54,146 bases of DNA from an uncultured Buttiauxella sp. (lineage in GTDB: Bacteria > Pseudomonadota > Gammaproteobacteria > Enterobacterales > Enterobacteriaceae): contig CAMLJN010000024.1 of assembly GCA_946480445.1 (NCBI GenBank), positions 1 through 54,146 on the forward strand, in the 5' to 3' direction. The position numbers and the translations under genes are program-made. The notes under the pieces were generated by a model. It was not told the origin of the DNA. It ran no database searches and saw nothing but the letters and a program-made list of their open reading frames with translations. Below are positions 1 to 54,146 of the stretch, in pieces (position 1 is the stretch's first letter; each line of letters opens with the position of its first letter).

Positions 1-1
1 C

Positions 2-265
2 AACCTGGATTTAGTTTTGCAGGCTCACGTTATCTCGTTGCTGCAACGGCTGCGTGAAAAGCTCAACATAGCCTTTCTGTTTATCACTCACGACCTGCGT
101 CTGGTTAACCGGTTTTGTCAGCGGGTGGTCGTTATGGATGAAGGGAAACTGGTTGAAACTCTTACCCTGGGTGACAACGTCACATTTTCCTCTGCCGCAG
201 GGCTTGCTTTGCAACGCGCCGTTCTGCCCGCTTACCCTGCCGCTCGGCGCCGTAACGCGGCTTAA
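2..265 (+). CDS. nikE: Nickel import ATP-binding protein NikE (C-terminal part)
   Basis: This is the 3' end of an ABC-transporter ATPase whose start lies before the window. The frame opens with NLDLVLQ, the D-loop that follows Walker B. The H-loop follows in FITHDLRLVNRFCQRV, where the His contacts ATP. The tail (TFSSAAG, AVLPAYP) matches the C-terminus of E. coli NikE as I remember it. NikD and NikE power uptake of Ni2+ delivered by NikA through the NikBC pore, supplying nickel for hydrogenases. The gene ends 14 bases before nikR, in the usual nikABCDE-nikR order. Only about 87 residues are visible, so Walker A and the signature motif cannot be checked. Confidence 0.9.
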   Translation, partial: NLDLVLQAHVISLLQRLREKLNIAFLFITHDLRLVNRFCQRVVVMDEGKLVETLTLGDNVTFSSAAGLALQRAVLPAYPAARRRNAA

Positions 266-279
266 TTTGAGAGACTGAC

Positions 280-690
280 ATGCAACGTATCACTATCACG
301 ATAGATGACGACTTACTGGACACGCTAGACCAGATGAGCGAAAGGCGTGGATATCAAAGCCGCTCTGAAGCACTGAGGGATATTGTCCGACGCACGCTTG
401 CTGAGGAAGCCACGGGCATGGCTGAACAACGGGGTTATGGCGTGCTGAGCTACGTCTACGAGCACAATACCCGTGAACTTGCCGGGCGCCTGACAACGTC
501 CCAGCACCACCATCACGAGCTAATGGTTTCAACGCTGCACGTACATCTTAATCACGACGAGTGTCTGGAAGTGGCGATCCTGAAAGGCGATATGGCTGAG
601 ATACAGCATTTTTCATCGGCAATGACCGCCCAGCGGGGCGTCAGACACGGTCATCTCCAGTGCATTCCCGACGTTATGCCGGAGATATAA
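280..690 (+). CDS. nikR: Nickel-responsive regulator NikR
   Basis: A 136-residue ribbon-helix-helix/ACT-like repressor that shuts off the nik operon when nickel is plentiful. The N-terminal RHH domain ([17 protein letters not shown]) binds DNA. The C-terminal domain keeps all four high-affinity nickel ligands of the E. coli protein: His76, His87, His89 and Cys95. The length is close to the usual 133, with three extra residues at the C-terminus. It follows nikE by 14 bases and is probably cotranscribed. Convergent with the acetyltransferase gene downstream. Confidence 0.95.
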
Positions 691-703
691 ACAGAAAAAA
701 TTT

Positions 704-732
704 GCCCCAGCGCGGTTAATACCGGCTGGGGC
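704..732 (-). terminator. Strong hairpin between nikR and the convergent acetyltransferase gene
   Basis: GCCCCAGC (704-711) pairs with GCTGGGGC (725-732) and CGGT (713-716) with ACCG (721-724), with one bulged G and a TAAT loop. On the minus strand the stem is followed by AAATTTTTT, so it reads as an intrinsic terminator for the 741-1358 gene. It may also slow transcription leaving nikR. Confidence 0.75.
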
Positions 733-740
733 GAGGGTTG

Positions 741-1358
741 TTAGCTAAGCATCAGCTCAAGCGCATCCAGATTGCCTGAGCTGAGCAGCGCAATGGCCTC
801 AGCAAGGTTTTTTTCCGGGCGATTGTAGATATTCAGCTTCAGAATGCGTTTAATCCACTCTTCGGAAAAACGGTATTTGATTAGCCTCGCAGGATTGCCG
901 CCCACCACGGCATATGGCGGGACATCTTTCGTCACTATGCTGCCCGCCGCTATCACCGCGCCCTCTCCCACAGTCACGCCTGGCATAATCATACAGCGCA
1001 TACCCAGCCAGCACCCATCATGCAGCACGGTATCACCCCGCGGCTGATAACTCTCTTTCAGCGTCTGCTCAAACGGATAAAGGCTGATGAAATCAATACA
1101 GTGATTATGGTTGCCTCCCATCAGGATCACCGCCTCGGCGCCAATACAAACATAGTCGCCGATGATCAACTTATCGAGATGGCCAAGCGGCTCCCAGGCC
1201 TGACTTATCTCATCACCTAACAGGTAGCGCACCACGGACTTTTCAAATCCTTTATCCCAGCAGTCGCTGTAGTAGCTGTGCGTACCTTTGAGGACAATGT
1301 TAGGGTTGCTCACCGTGAGGTGCAGGTACTCAACTTTTGACCAGTGTTTCTCTTGCAT
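741..1358 (-). CDS. CatB/Vat-type left-handed beta-helix acetyltransferase
   Basis: About 205 residues of hexapeptide-repeat protein in the xenobiotic acetyltransferase (XAT) group. That group includes CatB chloramphenicol and Vat streptogramin acetyltransferases, acetyl-CoA-dependent trimers. Family marks are GGNHNHCIDFISLYPF, the catalytic-His region (usual GNH...YPF pattern), hexad repeats such as IGDYVCIGAEAVI and VTVGEGAVIAAGS, and the closing VVGGNPARLIKYRF. I start at the ATG at 1358 because AGGAAAGG lies just upstream; the frame remains open about 10 codons further. Single gene, convergent with nikR. The family is often labelled chloramphenicol acetyltransferase, but sequence alone does not show resistance activity; the natural acceptor is unknown. 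Confidence 0.8.
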   Translation of the reverse strand: MQEKHWSKVEYLHLTVSNPNIVLKGTHSYYSDCWDKGFEKSVVRYLLGDEISQAWEPLGHLDKLIIGDYVCIGAEAVILMGGNHNHCIDFISLYPFEQTLKESYQPRGDTVLHDGCWLGMRCMIMPGVTVGEGAVIAAGSIVTKDVPPYAVVGGNPARLIKYRFSEEWIKRILKLNIYNRPEKNLAEAIALLSSGNLDALELMLS

Positions 1359-1484
1359 GACTTTTCCTTTCCTGAAAAACAAAGCCACGGAACGATTTCT
1401 GTCGTGGCAGTAATTACTCGCTCAGATAATTACTGTCATTGGTGATACGGGGATGCAAAAGTTCTGGAATAGGTTTCATATGGC

Positions 1485-1775
1485 TTAGGCCTGATCCTTC
1501 TTACTCTGCCAGCCAGCCCAGGGGCTGTCGGCCGGAATATCTACCTGACCGCGTGGTTCACGCAGAGAATCAATATACAGCGCTTCCACTTCCTTACGCG
1601 CCCAGGGCGTGCGACGCAGGAACTTCAGGCTCGATTTTATACTCGGATCGCTCTTAAAGCAGTTGATATTGATACGCTTCGCCAGCTCCGCCCAGCCGTA
1701 TCTCTCCACCAGCACATTCAGTAACGCTTCCAGAGTCACGCCGTGTAAGGGATCTTTTGAGGGCTGGGCTGTCAT
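1485..1775 (-). CDS. VF530 family (DUF2132) small protein
   Basis: A 96-residue protein matching the VF530 family (also called DUF2132) from memory of its conserved core: [17 protein letters not shown], then [18 protein letters not shown], then [12 protein letters not shown]. The family has a small helical fold and has been suggested to bind DNA; its biological role is unknown. The start is supported by AGGA six bases before the ATG. The C-terminal ~20 residues ([16 protein letters not shown]) extend past the conserved core. It lies alone between an acetyltransferase gene and a permease gene on the same strand. Confidence 0.8.
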
Positions 1776-1853
1776 AATTTATCCTGCGATGCTTAAGAAA
1801 TTGCGCACACCATACTGACTCCAAAAGCCATGTGCAATAAGCGGTTTATCCTG

Positions 1854-3308
1854 TCACGTTTTGGGACTCGTGTTAACCGGCCACTGCATCAGCTGGATAC
1901 CGCGTCGATCGGCGTTTTCACTGAAATTATCCAGCACGGCGCGGATGTCCTGATCGATAAAGCGTGCGCTATCGCTGTCGATGATGACGACGCTATTTTC
2001 AGGTATGCCCTGCAACAGCTTCTTCAGGGCCGGGGCGTGGAGAAAACTCAGGCTCTGCTGAAATCTTAATACGTAATGATCGTCATAATGCGTCAGCATT
2101 AGCGCATTGCGATGACTTTGATAAAGGCTAAAGATCAGCTGGGTCGCTATTCCCAGCCCGATACCGCTAAGCATACCCAGGCTAACGATCCCGATAACGG
2201 TAATGATAAAGGGGGCGAACTGAAACATGCCGCTTCTGATCTGGCTGATGAATAATCTCGGCGTTGCCAGCTTGTATCCGGTATGCAACAGAATTGCCGC
2301 AAGGCTTGCCAACGGAATTACGTTAAGCAGCTTGCTAAACCATAGCGCGGAGAAAAGCAGTAACAGGCCGTGAAACAGTACGGAGGCTTTACTTCGCGCT
2401 CCAGCGCTGACATTAACAGAGCCGCGAACAATAACGGAGGTAATCGGCAGGCCACCCATCAATCCCGACAGCATATTCCCTACCCCCTGCGCCCGTAACT
2501 CTTTATCCGCTGCTGGTAGGGGGAACTGTGGTCGTAGCTTATTGAGCGCTTCCTGACTGAGCAGGGTCTCCATACTGGCCACCAGCGCCAGGGTCAGAGC
2601 TACGGCGTAAACGGCGGGATTTCGCCATGCCTGCCAGTCCGGGTGTGTCAGTTCGCCTAAGAGCGAAGTTAAACTGGTTAACGCGGGCAGCGTCACACGC
2701 GCAATGTTGCCGGACTTATCACCGATCAGCAGCGAGAGCAGTATTCCTGCCAGCACCACAACCAGCGGCCCCGGCACCCAGCTTAACCACTGACGCTGTC
2801 TGACAAACCGACTATTCCACAGGTATAAAATAACTAATCCACTTGCCGTTACACCCAGCGTGGGGAGAGATATCGCCCCCCAACGATGGCCATCAGCCAT
2901 CCCCAGTGCCAAAGGTATTTGCTGAAAAATAAGCAACAGACCAATAGCCGCCAGCATCCCCTTGATGACGCTGCCAGGCACCAGTGCGATAAAGCGGCCA
3001 AGACGCGCCAGGCCAAAAAGCAGCTGTAGTACGCCTGACAAAGTGACGGCAAACAAAAAGGCAGAGAAAGATCCCAGATCCTCAATGGCCAGCACCACAA
3101 TCGTGACCAGCCCGGCAGCAGGCCCGCTAACAGCGAAACGCGAAGGACTCAGTGAGGTCACGATAATCCCGCCAATCGCACCGGTAAGAAGACCAATAAA
3201 GGGAGAGACGCCGCAGGCCTGGGCAATACCCAGGCACAGGGGCAGCGCAACCAGGGCTACGACCAGCCCGGCAGGAATATCCCGTCGTAAATCGTTGAGT
3301 GAAATCAT
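1854..3308 (-). CDS. SulP-family anion permease (probable bicarbonate or sulfate transporter)
   Basis: A 484-residue inner-membrane transporter of the SulP/SLC26 family. The N-terminus DIPAGLVVALVALPLCLGIA is the classic SulP opening, and FAVSGPAAGLVTIV is the conserved anion-site segment. About 12 hydrophobic helices follow, then a short STAS-like cytoplasmic end (VVIIDSDSARFIDQDIRAVL). The start ATG overlaps the carbonic anhydrase stop by four bases (ATGA), so the two are translationally coupled. Coupling to a carbonic anhydrase is the reason to favour bicarbonate as substrate, as in cyanobacterial BicA. That is inference from context; the residues do not settle the substrate. Confidence 0.85.
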   Translation of the reverse strand: MISLNDLRRDIPAGLVVALVALPLCLGIAQACGVSPFIGLLTGAIGGIIVTSLSPSRFAVSGPAAGLVTIVVLAIEDLGSFSAFLFAVTLSGVLQLLFGLARLGRFIALVPGSVIKGMLAAIGLLLIFQQIPLALGMADGHRWGAISLPTLGVTASGLVILYLWNSRFVRQRQWLSWVPGPLVVVLAGILLSLLIGDKSGNIARVTLPALTSLTSLLGELTHPDWQAWRNPAVYAVALTLALVASMETLLSQEALNKLRPQFPLPAADKELRAQGVGNMLSGLMGGLPITSVIVRGSVNVSAGARSKASVLFHGLLLLFSALWFSKLLNVIPLASLAAILLHTGYKLATPRLFISQIRSGMFQFAPFIITVIGIVSLGMLSGIGLGIATQLIFSLYQSHRNALMLTHYDDHYVLRFQQSLSFLHAPALKKLLQGIPENSVVIIDSDSARFIDQDIRAVLDNFSENADRRGIQLMQWPVNTSPKT

Positions 3309-3937
3309 GCCTCTTCCCCTGCGTTCTTTTGCAAAAGAATTTTAAGATGCCCGGTGCGCAGATCGTAGACACAGCCAAAGGCAGCCAGCTCTGCACCGGC
3401 TTTCCAGGCTTTCTGCAACAAGGACGTATTAATTAAAGATGAGAATTGCGCCCGGACGTTTGCTTCAACCAGCTGGTTCAGGGCGTCACGATTATCGCCG
3501 CTCAGGGTACCAAACGCGTCAAGCTCGTTTTTCAGAGAATGGCGCAGGTGTTCAATACGGCGGCAAAGCGGCGAATCATAGAATTCCTCAGGATATTCTG
3601 ATAACCGAACGGCGGCCTGCACACCGCCGCAATCATAATGGCCACAGAGAACAATTTGCCTGACCTTTAACTTCTCCACGGCATATTGAAGCACGCTCAT
3701 AAAGTTGTCATCTTGCTCAACAACCATATTGGCAATATTACGGTGGACAAATAATTCCCCCGGCTGAGAACCCGTCAGGACTTCTGACGGCACCCGGCTG
3801 TCTGAACAACCAATCCATAGCGTATGCGGTGTCTGGGGCTGACGATACTTATCAAAATAGGCCGGATCGTTTTGCGTTCGCTGCAAAGCCCAGCTCCGGT
3901 TTCTTACCATCAATGTTTTAAATGATGTGATAACCAT
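3305..3937 (-). CDS. Beta-class carbonic anhydrase
   Basis: Catalyses CO2 + H2O to bicarbonate in the cytoplasm. About 210 residues from the ATG at 3937, chosen because GGAG lies six bases upstream; four codons further up is another ATG with no Shine-Dalgarno. Zinc ligands of the beta class are all visible: the CSDSR motif (Cys44, Asp46, Arg48) and CGHYDCGG (His100, Cys103). It resembles the Can/CynT group. First gene of a two-gene unit with the SulP permease, which it overlaps by four bases. The pair probably couples anion uptake with CO2/HCO3- interconversion. It faces acuR across a ~265-base divergent promoter region. Confidence 0.92.
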   Translation of the reverse strand: MVITSFKTLMVRNRSWALQRTQNDPAYFDKYRQPQTPHTLWIGCSDSRVPSEVLTGSQPGELFVHRNIANMVVEQDDNFMSVLQYAVEKLKVRQIVLCGHYDCGGVQAAVRLSEYPEEFYDSPLCRRIEHLRHSLKNELDAFGTLSGDNRDALNQLVEANVRAQFSSLINTSLLQKAWKAGAELAAFGCVYDLRTGHLKILLQKNAGEEA

Positions 3938-4180
3938 TAGGTTCTCCATAACATGGCGGCATGTAATTTCCCTATTAAACTATTAACCAAAACTTAACAT
4001 AAATGTCTGCACACTTAAACTTACGAAATATCCTGGTAAAGGTCTTCCAGACCGGTAATTACGCTGTAACCGCAAATCAATCTCTTCGTTATTGTTAGTC
4101 TGACCGAAATCAAACTATCCATAACTTCTTCACAGCGTCATTGCATCACTGATGAAACAAGCCTAGGGTACAGACAATTA

Positions 4181-4196
4181 AAAACCAATCGGTCTA
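4181..4196 (+). promoter_or_regulatory. Candidate AcuR/NemR-type operator
   Basis: AAAACCAATCGGTCTA ends seven bases before the acuR start. It fits the TAGACC-N4-GGTCTA palindrome seen for this TetR subgroup: the right half is perfect and the left half matches 4 of 6. The likely role is autorepression of acuR-acuI, relieved by a reactive electrophile or acrylate-type ligand. Inferred from position and symmetry. Confidence 0.5.
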
Positions 4197-4203
4197 AAAC
4201 CTG

Positions 4204-4857
4204 ATGACAGACGCTCAGCTAATAAAACCGCGCCGTGGACGTCCTCCCCAAAGTGACAGAGCTTTCGTTGATACGCGGGAAGCGCTTATTCGTGCAGGCG
4301 TGGTGACCATCACGGAAAACGGTTTTCTTTCCGCTGGCATAGACAGCATTGTGAAAACCATCGGCGTACCCAAAGGGTCGTTTTACCACTACTTTAAAAA
4401 TAAAGAGATTTTTGGCCTTGCGGTGCTCGAGGCTTACAAACATTACTTTGCCCAAAGACTCGACAGGCACCTGTTGAATACCGGTCTTTCCCCTCTTGCG
4501 CGGCTTGATGACTTTGTACGGGCGGCAGGCCTGGGCATGGCGCGTTTTCAATTCAAACGCGGCTGCCTGGTCGGCAATTTACTTCAGGAATCCCCTCTGT
4601 TGCCCGACACTTTTGACAAGGTGCTGAAAACGATTCTATTCGACTGGCAAATGCGGGTTGCGCGCTGCCTGCAGGAAGCCATCGATCGGGGTGAGATCGC
4701 AGACAGCCACTGCGCCGACCGCCTGGCCATGACGTTCTGGACAGGTTGGGAAGGGGCCGTTATGCGCGCGAAACTCTTCCGCAGTACCGAGCCGCTGGAT
4801 AATTTCTGGGCCTTTTTCAGACTGGCTCTGCACACCACGACTCACCAGAATAATTAA
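4204..4857 (+). CDS. acuR: TetR-family repressor of the AcuR/NemR type
   Basis: 217 residues. The N-terminal TetR helix-turn-helix is clear: a GRPP-containing arm, TREALIRAGVVTITENGF, then IVKTIGVPKGSFYHYFKNKE, where the GxxxGxxYxxF recognition-helix pattern is intact. The C-terminal ligand domain (FKRGCLVGNLLQE, then FWTGWEGAVMRAKL) is shared with AcuR and NemR. Cysteines at about residues 120 and 157 could sense electrophiles, as in NemR. The gene ends 19 bases before acuI, and a matching palindrome sits just before its start, so it probably represses its own two-gene operon. The symbol rests on pairing with acuI. No good Shine-Dalgarno was seen. Confidence 0.8.
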   Translation: MTDAQLIKPRRGRPPQSDRAFVDTREALIRAGVVTITENGFLSAGIDSIVKTIGVPKGSFYHYFKNKEIFGLAVLEAYKHYFAQRLDRHLLNTGLSPLARLDDFVRAAGLGMARFQFKRGCLVGNLLQESPLLPDTFDKVLKTILFDWQMRVARCLQEAIDRGEIADSHCADRLAMTFWTGWEGAVMRAKLFRSTEPLDNFWAFFRLALHTTTHQNN

Positions 4858-4876
4858 TGATTACCGAGGATATAAA

Positions 4877-5851
4877 ATGAAAGCGATCGTTCTTGAACAA
4901 GTCGAAGGCAAGACTCACGCAAGTGTGAAACAAATCGAGCTCCCTGGAGGTGAATCTGGCGACGTACTGGTTGATGTCGACTGGTCAAGCCTGAACTATA
5001 AAGACGCGCTGGCGATTACCGGCAAGGGTAAAATTATCCGTAGCTTCCCGATGGTGCCGGGTATTGATTTTGCGGGGACGGTTAACCGCAGCGATGATGC
5101 GCGCTTCAGCGTAGGCCAGCAGGTCGTGCTGACCGGTTGGGGCGTGGGTGAAAACCACTGGGGCGGCCTTGCAGAACAGGCGCAGGTGAAAGCAGGCTGG
5201 CTGGTTCCACTGCCTGAAGGCTTAACGGCGCGCAAAGCGATGATCCTCGGGACGGCTGGCCTGACGGAGATGTTGTGCGTAATGGCGCTGGAAGAGGCAG
5301 GCGTGACACCTGAAAGTGGCGAAGTGGTCGTTACCGGCGCAAGCGGCGGCGTCGGCAGCACAGCCGTTGCGCTGCTGCATGCGCTGGGTTACGAGGTGGC
5401 TGCCGTAACAGGTCGGGAAAGCACGCATGACTATTTGCTGCAACTGGGTGCCAGCCGCATCGTGCCCCGCAGTGACTTTGCCGAAACGCGTCCGCTGGAA
5501 AAACAAATCTGGGCCGGTGCCGTAGATACGGTTGGCGGTCCCGTGCTGGCAAAACTGCTGGCGCAAACCAACTATTCCGGCTGTGTGGCCGCCTGTGGCC
5601 TGGCGGGCAGCTTCGAGCTGCCAACCACCGTAATGCCATTCATCCTGCGTAATGTACGTTTACAGGGCGTGGACTCCGTCAGCGCCCCACTTGCTCGCCG
5701 TACCCTGGCATGGCAACGACTGGCGAAAATCCTGCCGGAAAGTTTCTATGCCAGCGCCTGCACTGAAATCCCGCTTGAGGATGCTCCGCAGGTGGCTGAA
5801 GCCTTCCTGAGGAATGAGATCCAGGGCCGCACGTTGGTGAAAGTCCGCTAA
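4877..5851 (+). CDS. acuI: Acryloyl-CoA reductase (NADPH), AcuI/YhdH family
   Basis: 324-residue zinc-free medium-chain dehydrogenase/reductase, the same length as E. coli YhdH (AcuI). That enzyme reduces acryloyl-CoA to propionyl-CoA with NADPH and so removes a toxic electrophile. The N-terminal GroES-like domain has SSLNYKDALAITG and VPGIDFAGTV. The Rossmann dinucleotide motif is GASGGVGSTAV at about residues 154-164. The end (FLRNEIQGRTLVKV) is the family tail. GAGGA precedes the ATG. Second gene of the acuR-acuI unit, closed by a terminator. Enterics usually carry yhdH elsewhere without a linked regulator, so this pair may be a second copy or a transferred acrylate-response unit. Confidence 0.88.
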   Translation: MKAIVLEQVEGKTHASVKQIELPGGESGDVLVDVDWSSLNYKDALAITGKGKIIRSFPMVPGIDFAGTVNRSDDARFSVGQQVVLTGWGVGENHWGGLAEQAQVKAGWLVPLPEGLTARKAMILGTAGLTEMLCVMALEEAGVTPESGEVVVTGASGGVGSTAVALLHALGYEVAAVTGRESTHDYLLQLGASRIVPRSDFAETRPLEKQIWAGAVDTVGGPVLAKLLAQTNYSGCVAACGLAGSFELPTTVMPFILRNVRLQGVDSVSAPLARRTLAWQRLAKILPESFYASACTEIPLEDAPQVAEAFLRNEIQGRTLVKVR

Positions 5852-5874
5852 TCCTGCAAAATCTCTGATCCCGG

Positions 5875-5898
5875 CCGCGACAAAAGTCGCGGTTTTTT
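5875..5898 (+). terminator. Rho-independent terminator of acuRI
   Basis: CCGCGAC (5875-5881) and GTCGCGG (5886-5892) form a perfect 7-bp stem with an AAAA loop, followed directly by TTTTTT. It closes the acuR-acuI unit 23 bases after the acuI stop. Confidence 0.9.
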
Positions 5899-6071
5899 CA
5901 CTTTTTTGCGTCAATATCAGCTGTTATGACACCAACAGCAGAAACCCTGTCATGTCAATAAGAAAAATGGCCTAATAATCAACGAAAACTCACATTACGC
6001 TATATTTTCGCACCGTTGAGCATCAGACCAATAATATTTTTATGTATATTAACGCCCCCCTTGTATATGAT

Positions 6072-7592
6072 TTACACTTCTGATATTAATTTCTTTTTTG
6101 TAGTACCCCAATGGTCTGGATCTGAAGTCATGTCATTATCCACCTGGAATTTCCAACCAGCAAAATGATAGTCCACATCAATGTGTCCAAATATTTCACA
6201 ATTATCCATGCTAACTTCTGAAGCTTTGAATCCAAAATGCCTGTATGTTTCACTTAGCATGCCTGGGCCTGTCACCGATACGGTGAGTTCTTTTTTTTCA
6301 TCAGCAGTGTTTCTCTTAAGTTTCCATGTTACGCTTTCATTTTCCATTTTTCGCTGAATAGACTCAGAGAGTTTTTTTGTAAATTCCTCGCTCGATGGCT
6401 TGTCATTATAAGCTGATTTTATATTGTCAATCATATAATTAATTAATTTCGATTCGGGTGGTGCAGCCATAACGGTATTTGTACAGAACCTTTTAATTTT
6501 TAGCTGATTGCCACAGGTCTGGAAATCATATGCTGTTAACCATAGACAATCCACGTTGTTATTAATTTTCAGAGGGGATATTGGGAATATTTTTTCTTTA
6601 GTTGCAACATCTACATCCATATAAACACCTCCATATTTCTTCAAGATTGCCAGCCTCACAACATCTGATGCGGCAGCTTTATTACCAAAGCCGTTTTCGG
6701 TACACTCTCTGGCAACGATGCCCGCTAAAGATGGTTCGAGCTCAAGGGCACGGACCTTTAATTTGTCAAAAGTATCATTCGAGTAGCCAGATGATAATAG
6801 CTGATTTATTAATCCATCGCGATTATCTGTCCATAAATAACATCTGCAGTCAGGGTTCAGCTTCAGTGTATTGATGATATTACTTATCCCACCTTTATGG
6901 GGTGTATTTTTCCCAAGCCATATGTAATGTATATTATGAGGTACGTTCTTTTCCCATACTTCAGAATTACAGCAAAGAGGGAGCTTTTTTAAAGAATCGC
7001 GTTTTAGTAGACCTGACTCACACATGCAAATAAGGATATCTTGTGGATTTACAGCATTTGATTTTATTTTAATGATGCCATCATCTTTATTGGAATGCAG
7101 TGTTAAATCCCCTACACCTTCAACACTAAATGTATAATACTGACCACCTCTATTATATTTCAATACTACGCCATCATAGGGTAGAGTAACATCTTGAAAC
7201 TTTGATGCTTTAGTTTGCACAATGCTATTTGTTATATCCTCTTTTAATAACTCATTTAAAGGCATAACATTTACTACTCTATATTCTTTTTCAATATTAT
7301 GTCCATGAGTAAGAGAGGTGGAGGAATTTAAATCAGCAAGAGTAGTTGCAGAGGACCCATTACGTACAGAAATCAAGTGCTTTTCTAACGGCTGTGATTG
7401 AGCGCTGGAGGTTATGACTTCCTCAGTGGATTTTTTTTTGAACAGGCAATTAATAGAATTGACTATTTTGTTAACCTTATTGACAACGCGCCTGCCAGCT
7501 TTATTTTTAGACAGTGCATTAGAATTGCTATCGCTACCTTTTGTTCGGTCTGTGGAAGTTCGGTCTGTGGAAGTTCGATGAATACCTAGCAT
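6072..7592 (-). CDS. TcdA/TcdB-like toxin glycosyltransferase, putative secreted effector
   Basis: 506 residues, AT-rich and unlike its neighbours in codon use. Residues 221-228 (IHYIWLGK) and 306-329 contain the GT-A hallmarks of clostridial large-toxin and sugar-transferase domains: SDVVRLAILKKYGG followed by the DXD motif Asp326-Val-Asp328, which binds the metal-nucleotide-sugar. A late Trp-containing stretch (HFAGWKFQ, DHWG) resembles the closing loop of such enzymes. The first ~130 residues are Ser/Thr/Lys-rich with a tandem STDRT repeat and no Sec signal, as in type III effectors. There is no clear Shine-Dalgarno at the ATG. By family, it would transfer a sugar from a nucleotide sugar onto a host protein; the target and secretion route are unknown. 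No chaperone gene is adjacent. Confidence 0.75.
   Translation of the reverse strand: MLGIHRTSTDRTSTDRTKGSDSNSNALSKNKAGRRVVNKVNKIVNSINCLFKKKSTEEVITSSAQSQPLEKHLISVRNGSSATTLADLNSSTSLTHGHNIEKEYRVVNVMPLNELLKEDITNSIVQTKASKFQDVTLPYDGVVLKYNRGGQYYTFSVEGVGDLTLHSNKDDGIIKIKSNAVNPQDILICMCESGLLKRDSLKKLPLCCNSEVWEKNVPHNIHYIWLGKNTPHKGGISNIINTLKLNPDCRCYLWTDNRDGLINQLLSSGYSNDTFDKLKVRALELEPSLAGIVARECTENGFGNKAAASDVVRLAILKKYGGVYMDVDVATKEKIFPISPLKINNNVDCLWLTAYDFQTCGNQLKIKRFCTNTVMAAPPESKLINYMIDNIKSAYNDKPSSEEFTKKLSESIQRKMENESVTWKLKRNTADEKKELTVSVTGPGMLSETYRHFGFKASEVSMDNCEIFGHIDVDYHFAGWKFQVDNDMTSDPDHWGTTKKKLISEV
7549..7581 (-). repeat. Short tandem repeat in the glycosyltransferase N-terminus
   Basis: A 15-base unit, TTCGGTCTGTGGAAG on the plus strand, occurs twice in direct succession with a partial third copy. 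It encodes repeated STDRT at residues 8-17. The repeat unit is a multiple of three, so copy-number changes would alter length without shifting frame. Boundaries are by eye. Confidence 0.7.
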
Positions 7593-7901
7593 TACATTAT
7601 CTACTTTAGTTATTTTTTTTATGGTCGCATATCATCCTGCCCATATACTTTCAAAAAACGATAATCCAGTGCATTCGTTACTTGTATTGATGCTCGAATG
7701 GTTAAATGTCTGACGCCGTCGGAACGTAAGTCAGAAGTTGGGTTAGATAATAAGCAGATTTTTATCTAATCCAGGTATTTTCAGGCTAAAAAGCAGTTTA
7801 ACTTACAGTAAATTTCTTGGCTAACACGGTTCTTCACCTTGTGGGGAAGATCGCCTACCCTGTGCAGGCATTCACCAAAAGACTGATTTAAGGAAAGAGT
7901 A
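7593..7901. promoter_or_regulatory. Divergent intergenic region, glycosyltransferase gene / dsbG
   Basis: 309 bases with no gene. It contains an inverted repeat, GGGTTAGATAA (7740-7750) against TTATCTAATCC (7762-7772), 11 bp with one G-T pair and an 11-base loop. No T-run follows, so it is more likely an operator or mRNA hairpin than a terminator. The dsbG Shine-Dalgarno AAGGAAAG lies at the right end. The left ~150 bases are AT-rich like the effector gene. No promoter hexamers stand out firmly. Confidence 0.5.
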
Positions 7902-8669
7902 ATGAAGACTGCTTCAATCCGGGCGTTGTCCTTAACCCTGTTCGTCAGTGCCTCCGTCAGCGCGGCTGAAACGGCACTCCCTGCCCCAGTCACGGCGTTG
8001 CAAAAGCAAGGTTTTGAGTTAAAGGGGGAATTTAAGGCTCCAGGCAACCTGCCAGGGTATGTCATGCAGTACCAGGGCCAGGGTACTACGGTCTTTCTCA
8101 CTCCGGATAAACAGCATGCCATCATGGGCAATTTAGTCGACGCTACGGGTAAAAATCTCAGCGATGAACTGGTTGAAAAGTGGGTCTATGCGCCAATGGC
8201 CAAAGAGATGTGGCAGAAGCTTGAAAAGAGTCACTGGATTGCCGCAGGCCGCGCAGGCGCGCCAAATGTTGTTTATGCCTTTGCCGATCCCTACTGTCCA
8301 TACTGCACGCAGTTCTGGCAAAAAGCCCAGCCGTGGCTGAAATCCGGCAAAGTAGAATTACGCGTGCTGATGGTCGGCATGCTCCGCCCGGACAGCGCCC
8401 AGAAAGCCGCTGCGATTATGATGGCCAAAGATCCGGCAAAAATGCTGGCCGACTACGAAAACAGTTCTGGTAAAAAAGAACTCAAAGCCCCCGCGTCAAT
8501 CACACCGGCCATTACCGATGCCCTGAAAAATAACCTTGCGCTAATGGATGAACTTGGCGGTAGCGCGACACCCTCTATTTACTACCTGAATAATGATGGG
8601 CGCTTGCAGCAACACCAGGGACTGCCGGACGATAAAACGATGCCGGTTATTATGGGCGGTAATCCCTGA
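7902..8669 (+). CDS. dsbG: Thiol:disulfide interchange protein DsbG
   Basis: 255-residue periplasmic disulfide isomerase/reductase of the DsbC-DsbG family. Signal peptide MKTASIRALSLTLFVSASVSAA, then an N-terminal dimerisation domain and a thioredoxin domain. The active site is Cys132-Pro-Tyr-Cys135; DsbG has CPYC where DsbC has CGYC, which supports DsbG. The cis-Pro loop reads ATPSIYYL. In E. coli DsbG protects single cysteines in periplasmic proteins from over-oxidation and is kept reduced by DsbD. A clear AAGGAAAG site precedes the ATG. Single gene, convergent with uxaB. Confidence 0.93.
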   Translation: MKTASIRALSLTLFVSASVSAAETALPAPVTALQKQGFELKGEFKAPGNLPGYVMQYQGQGTTVFLTPDKQHAIMGNLVDATGKNLSDELVEKWVYAPMAKEMWQKLEKSHWIAAGRAGAPNVVYAFADPYCPYCTQFWQKAQPWLKSGKVELRVLMVGMLRPDSAQKAAAIMMAKDPAKMLADYENSSGKKELKAPASITPAITDALKNNLALMDELGGSATPSIYYLNNDGRLQQHQGLPDDKTMPVIMGGNP

Positions 8670-8678
8670 TTACCGGAT

Positions 8679-8698
8679 GGGCGGAAAACGTTCCGCCC
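8679..8698. terminator. Hairpin between convergent dsbG and uxaB
   Basis: GGGCGGAA (8679-8686) and TTCCGCCC (8691-8698) form a perfect 8-bp stem with an AACG loop. There is no long T-run on either side, so termination would be weak or assisted. It starts 10 bases after the dsbG stop. Confidence 0.5.
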
Positions 8699-8719
8699 TG
8701 TATCAGCAAGGGCGACAAA

Positions 8720-10171
8720 TCAGCAGTAACGGGCGACGGCAGCTCGCATTCCCAGGCTTCGAATCTGCTTAAGATCCTCAGTCACCTGCGTCACTAAACC
8801 CGGTATCCGCGTTAAGTCTTGTTCCCAATGGTCCCCGTCGCTTAATACCCCCTGAACCAGCTGCCGCTCATCAATTTGCTGGTCATGCAGCTGGCTCCAG
8901 AGCTGCTGGTAGCGTTCCAGCCAGCGCTCATCATCCTGCAATGGATAGCTTTCACCGTTACGCTCTCCCTCATAAAACGCGATCAGCGCCGCAAGGGCAA
9001 AGGTCAGTCGTGGCGGCAGTTTACCCGTAGCTTCAAGGCCCGCCAGCAGCTGCGGCAGAATGCGCGTACGGTATTTTGTCATGCCGTTAAGTGCGATGGA
9101 TAAGAGCTGGTGCTGAATGTAGGGGTTCCGGAACCTGCTGATAACGGCCTGTGCGAACGACAGCAGCTCCTCGCGCGGAAGATCCAGCGCGGGAATAATC
9201 TCTTCGGCAATGGTTTTCTCCACAAAGCGACAGACTTGTTCATCGTTCATAGCGTCACCCACGGTGTTCAGCCCCGCAAGCCAGGCCACGGGGACCAGCG
9301 CCGTGTGGGCACCGTTGAGAATCGCTACTTTGCGGGCTTTATAAGGTTTAATGTCCTTGACGATCTGCACATTGAGGGGATAGCGATCCAGACGCAGCTC
9401 TTGTGCCAGCCAGGCGGGGCCCTGGATAACAAACAGATAAAAATGCTCTGCGGTATCCAGAAACGCATCTTTGTAACCGAGACCGGCTTCAATATCTGCT
9501 GCCTCATCGCGCGGATAGCCGGTTACAATGCGATCAACCAGCGTTGAACAAAAGGTGTTTGCTTCACGCAGCCATTTGCTGAACGTTGTCGGCAGCACCC
9601 ACTCCTGCGCATAACGCAGAACCAGCTCCTGTAAAGCTTCGCCGTTATAGTCAATCAGTTCACAGGGGATTATCACCCAGCCTTTGTCCATCGCGCTGTC
9701 GAAATGGCAGAAACGCTCAAATAGCAGACGGGTAAGTTTAGCCGGGTAACTTGCCGCAGGCGTAGCTTCATATTTATCCCCGGCGTGGTAGCTGATACCC
9801 GCTTCAGTGGTATTGGAAAAAACGAAACGCATATCCGGGTTATGCGCAAGCTTCAGAAAAGCATCGTAATCCTGATAGACGTTAATTTCACGGTTCACGG
9901 AGCGGATAAGGCGCGCATCGCTGACGGCTTCACCCTGCTCGTTCAGACCACGAATAACCGTGGTGTACAGCCCATCCTGAGTTGAAAGCGAGGCAGGGAA
10001 AGCACTGTCGATAGGACGGACTATGACGATGCCCGCGTTCAGGTCCGTATGTTCATTGAGTAAATCTATCTGCCAGTCGATAAAGGCACGCAGGAAGTTG
10101 CCTTCACCAAACTGGATAATACGCTCAGGGTATTGCGCGCCCGGGAAATCATGACGATTCAGCGTTTTCAC
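8720..10171 (-). CDS. uxaB: Altronate oxidoreductase (tagaturonate reductase) UxaB
   Basis: 483 residues, the same length as E. coli UxaB and near-identical at the N-terminus ([20 protein letters not shown]). It reversibly oxidises D-altronate to D-tagaturonate with NAD+, in the galacturonate branch of hexuronate use. Conserved blocks are GEGNFLRAF (nucleotide binding), [12 protein letters not shown], the [20 protein letters not shown] mannitol-dehydrogenase segment, and [18 protein letters not shown]. The start is a GTG preceded by AAGGA at about eight bases. A candidate ExuR-type half-palindrome lies ~110 bases upstream. Next to a diguanylate cyclase region, as in E. coli (uxaB-dgcF). Confidence 0.95.
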
Positions 10172-10270
10172 TATAGGGTTCCTTCGTTAGCAGCGGAGAT
10201 AACGACCAGCGGTCACATTCCCCCAGGCTATCAGAATCCGCCAAACTGAAACCCCGTTTTGATCAACTAA

Positions 10271-10288
10271 AAGTTATTATACCAATTT
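10271..10288 (-). promoter_or_regulatory. Candidate ExuR/UxuR operator upstream of uxaB
   Basis: Read on the minus strand, AAATTGGTATAATAACTT matches the ExuR/UxuR palindrome AAATTGGTATACCAATTT at 15 of 18 positions, with the upstream half perfect. It lies about 100 bases before the uxaB GTG, consistent with control by galacturonate or glucuronate. Consensus recalled from memory. Confidence 0.5.
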
Positions 10289-10290
10289 AT

Positions 10291-10815
10291 TCAGAGATGT
10301 TTGTAATAGAAGGTCGTGGAGCAGAATGTACCCTCTGGCATCAGGGCATAATCTGGTAGATCGCCTACCCTCTGCCAGCCGAGATTTTGGTATAACATCT
10401 CGGCGCTACTGCCGGTAGCCGTATCGAGAACCAGAACGCTTTTCCCCTGCACCTTAGCGACGCTCTCCAGCTGCTGCATTAACCGCTGGGCAACGCCTTG
10501 CCGCCGAGCCTGCGGATGAACAAGCAGCTTAGCGACATCTGCACGATGAGGCTGGTTCTCGGGCTGATCGGTAATCAGCTGCACGGTGCCGATATTTCGC
10601 CGAAGCCGATCTTCGGCGACCAGCACCACACGCTGCTGATGCCCGACGCTGCGACCGACGCTTTGCCAAAAATCTGTCGCTTTCTCCGCGGATAAAGGAT
10701 GCATGAAACTGACGGATGCGCCGCCCGCAACGCAGCTGATTAACACGTCGTTAAGTTCAGGGAGGCGTGCTGCGAATTCACAGGCAGGTAGCGCGCGAAT
10801 AACTGTATCGGTCAT
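10291..10815 (-). CDS. GNAT N-acetyltransferase, similar to tabtoxin-resistance (Ttr) proteins
   Basis: 174 residues from the ATG at 10815, chosen because AGGA lies upstream; the frame extends six codons further. It is a single GNAT domain. The acetyl-CoA pyrophosphate loop is QARRQGVAQRLMQQLE, with the R/Q-x-x-G-x-G/A pattern, preceded by beta-4 residues VAKLLVHP. The later segment GSSAEMLYQNLGWQRVGDLPDYAL is typical of the Ttr-like subgroup, which acetylates small molecules. The substrate is not determinable. It stands immediately upstream of the uxaB regulatory region and is separated from the VirK-like gene by ~100 bases. Confidence 0.8.
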   Translation of the reverse strand: MTDTVIRALPACEFAARLPELNDVLISCVAGGASVSFMHPLSAEKATDFWQSVGRSVGHQQRVVLVAEDRLRRNIGTVQLITDQPENQPHRADVAKLLVHPQARRQGVAQRLMQQLESVAKVQGKSVLVLDTATGSSAEMLYQNLGWQRVGDLPDYALMPEGTFCSTTFYYKHL

Positions 10816-10918
10816 TTTCAGAGTCCTGAGCACAAAAGCGTCTCGTCAATCTGGATGAACGGCCGGTTATCGTCAATATCGCGCGCCAGAGGAAATGCTT
10901 ATGGCCCCACCACGCTCA

Positions 10919-11860
10919 TTAGCGCAGGGCAGTAAACTGCTCTTTAATGTTATCAAGCAGCGCATAGCGTTTGCGGTATTCCGAGCGCTTTTTGCTGGCA
11001 ATTTCACTGATGTCTTTCTGCGGCAAGGATGCCGGTAAGCTAAACAGATGGCGGTTGTATGCTTCGCCGTTTACCGACGCCCAGAATTCATCGTAGCTGG
11101 CATGGAAGTGTTTCCCTTTGCTCAGGCGATAGCGCAAGCCGCGGAAGACATGCCCATTGTTACTCACGCCGTAAAGGGTGGTGATATTTTGCTGAGCGGC
11201 CAGCAGCCAAAGTGCTTCCATCAGGATGCGCTTGGGAAATAAGCCATAGCAGGCTTTGGTGGCCTCTTTAATGACTTCATGCGATACGCTGCGATGGGCG
11301 CCCTGCAAACCGCCAATCACAATCTGCCGGGCGTTTGGTGTCCCCGTGACACAGAATGTCAGGGCGGCAAGCTGGGTGTCCGCCAGATGTAGCCAGAGCG
11401 TACATTCCCCTTCTCTTTCTGCCCCCAGAGCCGTACTGGCGCTGAGCGTAAAGGTTTCACCGCTCTTACCGGTAAACTGCATCAACGCCATGTGAACTGG
11501 TGATGTCAGCGCCTGCATCAGCTTGCGGCTGTGCAGGCCCTCGATAAAATCATAGTGGTTAAGGATGGCATCCACGCGCGCGCCAGCGTTCATGCCAAGG
11601 TGTAGATAATGCCGATGTATTTTACTCGGCAACGTTTTCTGTGCTGAAAGCAACGTCGGGAAATAATCGGTGTTCGCCATAGCGTTAAAAAAGCGCAGAG
11701 TTTGCCGGGGAGCAATCAGACTACGCAGGCAAAATTTTGCGCGATAAGACTTTTCTCGCCAGATATCACCGGGCGTAAGCTCACCGCTTATCAATGCCAT
11801 AATCGTTGCCAGACCCGCATTAGTTCTCTGGCGCGTCTGAGATTGTTCCAGAATAGTCAT
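10919..11860 (-). CDS. VirK/YbjX family protein (DUF535)
   Basis: 313 residues of the DUF535 family, which includes Salmonella VirK and E. coli YbjX. Family features are a Trp/Tyr-rich core and the conserved stretch TLYGVSNNGHVFRGLRYRLSKGKHFHASYDEFW. The molecular function is unknown. Salmonella VirK is PhoP-controlled and linked to late virulence and peptide resistance; that is family knowledge and not shown here. The ATG has GAGGGG six bases upstream. A perfect 7-bp inverted repeat (AATCCAC/GTGGATT, 11885-11903) lies just before the gene and may be an operator or a 5'-UTR hairpin. Confidence 0.82.
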   Translation of the reverse strand: MTILEQSQTRQRTNAGLATIMALISGELTPGDIWREKSYRAKFCLRSLIAPRQTLRFFNAMANTDYFPTLLSAQKTLPSKIHRHYLHLGMNAGARVDAILNHYDFIEGLHSRKLMQALTSPVHMALMQFTGKSGETFTLSASTALGAEREGECTLWLHLADTQLAALTFCVTGTPNARQIVIGGLQGAHRSVSHEVIKEATKACYGLFPKRILMEALWLLAAQQNITTLYGVSNNGHVFRGLRYRLSKGKHFHASYDEFWASVNGEAYNRHLFSLPASLPQKDISEIASKKRSEYRKRYALLDNIKEQFTALR

Positions 11861-12006
11861 TTGTCCCCTCGGCTTTTCCGTTTAAATCCACCAGCAGTGG
11901 ATTAATAAGCAGAGAGTGTATGCGGGGAAACTTATACAAAATTGCAACGATATGCCGAAACATGCCGTTTACGGGCTTTGGTGGATAAATTTAGCCGCCC
12001 GGAAAG

Positions 12007-12984
12007 CTAGTTACGGGGCGTATTCTTTTGCGCCTGCTTCATTTTATACATCTGTGAATCCGCATGCCGGATCAGATCTTCCGCTGTTATCTGTTGCTGT
12101 CCATCATATTCGGCGATCCCTACCGAATAGGCAAGATGCCACGGCTGGTCGGACGTTTGGTTGAAGTTCTCCACCTGCTCGCGGAGATAGTCAAGGGCGA
12201 TAAAGGCACCTTGTTCAGACGTATCCGGGAATATCACCACAAATTCGTCCCCACCGTGGCGAGAGATGAGATCGGTGTCGCGGAAAGAAGCACGCAATAA
12301 TCCGGCGAGGGCTTCCAGCGCCCGATCGCCCTGCTCATGCCCCCACGTATCGTTAATATGCTTGAAGCGATCCAGATCGATAAATGCCACGCTCAGAGGT
12401 TCGGCCCGACGCTGTGTGGCCACCAGGGCGTATTGGGCAAGTGCGTTTAGCCCGCGGCGATTAAAAAGCCCGGTCAGATGGTCGACGGTTGCCGCGTCAA
12501 GCACGGCAAACTCATCTTCAACGATGGCGGCCAGGTCTTTCAGAAGGTGTATTTCGCGACCGGAAAACTCACGGGCACGATGATCGAACAGGCAAAAGGA
12601 ACCGGCGATGGCCCCGTCAGGGAGTTTCACCGGGCAGCCCGCGTAAAAGCGAATATTGGGGTAATCCACAACGTTCGGGTTATCGACAAATCGCTCGTCC
12701 TTCAGCGCGTCATTTACCACCAAAGGTTCCGGCTCCAGCAGCGCATGGGCGCAAAATGAGGCGCTGCGCGGAGGATGCTCCTCGAGGCTCACGCCATCAC
12801 AGGATTTGAGCCACAGGCTCTCCTGTCCTACCAGGCTAATCATCGCTACCGGCACGTCGAAAATCCGCTTCGCCAGACGTGTCAGCCGGTCAAAACGTTC
12901 ATCCCGCCCCGATCCCAAAAGACCGGAGGCCTTAAGCGACCGCAAGCGTTGTTCTTCATCAGGGGGAAATCCGGGTATTTTCAT
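12007..12984 (-). CDS. GAF-GGDEF diguanylate cyclase
   Basis: 325-residue cytoplasmic protein, probably making cyclic di-GMP from two GTP. Residues ~25-155 form a GAF sensor domain (FDRLTRLAKRIFDVPVAMIS, FYAGCPV). Residues ~165-320 form the cyclase domain: DHLTGLFNRRGL, the metal-binding Asp of AFIDLDRFKHIND, and an intact GGDEF at 244-248. An RxxD inhibitory site (Arg235-Asp238) sits exactly five residues before GGDEF, so product inhibition is expected. There are no membrane segments, unlike E. coli DgcF, which occupies the same place next to uxaB. It is therefore a positional equivalent with a different sensor. The ligand of the GAF domain is unknown. Confidence 0.92.
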   Translation of the reverse strand: MKIPGFPPDEEQRLRSLKASGLLGSGRDERFDRLTRLAKRIFDVPVAMISLVGQESLWLKSCDGVSLEEHPPRSASFCAHALLEPEPLVVNDALKDERFVDNPNVVDYPNIRFYAGCPVKLPDGAIAGSFCLFDHRAREFSGREIHLLKDLAAIVEDEFAVLDAATVDHLTGLFNRRGLNALAQYALVATQRRAEPLSVAFIDLDRFKHINDTWGHEQGDRALEALAGLLRASFRDTDLISRHGGDEFVVIFPDTSEQGAFIALDYLREQVENFNQTSDQPWHLAYSVGIAEYDGQQQITAEDLIRHADSQMYKMKQAQKNTPRN

Positions 12985-13227
12985 CTGTCAGCCTGTATTC
13001 ATTGGGTTATTTTCATACCCCCTTCAAGGGCTAAGGTAAATCCTGAATCCAGTAACGAATACCAGCGTATGAGCAAAAAACGATAAATTTATCATAGCAC
13101 GTTTCCCTTCTGGCGCCTGGACAAGGCCGATAAAACGGTAAACCCCAACCGGCCGCCCTGGTGGTTGACGAGATGTTTAGACTAACTGTTCTAAAGTTAA
13201 CGTCTTAGCCCCTAATCTGGAGACGAA

Positions 13228-13350
13228 ATGAGGAAAACAGCTTTGGCAGAAGGTGTCATGATTGTCATGATCATGGGATCGGTGCTTCTCACGGTAAGCT
13301 GCGTGGGACTGTTACTCCTGACACACCCCGGCACTATGGTTATCTGGTAA
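13228..13350 (+). CDS. Predicted small single-span membrane protein (40 aa)
   Basis: A short ORF starting MRKTALAEGVMIVMIMGS and ending TMVIW. It has a good ribosome site (GGAGACGAA then ATG). The layout is a positively charged start, then about 22 hydrophobic residues (VMIVMIMGSVLLTV, VGLLLL), then a short tail: a typical single-helix small membrane protein of enterics. I do not recognise it. It occupies the 440-base gap between the cyclase and lipoprotein genes and reads opposite to both. A TTGACG at 13165-13170 could be a -35 element, but no convincing -10 was found at standard spacing. The rest of the gap (12985-13227, 13351-13424) shows nothing I can name. Confidence 0.55.
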   Translation: MRKTALAEGVMIVMIMGSVLLTVSCVGLLLLTHPGTMVIW

Positions 13351-13424
13351 ACCTCTGTACGCCTGCTTCCCGTTTAGCTAACTAGCCTGGGCCGCAGGCG
13401 GGGTGCCATACTCATTCGAGTACG

Positions 13425-14882
13425 TTATTCGATAAAGCCCAGCTTAAACTGCACCTTCCCTGCCAGCGAAGCCAGTTCAGGGTTTTCAGGGTATAATGCG
13501 AGTATCGGGAAAAAGACAGCGCCGCCAATAATACTCCTGCTGTTCGAGTATCCAGGGCGCAACCCCCAAATATTCTGGTAGGTCATAGGCACTTGCTGCC
13601 CGTAAATCTCAGCGTTACCGATATACAGCATAATATGCCCCTGAATGTAGACCAGCGTGGTGAACGGTTTGCCGTGCTCTTTCAGGTAGCTTATTCGTGC
13701 GCTGACGTTTTCTTTGCTGAGGTCAACGACCCTCGTTGCGGCCTGTATCTGCGCGGCTGAGTTTCTGGGCAGAAACAGACCGAAAGGCATGAGCAGACTG
13801 CGTATTTCAGCAGAACAATCATTATAAAAGTTATAATTTCCCCATCCATAAGGCCTGCCACTCATGGATTTCATGAGTATCGCCACATTGGCGGGCGTCA
13901 TCTTCCAGGGCATGGCTGCAAACTCATCCGTTGACAGTTTGATCCAACGGATTTCCGCCCTGCCGTCACGTCCGGCTGCAGGTGCCGCGACCTGGAAAAA
14001 GCCGGCCTGAAGATTTCTGAAAGGAAGAAGGGTTCCTGGACGTGCCGTAAAATAAAACAGGCCATTTTCCTGGACAGTGACCGGGTTTTTAATAATGGCC
14101 CCCAGCTGTTTTCCGGCAAGGGACATCCACCGACTGACAAACGCTTGATCGACGCGAGCCACATCTTCACTGTGAACCCATCCCGTTACCGTAGGAGAAA
14201 GAACGTACCTCCAGGTTTTGTCTCTGCTGGCCGTGAGTACATAGACCGGCGTGCCGGGTCGGATAGAGGATATTTGTAAATTATCAAAAGGATACCCCTG
14301 TCCTGCCAGCCGCGGATCGTCATAAGCCGGATCCTGCGTCGGCAGAGCCCTTACCAGCGTCTCCCTGATGACAATCCCCCGACCTGAAGGCTGATAAATG
14401 TCGCTTATTCGGGTATCCGCATTATTCCATAGCTCTTGCTTCCAGCGAGCTGAATGTGTCCTGAAGTTTTCTCCCCAATAGGTGCTCCCGTCGTTGAGAT
14501 AATGCATCATTCTCGCATCGCGGATACGTGTTGCTTTGTCATTAAGAAGAGAGGCGACATAGTGAGGATTCCAGGGCGATCGATCCTGCTTGTTCATACC
14601 AAAATAGCGGGATTTCAGGGCAGTAAAATATCGCTGCTGTGTGGCAGTATCGAGGACAGGAACGTTTATATTTTCAGCGCCGGGGGAGATCCATTTATCA
14701 ACGGACTGCGAATAGTTGGCGATTGGAAAAACCGTTTTTGTCCGGTCAATGTAGCCAGAAGCGGCATTCGCACTCACTTTTCCGTTCGCGCCAGGAGGGG
14801 ACAGGCTGCTCTGACATCCTGTTAACAACAGTGAAAAAATCAAGCCCAGTAAAATTGCGTGTGAAGCGTTATTTATCCGCAC
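13425..14882 (-). CDS. NlpC/P60 family lipoprotein with SH3 domains (putative peptidoglycan endopeptidase)
   Basis: 485 residues from a GTG start with AAGGGA upstream. A lipoprotein signal ends in the lipobox LLTGC (Cys23); Gln at +2 predicts the outer membrane. The next ~100 residues fit the N-terminal stabilising helices of this family. Two bacterial SH3 domains follow (~165-320), then the NlpC/P60 domain with catalytic Cys356 (NDCSAEIR) and His416 (GHIMLYIG). Such enzymes cut gamma-D-Glu-diamino-acid links in stem peptides. The Cys motif is DCSA rather than the usual DCSG, a mild change also seen in active members. Transcribed divergently from the trpS2 leader. Confidence 0.87.
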   Translation of the reverse strand: MRINNASHAILLGLIFSLLLTGCQSSLSPPGANGKVSANAASGYIDRTKTVFPIANYSQSVDKWISPGAENINVPVLDTATQQRYFTALKSRYFGMNKQDRSPWNPHYVASLLNDKATRIRDARMMHYLNDGSTYWGENFRTHSARWKQELWNNADTRISDIYQPSGRGIVIRETLVRALPTQDPAYDDPRLAGQGYPFDNLQISSIRPGTPVYVLTASRDKTWRYVLSPTVTGWVHSEDVARVDQAFVSRWMSLAGKQLGAIIKNPVTVQENGLFYFTARPGTLLPFRNLQAGFFQVAAPAAGRDGRAEIRWIKLSTDEFAAMPWKMTPANVAILMKSMSGRPYGWGNYNFYNDCSAEIRSLLMPFGLFLPRNSAAQIQAATRVVDLSKENVSARISYLKEHGKPFTTLVYIQGHIMLYIGNAEIYGQQVPMTYQNIWGLRPGYSNSRSIIGGAVFFPILALYPENPELASLAGKVQFKLGFIE

Positions 14883-14980
14883 GACCGATCCCTTACGATA
14901 AAATCACATTATTTACCGGGCCTGGCGAGATAAAAATCGGGTATTACGCTGACCTGAGCAACGAACACCGTTGTCTGGAG

Positions 14981-15011
14981 TTGCCTGCTAAGAAAAGGAG
15001 TGATACTTTAC
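14981..15011 (+). promoter_or_regulatory. Possible promoter for the trp-leader / trpS2 transcript
   Basis: TTGCCT (from about 14981) is separated by 17 bases from TACTTT, itself preceded by TG as an extended -10 (TGATACTTT). Matches are 4/6 and 3/6 plus TG. If used, the mRNA would begin almost at the leader ATG (15016), making the leader nearly leaderless. That would fit its poorly spaced Shine-Dalgarno. Weak; a start site further up is equally possible. Confidence 0.3.
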
Positions 15012-15015
15012 TTTC

Positions 15016-15072
15016 ATGAAATATATCCCTCAGTCCTGCCTCTGCGTTATTTCCTGGTGGCGCGTTAACTAA
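15016..15072 (+). CDS. trpL-like leader peptide with tandem Trp codons (18 aa)
   Basis: ATG at 15016, stop TAA at 15070-15072; the peptide is MKYIPQSCLCVISWWRVN. Two adjacent Trp codons (15055-15060) lie four codons before the stop, as in E. coli TrpL (WW near its end). The next gene, 117 bases on, is a tryptophanyl-tRNA synthetase. AGGAG lies at 14996-15000, but the 15-base spacing is long, so translation is either weak or starts on a nearly leaderless mRNA. The peptide itself is probably only a sensor: a ribosome stalls here when charged tRNA-Trp is scarce. Trp is the rarest residue, so WW in so short a frame at this location is unlikely to be chance. Not experimentally supported. Confidence 0.65.
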   Translation: MKYIPQSCLCVISWWRVN

Positions 15073-15184
15073 CGCGGCGTCAGCTTCCTTTGTTTTAAAA
15101 AGCTCGAACTGGCCGCTGGAGCGTGGCGAGTTTCATAGCTTAGCGATCGTGCGTCACCTCCAGCAAAACATTTTTTTGCAGGAG
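15044..15184 (+). promoter_or_regulatory. Candidate trp attenuator controlling trpS2
   Basis: Overlapping alternative pairings are visible. Region 1: GCGTTA (15044-15049 and again 15062-15067) can pair with TAACGC (15070-15075). Region 2: GCGGC (15074-15078), together with AGCTT after it, pairs with AAGCT and GCCGC (15112-15116). Region 3/4: GCTGGAG (15115-15121) pairs with CTCCAGC (15158-15164), with flanking GTG/CAC support, followed by AAAACA and seven Ts (15171-15177). Regions 1:2 and 2:3 share 15074-15075, and 2:3 and 3:4 share 15115-15116, giving a classical exclusive chain. CTCC (15158-15161) plus GCAAAA can instead pair with TTTTGC and the trpS2 GGAG, so translational control is also possible. 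Confidence 0.6.
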
Positions 15185-15189
15185 ACATT

Positions 15190-16209
15190 ATGAAAACCCA
15201 AACGTCCGTTTTACCCACTATTCTCACCGGCGATCGTCCTACCGGGGCATTGCATCTGGGCCACTATGTTGGCTCGTTACGCCAGCGGGTTTCGCTCCAG
15301 GCGACACACCAGCAGTATATTCTGGTGGCCGACCTCCAGGGGTTGACCGACAACGGCAGCAATCCTAAGAAAGTTGCCGACAACATTGTTGAGGTGCTGG
15401 CGGATTATCTGAGCGTCGGCATCGACCCGCTTAACTCCACCCTCTGCCTGCAATCTGCGCTACCCGCGCTGGCAGAATTAACGATGCTGTATATGAATAT
15501 AGTGACACTGTCACGAGTGCAGCGAAATCCAACGGTTAAACATGAGATAGCGCAGAAAGGCTTTGCGGGCAGTATTCCCACGGGATTTATGGTGTATCCG
15601 ATAAGTCAGGCTGCCGATATCACCGCATTCAGGGCCAGCGTCGTGCCCGTTGGCGACGACCAGCTGCCGATGATTGAACAAACCAATGAAATCGTCCATA
15701 AGATGAATAGCCTGCTCGCAGAACCCGCACTTGTCCCCTGCAAAGCGTTGCTCAGCAATGTTGGCCGCCTGCCCGGCGTGGATGGCAACGCGAAGATGTC
15801 CAAGTCGCTGGGTAATGCCGTCTCCCTCTCAGCCTCTCCGGATACCATTTCACAGGCGGTGGCCGCGATGTATACCGACCCGGGACATATTCGCATCAGC
15901 GATCCGGGAAAAGTTGAAGGCAACGTGGTGTTTACCTATCTGGATGCGTTTCATCCCGATACGGCTTACGTTCAGGCGCTGAAAACCCACTATGAGCAAG
16001 GTGGTCTGGGCGACAGGCAGTGCAAGAATATACTCAATGACTGTCTGCAAGCGCTGCTTGCGCCCATCAGAGAGCGCCGTGCTGAGCTGATCGCTGACAA
16101 GGGCCAACTGCTGGGGATCCTGCAAGCTGGCACTGAAAAAGCCCGTGAGGTGACGCAGCAAACCTTGCTGGAAGTAAAACGCGGTCTGGGACTGCCGGTG
16201 ATGTACTGA
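15190..16209 (+). CDS. trpS2: Auxiliary tryptophanyl-tRNA synthetase (TrpRS II)
   Basis: 339-residue class I synthetase that charges tRNA-Trp. The HIGH-type motif is in GALHLGHYVG (about 20-28) and the KMSKS loop is in NAKMSKSLGN. It is clearly divergent from E. coli TrpS (334 aa), so it is probably a second copy; the housekeeping gene is normally beside dam/rpe. At the tryptophan pocket the usual D-Q-H-A-I-T reads D-L-Q-G-L-T. His43 of the Bacillus enzyme, an indolmycin contact, is therefore replaced by Gln50. Auxiliary TrpRSs with changes at this residue resist indolmycin-type inhibitors. GGAG precedes the ATG. Preceded by a Trp-codon leader with attenuator-like structure; convergent with glsB. 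Confidence 0.88.
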   Translation: MKTQTSVLPTILTGDRPTGALHLGHYVGSLRQRVSLQATHQQYILVADLQGLTDNGSNPKKVADNIVEVLADYLSVGIDPLNSTLCLQSALPALAELTMLYMNIVTLSRVQRNPTVKHEIAQKGFAGSIPTGFMVYPISQAADITAFRASVVPVGDDQLPMIEQTNEIVHKMNSLLAEPALVPCKALLSNVGRLPGVDGNAKMSKSLGNAVSLSASPDTISQAVAAMYTDPGHIRISDPGKVEGNVVFTYLDAFHPDTAYVQALKTHYEQGGLGDRQCKNILNDCLQALLAPIRERRAELIADKGQLLGILQAGTEKAREVTQQTLLEVKRGLGLPVMY

Positions 16210-16236
16210 AAGCCTGAGGAGGATGCCGGCAGCCTC

Positions 16237-17166
16237 TCAGAAAATTGAGCGACCTAAACGACGGGCCAGTATTTCGAGCGCCGCAGTTCCTGCCAGCGAG
16301 TTACCGGAAGCGTCGAGTTCAGGGCACCAGACGGCGATTGACATCTCGTGAGGCACAACGGCGATGATCCCGCCCCCTACGCCCGATTTCCCCGGCATCC
16401 CTACGCGATAGGCAAATTCGCCAGCGCCGTCGTACATTCCGCTGGTCACCATTAGCGCGTTTATCTGGCGAGTCTGCTGGGCGCTTATGACGGGCTCGGG
16501 CATCTGGGGCGAAACACCCTGGTTTGCCAGAAACAGGAAGGTCCGGGCCAGCTCCAGGCAGCTCATTTTTAGCGCGCAGTAATGGAAATAGTTCTGCAGA
16601 ACGGTGATCACATCGTTATCAAAATTGCCAAACGATTTCATCAACCACGCAATTGCCGCGTTGCGGGCGGAGTGCTCAAACTCGGATTTTGCGACACGAG
16701 CATCATAGGCCAGGTCGGGCTGGTCGGCGAGCAGGCGCACCACTTCAAGCATTCTCTGTTTAGGCGCGCTAAGACGGGTTTGCAGCATATCGCATACCAC
16801 CAGGGCACCAGCATTAATAAAGGGGTTACGGGGTTTACCCTGCTCAAGCTCCAGCTGAACCAGAGAATTAAACGGCTGGCCGGATGGCTCCTTCCCTACG
16901 CGGTGCCAGATTTCAGCCTCTTCGTAGCGGCTCATGGCGAGCGCCAGGCTCAGGACCTTTGAGATAGACTGAATGGAGAAGCGTTCCCGGGCATCGCCCG
17001 CGCTGAACACTTCACCTTGCACGGTACAAACCGCAATGCCTAATTTATCGCCGGGGACTTCCGCCAGGGCGGGAATATAATCTGCCACCTTACCCTGGCC
17101 GATCAGCGGCCGGACCTGCGCCAGAATTTCTTCCAGCAACGCATTATCTAACAAACCTGACACCAC
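16237..17166 (-). CDS. glsB: Glutaminase GlsB
   Basis: About 309 residues (E. coli GlsB/YneH 308). Hydrolyses L-glutamine to glutamate and ammonia in the cytoplasm; serine-dependent beta-lactamase-like fold. The catalytic SxxK is Ser67-Ile-Ser-Lys70 in [14 protein letters not shown]. Other family blocks are [33 protein letters not shown] and the glycine-rich [16 protein letters not shown]. Two GTG codons lie in tandem at the start; GGAG is three bases before the first and six before the second (17163), so the second may be the true start. It sits ~110 bases after sad, as in E. coli (yneI-yneH), and may be cotranscribed with it. Confidence 0.94.
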
Positions 17167-17273
17167 TTGCTCCTGACCGGCGGGAAATAAACGCCCCGCA
17201 GTATATCAGACGGCCAGGCCTGCGGGCAGTTGAAAACGCCCGCGAGGCCGCTTAATAACAGCCGTAGCTCAGG

Positions 17274-18665
17274 TTAACGGCGATCTTTCCACACTGTCTG
17301 TATGTTACAGAACTCATGTAAGCCGAAATGTGAAAGTTCGCGGCCAAACCCGCTTTTCTTCACGCCGCCAAATGCAACACGAGGATCGCTGGCACTGTAC
17401 CCGTTAATAAATACGCCGCCGCACTCCAGTCGCGCGGCCATTTCAGACGCCAGGTTATCATCCGCAGTGAAAATCGTGGCCGAAAGGCCGAATTCGCTGT
17501 CGTTAGCCAGTTCCAGGGCGTGCTTCGCATCGCGGGCAACGGTGATGGCAGCAACCGGGCCAAATAGCTCCTGACGAAACGCCGTCATTTCAGGTGTTAC
17601 GTTAGCCAATACGGTCGGAGGATAAAAATTCCCGTCTCCCGCCAGTTTTTCACCGCCAAGCAGTAACGTCGCACCTTGCTCAAGTGACGTTGTCACTTGC
17701 TCATGTAATTCATCCCGCAGATCGTAGCGGGCCATCGGGCCGATCTGCGTCATTTCATTCTCAGGTTCGCCCATCTTCAGACGTTGCGTTTGCGCCACAA
17801 ATTTCTCGGTGAACGCCTGCGCGATACCTTCTTCGACGATAAAACGCTTGGCCGCAGCACAAACCTGGCCGGTATTCTGGAAACGCCCCGCTACCGCGGC
17901 CTTAACGGCTTCCTCGAGATCCGCATCATTGAGCACGATAAACGGATCGGAGCCGCCAAGTTCGAGTACGCATTTTTTTAACGCGGCTCCAGCCTGGGCG
18001 CCAATAACTGCACCGGCCCGCCCGCTTCCCGTCACGGTTATGGCCGCAATGTGCGGATCGTTAATTGCGCGGCTGACGCCGTCGGGCGTCACGTTGATCA
18101 CCGCAAAAACATCTGCCGGGAAGTTCGCCAGTGCAAACAGTTTTCTGATAAGAAAGGCCGAACCCATCACGTTGGGCGCATGTTTCAGCACATAGCTGTT
18201 ACCCGCCAGCAACAGGGGAACCGCACCGCGCAGAACCTGCCAGAGCGGGAAATTCCACGGCATAATAGCCAGAATAGCCCCCAGCGGGCGGTATTCAATT
18301 ACCGCCTTGCTGTCTGGCACCTGCGTAGCTTCACCGGACAGCATTGCCGGGCCATGGTCGGCATACCAGTCGCACAAACTTGCTGACTTGGCGACTTCCG
18401 CTCGTGCCTGGACAATCGGCTTGCCCATTTCAGCGCACATCATCTGCGCCATTTCCTCAGCGTTGTCTCGCAGGGTTTCGGCCAGGTCCCGCAGCTTTTG
18501 CGCCCGCTGAGCAACGGTCGTCTTCCGCCAGCTTATAAAGGCCTGATAGTTGCGTTCCAGCGTGGCATCCAGCTGCTCGTCCGTTTCAAATGCGTAAGCC
18601 GCAAGCCGCTGGCGGTTCGCCGGATTCTGAGATATGGCATGAGATTGCGCAGTAATTGATTGCAT
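17274..18665 (-). CDS. sad: Succinate-semialdehyde dehydrogenase Sad (YneI)
   Basis: 463 residues (E. coli Sad 462). NAD+-dependent aldehyde dehydrogenase that oxidises succinate semialdehyde to succinate, in the use of GABA and putrescine. Catalytic Cys269 is in GQVCAAAKRF and the general base Glu235 in VLELGGSDPF; the NAD-binding PWNFPLWQ and TVTGSGRAG segments are intact. GlsB lies downstream on the same strand, and the LysR gene yneJ faces it across ~100 bases. This is the same arrangement as in E. coli, where YneJ (PtrR) controls sad. Together glsB and sad feed glutamine- and GABA-derived carbon toward glutamate and succinate. Confidence 0.94.
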   Translation of the reverse strand: MQSITAQSHAISQNPANRQRLAAYAFETDEQLDATLERNYQAFISWRKTTVAQRAQKLRDLAETLRDNAEEMAQMMCAEMGKPIVQARAEVAKSASLCDWYADHGPAMLSGEATQVPDSKAVIEYRPLGAILAIMPWNFPLWQVLRGAVPLLLAGNSYVLKHAPNVMGSAFLIRKLFALANFPADVFAVINVTPDGVSRAINDPHIAAITVTGSGRAGAVIGAQAGAALKKCVLELGGSDPFIVLNDADLEEAVKAAVAGRFQNTGQVCAAAKRFIVEEGIAQAFTEKFVAQTQRLKMGEPENEMTQIGPMARYDLRDELHEQVTTSLEQGATLLLGGEKLAGDGNFYPPTVLANVTPEMTAFRQELFGPVAAITVARDAKHALELANDSEFGLSATIFTADDNLASEMAARLECGGVFINGYSASDPRVAFGGVKKSGFGRELSHFGLHEFCNIQTVWKDRR

Positions 18666-18767
18666 GATGTCGCCTCAAAGTCGATGTGAGCTGCTACCCT
18701 AACCTTGCCGACGACTAATTAAAAATGAATAATGATAAGCATACTATTCACAATTTGAGAGTGGATT

Positions 18768-19706
18768 ATGGATCTCATCCAGCTTGAAATGTTTAACGCC
18801 GTGGTCGAAACCGGCAGTATTAACGCGGCGGCGCAAAAAGTGCATCGCGTTCCCTCCAACCTCACTACCAGGATCAAACAGCTGGAGGCCGACCTGGGCG
18901 TGGAACTGTTTATACGCGAAAACCAGCGCCTCAAGCTGGCGCCGGCCGGGCACAGTTTTTTGCAATACAGTAAGCAGATCCTGGCCCTGGTTGAGGAGGC
19001 CCGTATGGTTGTCTCAGGGGATGAACCCCAGGGCATACTGGCCCTGGGATCTCTGGAAAGCACCGCCGCAGTCCGCATCCCGGAATTGCTTGCCCTGTTT
19101 AATCAGCGCTACCCGAAAATCCAGCTTTCCCTTTCTACCGGCCCCTCTGGCGACCAGATTGACGGCGTACTGGAAGGCCGGCTCTCGGCCGCTTTTGTGG
19201 ATGGCCCGGTTTTACATCCGGCGCTGGATGGTATCGCCGTCTATGAAGAAGAAATGGTGATTGTTGCGCCCGCCGACCATGCGCCCATAAAAAACGCAGG
19301 TGAGGTTAACGGGGCAAGCATCTATGCTTTTCGGGCGAACTGCTCATACCGACGCCACTTTGAAAGCTGGTTCCATCATGAACAGGCGATGCCGGGGAAA
19401 ATTCATGAAATGGAGTCTTATCACGGCATGCTCGCCTGCGTGGTCGCCGGAGCAGGCCTGGCACTGATGCAACGCAGCATGCTGGAAAGTATGCCAGCCA
19501 GCCACCAGGCCAGCGCATGGCCGCTGCCACCGGATTGGCGCTATCTGAAAACCTGGCTTATCTGGCGTCGCGGCGCCAAAACTCGTCAGCTTGAGGCTTT
19601 TATGGGGCTGCTTGAACCCACACAGTCACCGTCGGGAGCTACGACGCCTGTGGAGTGCATAACAACGCCTGTTAGCGCAGCAAAACTTTACCCATCAGGT
19701 AGGTGA
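18768..19706 (+). CDS. yneJ: LysR-type regulator YneJ (PtrR)
   Basis: 312 residues, somewhat longer than the 293 of E. coli YneJ because of a ~20-residue C-terminal tail ([21 protein letters not shown]). The N-terminal winged helix is canonical: [30 protein letters not shown], then [20 protein letters not shown]. Residues ~90-290 form the periplasmic-binding-type effector domain. Divergent from sad, so it probably binds the shared ~100-base promoter region. In E. coli PtrR represses sad and affects putrescine use. Its last 35 bases overlap the convergent phzF-like gene, and the tail lies in that overlap, so the extension may be recent. Confidence 0.9.
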
Positions 19707-20463
19707 CCGCTTTCCCGCCCATTAACACGCGATCGCCTGAAAGCTGACAGCGTATATCACCGCCGCGCTCAGACACCTGGCGTGCAAGCATTTGCGTTTT
19801 ACCCAGCCTTTTGGCCCAGTAAGGAATGAGCATAGTATGTGCCGATCCCGTGACCGGATCTTCCCACACAGCTTCACCGGGGGAGAAGAAGCGGCTGACG
19901 AAATCATAAGGGCCGTCGCCCGGTGCGGTGACCGTGACCTTATGTTCGCCCGGAATCATCGCGCTAATGGTCGGCGCAAGCGCTTCAACCTGTTGACGAT
20001 TTTCCAGCACAATCACCCAGGCTCGCCCTTTTCGGGCCTCGACATAATCGCTGATGCCCAGTGCGGCCATCATCTGTGCAGGAGGGATTTCAGGCGCAGT
20101 GCTGGTTGCCGGAAAATCCAGCGTCAGCCATTCCCCGTTGCGGGTGACTGTTAAAGGCCCGGCAAAACGCGTATCGAACCGGATACTGGCATCCGGGTAA
20201 TCAAGGTGCTCAAAGATAACATGCGCGGCGGCAAGCGTCGCATGGCCACAAAGGTTGATCTCTGCGCGCGTGGTAAACCAGCGCAGCTCAAAGCCTGCGT
20301 CGGTTATCACGAAAAAAGCCGTTTCGGACTGGTTATGCTGTTTTGCCATTTTCAGCAACGTGTCATCCGGCAGCCATTCCGTGAGCGGGCATACCGCCGC
20401 CGCATTACCGCCAAAAGTGGTATCCGCAAAGGCATCCACCATATAAAAGTCAATTGCCTGCAT
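19672..20463 (-). CDS. PhzF-family isomerase
   Basis: 263 residues of the PhzF/YddE fold (two diaminopimelate-epimerase-like halves). The active-site Glu is in [10 protein letters not shown], and conserved family blocks are [39 protein letters not shown] and RGGDIRC. It is shorter than E. coli YddE (297 aa) and clearly not its orthologue. PhzF itself isomerises a phenazine precursor; most enteric members have no assigned substrate. There is no phenazine operon nearby. The 3' end overlaps the yneJ 3' end by 35 bases in convergent orientation. Confidence 0.85.
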
Positions 20464-20656
20464 AACATAAGCCTCTGATTGTGAGTGCGCAGGATTACCC
20501 TCTCATAACTGCCCGTTTTTTTGCATCCCTTTTTTTATGCACGCCCGGAGGGGGCCCTGAATGAGAGGTAAGTCACAACATGGGTTGTATGCTCCGGTTG
20601 ATGGTTTTATGATCGCCTCCTCATCCTGTCTTCTCATCTACAGCGCGAAATTACTT

Positions 20657-21853
20657 ATGACACTAAGCTCAGTCCCACGCTCAACCGCGTGGCTGCGAGT
20701 CGTTACTCTTGCTGTCGCGGCGTTTATCTTTAATACCACTGAGTTTGTGCCTGTCGGGCTGCTGTCGGATATTGCCCGCAGTTTCGGCATGGAAACGGCT
20801 CAGGTTGGCATTATGCTGACCATCTACGCCTGGATTGTGGCGTTGATGTCGCTGCCATTTATGCTGCTCACAAGCCAGGTGGAACGCCGTCGGCTGTTGA
20901 TCGGTATCTTTACTTTGTTTATTGCAAGCCATGTGCTCTCTTTTCTGGCCTGGAACTTTACCGTGCTGGTCATTAGCCGCACCGGCATCGCCTTTGCCCA
21001 CGCTATATTCTGGTCAATCACCGCTTCGCTGGCGATCCGTATGGCGCCTGCCGGTAAAAAAGCACAGGCCCTTAGCCTGATAGCCACGGGAACAGCGCTC
21101 GCGATGGTGCTGGGATTACCATTAGGCCGCATTGTTGGCCAGTACTTTGGCTGGCGAACCACCTTCCTGGCCATCGGCGTGGTGGCAGCCATCACGCTTG
21201 TCTGCCTCATGAGACTGCTGCCTCAATTGCCAAGTGAGCATTCCGGTTCGCTGTCCAGCGTACCAAAGCTATTCCGTCGACCGGCGCTCGTAAGCATTTA
21301 TCTGTTAACGGCCGTCGTTGTCACAGCACACTATACTGCGTACAGCTATATCGAACCGTTTGTGCAAAATGTGGCAGGCCTCAGCGCGAACTTCGCCACT
21401 GTGCTGCTGTTAGTGCTGGGCGGAACAGGGATTCTGGGCAGTATTCTGTTTGGCCGGCTGGGCAACAAATATGCTTCTACGCTAATAAGCGGCGCCATAG
21501 CGCTGCTGGTACTTTGCCTTGCCCTGCTGCTGCCCGCGTCCACCAGCACCGTTAATCTGCTGGTTCTGGGCATGTTCTGGGGCGTGGCGATGATGGTGAT
21601 TGGTCTGGGGATGCAGGTGAAAGTCCTGGCTCTGGCCCCGGATGCCACGGACGTGGCGATGTCGCTTTTCTCGGGGATCTTTAATATCGGCATCGGTGCG
21701 GGCGCGCTGCTGGGCAACCAGATCAGTCTTCACTTTTCCATGTCCAGTATCGGGCTGGTGGGCGCGATACCCGCCCTCGCCGCGCTAATCTGGTCTGTAT
21801 TGATATTCCGTCGCTGGCCAGTAGCGCTTGAGGAGCAGTCACATCACGGTTAA
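20657..21853 (+). CDS. sotB: Sugar efflux MFS transporter SotB (YdeA)
   Basis: About 398 residues and 12 hydrophobic segments (E. coli SotB 396). Exports arabinose, IPTG and similar sugars with proton antiport. [28 protein letters not shown] and the intracellular-loop [14 protein letters not shown] match SotB closely. I place the start at 20657 because it aligns residue-for-residue with E. coli (14 residues before WLR). An ATG at 20561 has a strong G-rich ribosome site but would add 32 non-family residues. A terminator follows at once. Neighbouring marC matches the E. coli order (sotB-marC-marRAB). Confidence 0.92.
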
Positions 21854-21880
21854 AAAAAGCGCCTGCTTGCGCTTTTTTTT
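21852..21880 (+). terminator. Rho-independent terminator after sotB
   Basis: AAAAAAAGCGC (21852-21862) pairs with GCGCTTTTTTTT (21869-21880) around a CTGCTT loop. The A-run and T-run make it potentially bidirectional, although the next minus-strand gene ends 44 bases further on. Confidence 0.88.
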
Positions 21881-21923
21881 CAGGCGAAGCCAGAGATGGT
21901 AGCGAATGTCCGGCCCAACGGCC

Positions 21924-22175
21924 TCACTTGCCTTCGCCAATCTCTTTTTCCAGATCCAGCAGCTCTTCAAGGGTCAGCACATTACTGTGGATCACCTCCA
22001 TCGCCCGATTAAGCCCCAGGTTGAAGAACTGCGGCGCAATTTTTTTGACCAGCTCATCGAGAAAAAACTCTGCTTCAAACTGCCCGAGCTGTAAATCGTG
22101 TTTGTCATCCATATAGTCGACGATCTGCGCGACAACCTCGTTATAGTCGTCCGGAGATAATTTCAGGTTCTTCAT
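21924..22175 (-). CDS. DUF2164 family small protein
   Basis: 83 residues, acidic and helical. It matches DUF2164 by the pattern LGQFEAEFFLDELVKKIAPQFFNLGL, in which a conserved F-x-A-E-F-L/F-D-F/E segment is followed by a G-x-x-x-A region. Function unknown. It begins 14 bases after the marC stop on the same strand, so it is probably the second gene of a marC operon. It is not in the E. coli K-12 mar region as I remember it, and so is an addition here. Confidence 0.78.
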   Translation of the reverse strand: MKNLKLSPDDYNEVVAQIVDYMDDKHDLQLGQFEAEFFLDELVKKIAPQFFNLGLNRAMEVIHSNVLTLEELLDLEKEIGEGK

Positions 22176-22189
22176 CGTCGTTGTCCTTA

Positions 22190-22861
22190 TCAGTGCGTAG
22201 GCCAGGTAGTAATAATTTCCAGCACGCCATTAATGATAAACTGAACGCCCATGCACACCAGCAGAAATCCCATCAGCCGCGAGATAGCCTCGATGCCGCT
22301 TTGGCCCACCAGGCGCATAATAGCGCCGGAACTGCGCAGGCTGCCCCACAGGATCAGACTTACCAGGGCAAAAATCAGCGGCGGTGCAACCAGAATCACC
22401 CACGGCGCAAAATCCGCGCCGTGCTTAATGGTGGATGCAGAGCTGATGATCATGGCTATAGTGCCCGGCCCCGCAGTGCTCGGCATGGCCAGGGGGACAA
22501 AGGCGATATTGGCGTCCGGCTCCTCGCTCAGCTCTTCCGATTTCGTTTTTGACTCAGGCGACTCATGCGCTTTTTGCTGCGGGAACAGCATACGAAAGCC
22601 AATAAGTCCCACAATCAGCCCGCCTGCAATGCGCAGACCGGGGATAGAAATGCCGAACGTATTCATCACAATTTGCCCGGCGTAATAGGCCACCATCATA
22701 ATGACGAAGACGTTTAATGAGGCCATCATCGCTGTGCGGTTGCGGGCTTTGGCATTCATATTTCCCGCAAGGCCCAGGAACAGCGCAACCGTAGTCAGCG
22801 GGTTGGCCAGCGGCAGCAATACCACCAGCCCAAGCCCAATAGCTTTCATTAACTCCATCAT
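22190..22861 (-). CDS. marC: MarC family inner-membrane protein
   Basis: 223 residues (E. coli MarC 221), six predicted transmembrane helices. Characteristic segments are [24 protein letters not shown] near the start, [13 protein letters not shown]-type loop ([18 protein letters not shown]) and [25 protein letters not shown] near the end. Divergent from marRAB across the mar operator, as in E. coli. Despite the name, deletion in E. coli has no multidrug phenotype, and the function remains unknown. Probably cotranscribed with the DUF2164 gene. Confidence 0.95.
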
Positions 22862-22972
22862 TTTGATTCCTTTAGCAGTAAAACGAACAATTCAGCCAAG
22901 TATACTCATCAAAAACCATTCCTTCCCTCATCCCTGTGCCGTCATACCGTTTTTTGCCTGGTCACTGAACCG

Positions 22973-22992
22973 TTTTAGCTTTTAGTGTCATC
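22973..22992 (+). promoter_or_regulatory. marbox (MarA/SoxS/Rob site) upstream of marRAB
   Basis: TTTTAGCTTTTAGTGTCATC matches the E. coli marRAB marbox, as recalled, at 13 of 20 positions. The TTTAGC and GTG-CATC contact blocks are conserved. It lies 26 bases upstream of the -35, the usual activator position. MarA, SoxS or Rob binding would activate the operon. Confidence 0.7.
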
Positions 22993-23017
22993 CGGCCTCC
23001 GCCTGGTAAGCATCACG

Positions 23018-23076
23018 TTGACTTATACTTGCCCGGGCAATAATATCTCGCGTGACTAATCTACTTGCCTGGGCAA
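23018..23076 (+). promoter_or_regulatory. marO: marRAB promoter with two MarR operators
   Basis: -35 TTGACT (23018-23023), 17-base spacer, -10 TAATAT (23041-23046). MarR site I is the perfect palindrome TTGCCCGGGCAA (23029-23040) inside the promoter. Site II, TTGCCTGGGCAA (23065-23076), lies just before the marR GTG. Layout and sequences match E. coli marO closely. MarR bound here represses the operon until it is oxidised or binds ligands such as salicylate. Confidence 0.93.
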
Positions 23077-23081
23077 CCATA

Positions 23082-23516
23082 GTGAAAAGCACAAGCGATC
23101 TGTTTAACGAAATGATCCCGCTGGGGCGACTGATCCACATGGTTAACCAGCATAAAGATCGTCTGCTCAATGATTATCTCTCGCCGCTTGATATCACCGC
23201 GACACAGTTTAAGGTGCTTTGCTCCATCCACTGCGCCGTGTGTATTACGCCGGTAGAGTTAAAAAAAGTGCTGTCGGTAGACCTCGGCGCGTTAACCCGC
23301 ATGCTCGATCGCCTGCTGTGCAAGGGCTGGATTGAGCGACTGCCGAACCCGAACGATAAACGCGGCGTTCTGGTCAGGCTCACGCCTGAAGGGATAACGC
23401 TGTGTGAGAAATGCCGTAGCCTCGTGGGGCAAGACCTGCACCAGGAACTAACAAAAAACCTGACGGCAGATGAAGTGGATACCCTTCATCAGCTGCTAAC
23501 AAAAGTATTGCCGTAA
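23082..23516 (+). CDS. marR: Multiple antibiotic resistance repressor MarR
   Basis: 144 residues from the GTG at 23082, which aligns with E. coli MarR (KSTSDLFNE next). An in-frame upstream start would run back through the operators. Winged-helix MarR fold; the recognition helix is in [35 protein letters not shown]. Cys80, the copper/oxidation sensor of E. coli MarR, has its counterpart in RLLCKGW. First gene of marRAB; ends 20 bases before marA. No truncation or frameshift that would suggest derepression. Confidence 0.96.
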
Positions 23517-23536
23517 AGCTGAAAAGAGGTGAGACG

Positions 23537-23911
23537 ATGTCCAGACGGAACAACGATGCGATAACAGTACACAGCATTTTGGACTGGATAGAAGAGAACC
23601 TGGAAGCCCCGCTCTCACTGGAGAAGGTTTCTCAGCGTTCTGGCTACTCTAAGTGGCACCTGCAAAGGATGTTTAAAAAAGAGACCGGGCACTCATTAGG
23701 TCAGTACATCCGTAATCGCAAATTAACCGAGATCGCGCAGAAACTGAAAGAAAGCGACGAGCCCATTCTGTATCTGGCCGAGCGCTACGGGTTTGAGTCA
23801 CAGCAAACGCTCACCCGCACGTTTAAGAACTATTTTTCCGTGCCACCGCACAAGTATCGCGTTACGTGTCTTGCCGGGGACGGGAAGTATCTTCACCCGC
23901 TTAATCATTAA
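23537..23911 (+). CDS. marA: Multiple antibiotic resistance activator MarA
   Basis: 124 residues, an AraC/XylS-type monomeric activator made only of the DNA-binding domain. Two helix-turn-helix motifs are evident: [20 protein letters not shown] and [20 protein letters not shown]. It binds marboxes to switch on acrAB, micF, tolC and its own operon. Near-identical to E. coli MarA through the core; the tail is shorter and differs. RBS AGAGGTGAG lies upstream. It sits between marR and marB. Confidence 0.97.
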
Positions 23912-23960
23912 GCCATTAGTTGTAGAACCGTCTGTATTTTTAGACGTAAACGAGGAAATC

Positions 23961-24170
23961 ATGAAACGCTTTGTCTCCGCTGTTGCCCTGCTTATGGTAC
24001 TGGCTTCAGGTAACGTACTGGCGGAACAACCGGGCAACTTTAGCGCAACCCAGGCCAATCAAGGCGGGTTGCTTTTGCCTCAGGGCGATAGCCGCTGTAA
24101 CGTCACTCAGACAATGGGTGACAAGTCAGAACAGCTGGGCACGCCTTATTACCATGAGGCCAGCTACTGA
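23961..24170 (+). CDS. marB: MarB periplasmic protein
   Basis: 69 residues. Signal peptide MKRFVSAVALLMVLASGNVLA, then a short mature part ending DKSEQLGTPYYHEASY, which matches the E. coli MarB end (DKSDALGVPYY). Third gene of marRAB; GAGGA lies before the ATG. In E. coli MarB dampens marA expression by an unknown route. The middle of the protein (QGGLLLPQGDSRCNVTQTMG) is poorly conserved. Confidence 0.88.
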   Translation: MKRFVSAVALLMVLASGNVLAEQPGNFSATQANQGGLLLPQGDSRCNVTQTMGDKSEQLGTPYYHEASY

Positions 24171-24259
24171 ACCGCCCCGACCTGCAAATGGCGCTCCGCT
24201 TCAGCCCTACACAATACAAACTGTGCAGGAAAGTCAGCGAAGCGCCATTTTGCTGATCA

Positions 24260-25159
24260 TTACACCACGCCTTTCGCCGTCCGCCGCACTTTCAAACCAA
24301 AGACGTTGATATACAACCCTGCCATGATCAGGACGGCACCCACCATTTGCCTGCCGGAAAGTGTTTCATCCAGCAGCACCGCCGCGCTTGCCATCCCCAC
24401 CACAGGTACCAACAGTGAGAGCGGCGCTACGCGCCAGGTTTCATATCGGCCGAGCAGGCTGCCCCAGATACCGTAGCCGATAATGGTGGCGACAAATGCC
24501 AGGTAAATAAGCGACAAAATGGTCGTCAGGTCAATTGCCGCCAGGCTTTGCAACATCGTTGCCGGACCATCCATCAGCAGGCTTGCAACAAAGAACGGCA
24601 GCACGGGGATCGTTGCGCTCCACACCACCAACGACAAAATCGGCGGGCGCGACTCAAGCTGCATAATTTTTTTATTAAAGATATTCCCGCACGCCCAGCT
24701 AAAGGCTGCGGCAAGCGTTAGCATAAATCCTAATAATGCAACATGCTGGCCGCCAAGGCTCCCCTCAATCAAAATCAACACGCCAATCACGGCAAGGGCG
24801 ATCCCGACGATCTGCTTTGTCTGTAGCCGTTCGCGAAAAACAACTACGCCGAGAATAATGGTGAAAAAGGCCTGAGCCTGTAAGACCAGTGAGGCAAGTC
24901 CGGCAGGCATGCCAAATTTAATCGCGCAGAATAAAAAGGCGAACTGGCCAAAGCTGATTGTCAGCCCGTAAGCCACTAATAAACGAAACGGGATCTTCGG
25001 CCGTGCCACAAATAACATCGCCGGGAACGCCACCAATAAAAAACGCAGCCCAGCCAGCATCATGGGAGGCATATTGTGCAGCCCCATCTTTATCACCACA
25101 AAATTCAGGCCCCACACTACGACAACCAGCATTGCCAGCAGCCCATCTTTACGAGTCAT
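24260..25159 (-). CDS. eamA: EamA family exporter (cysteine/O-acetylserine exporter EamA, YdeD)
   Basis: 299 residues (E. coli EamA 299), ten hydrophobic helices in two EamA (DMT) repeats. The N-terminus MTRKDGLLAMLVVVVWGLNF and the second-repeat start FMLTLAAAFSWACGN are family marks. In E. coli it exports cysteine pathway metabolites, including O-acetylserine. Convergent with marB and located between marRAB and ydeE exactly as in E. coli, which supports orthology. Confidence 0.93.
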   Translation of the reverse strand: MTRKDGLLAMLVVVVWGLNFVVIKMGLHNMPPMMLAGLRFLLVAFPAMLFVARPKIPFRLLVAYGLTISFGQFAFLFCAIKFGMPAGLASLVLQAQAFFTIILGVVVFRERLQTKQIVGIALAVIGVLILIEGSLGGQHVALLGFMLTLAAAFSWACGNIFNKKIMQLESRPPILSLVVWSATIPVLPFFVASLLMDGPATMLQSLAAIDLTTILSLIYLAFVATIIGYGIWGSLLGRYETWRVAPLSLLVPVVGMASAAVLLDETLSGRQMVGAVLIMAGLYINVFGLKVRRTAKGVV

Positions 25160-25356
25160 ACACGCCTCAGCCTTTGTTTATCAATTTCTTAAAACTTAAG
25201 CCTAAAGCACCTGAGTGAACAGATACAGATCGCCTCTTCGCTCAGCCATACAGATGTGTTATCTCGTGCACTCGCCTGGCTGCGGGCTATACTTCGCTAT
25301 TTCGGCATGATAAATCTGACGTCGGTCTTTCTCGCCTCACGCAGATACGGATAAAA

Positions 25357-26574
25357 ATGATGCTCTTCATGAAGTGGTTTTCCGGCAGGCAATTATCGAC
25401 CGGCGTGCTTCTTATCGCCTCCCTGCTGTTGACCGTTGGCCGCGGCCTGACGCTGCCGTTTATGACCATCTATCTGTCCCGACAGTACTCTATGTCGCTT
25501 AAAGAGATCGGCTTTGCGCTGACTTTTGCTTTGACGGCAGGCGTTTTTTTCAGCCTGTGGTTTGGTATCCTGGCGGATAAATTTGATAAAAAAAGATACA
25601 TGTTGCTGGCCATTGCTATTTTCCTCGGCGGCTTTATTGCTATTCCGCTGGTAAATAATGCCGTACTGGTCGTCATTTTTTACTCGGTGATAAACTGCGC
25701 TTACTCCGTATTTGCGACCGTGCTGAAAGGCTACTTCTCCGACACGCTGGAACTGCACCAGAAACCGAAAGTATTCTCTCTTAACTACACCTTTGCGAAC
25801 ATTGGCTGGACCGTTGGGCCGCCGATTGGCACGCTCGCCGTACTTTACAGTACGAATTTACCGTTCTGGTTATCAGGCTTAACAGCGGTGATCCCTTTTA
25901 TTCTTATCGGTCGTTTTGTCCAACGTGCACCGGTAAACGCGCCCGCAGAAACGCCCGACCAGGTGCTATCTCCTCGTATGATGCTTAAAGACAGGGCGTT
26001 ATTCTACTTCACCCTTTCGTCTTTTCTTGGCTCTTTGGTTTATGGCTCTTTTGCCGCCTGCCTGTCTCAGTATGCTATTGCCATTGCTGATTCCGGGCTG
26101 GCTGAAAAAGTCGTCGGCGTGGTGCTGCCGGTCAATGCCTTTGTTGTGGTGGTCTTCCAGTATCTGGTTGGTAAGCGTATCCGCCCAGATAACATCAAAA
26201 AACTGATGTGCTGCGGCACGCTGTTTTTTGTCGCGGGCCTGGCGGGATTTATGCTTTCAGGCAGCAATCTGCTGTGCTGGGGAATTTCTGCGGCGGTGTT
26301 TACCGTGGGTGAGCTGATCTATGCACCGGGAGAATATATGCTGGTGGACAATATTGCTCCGGCGGGACTTAAGGCCAGCTATTTTTCTGCACAACAGCTT
26401 GGCTGGCTTGGCGGCGCATGTAATCCACTGGTGACCGGATTGCTCCTCACCTGGCTTGCGCCGCCGATGCTGTTTTTCGTACTGATGGCAGCCATTGCTC
26501 TGGCTTATCTGATGGTGGTCAAGGGTATCTCAGTGAAACCCGCCCATCCGTCGGATCAAACCTTGCCAGGCTGA
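25357..26574 (+). CDS. ydeE: MFS transporter YdeE
   Basis: 405 residues, 12 predicted helices. The segment LLLTVGRGLTLPFMTIYLSRQYSMSL and the loop GILADKFDKKRYML match E. coli YdeE (395 aa), with GELIYAPGEYMLVDNIAP in the second half. In E. coli it has been linked to dipeptide and arabinose-type efflux. Start codon uncertain: ATGs at 25357, 25360 and 25369 all precede the first helix. Divergent from eamA across ~200 bases, the normal order. Confidence 0.9.
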   Translation: MMLFMKWFSGRQLSTGVLLIASLLLTVGRGLTLPFMTIYLSRQYSMSLKEIGFALTFALTAGVFFSLWFGILADKFDKKRYMLLAIAIFLGGFIAIPLVNNAVLVVIFYSVINCAYSVFATVLKGYFSDTLELHQKPKVFSLNYTFANIGWTVGPPIGTLAVLYSTNLPFWLSGLTAVIPFILIGRFVQRAPVNAPAETPDQVLSPRMMLKDRALFYFTLSSFLGSLVYGSFAACLSQYAIAIADSGLAEKVVGVVLPVNAFVVVVFQYLVGKRIRPDNIKKLMCCGTLFFVAGLAGFMLSGSNLLCWGISAAVFTVGELIYAPGEYMLVDNIAPAGLKASYFSAQQLGWLGGACNPLVTGLLLTWLAPPMLFFVLMAAIALAYLMVVKGISVKPAHPSDQTLPG

Positions 26575-26585
26575 GCCGCTGCCCC

Positions 26586-27767
26586 TTATCCGAGATCTTT
26601 TCGATACTGGATAAAACCGGGCTTTGTCGCAAGCTTATCGTAAAGCGTTTGTGCTGTAGCGTTTGTCTCATGGGTATGCCAGTAAACCCGTTCGCTCCCC
26701 TTCTCCTGTGCATGCTGGCACACGGCCTCAATTAAAGCCCGGCCAACCCCTTTGCCTCGGCAAGACGGGTGGGTATACAGATCTTCCAGATAGCAATGGT
26801 CGCGGGACGACCAGGTGCCGCGGTGATACACCATATGGACAATACCGAGCAAATTATGCCGGGCATCAAACGCCCCCAGCGCAAATACTGGCTCGCTCTG
26901 CGAGAGTATACGCTGCCAGGTGACAAGGCTGGTTTCATCGCTTAACGTGGTATCGTAAAACGTCAGATACTCCTGCCAGAGCACGCGCCATGTGGTGTAA
27001 TCATCTTCCGTCAGGGGACGAACCGTCAGCCACGCACGTCGGTTGTCCGGTTGACTGGCCAGCATGTCAGCACGCACCGTGGACAGGCTGCGGATCTGTT
27101 TTCCCTGCGGCATATTATCTTGCGCAAGCCAGGCTCTAAAAGCCGCTTTTATCTGCGGCCACTCGCCGTCAATAATGGAAAACCATGCGCTATCACGCGT
27201 GCGGCCTTTGTAAACTATTGCCTGACGGAAAAGCCCTTCAAAGCGGAAACCCAGACGCAGAGCAGCCCGGCGCGAAGCCGCGTTAAGGCTGTCGCATTTC
27301 CACTCATAACGGCGGTAACCCAGCGTATCAAAGGCGTATTTCATCAGCAGATAATGCGCTTCGGTGGCCTGCACGGTTCTTTTTAGCTGCGGCGAAAACT
27401 CCACAAAACCCACTTCAATCACGCCATTAACCGGGTCAATTCGCATCAGCGAAATTGTGCCCACAGCCTTCCCGTTCTGCAAATCCACGATGGCGTAATG
27501 CAATGGATCCTCACTTGCGGCACTCACCATAATATGTTCGGCAAACAGCTGCTCGTCGGGGAAGGGGCCAACGTTCAGCCAGGTCCAGTCGCGTCCATCT
27601 GCTGCTTCGCTCCAGGCATGCCACAAGGGCTGAGTGTGGGAGACGCTTAGCGGTTCCAGGCGGCAATAATGCCCTTCTAAAACGCGGCGTTCGGGGCGGG
27701 GACGAGGCTGCCAGTCTGCTACGGGCAAGCCTACAGGTTGCTGATATTCATTTAATGTATAAGTCAT
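26586..27767 (-). CDS. Tandem GNAT acetyltransferase (two fused domains)
   Basis: 393 residues containing two GNAT domains in one chain. Residues ~28-205 resemble the RimJ/RimL-type group: CRLEPLSVSHTQPLW, GTISLMRIDPVNGVIEVGFVEFSPQLK, and WKCDSLNAASRRAALRLGFRFEG. Residues ~245-393 form a second, different GNAT with its own acetyl-CoA loop (PSCRGKGVGRALIEAV) and HETNATAQTLYDKLA. The linker (MPQGKQIRSLSTVRADML) is ~30 residues. Substrates unknown. Each half also exists as a separate protein in other bacteria as far as I recall. Convergent with ydeE, 11 bases away. Confidence 0.85.
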   Translation of the reverse strand: MTYTLNEYQQPVGLPVADWQPRPRPERRVLEGHYCRLEPLSVSHTQPLWHAWSEAADGRDWTWLNVGPFPDEQLFAEHIMVSAASEDPLHYAIVDLQNGKAVGTISLMRIDPVNGVIEVGFVEFSPQLKRTVQATEAHYLLMKYAFDTLGYRRYEWKCDSLNAASRRAALRLGFRFEGLFRQAIVYKGRTRDSAWFSIIDGEWPQIKAAFRAWLAQDNMPQGKQIRSLSTVRADMLASQPDNRRAWLTVRPLTEDDYTTWRVLWQEYLTFYDTTLSDETSLVTWQRILSQSEPVFALGAFDARHNLLGIVHMVYHRGTWSSRDHCYLEDLYTHPSCRGKGVGRALIEAVCQHAQEKGSERVYWHTHETNATAQTLYDKLATKPGFIQYRKDLG

Positions 27768-28037
27768 ACTGCCTCCGGATTGAGTAAGAGCGTCAGATGA
27801 CTATAAGCAAGAAGTGGCACAGCAAGAAGGGCCAGAATAGGCCTGTTTTCGGGAGCCACTATTTCAGAGGCGCTGACCTAACTTCTTGATAAACCTTACC
27901 TGCCTGTCTGGCTGCAAATGACTTTCGATCCAGCCGGTCGTGCGTTAAAAACCGTTGGCCCGTACCTGTCAATTACTGTTGAATCTCCAGTAGCGGGTGA
28001 CTAAGCCACTGCCCGCCACCCGAAAATTGATGAGATA
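27768..28037. other. Intergenic region with a possible gene remnant
   Basis: 270 bases. A stretch on the plus strand is open for 41 codons (27882-28004) and contains an ATG at 27918 giving MTFDPAGRALKTVGPYLSIT and onwards. There is no Shine-Dalgarno and a stop directly precedes the open stretch. Its codon use looks coding, so it may be the decayed end of a gene; I cannot name the family. Nothing else is visible. Confidence 0.3.
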
Positions 28038-28913
28038 TTATGCTTTCCCGCTGCGGCGCGCCGAGACGGTGGCTAATGCCGCCCAGTCGAGATTTTCATC
28101 GCCGTGGGCGAGAGCATCCAGGTAATTGTCACGCAGCACGCCAGCAATGCGCATTGGGACATGTTTACTTTCCGCCGCCTGCTGGGCAAGGCGCACATCT
28201 TTCAGGCCAAGCTTCATCGTAAAACCAGCCGGGGTGTAGCGGTTTTCCGCGATCATAGCGCCGTAATTTTTATACGCCGGGGCGGAAAACAGCGTGCTGG
28301 TCAGCATGCCGAGGAAATCCGCCGGAGCCACATCGTAGGCACCAACCAGCGCCGCAGACTCGCCCATCGCTTCTATGGCGCTTGCCAGCATAAAGTTGGC
28401 GGCAAGTTTCACCGCCGCCGCCTGCTCCGGCCGGTCACCAAAGCGCCAGGTTTTGCAGCCGAGCACGTCGAAAAGCGGCTGCACTTTATCCAGCAGTTCG
28501 CCTTCGCCCGCGGTAAGAATATTGAGGTTGCCTGCGGCGGCCACGTCTACGCGCCCAAGCACGGGAGCGGCAATATAAAAGCAGCCCCGAGCGTGGGTTT
28601 TGCTCGCCATCTCTTCAGTGAAGGCCACCGAAACCGTCGCCATATTGATCCAGATGGCCCCCGGCGGTAAAGCGGCAAGTCCTCCCTGTTCTATCAGCAC
28701 AGCACGGCTGATATCGTCATCGGCCAGCATGGAGATCAGCACTTCGCTGTCGGTAAAGTCGGCCGGGGAGGCATATACGCGTGCACCCTGCGCTTTCAGC
28801 GCTTCGGCGGGTGCCACCGAGCGGTTCCAAACGGCAACCTCATGTCCGGCCTTAAGCAGGTTCTCCGCCATCGGCTGGCCCATGCCACCCAGCCCGATAA
28901 ATCCAATACGCAT
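28038..28913 (-). CDS. Beta-hydroxyacid dehydrogenase family oxidoreductase
   Basis: 291 residues of the 3-hydroxyisobutyrate dehydrogenase/tartronate semialdehyde reductase superfamily. The NAD(P)-binding signature is at the N-terminus (RIGFIGLGGMGQPMAENLLKAGH). The substrate motif is FYIAAPVLGRVDVAAAGNL, a variant of the usual DAPVSGG-x-x-x-A-x-x-G-x-L in which GG is replaced by GR. The catalytic Lys lies in AAAVKLAANFMLA. Asn33-Arg (WNRS) suggests NADP rather than NAD. This GR variant is shared with gamma-hydroxybutyrate-dehydrogenase and glyoxylate-reductase-like members; the exact substrate is not determinable. Confidence 0.85.
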   Translation of the reverse strand: MRIGFIGLGGMGQPMAENLLKAGHEVAVWNRSVAPAEALKAQGARVYASPADFTDSEVLISMLADDDISRAVLIEQGGLAALPPGAIWINMATVSVAFTEEMASKTHARGCFYIAAPVLGRVDVAAAGNLNILTAGEGELLDKVQPLFDVLGCKTWRFGDRPEQAAAVKLAANFMLASAIEAMGESAALVGAYDVAPADFLGMLTSTLFSAPAYKNYGAMIAENRYTPAGFTMKLGLKDVRLAQQAAESKHVPMRIAGVLRDNYLDALAHGDENLDWAALATVSARRSGKA

Positions 28914-28930
28914 AACAACTCCTGAGAAAC

Positions 28931-29164
28931 TTAAAGAATGGTGCCGCTTTTGGTTAACGCTTCGCGGCGATGTTCGGCCTCTTCTTTTTGATGATGACCT
29001 TTGTGTGCGATAGCAGTGCGCAGGGGCTGCTGCTGGGTATAACGGTCTTCGCGCGCAAGTTCTGCGTCGTCGCTCAGCGCAATTAACAGCTCGTTCATCT
29101 GCTCTATAACGTTCTCGCTGATGCAGGCGTCAACGCGCGCGGTGACTTCGTCAAGATGAGCCAT
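28931..29164 (-). CDS. ydcY: DUF2526 family protein YdcY
   Basis: 77 residues, the same length as E. coli YdcY and nearly identical: LDEVTARVDACI, NELLIALSDDAELAREDRYTQQQ, then TKSGTIL. Charged and helical with no membrane segment; function unknown. Strong AAGGAG before the ATG. It sits 17 bases upstream of the dehydrogenase gene on the same strand. In E. coli ydcY follows ydcSTUVW, which is absent here. Confidence 0.93.
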   Translation of the reverse strand: MAHLDEVTARVDACISENVIEQMNELLIALSDDAELAREDRYTQQQPLRTAIAHKGHHQKEEAEHRREALTKSGTIL

Positions 29165-29237
29165 TCATTTCTCCTTTTTATAGGGTTGCCCTCACACCGG
29201 CTCTCTCCCAAAAGCGAAAGAAAGCCGGGAAAAGTAC

Positions 29238-30839
29238 TTAATTCAGCTTAGCCTTTGAAAAATCACTGCCGCTGAGGCTGACACTATACCCTGTGACGTT
29301 ACTGCGTGTGGCATAGAAGGTCTTGCCGTTGGCCAGAGGGATCCAGGGGGCCTGCTGATAGAAAATTTCCTGCGCCTGTTCGTAGAGCTTAGCGCGGGCA
29401 GCAGGATCGCTGGTCAATTTCGCCTTTTGGGTGAGTGCGTCATAGGACTTATCGCACCAGCGCGCCGCGTTTGAGCCGCTATCAATGCTGCCGCAGCCTA
29501 ACAACGTATCAGCAAAGTTATCCGGGTCGCCGTTGTCCGACATCCAGCCGAACAGCGCGGAAGAATGTTCGCCTTTACGCATCCCGGAAAGATATTCGCC
29601 CCACTCAAAGGTGACAATTTTGGCGTGTACGCCCACTTTCTCCCAGTCCGCCTGAATCATCTCCGCCACGCGGCGGGAGTTAGGATTATAGGGACGCTGC
29701 ACGGGCATTGACCACAGGTCGGTCGTAAAGCCCTTTTCCAGCCCCGCCTGTTTAAGCAGCGCTTTAGCTTTTTCAGGATCGTACGAGTAATCCTTCAGGT
29801 TTTTGTCATAGCCGAGCATCGCCGGTGGGATCGGTGATTTGGCTACGGTGCCGGAGCCCATAAAGACCGCGTTGATTATAGATTTTTTGTCCACCGCGTA
29901 GTTCAGCGCCTGACGTACCAGGACATTATCAAAGGGTTTTTTACTGGTATTAAATGCCAGATAGCCAACGTTAAGGCCATCAACGGTGTGCAGCGCAAGG
30001 TCTTTATTGGCTTTGATGGCGTCAAACTGCACAGGAGATGGCGCCGGGATAATCTGACACTCGTTTTTTTGCAGCCTGGCCAGACGCGTTTGCACATTGG
30101 GGGTGATCGAGAAGATCAGATGTTTAGTCGGCACCTCCCCGTTCCAGTAGTTCGGGTTGGCGATATAGCGGATAAGCGAATCGACTTTATATTCCTGCAA
30201 AGCGTAGGGGCCGGTGCCAATAGGCTGCGTATCCACCAGCTCTGGCGTGCCTTTTTTCAGCATTGCATCCGCATACTCTGCGGAAAGAATAGACGCAAAA
30301 TCCATGCCCCAGTCGGCAAGAAACGCCGCGTTTGGTTCGCTTAACCTAAACTGGACGTGGTAATCGTCAATCTTCTTCACGTCGGTTATCAGCTTATCGA
30401 GGCCAAGATCGTTGAAGTATTCGTAGCTGGCCAGCGAAACCTTGTGATAGGGATGGTTGACGTCTTTTTGCCGCATGACAGAGAAAATGACATCGTCGGC
30501 ATTAAAATCACGCGTTGGCCTGAAGTATTTATTGCTGTTGAACTTCACGCCCTGGCGCAGGGTAAACGTATAGGTTTTCCCGTCCGGGCTAATTTTCCAC
30601 TCGGTGGCCAGCGAAGGCACCGGCAGATTATCGCTGGCACGGAAATCCACCAGGCGGTTATACAGCGTCTGCGAGCTGGCGACAAAAGTCGGCCCGGAGC
30701 TGGCAATCTGTGGGTTGAAGGATTCTGGTGAGGCTTCGGAGCAGTAAACGAGGGTGCTGTTGTTTGTCGCGGCCAAAGCCGTACCGGTGGGTAACAGAGC
30801 GCTAAGCAGCAGCCCGAGGAGCGTTTTCCCTGTGGACAT
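29238..30839 (-). CDS. Dipeptide-type ABC transporter substrate-binding protein (DppA paralogue)
   Basis: About 533 residues from the ATG at 30839 (AAAGG upstream). A GTG 13 codons earlier would place the signal peptide internally. Sec signal MSTGKTLLGLLLSALLPTGTALA, then a family-5 solute-binding protein highly similar to DppA: TLVYCSEASPESFNPQ, RQGVKFNSNKYFRPTRDFNADDV, QKNECQIIPAPSP, DLWSMPVQRPYNPNSRR, MSDNGDPDNF. DppA delivers di- and tripeptides and haem to DppBCDF. No permease or ATPase gene is adjacent, so this is an orphan receptor that probably uses the Dpp or another transporter elsewhere. The ligand may differ from that of DppA. Confidence 0.88.
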   Translation of the reverse strand: MSTGKTLLGLLLSALLPTGTALAATNNSTLVYCSEASPESFNPQIASSGPTFVASSQTLYNRLVDFRASDNLPVPSLATEWKISPDGKTYTFTLRQGVKFNSNKYFRPTRDFNADDVIFSVMRQKDVNHPYHKVSLASYEYFNDLGLDKLITDVKKIDDYHVQFRLSEPNAAFLADWGMDFASILSAEYADAMLKKGTPELVDTQPIGTGPYALQEYKVDSLIRYIANPNYWNGEVPTKHLIFSITPNVQTRLARLQKNECQIIPAPSPVQFDAIKANKDLALHTVDGLNVGYLAFNTSKKPFDNVLVRQALNYAVDKKSIINAVFMGSGTVAKSPIPPAMLGYDKNLKDYSYDPEKAKALLKQAGLEKGFTTDLWSMPVQRPYNPNSRRVAEMIQADWEKVGVHAKIVTFEWGEYLSGMRKGEHSSALFGWMSDNGDPDNFADTLLGCGSIDSGSNAARWCDKSYDALTQKAKLTSDPAARAKLYEQAQEIFYQQAPWIPLANGKTFYATRSNVTGYSVSLSGSDFSKAKLN

Positions 30840-31199
30840 ATTTTTGCCTTTAATTTGTTTGCCAAATGGTTTGTGCACTTATTATTTTCAGCATCAATAA
30901 CAGCACGGCTATCCGCCAGCGGCAAATAACAAACGGCTATCATGATATTCATTTTTAACTGAATTTGCTCATTAAGACAGCATCCGCAATATAAAAGCTT
31001 GCGGCAGAACGATGCCCTGTCCTGCCCCCAGGTGCCCCAGAGAAGACCAACCCTGCTCGTCTCTTCTGTGACTTAACCGCAATCAGCCAATAATTGGAAA
31101 AATTTGCCGTCTCTTCCGCCGTTTGCTTAACGGGGGAATCAGTAAAATGTAATGCGTGAAGATGGCTCGAAAGGAGTCGTTAACAGCAGGATAAAAGAC
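30840..31199. promoter_or_regulatory. Divergent promoter region, dppA-like gene / srfABC
   Basis: 360 bases without a recognisable gene. It must carry promoters for both flanking transcripts. It is mostly AT-richer than its surroundings near 30940-31000. I see no strong palindrome or clear sigma-70 pair. A short in-frame extension of srfA (ATG at 31152) lies at its right end. Confidence 0.35.
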
Positions 31200-32570
31200 G
31201 TGGCAAAAACATTACTGCGCAGCGGATGCCTGGATGACTTCCTGGCGCTGGGCGAAAACGGGCAGACGGTATTTGATTCGGCGTTACAGATACGTGAGAC
31301 CTTACGCCTGCGGAAACAACATGCGGTGGCTGACAGTCTGGCGATACCCCAGCCAAACGATGAAGGCGATCGCGTGGACTGGTACGCGCCGTTCGAAGGC
31401 AGCGTGCTTAGCTGGAACGCTGCCAGCGACGAGCAGCGTAAAAAGGCACTGCGTTATCTGGACAACTGTCAGGCCAACGTGACCACGCTGATCCAGCGCT
31501 GCAAGCAGGCGGAGAAAACCGCCATCCAGCTGTTTGGTTCACTGCTGGCCAGTGCCCTTCAATTCCCCGGCAGCCAGCACGTTTACCTGGTAGACGGTAA
31601 ACCCGTTATTACTTTCTGGGGGTTTGTGAACCTTAACCAGGGAGCGCGCGAAGACGTGCTGGATTGTCTGCGCGCAGTCGATGTGCCTGAGCCAGTCATC
31701 GCGTTTATTCCCGAACCCGAACCAGAACCAGAACAGCCAAAGGACGTGCCGGATGCTGTTAACGAGCCGGTTGCTGCAAAAGAGATCGTCCTGAGCGAAC
31801 CGGATGAGCCGCTGGTTTATACTGCCGCCCCGCGCATCGTCGTCCCTGAACCAGAAATCCCGCAGCCAGTTATTGCTCCTGCACAACCTCCGGCGGCGAA
31901 ACCAAAATCACGTCTCTGGCTGTTGCCCGTAGCCGCAGCCGTGCTCGCATTTATCGCCGTACCTGTCGCTTATAAATTTCTTTCACCGGCCGAAGCACCG
32001 CCGGTCAGCGTGGCAAAAGCGCAGCCTGTCCCGCAGCCTATTGAACCTGCGGCGATTCAGAGTGTGGATAGCGTCCCGACTCCCGTTGTATTCCAGTCAA
32101 CGCTGCCCCTGATGCAAGCTGTTGTGGTTGCGCCGCCGCAACCAGAACCCGCAGCTCAGATACCTGCGGTACCGGCAAGCGTCGCGAAAAACGCGCTGGT
32201 TTTACCTGCTGATGCACTGAAAGCCGGTTCCACGAAGTTCCTCAACGGTACCTGGCGAGTGTTGATTGACGTCAAAGATCCTATTACCGGCAAGCCCCCT
32301 TCTCTGCGCTATCAGATTGCCAGTAACAAAGGCACGGCGCGCCTGGTTCATGGCGATAATATCGTTTGTAAGGTCGAGGTATTCTCCGGTCTGCAACAGT
32401 CTGGCACATTGATGATCAAAACCCGCGGCAGCGCGCGGTGCAGCGACGGGTCACGCTATCCGATGCCGGAGATCTCCTGTAAGCCTGGCGATAACGGCGT
32501 GGCCGTATGCAGCGGGCGCTACGAAGGCGATACCGTGGTGCCGATGACGTTTAAAAAAGTGAGTGATTAA
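31200..32570 (+). CDS. srfA: SrfA family protein (srfABC operon)
   Basis: 456 residues from the GTG at 31200, which has AGGA eight bases upstream; an in-frame ATG at 31152 would add 16 residues. The N-terminal ~170 residues are soluble. A Pro/Glu-rich linker (EPEPEPEQP) follows, then one transmembrane helix at about residues 238-259 (LWLLPVAAAVLAFIAVPVAY). A second Pro/Ala-rich linker leads to a C-terminal beta-rich domain from about residue 350 (NGTWRVLIDVKDP, then ISCKPGDNGVAVCSGRYEG). The layout suggests an inner-membrane anchor with a periplasm-facing C-terminus. Named after Salmonella SrfA, found as an SsrB-regulated gene; biochemical role unknown. First of three tightly packed genes. 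Confidence 0.82.
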   Translation: MAKTLLRSGCLDDFLALGENGQTVFDSALQIRETLRLRKQHAVADSLAIPQPNDEGDRVDWYAPFEGSVLSWNAASDEQRKKALRYLDNCQANVTTLIQRCKQAEKTAIQLFGSLLASALQFPGSQHVYLVDGKPVITFWGFVNLNQGAREDVLDCLRAVDVPEPVIAFIPEPEPEPEQPKDVPDAVNEPVAAKEIVLSEPDEPLVYTAAPRIVVPEPEIPQPVIAPAQPPAAKPKSRLWLLPVAAAVLAFIAVPVAYKFLSPAEAPPVSVAKAQPVPQPIEPAAIQSVDSVPTPVVFQSTLPLMQAVVVAPPQPEPAAQIPAVPASVAKNALVLPADALKAGSTKFLNGTWRVLIDVKDPITGKPPSLRYQIASNKGTARLVHGDNIVCKVEVFSGLQQSGTLMIKTRGSARCSDGSRYPMPEISCKPGDNGVAVCSGRYEGDTVVPMTFKKVSD

Positions 32571-32574
32571 CCCT

Positions 32575-35547
32575 ATGCTTGCCAATCTGTTCCCCTACAA
32601 GCCGAGCGTTACGCTCATCAAAGACAGCGGCATCCAGTTCCTGGACTTTGGCCTTGCTCCGCAGCCTAACGCCCCGCACACCGGACGTTTCGTACGTAAA
32701 ACGGCGAACGGCCCGCTGCTGCGCCTGGATTATGATGTGGTGCCCGGTAAATTTACCCTCCCGGATACGGAAGGCGGTGCGCCAGAAGTGGTGAAGCCTG
32801 AAAGCACAATCACCCTGGGCCAGTCGCTCAGAATGATGGATAAAACCTGGCTTCCGCTGCCGTTTCTGCGGTTTAACCCGCCACGTACTTTTGTTGGCGG
32901 GCCGGATAACTGGGCGCGCGTGCAAATCCGCTGCCTGGAAACGCCTGATTCCGCAGGTAATACGGTGCGCATCAGTATCGCTCTGGACACCAAAATTTAT
33001 GCTGACGACGCCACGGAGTTGCCTCTTGCCCCTACGCAAAGCGATGTCCGCAACGGCGCCCGGTTTACCCTCGCCTGGCAGAACCAGGAAATTCATGATT
33101 TCCTCGATCAGACCTGGGTGGACGGCTGGTTACGCGAAGTGTTTACCCAGTACGTAACGCGCCATGAAACGCGTACGGAACGGGAAATCGCCAGCGCGAT
33201 GAAAATGTTCGAATACCAGGCGCATTATCTTAATATTCTGGAGATGCTGGGCGCACAAATTGCCGTGCCCGAAGTGAAAATTGTCACGGCGACCCTGCAG
33301 GCTCCGGCGATCCCCGTGGATCTGGTGCTGGATGTGGGTAACACCCACACCTGCGGCGTGTTGATCGAAGATCACGGTGAAGCAAACGACGGGCTGCGCC
33401 AGACGGCAGAATTACAAATCCGCTCCCTGAGCGAGCCGCAGCTAATCAATGAAGCCATGTTCACCAGCCGCCTGGAGTTTTCCGAAGCAAAGTTTGGCAA
33501 ACAACATTTTTCCGTAGAAAGCGGCCGCGACGATGCCTTTGTCTGGCCGTCGATCGCTCGTGTAGGCAGTGAAGCCCGTCGTATGGCCAGCACACGTCTG
33601 GGCACCGAGGGGGCCAGCGGCATCTCCAGCCCGCGCCGCTATCTGTGGGATGAAACCCCGGCCAGCCAGGACTGGCGCTTTAGCCAGATGGGGCTGAAAA
33701 CCCAGCGCGAACCCCTGGCGACCGCCTTCCCGCTGATGAATCTGATGAACGACGACGGCCAGCCGCTCTATAGTCTGCCGATGGACGAGCGTCTGCCGGT
33801 CTTCTCGCCGCAGTACAGCCGTAGCTCGCTGATGACGCTGATGCTTTGCGAGCTGCTTTCCCAGGCGCTGATGCAAATTAACAGCGTCGGCTCACGGCAG
33901 AGCATGGGCCACCTCAATGCGCCCCGCCAGCTGCGGAACCTGATCCTCACCCTGCCTTCGGCCATGCCGAAACAGGAGCGGGAGCTTTTCCGCCAGCGTA
34001 TGCGTGAAGCCGTAGGCCTGGTTTGGAAAGCGATGGAATGGCATCCGGCGGATGAAGGCTTTGAGCTGGAGCGTGACAAGGAGAAAAGCGTGGTGCCCGT
34101 GCCAAACGTGCACATGGAATGGGACGAAGCTACCTGCGGCCAGCTCGTCTGGCTCTATAACGAGGCCATTGTCAATTACGCCGGGCAAAGCGGTACTTTC
34201 TTTAAAAGCCTTGCCCGCCCCGATCGTCTGCTAAGCGATGATGAGCCGCCGGGTAAAACCCTGCGCGTGGCCTCCATCGACATTGGCGGTGGCACCACCG
34301 ATATGGCGATCACCCAGTATCAGCTTGATGACGGCGTGGGCAGCAACGTGAAGATTGCTCCGCGCCTGCTGTTCCGCGAAGGGTTTAAGGTTGCGGGCGA
34401 CGATATTCTGCTGGATGTCATCCAGCGCTGCGTCCTGCCAGCCCTTGAGGCAAAAATCCACCAGGCGGGCGTCGCGGATACCCCGGGCTTAATGACCACA
34501 CTATTTGGTGAATCCGGCCGCATGGACACACGCGGTACGCTGCGCCAGCAGACTGCGCTGCAACTGTTTATTCCGCTGGGTCATGCGGTGCTTAATTACT
34601 GGGAAAGCAGCGATCCTGACGATCGACAAGCCACCCTTGAAGCCACGTTCGGCGAGCTGCTAACCCGCCGTCCGACGGACAACGTGATCAATTACGTGCA
34701 GCAGGCGGTCCAGCACGCTCTGCCAGCCGACGCGCCTGCCTTCGACCTGTTTAGCGTGCCGATGCAGGTCGAGCTTGCCAGCCTGCAGGATGCACTGATG
34801 GCCGGCCAGTTCACCCTCACCGCGCCGTTGCAGGCCCTGTGCGAAGCGATCGGCCATTACTGCTGCGACGTTTTACTGATCACCGGTCGTCCTGCCTGTC
34901 TGCCCGGCGTACAGGCCTTGCTGCGGCATCTTCAGCCGGTGCCGGTTAACCGTATTGTCTGGCTGGATGATTACCAGACCCATGAGTGGTATCCGTTCAG
35001 CCAGCAGGGCCGCATTGGTAACCCGAAATCAACCGCCGCCGTAGGTGCCATGCTGTGCAACCTGGCGATGGATTTACGTCTGCCGGGCTTTAACTTCAAG
35101 GCCGCAGATATTCAGGCCTACTCCACGGTCCGTTATCTTGGCATGCTCGATGGCAATAATGTACTCAGCGAAGAGAACGTCTGGTATCGCGATATCGACC
35201 TTGATAATCCTAAGGCGACGCTGGATACCCGGCTGCACTTCCCGCTGCGCGGTAATGCCTGCCTCGGTTTCCGTCAGCTTGATAATGCCCGCTGGCCGGC
35301 CACGCCGCTTTATACCCTGGCGATCAATTCAGCCTCCCTGGCAAAAGCCATCGCGGGCGATGGCGTCCTTAACGTCCGATTGCAGCAAACTCGGGAGGCC
35401 AATGCTTTTGTGCTGGCTGAGGCCTGGCTGCAGGACGGCAGCAAAGTCCCGCTCAGCCAGCTGAGTTTTAAACTGAATACGCTTGCCGGCAGCTACAGCG
35501 GTGCAAGTCACTACTGGATCGACAGCGGGAGCGTCTACCAAAAATGA
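32575..35547 (+). CDS. srfB: SrfB family protein with actin/Hsp70-type ATPase motifs
   Basis: About 990 residues from the ATG at 32575; a GTG at 32563 overlaps srfA. The core carries ASKHA-fold nucleotide motifs: a phosphate-1-like DVGNTHTCGVLI near residue 252 and a textbook phosphate-2 IDIGGGTTDMAI near 567-578. These are followed by GDDILLDVI and an adenosine-site-like LLITGRPACLPGVQALL near 765. It is therefore predicted to bind ATP like Hsp70, FtsA or MreB. The N-terminal ~240 residues are a separate domain of unknown fold. It overlaps srfC by four bases, so expression is coupled. Annotated in databases as a virulence effector family, which I think understates the ATPase motifs. Confidence 0.88.
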   Translation: MLANLFPYKPSVTLIKDSGIQFLDFGLAPQPNAPHTGRFVRKTANGPLLRLDYDVVPGKFTLPDTEGGAPEVVKPESTITLGQSLRMMDKTWLPLPFLRFNPPRTFVGGPDNWARVQIRCLETPDSAGNTVRISIALDTKIYADDATELPLAPTQSDVRNGARFTLAWQNQEIHDFLDQTWVDGWLREVFTQYVTRHETRTEREIASAMKMFEYQAHYLNILEMLGAQIAVPEVKIVTATLQAPAIPVDLVLDVGNTHTCGVLIEDHGEANDGLRQTAELQIRSLSEPQLINEAMFTSRLEFSEAKFGKQHFSVESGRDDAFVWPSIARVGSEARRMASTRLGTEGASGISSPRRYLWDETPASQDWRFSQMGLKTQREPLATAFPLMNLMNDDGQPLYSLPMDERLPVFSPQYSRSSLMTLMLCELLSQALMQINSVGSRQSMGHLNAPRQLRNLILTLPSAMPKQERELFRQRMREAVGLVWKAMEWHPADEGFELERDKEKSVVPVPNVHMEWDEATCGQLVWLYNEAIVNYAGQSGTFFKSLARPDRLLSDDEPPGKTLRVASIDIGGGTTDMAITQYQLDDGVGSNVKIAPRLLFREGFKVAGDDILLDVIQRCVLPALEAKIHQAGVADTPGLMTTLFGESGRMDTRGTLRQQTALQLFIPLGHAVLNYWESSDPDDRQATLEATFGELLTRRPTDNVINYVQQAVQHALPADAPAFDLFSVPMQVELASLQDALMAGQFTLTAPLQALCEAIGHYCCDVLLITGRPACLPGVQALLRHLQPVPVNRIVWLDDYQTHEWYPFSQQGRIGNPKSTAAVGAMLCNLAMDLRLPGFNFKAADIQAYSTVRYLGMLDGNNVLSEENVWYRDIDLDNPKATLDTRLHFPLRGNACLGFRQLDNARWPATPLYTLAINSASLAKAIAGDGVLNVRLQQTREANAFVLAEAWLQDGSKVPLSQLSFKLNTLAGSYSGASHYWIDSGSVYQK

Positions 35548-37700
35548 ATCAAACCGTGAATCATCAACATGCGCGGCTCGAAAGCCTGGTCGACTGGATT
35601 GAGGAAACCCGCGTTCATGCACCGCTGTTAGAGAACGAAGCCGATAGCCTGCTGGCCCGCATGTTGCCCCTGCAACGTCGCCAGCAGCAGCTTACCGCAC
35701 TTACCGACCAGCCGCTGACGCTTGGATTATACGGCCATTCCAGCGCTGGTAAGCGCCACTTGCTCAGCGCTCTGCTGGCAAATCACGCCGGACGTATTGA
35801 CATTACCCTGGGCGAGAAAACGCTGGATTATTTTACCCATATTAATCCGAGCCACGCGGCCTCAGGCCTTGCCGTACGTTTTACCCATCGCGCAGCGCCC
35901 GCCGCTGATAACTTCCCTTTGCTGCTGACTCTATTCAGTGAAAGCGAGCTTACCCAGCGGACTATTCGTCACTACCACACCCGGCCGGAACCGCGGGTTG
36001 CCCAGTCCAGCGTAATTGCCGCACGGCTTGACGAACTGCAGACTCGACGCCAGGCCCAGCTTATCCCCGGTATCACCCGTCAGCAGACGGCCGATATTGC
36101 AGACTGCTACCAGGCGCAGCTGCGCCGCAGGCACCATCTGGACGATGCTCTGTGGCAGCAAATGGCCGACCTGCTTCCGTGGCTGATCCCAGCTGACCGT
36201 GTGTCGCTGCTGGCGATGCTGTGGGGCGACGACGCGCAGCTTACCGCGCAGTGGCTGCATCTGAGCGAAACCCTGCAACATATCGGTGCCACGACAAACT
36301 GCCTTGCTCCGGCAAGTTTGTTGGTGGATAGCTTCCTGCTACCTGCCGAAGGTTTCCTGATCGCCGCTACGCCGGATGAGCCTGAACTTCAGGCTGACGT
36401 GATGATTTGCCCGCTTTTCAATTATGAAGTGGCATCGCCGGTAAGCCTCGCACAGCAGGATTTGCTGGCGCTTTGCGCAGAAGTTTGCCTGACCCTAAGC
36501 CAGGCCCCGACGCTGAAGGATGTGGAGATTATCGACATCCCGTTAACGCAAATTGATTATTACACCCGCCGTCTGCAACCCGACACCCTGCTGGTTTGCA
36601 ATGCTGCACTGGAGCGCGCGGAAGTGAAAGATGCGGGCAAAGTGCTCGCCCGCTGGGTGGATGCAACGCAAGGCGCGCAGGCTACCCTGCCAGGCTTAAT
36701 CTGGACGATCACCCCCCACGATGCCCGCTTTACCCATAGTGCAAGCGTCGACGACGGAGTCCAGCGCCTGATTGGTCACGCGGGAAAACGCTGGGGAACC
36801 TTGCAGGCTCTCGACAGCCGCAATATGCACCGTCTTGTGGAATGGCTGACCGATGCCATGAACGATGAACGTCGCACCCGACGCATAGCTACGCTGCAAA
36901 AATCGCTGGATGAGCAAACCGTCGAACTTTTCCACCGTTTCAGCGTTGAGCACAATGCCACACCGGAAAACGCGCGGCTTCAGGCAGAAAGCCTGGTTCG
37001 CGCCCTACAGGCTAACGCTGCGCTGCACGGCGAGCTGCTGGCAAGTCTGGTACCTGAACGTCACGCTTTGCAGCAATGCTGGCAGCGGCACCATCATCAG
37101 CGCAAGAGCAAACCGACCGGCTTCCAGCTAGATATTGACCTGTTTGCCGACGAGGATCCCGCAGACCTGCATGAAGTCACCCCGGTAAGCTACGCGCTGG
37201 AAGTCCATCAGCTGTGGGTCGCGCATTTGCGTCGGCTGGGACAACGAAGCGAAGTGGCCCGGCAATTTGGCCTGGATAACGCCCAGCTTCAGGCGCTGTG
37301 CGACCTGCTGATTATCGCCAGCTACCGCCTGAACTTACCCGACCAGCTTGAAGAGATGCTGCAGGCCGGGGATGGCAGCCAGGCCCAGGAGATCACAGCA
37401 GCCTGCAATGTGCTGGGCGATTTCGTTAACTGGCTGGGTTACGCCAGCGTTCCCCAGACCAGCCGCCCAGCAAGCCGCGTAAATAAAGGGGCCACAGTGT
37501 TTGCTCCCGCCGCGCAGGCGCAGGCTTCACGCCGTCTGACAAAGCTGGGTGAAGTGCCCGCGCGCGGCAATGCCAGCTACGTTTACGACTGGCTAGTGGC
37601 GCTCTACACTCGCGCACTGGAGAACAGCGGCTACCGTCATCCGCAGGATATTAGCGACCTGCATCGTCAGAAGCTCACCGCGCTGCTCCATAAACGCTAA
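35544..37700 (+). CDS. srfC: SrfC family protein with degenerate P-loop
   Basis: 718 residues; its ATG overlaps the srfB stop (ATGA). Residues 64-71 read GHSSAGKR, a P-loop in which the usual Ser/Thr after Lys is Arg. Later segments resemble GTPase switch and base motifs in degenerate form: VEIIDIPLTQ (cf. DxxG) and IWTITPHDARF (cf. the NKxD strand). The C-terminal half is largely helical, so the whole resembles a dynamin-like or Era-like GTPase that may have lost normal catalysis. Known as the Virul_Fac family. With SrfA as membrane anchor and SrfB as ATPase, the three probably form one complex; this is inference from gene coupling. Confidence 0.85.
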   Translation: MNQTVNHQHARLESLVDWIEETRVHAPLLENEADSLLARMLPLQRRQQQLTALTDQPLTLGLYGHSSAGKRHLLSALLANHAGRIDITLGEKTLDYFTHINPSHAASGLAVRFTHRAAPAADNFPLLLTLFSESELTQRTIRHYHTRPEPRVAQSSVIAARLDELQTRRQAQLIPGITRQQTADIADCYQAQLRRRHHLDDALWQQMADLLPWLIPADRVSLLAMLWGDDAQLTAQWLHLSETLQHIGATTNCLAPASLLVDSFLLPAEGFLIAATPDEPELQADVMICPLFNYEVASPVSLAQQDLLALCAEVCLTLSQAPTLKDVEIIDIPLTQIDYYTRRLQPDTLLVCNAALERAEVKDAGKVLARWVDATQGAQATLPGLIWTITPHDARFTHSASVDDGVQRLIGHAGKRWGTLQALDSRNMHRLVEWLTDAMNDERRTRRIATLQKSLDEQTVELFHRFSVEHNATPENARLQAESLVRALQANAALHGELLASLVPERHALQQCWQRHHHQRKSKPTGFQLDIDLFADEDPADLHEVTPVSYALEVHQLWVAHLRRLGQRSEVARQFGLDNAQLQALCDLLIIASYRLNLPDQLEEMLQAGDGSQAQEITAACNVLGDFVNWLGYASVPQTSRPASRVNKGATVFAPAAQAQASRRLTKLGEVPARGNASYVYDWLVALYTRALENSGYRHPQDISDLHRQKLTALLHKR

Positions 37701-37724
37701 ACCAACGCGCAGTGCACGGCTTAA

Positions 37725-37747
37725 CACCTGCCAGGATCTGGCAGGTG
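37725..37747 (+). terminator. Hairpin after srfC
   Basis: CACCTGCCAG (37725-37734) and CTGGCAGGTG (37738-37747) form a perfect 10-bp stem with a 3-base loop, 25 bases after srfC. Only a weak T-run (GCTATTTCTG) follows, so it may be a partial terminator or an mRNA-stabilising 3' end for srfABC. Confidence 0.6.
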
Positions 37748-37813
37748 GCTATTTCTGCCATTTGAGATTACAATTTGCGCATCTATCAACTCACTGAATA
37801 TAAGGAGGATCCC

Positions 37814-37897
37814 ATGCTGTATCGTAAAACATTAATCGTTTTACATACTTTTGGCGATCGTCACTGCTCAAGCGTTATCGGTTTCGTACTGCGATAA
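37814..37897 (+). CDS. Leader ORF upstream of the ABC-F gene (27 aa)
   Basis: ATG at 37814 preceded at five bases by AAGGAGGA, a near-perfect Shine-Dalgarno. The peptide begins MLYRKTLIVLHTFGDRHC and ends GFVLR, stop TAA at 37895. It does not resemble a protein family I know. Its coding sequence doubles as the left arm of a long hairpin (37866-37910). The next gene, 111 bases on, has only a weak ribosome site. The arrangement is that of a regulatory leader peptide whose translation controls the gene downstream, as described for several antibiotic-resistance ABC-F genes. The regulatory role is inferred. Confidence 0.6.
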   Translation: MLYRKTLIVLHTFGDRHCSSVIGFVLR

Positions 37898-38000
37898 CTT
37901 CGGCTTGAGCGAAGACACTCCCCTCTTTCCCTTCCCTCAGGCTTACTGAGTTATCGTCAGTTTTATTGACGGCGGCATTGCTATGCCCGTAACTCTTGAG
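37866..38000 (+). promoter_or_regulatory. Candidate translation-dependent attenuator before the ABC-F gene
   Basis: GCTCAAGC-GTTATCG (37866-37880) pairs with CGATAAC (37892-37898) and GCTTGAGC (37903-37910): 15 bp with a 4-base bulge, spanning the leader stop codon. GTTATCG recurs at 37950-37956 and CTTGAG at 37995-38000, beside the weak ribosome site of the ABC-F gene. CGATAAC and CTCAAG can therefore each choose between two partners. Two further small hairpins (CTCAG/CTGAG at 37936-37950, CGTCA/TGACG at 37955-37971) compete for the same region. No T-run follows, so control is more likely translational than by termination. Confidence 0.5.
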
Positions 38001-38008
38001 TAAGTACT

Positions 38009-39739
38009 ATGAGCACTTTATTAACCGCACAATCTCTTAGCCTCGATACCCCTTTTGGCCCTTTGCTGGCTGACATCACGCTGACGCTTAAAAAAGGCGA
38101 CCGCCTCGGTTTGATCGGTCATAACGGCTGCGGCAAAAGCACCCTGCTGAAACTACTTGATGGCACTATCACGCCTAAAAGCGGCAGCGTCGCCCTCGCC
38201 AGTCAGTGTCTGATGGCCCGCGTTGAGCAACATCTGCCTGAACGCCTCCATCCGTTGACCATGCTTGAGGCCGTGCTGGCCCGGCTGGACGAGTCGCAGC
38301 GGCACGCCGAATGCTGGCGGGCTGAGGCGCTGCTCGCCAGCATGGGCTTTAGCAAGTACGACTGGCATCTTCACGCCGGTACGCTAAGCGGCGGGCAGCA
38401 CACTCGCCTGTTGCTGGCCCGCGCGCTGATAACCGAACCGGACCTGTTGCTGCTTGATGAGCCGAGTAACCACCTGGATCTCCCTACGTTACTGTGGCTG
38501 GAGCGGTTCCTGCGCGGCTGGAAGGGCAGTTTTGTGCTGGTTTCTCACGATGCCCACCTGCTGGACAACGTAACAAACGGCACCTGGATCCTGCGCGATC
38601 GGTCCCTGAGCTTCTTCCAGCTCCCCTGCACCCAGGCGCGTGCTGCGCTGGAAGAAAGGGATCGCACGGATGCGCAACGCCATAAGGCAGAGCAAAAGGA
38701 GATTGACCGTATTGCGGCCAGCGCCAAACGGCTGGCGATATGGGGGCGCGTGTATGACAACGAAGATCTGGCCCGCAAAGCTAAGCAGATGGAAAAGCAC
38801 ATTGACAGGCTTAAGGATGAACAAACTGAGCTGAGCCAGGGCCATCAGTGGCAGCTCATCCTGCGGGGTGAAAAGCTGCAGGCCGACCGCCTGCTGGAAA
38901 TGGAAAACCTGTACGTCAGCCCCGCTCCCGGCGCCGCCCCCCTCTTCCATCTGCCGGTACAACGCCTGAAAAGTGGTGACCGCGTGGCGATAATAGGCCG
39001 TAACGGCTGCGGAAAATCCTCTCTGCTACGCCTGCTCTGGCAACAGTATCAGCAGCCGGAACGTGAAGAGGCTATCCGTCTTCATCCCCGAGCGCAGATG
39101 GGCTATTACGACCAGACGTTGCATCAGCTGCGCGATAACGACACTTTGCTGCAGGCTCTTGAACCTTTCGCGCCGCTGAGCGAACAGGATCGGAAAATGG
39201 CGTTAATTAGCGCTGGCTTCCCCTGGCTTCGTCACCAGCAGGCCGTCAGTACATTAAGCGGCGGCGAGCGTTCACGCCTGCTGTTCGTCGGCCTGACGCT
39301 TGCGCGTTATTCACTGCTGATGCTCGATGAGCCAACCAACCACCTGGATATGGAGGGCAAAGAGGCGCTGGCTGAAACCCTGCAAACCTTTGAGGGCGGC
39401 GTGCTGCTGGTGACCCACGACCGGACGCTCATCGCCAAAAGTTGCAACCGTTTCTGGCTGGTTGATAACGGCGAGCTGAGCGAATGGCACGATCCGCAAG
39501 CGCTCTATGCGCTGCTGACCGCCGAGGAGAATGGTGAACCGGTCATACAAACCAGTGAAGCTGCTGCGCAAATGTCAGCGGACAAGCATGATGCGGATGC
39601 GCTGCTGGAACGTCTGGTGGCGCTGGAGAACCGGCTGGCCGGGGATCTGGCACGCAAAGAGAAGCATCAAAAACCAGCCTTGCAGCACGAGTGGCGCAAG
39701 GAAATTGCTGAACTTAACCGGCTGTTAAAACTGCATTAA
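38009..39739 (+). CDS. ABC-F family ATPase
   Basis: 576 residues: two ABC domains in one chain with no membrane helices, the ABC-F layout. Domain 1: Walker A GHNGCGKST (37-45), LSGGQ, and LLLDEPSNHLD. Domain 2: Walker A GRNGCGKSS, LSGGE, and LMLDEPTNHLD. A charged helical linker lies between them (AEQKEIDRIAASAKRLAIW), with a short charged C-terminal coil (DKHDADALLERL through AELNRLLK). ABC-F proteins bind the ribosomal E site and either tune translation (EttA, Uup, YheS, YbiT) or protect against antibiotics. It is not one of the four E. coli proteins by length or linker. A structured leader ORF precedes it, which favours an inducible ribosome-protection or stress role. Confidence 0.88.
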   Translation: MSTLLTAQSLSLDTPFGPLLADITLTLKKGDRLGLIGHNGCGKSTLLKLLDGTITPKSGSVALASQCLMARVEQHLPERLHPLTMLEAVLARLDESQRHAECWRAEALLASMGFSKYDWHLHAGTLSGGQHTRLLLARALITEPDLLLLDEPSNHLDLPTLLWLERFLRGWKGSFVLVSHDAHLLDNVTNGTWILRDRSLSFFQLPCTQARAALEERDRTDAQRHKAEQKEIDRIAASAKRLAIWGRVYDNEDLARKAKQMEKHIDRLKDEQTELSQGHQWQLILRGEKLQADRLLEMENLYVSPAPGAAPLFHLPVQRLKSGDRVAIIGRNGCGKSSLLRLLWQQYQQPEREEAIRLHPRAQMGYYDQTLHQLRDNDTLLQALEPFAPLSEQDRKMALISAGFPWLRHQQAVSTLSGGERSRLLFVGLTLARYSLLMLDEPTNHLDMEGKEALAETLQTFEGGVLLVTHDRTLIAKSCNRFWLVDNGELSEWHDPQALYALLTAEENGEPVIQTSEAAAQMSADKHDADALLERLVALENRLAGDLARKEKHQKPALQHEWRKEIAELNRLLKLH

Positions 39740-39771
39740 TTTCTTTTTAAGCAGATGAAAACAGCTCTCAG

Positions 39772-39798
39772 GGCGGGTGCGCGTCAGCGCTACCCGCC
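39772..39798 (+). terminator. Hairpin after the ABC-F gene
   Basis: GGCGGGT-GCGC (39772-39782), loop GTCA, GCGC-T-ACCCGCC (39787-39798): an 11-bp stem with one bulged T. It lies between two convergent genes and only a modest T content follows. Probably ends transcription of the ABC-F gene. Confidence 0.65.
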
Positions 39799-39812
39799 TT
39801 ATCACTCACTCT

Positions 39813-40931
39813 TTACCAGACTTTATCCGCGATCTCTGCCACCAGGCGCACCTTGTCCCATTGCTGGGCCGGAGTCAGGCTGTTGCCCTCCTCTGTGGAA
39901 GCAAAGCCGCACTGCGGGCTAAGGCAGATCTGGTTAATAGCGACAAACTTCGCCGCTTCGTTAATTCGCGCCTGGATTTGCTGCGGATTTTCCAGCTCGC
40001 CATTTTTGGTGGTGATAAGACCCAGAACAACCTGCTGTTTGCCGGGGCGCACAAAACGCAAGGGGGCAAAATCGCCGGAGCGATCGTTATCATATTCCAG
40101 GAAGAACGCATCGACGTTGACGGAGCCAAACAGCACTTCCGCTACCGGCTCGTAGCCGCCTTCTGAAATCCAGGTCGAGCGGAAGTTACCGCGACAGACG
40201 TGCAGGCCGACGGTCAAATCGTCCGGCTTACCTTCCAGCGCTTTGTTCAGCACGCGGGCGTAAATTTTTGCCAGCTCGTCAGGATCGTCACCGCGCTCGC
40301 GGATTTCTTTGCGCTGTGCATCGGAGCATAAATACGCCCAGACGGTATCATCGAGCTGCAAATACCGGCATCCCGCCGCATAAAAAGCCGCGATCGCATC
40401 CCGCCAGGTGGTGGCCAGATCGTCAAAATACTCGTTGAGATCCGGGTAAACGGTAGTGTCAATGGCGTTACGCCCGCCACGGAAATGCAGCACGCTCGGG
40501 CTTGGAATGGTCATTTTCGGCACCGCGTTACCGCTAATGCTCTTCAGGAAGCGGAAATCCTCCAGCATCGAATGTTCGCCAAAAGCAACCTTTCCTACAA
40601 CGCGCACGCTGTGGGTTTTGGTTTGTACACCGTTAAACTGAATGCCCTGCTCTGATTCGTAGCGCTCCACGCCCTCTAAACCGTCGAAGAAGTCAAAATG
40701 CCACCACGCACGGCGGAACTCACCGTCGGTCACAACATGCAGCCCGCATGCGCACTGTTGCAAAACGGCAGAACGAATCGCTTCATCTTCAACGCAACGC
40801 AGCCGATCGGCGGTAATTTCCCCGGCGGCGAATTGCAGGCGAGCTTTTTTTACGGTATCCGGACGAAGAAAACTCCCGACGATATCGGCACGGAAAGGAG
40901 CCTGGTGATGAGGTTGCGTGTTATGCGGCAT
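39813..40931 (-). CDS. MetE-like cobalamin-independent methionine synthase family protein (YxjG/YxjH type)
   Basis: 372 residues from the ATG at 40931 (GGAG seven bases upstream); the frame stays open beyond it. It corresponds to the C-terminal catalytic barrel of MetE alone, as in Bacillus YxjG/YxjH. Marks are FRADIVGSFLRP, VTDGEFRRAWWHFDFFDGL, YLQLDDTVWAYL and the zinc-site segments LHVCRGN and LSPQCGFAS. Single-domain members may transfer methyl groups to homocysteine from donors other than folate polyglutamate; the donor here is unknown. A MetR-type site and a MetJ-like double box lie upstream, which supports a role in methionine synthesis. Confidence 0.87.
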   Translation of the reverse strand: MPHNTQPHHQAPFRADIVGSFLRPDTVKKARLQFAAGEITADRLRCVEDEAIRSAVLQQCACGLHVVTDGEFRRAWWHFDFFDGLEGVERYESEQGIQFNGVQTKTHSVRVVGKVAFGEHSMLEDFRFLKSISGNAVPKMTIPSPSVLHFRGGRNAIDTTVYPDLNEYFDDLATTWRDAIAAFYAAGCRYLQLDDTVWAYLCSDAQRKEIRERGDDPDELAKIYARVLNKALEGKPDDLTVGLHVCRGNFRSTWISEGGYEPVAEVLFGSVNVDAFFLEYDNDRSGDFAPLRFVRPGKQQVVLGLITTKNGELENPQQIQARINEAAKFVAINQICLSPQCGFASTEEGNSLTPAQQWDKVRLVAEIADKVW

Positions 40932-40993
40932 GAAGCTTCTCCTGCTGACCCGGCAAAGTAATTCCGGCGGGTGATAGTTGGTTATTTGAATTT

Positions 40994-41011
40994 TAGCCAT
41001 CTGGATGGCTA
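40994..41011. promoter_or_regulatory. Candidate MetJ operator (inverted repeat)
   Basis: TAGCCATC-TG-GATGGCTA is a perfect 8-bp inverted repeat. Split as two adjacent 8-mers (AGCCATCT, GGATGGCT) it matches tandem met boxes (AGACGTCT) at 6/8 and 5/8. It lies ~65 bases upstream of the MetE-like start, where methionine-dependent repression would be expected. Confidence 0.4.
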
Positions 41012-41073
41012 TTTGTAAAAGTGAGAATCGCATGTTGCCGCGGGGCGGGCAAACGAGAAAAATTCACCGGTCA

Positions 41074-41086
41074 TGAAAAACATTCA
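41074..41086. promoter_or_regulatory. MetR-type binding site
   Basis: TGAAAAACATTCA fits the MetR consensus TGAA-N2-(A/T)-N2-TTCA exactly. It is ~145 bases upstream of the MetE-like gene and ~90 bases before the bestrophin gene on the other strand. Homocysteine-responsive activation of the MetE-like gene is the likely role. Confidence 0.6.
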
Positions 41087-41171
41087 CGTTGTTAATGCCA
41101 TGTAAAACTAATTATTGATCTGCGTCACACTCTGCCGTTAAATACGGTGTCCCTGTTTTGAGTTCCTCATC

Positions 41172-42089
41172 ATGATTGTACGTCCGCACAAACACTGGTT
41201 TACGCGTCTGTTCGTCTGGCATGGCTCTGTCCTTGAAAAAATCTATTCCCGCCTGCTGCTGAACCTTATCCTGTCTATCTGCGTGATTTTTTTCCTGCCG
41301 TGGTACGAAGCGCTGGGCATCAAGCTGACCATCGCCCCCTTCAGTATTCTGGGCGTTGCCATCGCCATTTTTCTCGGCTTTCGCAACAGCGCCTGCTACG
41401 CACGTTTTAATGAAGCGCGCCTGCTCTGGGGGCAGCTTGCCATCACCTCACGTTCGCTGCTGCGTGAAGTCAAAAGCCTGCCCGCCGCCAGAAGCGAAGA
41501 GATTAACTATTTTGTCAATTTGCAGGTCGCCTTCTGCAATTGCCTGCGTCTGACGCTGCGTAAACAACCGGTGGAGGATGCCCTGCGTCCCTGGCTACGT
41601 GAGGATGAACTGAAATGGGTGGCGGCAAGCCATGCCCCCTGTAATCGCATTTTATTGCTGATGGGCAACTGGCTCTCGGTGCAGCGGACGAAGGGGACAA
41701 TTTCGGATGTGTTGTGGCGCAGCCTGGATAATCATCTCAATGAACATTCCGCCGTCGCCGGAGGGTGCGAGCGTATCACCAGCACGCCGCTGCCTTTCGC
41801 CTATACGCTAATACTGCATCGGACGGTGTATCTCTTCTGCACTATGCTCCCCTTCGCGCTGGTGCAGGATCTGCATTATATGACGCCTTTTCTGTCGGTC
41901 TTTATCTCCTACACCTTTATCTCCCTGGACTGCCTTGCCGAAGAGCTGGAAGATCCGTTTGGTACAGAAGATAACGACCTGGCGCTGAATGCTATCTGCA
42001 ATACTATCGAACGCGACCTGCGGGACATGAACGGCGAGGCGAACCTGCCCGAGAAGCTGCTGCCGAACAGGCATTACCAGCTGAGCTAG
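41172..42089 (+). CDS. yneE: Bestrophin-family ion channel (YneE/KpBest type)
   Basis: 305 residues (E. coli YneE 304). Bestrophin/UPF0187 family, close to Klebsiella KpBest, a pentameric sodium-selective channel. Features are the N-terminal MIVRPHKHWFTRLFVWHGSVL, hydrophobic TM1-TM2 (LLLNLILSICVIFFLPW; FSILGVAIAIFLGFRNSACYARFNEAR), a long soluble helical middle, and late helices FISYTFISLDCLAEELEDPFG. The acidic DPFG motif is conserved. The gene starts at the ATG 3 bases after CATC in the divergent region shared with the MetE-like gene. Physiological role unknown. Confidence 0.9.
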   Translation: MIVRPHKHWFTRLFVWHGSVLEKIYSRLLLNLILSICVIFFLPWYEALGIKLTIAPFSILGVAIAIFLGFRNSACYARFNEARLLWGQLAITSRSLLREVKSLPAARSEEINYFVNLQVAFCNCLRLTLRKQPVEDALRPWLREDELKWVAASHAPCNRILLLMGNWLSVQRTKGTISDVLWRSLDNHLNEHSAVAGGCERITSTPLPFAYTLILHRTVYLFCTMLPFALVQDLHYMTPFLSVFISYTFISLDCLAEELEDPFGTEDNDLALNAICNTIERDLRDMNGEANLPEKLLPNRHYQLS

Positions 42090-42246
42090 CGTCAACATCA
42101 GGAGGGAGAAGCGGGTCTGAAAGCCAATATTAGCGCTGACGGATGGCGATCCTTCCTCTGAGCTTTACTTTTCATATACACTTAGCTGACGCCTCGCAGG
42201 CGAGCTGGAATGGTTAACTGATTAATTAAGCACTTTTGGGAAATTT

Positions 42247-43890
42247 ATGCGCCAGCCAAAACACGATCCCTACCGCCCAAGGGAGTGGCAGCCGCATGAG
42301 AAACCCGCGCTGCTCGGCTCCCCCTCCACACCGCTTCACCCAACGCCAAAACGTATAGCCTACGGCTTGGTTGGGCTACTGGTCTGTCTGACCGGCGCGC
42401 TGGGTAATGCCCTGGTAACGGCCAACCTCAACAATTTGCAGGGCACCTTTGCCGCCTGGTCGAATGAAATCGCCTGGCTGCCCGCCGTCTATGTTATGAC
42501 CAACGCCTCCATTAACCTTCTGCTGGTGAAGTTCCGCCAGCAGTATGGACTGCGTGCCTTTACCGAGGGGTTCCTCGTCCTCTATGTGCTGGTGACTTTC
42601 TTCCATCTGTTCGTAAACGATCTTAACTCCGCAATTATGGTACGAGCCGCGCACGGCATGGTAAGCGCGGCGCTGAGTTCGCTGGGCATTTACTATCAGA
42701 TTCAGGCCTGGCCTGCTAAACACCGGCTAAAAGCCTTAACTATCGGCATTACAGGCTCAACGCTTGCGATCCCGATGGCGCGATTGTTCTCATCGGAGCT
42801 GCTACAGCTCAACGAATGGCGCGGCCTGTATTACTTTGAGCTTGGCCTTGCCCTTGTCTCACTGGCCTGCGTGATGGCCCTGAAGCTCCCGCCAGGCGAC
42901 CGCAAAAAAGTCTTTGAGAAGAAGGATTTTTTGACCTTTATTTTGCTGGCGCCGGGTATTGCTCTGCTGTGCGCCGTGCTCTCACTGGGCCGCATCGACT
43001 GGTGGTTTGAAGCGCCGTGGATTGGCTGGTCGCTTGCCGCCTCGCTGGTGCTGATTGTCGCCGCTATTACCTTTGAGCATAACCGCAGCAATCCGCTGCT
43101 AAATACGCGCTGGCTTTCAAGCGGCAGTATCGTGCGCCTTGGGCTTATTATGGTGCTGATCCGTATTGTGCTGGCAGAGCAGAATACCGGGGTGATCGGC
43201 TACTTGCAGCTTATCGGGCTGCAAAATGAGCAGATGACCAACCTCGCGTGGTCGATCCTGGCGGGTATCACCTGCGGCATCATCGCCAGCTGTCTGAGTA
43301 TTGATATTAAAAAGCTGGCGCGACCGATTATTATTTCGCTGGTGCTGATGGTTATTGCCTCGCTGATGGACAGTCAGTCAAATAACCTCACCCGCCCGGC
43401 GCAGCTGCTGGTCAGCCAGTTCCTGCTTGGCTTCAGCAGCGCGTTTTTCCTTGCGCCCGCTATGTTTGCGGCCATCGGCGGTGTGATTGCCGAGCCGCGA
43501 AATCTGGTCAGTTTTTCCGTGCTGTTCGGCATGAGTCAGAATCTCGGCGGCCTGCTCGGCTCCGCCATACTTGGCACCTTCCAGACCTGGCGGGAAAAAT
43601 ACCACTCCAGCATCCTTGCCGACCAGCTTACGCTGCTTAACCCCATGGTTAGCGAAAGGGTTAACCAATATGCGCAGCTCTACAGCAGCCAGATTAACGA
43701 CGGCACGCAGTTAACTACCCAGGCGCTGCTACAGTTGCAAACGCTCGCCACTAACGAAGCCAATGTGCTGGCCTACAACGACACCTATTTACTGACCGCC
43801 GTCATTGCGTCCGTCACCCTGCTGTGGATCTTCTGGCGTTTGATCCGCGTGAAGCTTGCGGCCAGAAAACAACAAAAGCTGGCGGCCTGA
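42247..43890 (+). CDS. DHA2-type MFS efflux pump (EmrB-like)
   Basis: 547 residues with about 14 hydrophobic segments, the size and layout of EmrB/FarB-type drug:proton antiporters. The first ~38 residues are a soluble Pro-rich arm (HDPYRPREWQPHEKP). Family features are LGNALVTANLNNLQGTF in TM1, WLPAVYVMTNASINLLLVKF in TM2, and a loop ending WPAKHRLKALTIGITGS. GGGA precedes the ATG. First gene of a tripartite set with the HlyD-like adaptor (57 bases on) and the outer-membrane factor. The substrate is unknown; many relatives export fatty acids, detergents or aromatic drugs. Confidence 0.87.
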   Translation: MRQPKHDPYRPREWQPHEKPALLGSPSTPLHPTPKRIAYGLVGLLVCLTGALGNALVTANLNNLQGTFAAWSNEIAWLPAVYVMTNASINLLLVKFRQQYGLRAFTEGFLVLYVLVTFFHLFVNDLNSAIMVRAAHGMVSAALSSLGIYYQIQAWPAKHRLKALTIGITGSTLAIPMARLFSSELLQLNEWRGLYYFELGLALVSLACVMALKLPPGDRKKVFEKKDFLTFILLAPGIALLCAVLSLGRIDWWFEAPWIGWSLAASLVLIVAAITFEHNRSNPLLNTRWLSSGSIVRLGLIMVLIRIVLAEQNTGVIGYLQLIGLQNEQMTNLAWSILAGITCGIIASCLSIDIKKLARPIIISLVLMVIASLMDSQSNNLTRPAQLLVSQFLLGFSSAFFLAPAMFAAIGGVIAEPRNLVSFSVLFGMSQNLGGLLGSAILGTFQTWREKYHSSILADQLTLLNPMVSERVNQYAQLYSSQINDGTQLTTQALLQLQTLATNEANVLAYNDTYLLTAVIASVTLLWIFWRLIRVKLAARKQQKLAA

Positions 43891-43947
43891 AATGCGGGCA
43901 ATCACCTTCTATTTTAATATGAATAAAGCTGTCACCACGGAGCTGCA

Positions 43948-45027
43948 ATGAGTGAACAAGGAACGACTCCGGCCCAGAGCCCGGAGCAAAAAAACCTGCG
44001 TATCGTGTCGATTTTTAGCGCCGCTGCCATAGGTATCGTCGGGGTGCTGGTTATTCTGTACGCCTGGCAGCTACCTCCTTTTACGCGGCACGTTGAATCG
44101 ACTGAAAATGCTTACGTTCGAGGCATGACCACCTTTATCAGCCCGCAGGTCAACGGCTATATTACGGCGGTCAACGTGCAGGATTTTCAGTTTGTGAAAG
44201 CCGGTGATGTGCTGATGACCATTGACGACCGTATCTACCGGCAGCGGGTTCATCAGGCGCAGGCGCAAATTGCCATGAAGCAGGCGGCGCTGGCTAATAA
44301 CCAACAGCAACGTCGCAGCGCCGAAGCGGTCATCAAAAAGAACCAGGCGGCGCTGAAAAATGCCCAGGCCCAGGGAAAAAAGTCTCAGCTTGATCTCAAG
44401 CGCGTGGAAGATTTAACCGCTGACGGGTCGCTTTCCGTACGTGAACGTGATGCCGCCCGCGCAGGCGCGGCGCAGGGCACAGCGGATATAGAACAGGCCG
44501 CAGCACAGCTCGACATGTCCCGCCAGGATCTGCAAACCGTTATCGTTAATCGCGACTCGCTTATGGCCGATGTCGACAACGCTAAAGCAGCGCTCGAACT
44601 GGCGGAAATCGACCTGCAAAACACTAAAATTACCGCGCCACGCGACGGACAGCTCGGACAAATCGCCGTGCGCCTGGGCGCCTATGTCGCCGCCGGCACT
44701 CGCCTGACGACCCTGGTCCCGGAGGATACCTGGATCATCGCTAACGTAAAAGAGACGCAGCTGGCTGATATGAAGGTAGGCCAGGCCGTCAGCTTCACCG
44801 TCGACGCGCTTGCCAATGAGAAATTTAACGGCCGGGTCGAGAATATTTCCCCGGCGACCGGCGTCGAGTTCAGCGCAATCTCCCCGGACAATGCCAGCGG
44901 CAACTTTGTAAAAATTGCCCAACGTATTCCGGTGCGTATTGAAGTGCTTGGCGATGCCGATAAGCGCAAACGCCTGCGTCCCGGCATGTCTGTTCAGGTA
45001 CATATCGACACGCGGGAGAAAGAGTGA
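43948..45027 (+). CDS. HlyD/EmrA-type membrane-fusion protein
   Basis: 359 residues. One N-terminal transmembrane helix (IVSIFSAAAIGIVGVLVILYAWQL), then the periplasmic adaptor: biotinyl-lipoyl half (ESTENAYVRG, YITAVNVQDFQFVKAGDVLMTID), a long alpha-hairpin of ~120 residues rich in Ala/Gln/Lys, the second lipoyl half (NTKITAPRDGQLGQIAVRLGAYV) and a beta-barrel (VKETQLADMKVGQAVSFTVDA). It bridges the MFS pump and the outer-membrane channel. GGAG precedes the ATG. The stop overlaps the next start by one base (TGATG), indicating translational coupling. Confidence 0.92.
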   Translation: MSEQGTTPAQSPEQKNLRIVSIFSAAAIGIVGVLVILYAWQLPPFTRHVESTENAYVRGMTTFISPQVNGYITAVNVQDFQFVKAGDVLMTIDDRIYRQRVHQAQAQIAMKQAALANNQQQRRSAEAVIKKNQAALKNAQAQGKKSQLDLKRVEDLTADGSLSVRERDAARAGAAQGTADIEQAAAQLDMSRQDLQTVIVNRDSLMADVDNAKAALELAEIDLQNTKITAPRDGQLGQIAVRLGAYVAAGTRLTTLVPEDTWIIANVKETQLADMKVGQAVSFTVDALANEKFNGRVENISPATGVEFSAISPDNASGNFVKIAQRIPVRIEVLGDADKRKRLRPGMSVQVHIDTREKE

Positions 45028-46406
45028 TGAAGCGGCGTAATCTGTCCTGCATTGTGGCCGCTTTGCTGCTGGCCGGCTGCCATTCGCCACAGGTCGAGCA
45101 GGTCCAATCCTCGCTTAAGATCCCCCAGGAGTGGCGTCAACAGATAGGCCCGGCATCAGCTGCCGAGGGCTTCTGGTGGCGTAATTTTCATGATTCGCAG
45201 CTTAATGGCTACGTGGATGAGGCGCTGCGTTACAACAGCGACGTGTTGACCGCACGCGAGCGGGTTAATGAATATCAGGCCCGCGTGCAGGCCGCGACGG
45301 GCGCGCAGTTACCCACCCTTGATGCAGGATTTAACGCCAGCCGCAGCCGTTCACAATCTGCGGCTACGGGGCTGCCAGTGCATAGCGAGTTGTATAAAGG
45401 CAGTCTGAGCGCTAACTACAACGTCGATTTGTGGGGAGAATACAGTAGCGCAACGGATGCCGCGCAGGCCAGTCTGGCGGCGCAGAAAGCGGCCGCCGCC
45501 GCGGCAAATCTGACGGTGGCCTCCTCCGTTGCCGCAGGGTATATCACACTTCTGGCGTTGGATGAGCAGCTGAAAGTCACTCAGGACACGCTTACCGCGC
45601 GGGAAAATGCGTACCGGCTCGCAAAGCGTCAGTTTGAAACCGGCTACAGCTCGCGCCTGGAGCTGATGCAGGCCGACTCCGAATATCGCTCAACCCGCGC
45701 GCAAATCCCACAGCTGAAACACCAGATCGCTCAACAGGAAAACGCGCTCAGCGTACTGATCGGCGCAAATCCTGGTTCGGTAAAACGTGGCGGTGAGTTT
45801 GTGCAGCTCACTCCGCTAAAGCTCCCTTCTCAGCTGCCGTCAACGTTGCTCAATCGCCGCCCGGATATCGTGCAGGCCGAAAGGCAACTGCTGGCGGCAG
45901 ACAATTCTCTGGACTCATCTCGCGCCCGGCTGCTGCCCTCCCTTAACCTTGTCGCATCGGGCAGCCTACAGGACAGCACGCTTTCGCAGCTTGTCGATAA
46001 TCCGCTGCGGCTCTGGAGCATCGGCGGCAGCATACTTGCCCCTCTGCTTAACCGTGAAGCGCTCAACGCGCAGGTTGATATTGCCATGTCCCAGCGCAAC
46101 CAGGCGCTTTACGCTTACGAAAGCACGGTGCGCAACGCCTTTAAAGAAGTAAACGACAGCATTGATGCAATCGCACGCCTGGAAGAGCAGCTTGTCGAGC
46201 TACAGGCGCGTGAAGAGGTGGCAAAGGAAACGCTACGTATCGCGCAGAACCGCTATCGCAACGGCTACTCATCCTATCTCGATGAGCTGGATGCCCAACG
46301 CACATTATTCTCGACGCAGCTGAGCGTAGTGCAGGTAAAAAACAATGTATTACTTGCGCAGGTCGATCTTTATCGTGCGCTGGGCGGAGGCTGGCCGGGT
46401 CTTTAG
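45027..46406 (+). CDS. NodT-family outer-membrane efflux lipoprotein
   Basis: 459 residues. Lipoprotein signal ending LLAGC (Cys18), followed by the NodT/OprM opening (PQEWRQQI, FWWRNFHDSQLNGYVDEAL). Two repeats of the outer-membrane-efflux-protein domain follow, each with long coiled helices and short beta strands; the second begins QLPSTLLNRRPDIVQAERQL. The end is LGGGWPGL, a common terminus in this family. Having its own channel means the system need not rely on TolC. Third gene of the efflux set; start chosen at 45027 because it preserves the lipobox and coupling. Confidence 0.92.
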   Translation: MKRRNLSCIVAALLLAGCHSPQVEQVQSSLKIPQEWRQQIGPASAAEGFWWRNFHDSQLNGYVDEALRYNSDVLTARERVNEYQARVQAATGAQLPTLDAGFNASRSRSQSAATGLPVHSELYKGSLSANYNVDLWGEYSSATDAAQASLAAQKAAAAAANLTVASSVAAGYITLLALDEQLKVTQDTLTARENAYRLAKRQFETGYSSRLELMQADSEYRSTRAQIPQLKHQIAQQENALSVLIGANPGSVKRGGEFVQLTPLKLPSQLPSTLLNRRPDIVQAERQLLAADNSLDSSRARLLPSLNLVASGSLQDSTLSQLVDNPLRLWSIGGSILAPLLNREALNAQVDIAMSQRNQALYAYESTVRNAFKEVNDSIDAIARLEEQLVELQAREEVAKETLRIAQNRYRNGYSSYLDELDAQRTLFSTQLSVVQVKNNVLLAQVDLYRALGGGWPGL

Positions 46407-46454
46407 CTTTCGGTTAGCTGATTAACTTAACGGACAAATCATCGGAGTAACGCT

Positions 46455-47114
46455 ATGCAACAGCAATGGTCGGATGTAGATGAATATCTGGTTAACTCAC
46501 TGATCCCGGACGATCCCATATTCCAGCGGATCCTCGCGAATAATCATGCAGCGGGTCTTCCTGCTCATGACGTGGCGCCTAATCAGGGGCGGTTTCTCCA
46601 GTTGCTGGTACAGATTACAGGCGCGAAAAACATTCTTGAAATTGGCACGCTTGGCGCGTACAGCTCGGTGTGGATGGCCCGGGCATTACCGGAAGGTGGC
46701 AGGCTAATTACTCTGGAAGCCGATCCTCATCATGCGGCAACCGCGAAGAAGAACATTCAAATCGCCGGATTAGAAGCCGTTATTGATCTGCACGTTGGCC
46801 CGGCGACTGATACGTTACCGCATCTGGAAAGTTACGCTCCGTTCGATCTGATTTTTATTGACGCCGATAAACCCAGCAATCCTGTTTATCTTGATTGGGC
46901 ACTCAACTATTCCCGGTCTGGCACACTCATTATCGGGGATAACGTGGTGCGCGATGGCGCGGTGACAAACCCGCATAGCGACGATCCCAGAGTTCAGGGC
47001 GTGAGAAAATTTATCGAGCTGATTGGGGACAACCCTCGCCTTACCGCCACCGCTCTGCAAACGGTGGGCAGCAAAGGCTGGGATGGCTTTACACTCGCCA
47101 GGGTAAACGGCTAA
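46455..47114 (+). CDS. SAM-dependent O-methyltransferase (family 3)
   Basis: 219 residues, caffeoyl-CoA O-methyltransferase-like group. SAM motif I is NILEIGTLGAYSSVWMARALP, motif II is RLITLEADP, and the metal/catalytic strand is FDLIFIDADKPSNPVYLDWAL with GTLIIGDNVVRDG after it. Such enzymes methylate catechol-type hydroxyls using a divalent metal. It lies 48 bases after the efflux channel gene with its own GGAG, so it may be a fourth operon member acting on the exported compound; this is inference. Convergent with hrpA. Confidence 0.88.
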   Translation: MQQQWSDVDEYLVNSLIPDDPIFQRILANNHAAGLPAHDVAPNQGRFLQLLVQITGAKNILEIGTLGAYSSVWMARALPEGGRLITLEADPHHAATAKKNIQIAGLEAVIDLHVGPATDTLPHLESYAPFDLIFIDADKPSNPVYLDWALNYSRSGTLIIGDNVVRDGAVTNPHSDDPRVQGVRKFIELIGDNPRLTATALQTVGSKGWDGFTLARVNG

Positions 47115-47156
47115 ACCTCGTATTAGGTTGGCGAAAACTTACCCCGGCCCATTTCC

Positions 47157-50100
47157 TCAGGCGACTATCTGCTCCATCGCCTGTAAAATGCGCTTGTCGG
47201 ATATCGGGTATGGCGTACCCAGCTGCTGCGCAAAGAAGCTGACGCGCAGCTCTTCAATCATCCAGCGTATCTCCTGCACGTCATCATCCTCACGGCGTTT
47301 TGGCGGAAGTTTATTCAGCCACTGCTGCCAGACCTGCTGGACATGCTCTACCTTGAGCATCTGAACGCGATCGCGGTGCGGGTCGACGGCCATTTTCTCC
47401 AGGCGCTTTTCAATCGCCTGCAAATAACGCAGGGTGTCACCCAGACGTCGGTAGCCGTTACCCGTGACAAACCCGCGGTATACCAGGCCGTTCATCTGCG
47501 CTTTAACATCCGACAGGCCCAGAGCCATCGTCATATCCACCCGCCCTTTAAGGCGTTTGTTGATATTAAATACAGCGGTGAGGATTTGTTCGACCTGCTT
47601 AGCAATATCCACCACGGCGTCGTTGAGTTCCGCGCGCACTTTTTCATGCAGCGCAGCAAAGCCTTCTTCCGTCCATACCGGCCCGCCAGCCTGAGCTATC
47701 AGCTTGTCCACGCCGCAGGAGATACAGTCGTCGATCAAATCCAGCACCTTGCCGTACGGATTAAAATACAGGCCTAGCTTGGCTTTGTTTGGCAGCTTTT
47801 CATGCAGATACTTAATCGGCGACGGGATGTTTAACAGCAGTAAACGCCGCAGGCCGCGCCACATTGCCTGCTGTTGTTCCAGCGGGTTATCAAAGAGTTT
47901 GATGCCCACGCTCTCTTTTTCATCCACCAGCGCCGGGAAGGCCTTCATGCGGTAATTGCCGCGCTTTTGCTCATAGCTTTCAGGCAGCGAGCCAAAGCTC
48001 CAGATGTGCAGGCCGCTCTGTTCGATACCGTCATCCGCCACGGCAGACAGCGTCTGCTGCACTTTGTCTTTCAGGCCACCTTTCAGTGCGGTGAGATCCT
48101 TGCCCTCTTTGAGCTTTTTATTGTGCTCATCCACCACGCGGAAGGTCATTTTCAGGTGATCGGGCACCTGATCCCACTGCCAGTCTTCCCGGTCAATGGT
48201 GACACCCGACATGCGACGAAATTCGCGCTCAAGACTCTCCAGCAGCGGGAGTTCAAACGCCGTTGCCCGACCTAAGAATGCTTCGGCATAGTTTGGCGCA
48301 GGCACAAAGTTGCGGCGCACAGGCTTGGGTAGCGATTTAATCAGCGCAATGACCAGTTCGCGGCGTACGCCTGGGATCTGCCATTCAAATCCGGCATCTT
48401 CCACCTGATTGAGCAGCGGCAACGGAATATGCACCGTTACGCCGTCTGCATCCGCCCCCGGTTCAAACTGGTAGGTTAAACGCAGTTTGAGATTGCCCTG
48501 ATGCCAGAAGTTCGGATAGTCCAGCTTGCTGACCTGTTCCGCCCCCTCTTTTATCAGCATGCTCTTTTCAAAATTGAGCAGATCCGGCGTCTCTTTGCTG
48601 GTCTTTTTCCACCAGTTATCAAAGTGGCGAGCCGAAATTACATCGTGGGCAATACGCTGATCGTAAAACTCGAAGAGGGTTTCGTCGTCCACCAGAATGT
48701 CACGGCGGCGTGACTTATGCTCAAGCTCTTCCACTTCATTGCGCAGCTTGAGGTTCTCGCGGAAGAAGGCGTGACGCGTCTGCCAGTCCCCTTCTACCAA
48801 CGCGTGGCGAATAAACAGCTCCCGGCATAGCACAGGATCTATCTGGCTGTAGTTCACGCTGCGGGCCGCAACTATCGGCAGGCCGTATAACGTGACCTTT
48901 TCCGTCGCCATTACCGCGCCCTGTGATTTCTCCCAGTGCGGCTCACTGTAGGATTTCTTGATCAGATGCAGGGCCTGCGGCTCAACCCATTCAGGGTCGA
49001 TACGTGCGGCGATGCGCCCCCACAGGCGGCTGGTTTCAACCAGCTCGGCAACCATGGTCCATTTTGGCGGCTTCCTGAATAATCCCGAGCCTGGGAAGAT
49101 GGAAAAGCGCGCGTTACGGGCGCCGGTATATTCCTGTTTGTCAGCATCTTTCTGGCCGATATGGGAGAGCAAGCCGGTCAGCAGCGCGCAGTGAACGGAG
49201 CGAAAATCCGACGGCTCGCTGTTAATTGGCAGGCCAAGCTCTTTTACCACCTGACGCAGCTGGGTATAAATATCCTGCCACTCGCGCACGCGAAGATAGT
49301 TGAGGTAATCGGTTTTACACTGACGGCGGAACTGGTTAGACGACAGCTCTTTTTGCTGTTCACCCAGATAGTTCCACAGGTTCACATAGGCCAGGAAGTC
49401 TGACTCTTTATCGTGGAAGCGGCGATGCTTTTCATCCGAAGCCTGCTGTTTGTCCATCGGACGTTCACGCGGATCCTGGATAGAAAGTGCGGAGGTAATG
49501 ATCATGACTTCACGCACGCAGCCAAACTTCTGCGCTTCCAGCACCATACGAGCCAGACGAGGGTCGACGGGGAGCTGAGACAGCTGGCGGCCCAATGGCG
49601 TCAGCTTATAGACACTGTGATCTTCATCGCTGGTAATGGCACCAAGTTCTTCAAGCAGGCGCACACCGTCCTGGATATTCCGTTTATCCGGCGCTTCCAC
49701 AAACGGGAAGGCAGCAATATCACCCAGGCCAAGCGCGGTCATTTGCAGAATAACGGAGGCCAGATTCGTTCGCAGGATTTCAGGATCGGTAAATTCCGGA
49801 CGCGACAGGAAATCGTCTTCCGAATAAAGACGGATGCAGATCCCTTCAGATACGCGCCCGCAGCGACCTTTACGCTGGTTTGCAGAAGCCTGCGAAACCG
49901 GCTCAATGGGCAGACGCTGCACTTTGGTGCGGTAGCTGTAACGGCTAATGCGTGCGGTGCCGGGGTCAATCACGTATTTGATGCCGGGCACGGTAAGCGA
50001 GGTTTCCGCGACGTTGGTCGCCAGTACGATACGACGCCCTGCGTGGGACTGGAATACCCGGTTCTGTTCGCTGTTAGATAGCCGCGCATACAGTGGAAGC

Positions 50101-51056
50101 ACTTCGGTATGCGGCAGATTTAGTTTGTTAAGCGCATCGGCAGTATCGCGAATTTCGCGCTCGCCGCTCATAAAGATCAGAATATCACCCGCGCTCTCAC
50201 GTCCCAGCTCGTCCACCGCATCAAAAATGGCCTGAAGCTGATCGCGATCGGTATCGTCGGCCTCTTCCACAATCGGGCGATAGCGCACCTCAACAGGATA
50301 GGTGCGGCCGGAGACTTCAATAATAGGCGCATTGTTGAAATGCCGTGAGAAACGTTCCGGGTCAATGGTCGCGGAGGTGATGATGATTTTCAGATCCGGG
50401 CGACGCGGCAGCAGCTCGCGGAGATAGCCGAGCAGGAAGTCGATATTCAGGCTGCGCTCGTGCGCTTCATCAATGATGATGGTGTCGTACTGCATCAGCA
50501 GCCGGTCCTGCTGGATTTCCGCCAACAAAATACCGTCGGTCATTAGCTTGACCATCGTATTCTCACCGACATGGTCGGTGAAGCGCACCTTATAGCCTAC
50601 GCAGCCGCCCGGCTCCGTTTGCAGTTCTTCAGCGATACGATTCGCCACGGTGCGTGCTGCCAGGCGACGGGGCTGCGTATGGCCGATAAGCCCTTTCACA
50701 CCGCGCCCAAGCTCCATACAGATCTTTGGCAGCTGCGTAGTTTTCCCCGACCCGGTTTCACCGGCCACGATGACGACCTGGTTTTCGCGAATGGCGTCCA
50801 GAATGTCCTGCTTCTTCTGGCTAACGGGCAAGTTTTCCGGGTAGGTAATCGCCGGGCGTGCCGCTTCGCGCAGCAGAACCTTACCGGCTGCGGCAGCTAT
50901 TTCAGCGGCCAGCGCATCGAACACCGCCTGCTGAGATTCAGGATTTTTCACCTTCTTCGCCCCGTGGATACGGCGAGAAAAACGTTGTCTGTCGCGGAGC
51001 ATCAGGCCATTAAGGCTGCTCAGAAGCGAGGTTACGGAGGATTTTGTATTTTCCAT
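47157..51056 (-). CDS. hrpA: ATP-dependent RNA helicase HrpA
   Basis: 1299 residues from the ATG at 51056 (E. coli HrpA 1300). DEAH-box helicase: Walker A GETGSGKT (99-106), DEAH (196-199), SAT motif III (IITSATIDPERF), motif VI QRKGRCGR. These are followed by the HA2/OB-fold and the long C-terminal DUF3418-type region special to HrpA. In E. coli HrpA resolves stalled or collided ribosomes and processes fimbrial mRNA. Near-identical throughout; the first ~18 residues differ. A weak ribosome site precedes the start. Divergent from azoR, as in E. coli. Confidence 0.97.
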   Translation of the reverse strand: MENTKSSVTSLLSSLNGLMLRDRQRFSRRIHGAKKVKNPESQQAVFDALAAEIAAAAGKVLLREAARPAITYPENLPVSQKKQDILDAIRENQVVIVAGETGSGKTTQLPKICMELGRGVKGLIGHTQPRRLAARTVANRIAEELQTEPGGCVGYKVRFTDHVGENTMVKLMTDGILLAEIQQDRLLMQYDTIIIDEAHERSLNIDFLLGYLRELLPRRPDLKIIITSATIDPERFSRHFNNAPIIEVSGRTYPVEVRYRPIVEEADDTDRDQLQAIFDAVDELGRESAGDILIFMSGEREIRDTADALNKLNLPHTEVLPLYARLSNSEQNRVFQSHAGRRIVLATNVAETSLTVPGIKYVIDPGTARISRYSYRTKVQRLPIEPVSQASANQRKGRCGRVSEGICIRLYSEDDFLSRPEFTDPEILRTNLASVILQMTALGLGDIAAFPFVEAPDKRNIQDGVRLLEELGAITSDEDHSVYKLTPLGRQLSQLPVDPRLARMVLEAQKFGCVREVMIITSALSIQDPRERPMDKQQASDEKHRRFHDKESDFLAYVNLWNYLGEQQKELSSNQFRRQCKTDYLNYLRVREWQDIYTQLRQVVKELGLPINSEPSDFRSVHCALLTGLLSHIGQKDADKQEYTGARNARFSIFPGSGLFRKPPKWTMVAELVETSRLWGRIAARIDPEWVEPQALHLIKKSYSEPHWEKSQGAVMATEKVTLYGLPIVAARSVNYSQIDPVLCRELFIRHALVEGDWQTRHAFFRENLKLRNEVEELEHKSRRRDILVDDETLFEFYDQRIAHDVISARHFDNWWKKTSKETPDLLNFEKSMLIKEGAEQVSKLDYPNFWHQGNLKLRLTYQFEPGADADGVTVHIPLPLLNQVEDAGFEWQIPGVRRELVIALIKSLPKPVRRNFVPAPNYAEAFLGRATAFELPLLESLEREFRRMSGVTIDREDWQWDQVPDHLKMTFRVVDEHNKKLKEGKDLTALKGGLKDKVQQTLSAVADDGIEQSGLHIWSFGSLPESYEQKRGNYRMKAFPALVDEKESVGIKLFDNPLEQQQAMWRGLRRLLLLNIPSPIKYLHEKLPNKAKLGLYFNPYGKVLDLIDDCISCGVDKLIAQAGGPVWTEEGFAALHEKVRAELNDAVVDIAKQVEQILTAVFNINKRLKGRVDMTMALGLSDVKAQMNGLVYRGFVTGNGYRRLGDTLRYLQAIEKRLEKMAVDPHRDRVQMLKVEHVQQVWQQWLNKLPPKRREDDDVQEIRWMIEELRVSFFAQQLGTPYPISDKRILQAMEQIVA

Positions 51057-51162
51057 GGCGTCATCGTTACGGCAGAGCACTGCACTGCACTGCCTGCTAA
51101 ATATTTTTCGTTAATTACCCGTAGATTACCACATCACTGCCGCAGGCGCCTTGTTCAATAAA

Positions 51163-51181
51163 ATCGAACATAGAGTTCGAT
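51163..51181. promoter_or_regulatory. Inverted repeat in the hrpA-azoR region
   Basis: ATCGAAC-ATAGA-GTTCGAT is a perfect 7-bp inverted repeat, with a further GTTC half-site at 51153-51156 (TTGTTCAATAAAATCGAACA). It lies ~95 bases upstream of azoR and is a plausible operator for a regulator of the azoreductase. No regulator is identified. Confidence 0.4.
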
Positions 51182-51252
51182 ATATTGCGCTATCACTGTC
51201 GTCAGATTGTGAATACATTAACCTTCAGCGACCGGGCAATCTGTCCGAATGA

Positions 51253-51879
<627 letters not shown>

Positions 51880-51898
51880 TTGCTATCAGTTTGACGAG

Positions 51899-51928
51899 AG
51901 CGGCAAAGCAATTTGCCGCTTTTTTTTT
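51899..51928 (+). terminator. Rho-independent terminator after azoR
   Basis: AGCGGCAAA (51899-51907), loop GCAA, TTTGCCGCT (51912-51920): a perfect 9-bp stem followed by a run of Ts to 51928. It lies 20 bases after the azoR stop. Confidence 0.93.
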
Positions 51929-52220
51929 AATTAATACCACGACCTATGGACGTGGTTAGCGACTTTTTGGCTCTGCCAGCAATGCTATTCACGGTTAAAT
52001 CTCAACCTGTTATCCCCATATGTGATAAGGGCTTAACCATGAGTAGGTTCGAATAAACACCGCATGTGCTCCCCCCGATAGTCTGGATGCCCTGTTCATA
52101 TCAAGAGCGGTGCTCGCTGGAATGTTGCGCTACAGCTGTTGACCAGGGTTAAAGGCCGATAGCAATCATTGATATTGTAAATATTATGAGAAGGTAGATG
52201 TTTTCTTAGCGAGGTTTATC
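51929..52220. promoter_or_regulatory. Region upstream of the protease-like gene
   Basis: About 290 bases without a recognisable gene. It contains a small hairpin (ACCACG/CGTGGT near 51937-51957) and a TTATC/GATAA repeat near 52012-52030. The last ~60 bases are AT-rich, likely the promoter of the downstream gene, and end with GCGAGG as ribosome site. No specific operator recognised. Confidence 0.35.
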
Positions 52221-53039
52221 ATGCTTATTCCACCAACAGCAGGTATGTCAGCCTTTGATAGTTTTACGGAGGTCTGTAGTAGCGAAACAGCCCCTCTCCT
52301 GCAACATGATCATGAGCGGTTTGCTAACGTCGTTAACGCCCCGGACAGCGTGGGTTTTTGCTCATGGCTTCACTCATTCATCAACAGACTCTTGGGTATT
52401 TTTGGTGAAAAGCTATCTCCAGGTCAATTAAATCAGTGCCTGGATAGTATTTTCTCAGAAGATAAGGGGTGGAGGAAAAACGGAAGCTTCAATCTGGGGG
52501 GAGTCGATCAGACTATCTTCAGAGTAAAAGAATTGGCTGGGATTAACTATATAATTTGCGCCACTACACATGACTTACCAGAATCTGATTCTATCGCCGC
52601 ACATATGGCGGGTGGTCGGTCTCTTCTCCAGACATTTACAGCGTTAGCTGAGGAATATCCACAAGATACGACAAAGGCGCTAATTCCTGTAGCTCAGAGC
52701 AATGCTTATGGCCCCTTTGGTCCGCGTGGGCATTTTACCTTATTAGAAGTAGACGTTGATAACGGCATTATAAAAAACGCAGTTCTTCATGATTCTAAAG
52801 GTGGCCTTGTTGATCTGTTTTATGAAGGTGCAGGACGTTTAACAGAGCTCCTTCGGAAGGCAAGTTTAGTTGGAGATGATTTTTCTGTGACTGTCGAGCA
52901 TCGAGGGGAACAATCCCTGTTAAATGGGAATGATTGTGGCCGTTTTGCCGCTTACTACGCTGCTCAAATTACCGCTGAAGGCGATCTGGATTGTGCTAAC
53001 AAAAAAGGGGCGGCTGCTTTTTTTGCACAGCATTTTTGA
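52221..53039 (+). CDS. Clan CE cysteine protease-like protein, putative deubiquitinase-type effector
   Basis: 272 residues with no signal peptide. The C-terminal half carries a spaced catalytic set typical of Ulp1/ElaD/SseL-like (clan CE) peptidases: His171 in GPRGHFTLLEVD, Asp191 in AVLHDSKGG, Gln231 in RGEQSLLNG, Cys239 in NGNDCGRFAAYY. In this clan enteric members such as SseL and ElaD remove ubiquitin in host cells. The first ~110 residues are unlike anything I recognise. GAGG six bases before the ATG supports the start. AT-richer than flanking genes. There is no secretion apparatus or chaperone nearby. Assignment is by motif order and spacing only; a bacterial substrate cannot be excluded. 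Confidence 0.6.
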   Translation: MLIPPTAGMSAFDSFTEVCSSETAPLLQHDHERFANVVNAPDSVGFCSWLHSFINRLLGIFGEKLSPGQLNQCLDSIFSEDKGWRKNGSFNLGGVDQTIFRVKELAGINYIICATTHDLPESDSIAAHMAGGRSLLQTFTALAEEYPQDTTKALIPVAQSNAYGPFGPRGHFTLLEVDVDNGIIKNAVLHDSKGGLVDLFYEGAGRLTELLRKASLVGDDFSVTVEHRGEQSLLNGNDCGRFAAYYAAQITAEGDLDCANKKGAAAFFAQHF

Positions 53040-53291
53040 AGATACCTTTGAGGACTCTGTAACATTAACGCAGTTGAGATCGGCTTCGGTTTTAAGGCCT
53101 TTAGCCCATTCCGCCGCAAGGGCTTTATGTTTCTTTTCGTCCCTAAATTGCCTGTCTGCGCCGCTGGAGTGAACATAACAAAAACAGGCAATTACAGTCT
53201 CGAGTTACTCGTGATTTGTATAAGGATGCGACAGCCATATCAAAACCGGTAACTCTCAACCTTTCAAGTCATGTTTCAGATCAAGTCGCGA

Positions 53292-53873
53292 CTAATTCAG
53301 CTCATCGTTAAAGACGAACCTCTGGCGATTCTCTTCCACCTCACGCAGAGGTTCAACCTGGTGCAGCGTTTGCTGGCAGCGGATAACTAAGTCCTGATAC
53401 TCCCGCGTGCCTTTTTTCTTCCACTCGATCTCTTCCGGCCTGAGCGCCCGCACGGTTTTTGCCGGGCTACCCAGAATCATTTGATTCGCGCCAAATTCCG
53501 CTTTGCCTTTGATAAACGCCGAAGCGCCAACGATGCTGTTCTCACCAATCTGCGCGCCATCGAGAATCACCGCATTCATGCCAACCAGGGCATTTTTTCC
53601 AATCCGACAACCATGCAGGATGGCACCGTGTCCGATATGCCCATCCTCTTCCACCACCGTATCCTGTGACTGAAAACCATGCATTACGCAGTTGTCCTGC
53701 ACGTTAGCGCCATCCTTCACGATGATGCGGCCAAAATCACCGCGCAGACAGGCACCGGGACCGATATAAACGCGATGGCCAAGAATCACATCACCAATCA
53801 GAACGGCGGTCGGATGCACATAGCTGTCTTCTGGCACCACTGGGGTAATTCCATCAATTTGATATACAGGCAT
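53292..53873 (-). CDS. paaY: PaaY gamma-carbonic-anhydrase-like hexapeptide thioesterase
   Basis: 193 residues (E. coli PaaY 196), left-handed beta-helix built from hexapeptide repeats ([25 protein letters not shown]). Metal ligands of the gamma-CA fold are present: His in NCVMHGF, and two His in [13 protein letters not shown]. PaaY hydrolyses CoA thioesters that block the phenylacetate pathway. Start supported by AGGAGC upstream on the minus strand. It follows paaX directly, as in E. coli, but no catabolic paa genes are visible, and paaX is broken. Confidence 0.92.
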
Positions 53874-53885
53874 ATTTGCTCCTTA

Positions 53886-54113
53886 TCAGGAGGGAGTCAG
53901 CCCCCCAAAGCGCTGGAAATAGCCGCTTCCCGGCTGAGGCAGTTCACCGACTGATGTTTCGCCGTGATGGCTGACGAAAGCCAGCGCGCCGGGAGCAACG
54001 CGTTGATAAATATTAATACAAAGCTGACGGGCGCTCAGCCCCTGCCAGTGGGGGGGCAACAGCTCGTCCGGTAGCAGGGGATCTTTAAGCGTAGGAAAGT
54101 TTAATTTTTTTTT
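53886..54113 (-). pseudogene. paaX: paaX, C-terminal remnant
   Basis: The frame encodes LKDPLLPDELLPPHWQGLSARQ and onward to GSGYFQRFGGLTPS, matching the C-terminal ~75 residues of PaaX, the phenylacetyl-CoA-responsive repressor of paa genes. Similarity stops abruptly at the Leu codon at 54087-54089. Upstream the sequence turns AT-rich, and a TAG lies in frame at 54114-54116. The N-terminal DNA-binding and ligand domains are therefore missing or displaced, so no functional PaaX is expected from this copy. It ends 12 bases before paaY. Confidence 0.75.
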
Positions 54114-54146
54114 CTAAAAATATTTTATCCACTCGCTCATCATCAA
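54085..54146 (-). other. AT-rich foreign sequence at the window edge, end of an unknown ORF
   Basis: Past the paaX break the DNA is strongly AT-rich, with nine consecutive As on the minus strand. In a different frame from paaX an ORF enters from beyond the window and ends DKIFLEKKIKLSYA, with its stop (TAA) formed at the junction. This looks like the border of inserted or rearranged DNA (mobile element or island). Too little is visible to name it. Confidence 0.4.

Follow-up and report, generated by a model that had tools for sequence, protein, structure and literature searches.

The auxiliary tryptophanyl-tRNA synthetase (TrpRS) gene trpS2 is, we hold with reasonable confidence, governed by a ribosome-mediated attenuator that senses Trp-tRNA; on this reading the enzyme is probably insensitive to inhibitors, and translation of trpS2 is the main output in the window (i.e., the whole stretch of DNA analysed, 54,146 nucleotides from an uncultured Buttiauxella sp.). 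A sequence-only reading had placed an 18-codon ORF with tandem Trp codons directly before trpS, and these coordinates were confirmed by direct reading (Table 1). It had also proposed that a ribosome on the leader senses Trp-tRNA and thereby controls termination. The first part was upheld; the termination wiring was not supported for the window.

Table 1. Features of the leader-trpS2 region, in window coordinates
Feature	Position	Strand	Basis or remark
-35 element TTGCCT of predicted leader promoter	14981..14986	+	sequence; 17-base spacer; TT enriched in relatives
Extended -10 element TG-A-TACTTT	15001..15009	+	ends 6 bases 5' of leader ATG
Leader peptide ORF MKYIPQSCLCVISWWRVN	15016..15072	+	sequence; ATG 15016-15018, 18 codons, stop 15070-15072; without Shine-Dalgarno (SD) at usual spacing
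Tandem Trp codons TGG TGG (putative sensor)	15055..15060	+	in frame, near C-terminus
Arm 1	15054..15066	+	MFE fold, swap test; predicted to pair arm 2 without a ribosome stalled on the Trp codons
Arm 2	15071..15083	+	overlaps leader stop codon; core GCGGC 15074-15078; predicted to pair arm 1 (OFF) or arm 3 (ON)
Arm 3	15100..15116	+	fold, comparison, swap test; core GCCGC 15112-15116
3-4 loop and flanks, forming putative anti-sequestor	15115-15125	+	fold, swap test; loop/arm 4 core GCTGGAG 15115-15121
Arm 4	15123..15141	+	3:4 hairpin, no U-run in window
Arm 5 CACCTCCAGC	15155..15164	+	core CTCCAGC 15158-15164; predicted to pair trpS2 SD region (5:6, OFF) or loop/arm 4 GCTGGAG (4:5, ON)
T-run and arm 6 GCAGGAG (15178-15184)	15165..15184	+	contains trpS2 SD 15180-15184
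trpS2, auxiliary tryptophanyl-tRNA synthetase	15190..16209	+	TIGR00233, 220 bits

The auxiliary synthetase

The product of trpS2 (TrpRS2) was 27% identical to the other TrpRS of the genome (TrpRS1), and one of its two closest solved structures was 2a4m, annotated 'Tryptophanyl-tRNA synthetase II', which we take to come from Deinococcus. The residue matching His43 was Gln in all 110 of 110 TrpRS2 sequences and His in TrpRS1 of this genome. An extract of PMC4899734 implicates H43 in indolmycin sensitivity and describes a change to Asn in resistance. Judged by this residue, TrpRS2 is probably insensitive to indolmycin-type inhibitors, bearing in mind that it has Gln where the published change is to Asn.

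The gene is accessory: it was present in 33 of 246 family genomes (E ≤ 1e-80), both other same-genus genomes in that sample being without it, and a strict protein search across the class (E ≤ 1e-105) identified it in 2 of 369 genomes, one being that of the window. No match to positions 14900-15300 was found in E. coli genomes. Three Klebsiella records in a plasmid collection matched, inside trpS only, and in the one plasmid record examined, for which the gene table is incomplete, the leader was unannotated. Within the window, trpS2 is flanked by a gene for an SH3/NlpC-P60 protein (13425-14882, strand -) and, on its other side, by a glutaminase gene (16237-17166).

Distribution of the leader and its association with auxiliary copies

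A tandem-Trp leader preceded trpS2 in all 33 trpS2-bearing genomes among the 246 family genomes, and in 46 of 80 relatives; conservation of the Trp pair among orthologues had been put forward as a check on the sequence-only reading, and these loci bear it out. Leader-bearing relatives comprised Enterobacterales, Photobacterium, Vibrio, Pseudoalteromonas, Marinomonas, Cocleimonas, Massilia, Chromobacterium and some alphaproteobacteria. The position of the leader, before trpS2, was identical across gamma-, beta- and alphaproteobacteria, which exceeds what chance would give, and the peptides were variable apart from the Trp pair. A Trp-rich ORF at L079 was set aside as not being a leader.

The presence of the leader followed the number of TrpRS copies, which was established for 75 of the 80 genomes (L007, L016, L047, L048 and L050 were left out). 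All 44 leader-bearing genomes had another TrpRS over the cut-off. Where TrpRS2 was auxiliary, the leader was present in 44 of 47 genomes, against 0 of 28 in which a TrpRS2-type enzyme was the only TrpRS. In 28 of the 31 tested genomes lacking a Trp-Trp leader, no TrpRS other than a TrpRS2-type enzyme passed the cut-off (25 Acinetobacter, two Undibacterium and one other Moraxellaceae); since sole-copy status changes only twice on a quick tree, a sign test on this association cannot reach 0.05. Three genomes combined an auxiliary copy with the absence of a Trp-Trp leader: L018, where the element has a single Trp codon; L068, which is unexplained; and L029, from Pseudoalteromonas luteoviolacea, where genes for a methyltransferase and an aminotransferase precede that for TrpRS2. 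For this species, though not for the L029 strain in particular, an extract of PMC5069768 describes an indolmycin cluster that includes a Trp-tRNA ligase. Another TrpRS2 gene of the L029 genome has a Trp-Trp leader (L113).

Some leaders (L036, L025, L021 and L102) depart in layout. In Morganella psychrotolerans the leader-trpS2 region was longer, about 240 bases from start to start, and in L025 about 180; in leaders of the Morganella/Edwardsiella type the stretch between the first Trp codon and the stop spans 14 codons. One locus (L115; G045:C5:17200-19000) holds a decayed trpS2 behind a leader without the two Trp codons, with promoter and hairpin partly recognisable, and here leader and trpS2 seem to decay together.

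A predicted promoter fixed relative to the leader ATG

The 76 leaders were reduced by similarity to 51 non-redundant sequences and aligned without gaps on the leader ATG; only ATG starts were called and, where several were in frame, that with the best -10 fit was taken. Information maxima occurred at -35/-34 (TT), -15/-14 (TG), -12/-11 (TA) and -7 (T) relative to the ATG. In 27 of 51 leaders the motif TANNNT ended precisely 6 bases 5' of the ATG, and no other offset between 0 and 29 accounted for more than 6; among the 38 loci with a single candidate ATG it occurred at 6 bases in 22, and in at most 5 at other offsets. The complete TGNTANNNT stood at 6 bases in 16 of the 51. This conserved position predicts transcription to begin at, or adjoining, the A of the leader AUG, so that the leader mRNA is probably leaderless.

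An SD-like core preceded the leader in 9 of 51 cases, as AGGA in 7 of those 9. In several of them CAGGAT is the -10 element, so the core belongs to the promoter. A leader SD with 15-base spacing had been suggested for the window, and its wide spacing conceded to be a weak point; these bases (14996-15000) fall inside the predicted promoter spacer, and if the message is indeed leaderless a leader SD is unnecessary, which would account for the odd spacing.

Six arms and their proposed alternative pairings

All of the complementary segments named in the sequence-only reading were present: GCGTTA at 15044-15049 and 15062-15067, TAACGC, GCGGC/GCCGC, GCTGGAG/CTCCAGC and the T7 run at 15171-15177. The minimum free energy (MFE) fold of the leader region in the window corresponded to the putative OFF state (-55.9 kcal/mol, z = -1.79; 8 of 200 shuffles folded equally well). 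In this fold the T-run is part of a hairpin masking the SD, CTCC-A-GCAAAA/TTTTGC-A-GGAG, at 15158-15184. Among enteric leaders generally, the 3:4 hairpin, 3' of arm 2, had a GC stem and a loop resembling GAAA or GGAA, and arm 5, further 3', had two complementary partners: the 3:4 loop with its flank, and the SD region of trpS2.

The pairings were evaluated by a segment-swap test, which compared duplex energies between own and swapped partners in 28 enteric sequences with 5000 permutations. All five predicted pairings were better than swapped partners (1:2, z = -5.6; 2:3, z = -3.7; 3:4, z = -9.0; loop/4:5, z = -4.4; 5:6, z = -7.5, or -6.7 for its outer arms alone), the own value being reached by at most 1 in 5000 permutations, with the proviso that relatedness among the sequences inflates these z values. 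The control pairings 2:5 (z = -0.8), 1:3 (z = +0.4) and 2:6 (z = -0.9) gave no signal and 2:4 was worse than swapped (z = +2.4); one pairing that had not been predicted, of the 3-4 loop with arm 6, was weakly better (z = -2.7). The helices 1:2, 2:3 and 3:4, which are mutually exclusive in series, showed covariation, and the alternative 1:2 and 2:3 pairings first seen in a single sequence gained support from the comparison.

Alignment A1 comprised 28 sequences: all 31 non-redundant enteric leaders except L025, L036 and L101, whose layouts are longer. Named pairs were formed in 93.1% of cells for the ON state, against 33-55% in slid controls, and in 82.6% for the OFF state, against 29-54%; like the z values, these counts are overstated by relatedness. 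On two of five measures (pairs with double changes, further pair types) the OFF state did not exceed column shuffles, and on one of five (further pair types) the ON state did not. Unaided, RNAalifold recovered 3:4 and not 5:6, and in place of 1:2 as drawn it paired arm 2 to the Trp codons. On the diverse alignment A2 (21 sequences: 5 enteric plus 16 of 20 others, L075, L077, L080 and L082 being omitted) it paired TGGTGGC with arm 3 through 7 pairs, in none of which both sides had changed; this pairing was set aside because the Trp codons cannot vary.

Together, these comparisons support a six-arm relay, as predicted from sequence, in which the OFF state consists of 1:2, 3:4 and 5:6 with the SD masked and the ON state of 2:3 and 4:5 with the SD free. 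Under the proposed mechanism, transcription would begin on or beside the leader AUG, giving a leaderless transcript. With Trp-tRNA plentiful, the ribosome would reach the stop codon and cover arm 2, the 3:4 hairpin would form, and arm 5 would be left to hide the trpS2 SD (5:6). Should Trp-tRNA become scarce, whether through a shortage of tryptophan or through inhibition of TrpRS1, the ribosome would stall on the Trp codons and cover arm 1; arm 2 would then take nascent arm 3, and the freed loop and arm 4 would take arm 5, leaving the SD free. Indolmycin-type inhibitors may be the natural trigger of such induction.

Two further layouts were observed. In the alphaproteobacterial L069 and L076, arm 5 (GCGGCGGCTCC in L069, or similar) could pair with arm 2 (GGAGCGGC) as well; release of the SD would then take a shorter route. 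L101 (1225-1491) has approximately 150 extra bases between arm 5 and the trpS2 SD relative to its relatives, and its SD is still predicted to be masked.

Exposure of the trpS2 Shine-Dalgarno sequence

Full partition-function folds of 50 of the 51 sequences (L082 was dropped, having no SD by the rule of the script) gave a mean probability of 0.205 that the SD is unpaired, against 0.307 in shuffles. The SD was less than 0.5 unpaired in 47 of 50, as were most shuffled means. In the putative OFF state, then, the trpS2 SD is covered by a helix that co-varies; the sequence-only reading had allowed for a translational version acting through the trpS2 ribosome site, and it is this version that 5:6, both by its covariation and by its place in the fold, favours.

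When the segment beneath a stalled ribosome was taken out of the equilibrium folds, the mean for the unpaired SD rose from 0.205 to 0.277; only 5 of 50 sequences gained more than 0.3, and the window went from 0.19 to 0.20. Equilibrium folding thus barely frees the SD, and the switch would need co-transcriptional folding. With 2:3 enforced, as expected should this helix form ahead of arm 4 synthesis, pairing of the SD with arm 5 fell from 0.73 to 0.44 and 4:5 rose from 0 to 0.33; 9 of 28 sequences gained more than 0.2 in unpaired SD, and the window was among the larger effects (0.20 to 0.60). Chimeras of halves from different species performed about as well as own sequences (0.101 against 0.117); therefore, the geometry permits the switch, while tuning sequence by sequence was not demonstrated by the enforced test.

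That the fold hides the SD without any ribosome, and that the switch is invisible at equilibrium, would also be expected of a plain SD-masking RNA answering to temperature, to a protein or to TrpRS2 itself, with the peptide incidental. We consider this very unlikely, given that the tandem Trp codons are kept from Enterobacteriaceae to alpha- and betaproteobacteria as the rest of the peptide varies, that 1:2 shows covariation around the stop codon, and that the predicted promoter is fixed relative to the leader ATG. It is harder still to credit that leader translation mainly supplies ribosomes to trpS2 by coupling or reinitiation. The leader is indeed a short upstream ORF, presumably cotranscribed with trpS2, but 117 bases separate its stop from the trpS2 start and trpS2 has an SD of its own, as do 50 of the 51 trpS2 starts; the latter count is not independent, since starts were chosen partly by SD fit.

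Termination as a possible alternative output

The sequence-only reading had taken GCTGGAG/CTCCAGC and the T7 run for a terminator. A consensus terminator scan of positions 14700-15400 found none in the window, 3:4 forms no intrinsic terminator there, and the MFE fold places the T-run in the hairpin with the SD, and the candidate was rejected. In the comparison, the same pairing corresponds to the putative ON-state anti-sequestor, 4:5. The 6-base gap between stem and T-run, recognised from the outset as a weakness, is explained if the stem is not a terminator; and if 4:5 frees the SD, the supposition that starvation prevents this pairing has the wrong sign.

In other members of the class, terminator-like 3:4 hairpins were identified, with at least 5 T of 8 following in at least 24 of 51 leaders and at least 6 T in at least 13; these counts are lower bounds, as the scan admitted loops of up to 12 bases, and L077 and L082 were missed because their hairpins, which do have a T-run, have larger loops. 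Two Massilia leaders (L075 and L080) combined a strong terminator with an open SD (0.69 and 0.71). Such leaders would suit a classical transcription attenuator, in which 3:4 terminates and SD pairing is secondary. That explanation was judged unlikely, though less so than the two alternatives considered above, because 27 of the 51 leaders, including that of the window, had no terminator-like site by the loop-limited scan, 5:6 co-varies strongly, and the SD is on average more paired than in shuffles. The leader class seems to use termination, SD masking or both as output, and in the window control of trpS2 translation remains the preferred reading.

Specificity of the covariance model

A covariance model (R1) was built from 28 enteric leaders. 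Across the 246 family genomes, its best 31 matches all lay before trpS2 and all 33 trpS2 genomes were matched there; as the training set included 12 of the 33 loci and others are near relatives, the weight of this result rests on the absence of other strong matches. At 33 loci outside training (E ≤ 1), 23 of the 25 with a leader were matched, 14 of them at E ≤ 0.01, against 0 of the 8 without one, and there was one stray match, in L040. The single-Trp element of L018 was matched at 86.8 bits. The next-best matches in the family lay upstream of a sodium-dependent transporter gene that has a leucine-rich leader, and at the decayed trpS2. A weak match occurred in the same-genus genome G065 (E = 0.056); weak matches in G158 (C18), G114, G162 and G140 had the appearance of ordinary terminators and were discounted. 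The Rfam family RF00513 (Trp_leader) did not match at the locus or in 20 relatives, and an RF00513 element was found elsewhere in the Buttiauxella genome.

Eleven family genomes have the sodium-dependent transporter; in 7 of them a related element stood before it, and R1 matched 5 of the 7 at E ≤ 0.1. The hairpin of this element, GGTGG/CCACC or GGCCGCC and in many cases followed by a U-run, comes after a leucine-rich leader (L124-L126, L129, L130, L133 and L134), for example MNRQLSLNLLLS and MNVYINNRQLSLNLLLLS, with a GTG start in L125 and L126. By resemblance of sequence, this suggests that the attenuator architecture may be used with another amino acid.

Comparison with known systems

If the proposed mechanism is correct, some Gram-negative bacteria, including some Klebsiella and Enterobacter, hold a TrpRS silent until the main enzyme fails. 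The sensor for failure of the main TrpRS would be encoded in RNA, which bears on TrpRS inhibitors as drugs, and the system would show a means of keeping a spare synthetase off. It would also provide an enteric case of a leaderless leader peptide, and a single leader architecture exchanging termination for translation control. A broader generalisation, offered tentatively and with some doubt, is that of a modular six-arm relay in Proteobacteria: a 1-2-3-4 attenuator would hand its decision to a 4-5-6 start-site exchange on a leaderless mRNA, with an output that slides between termination and SD masking (Massilia versus the window) and a sensor that can be changed, as in the leucine-rich transporter leader.

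The leader-trpS2 system is probably a variant within ribosome-mediated attenuation. The E. coli trp operon leader has tandem Trp codons and mutually exclusive 1:2, 2:3 and 3:4 pairings. Trp codons and these three pairings are common to that type (RF00513) and the present leader, which differs in its two additional arms (5 and 6), in having no U-run in the window and in the lack of an Rfam match. In erm-type translational attenuators, a drug-bound ribosome stalled on the leader frees a masked SD, through four arms. Release of the SD by a stalled ribosome would be alike here, but the proposed signal is uncharged tRNA and the arms number six.

Among synthetase genes, attenuation of the auxiliary TrpRS gene of Streptomyces was reportedly described by Vecchione and Sello in 2010. 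That attenuator likewise lies ahead of a gene for an auxiliary, antibiotic-resistant TrpRS; it is, by the description available, transcriptional and from Actinobacteria, whereas the present one belongs to Proteobacteria, masks the SD in the window and is predicted to be leaderless. Attenuators before trpS in Streptomyces are reported in an extract of PMC1262725 (Seliverstov 2005), which also names a pheST operon attenuator in gammaproteobacteria. The sequence-only reading knew of no described case in enterics, a statement too broad for synthetases in general given pheST (PMC1262725, in extract); for a Trp leader before trpS in Proteobacteria, no report was found among the matches listed for the open-licence literature. 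Compared by that description, pheST is likewise a synthetase operon under attenuation in gammaproteobacteria, but it concerns Phe, the main enzyme and the classical type. Lastly, the trpL transcript of Sinorhizobium meliloti begins at the ATG of the Trp leader peptide (PMC7298713, in extract). In its ATG start it resembles the transcript predicted here, but it serves transcription attenuation of trpE(G).
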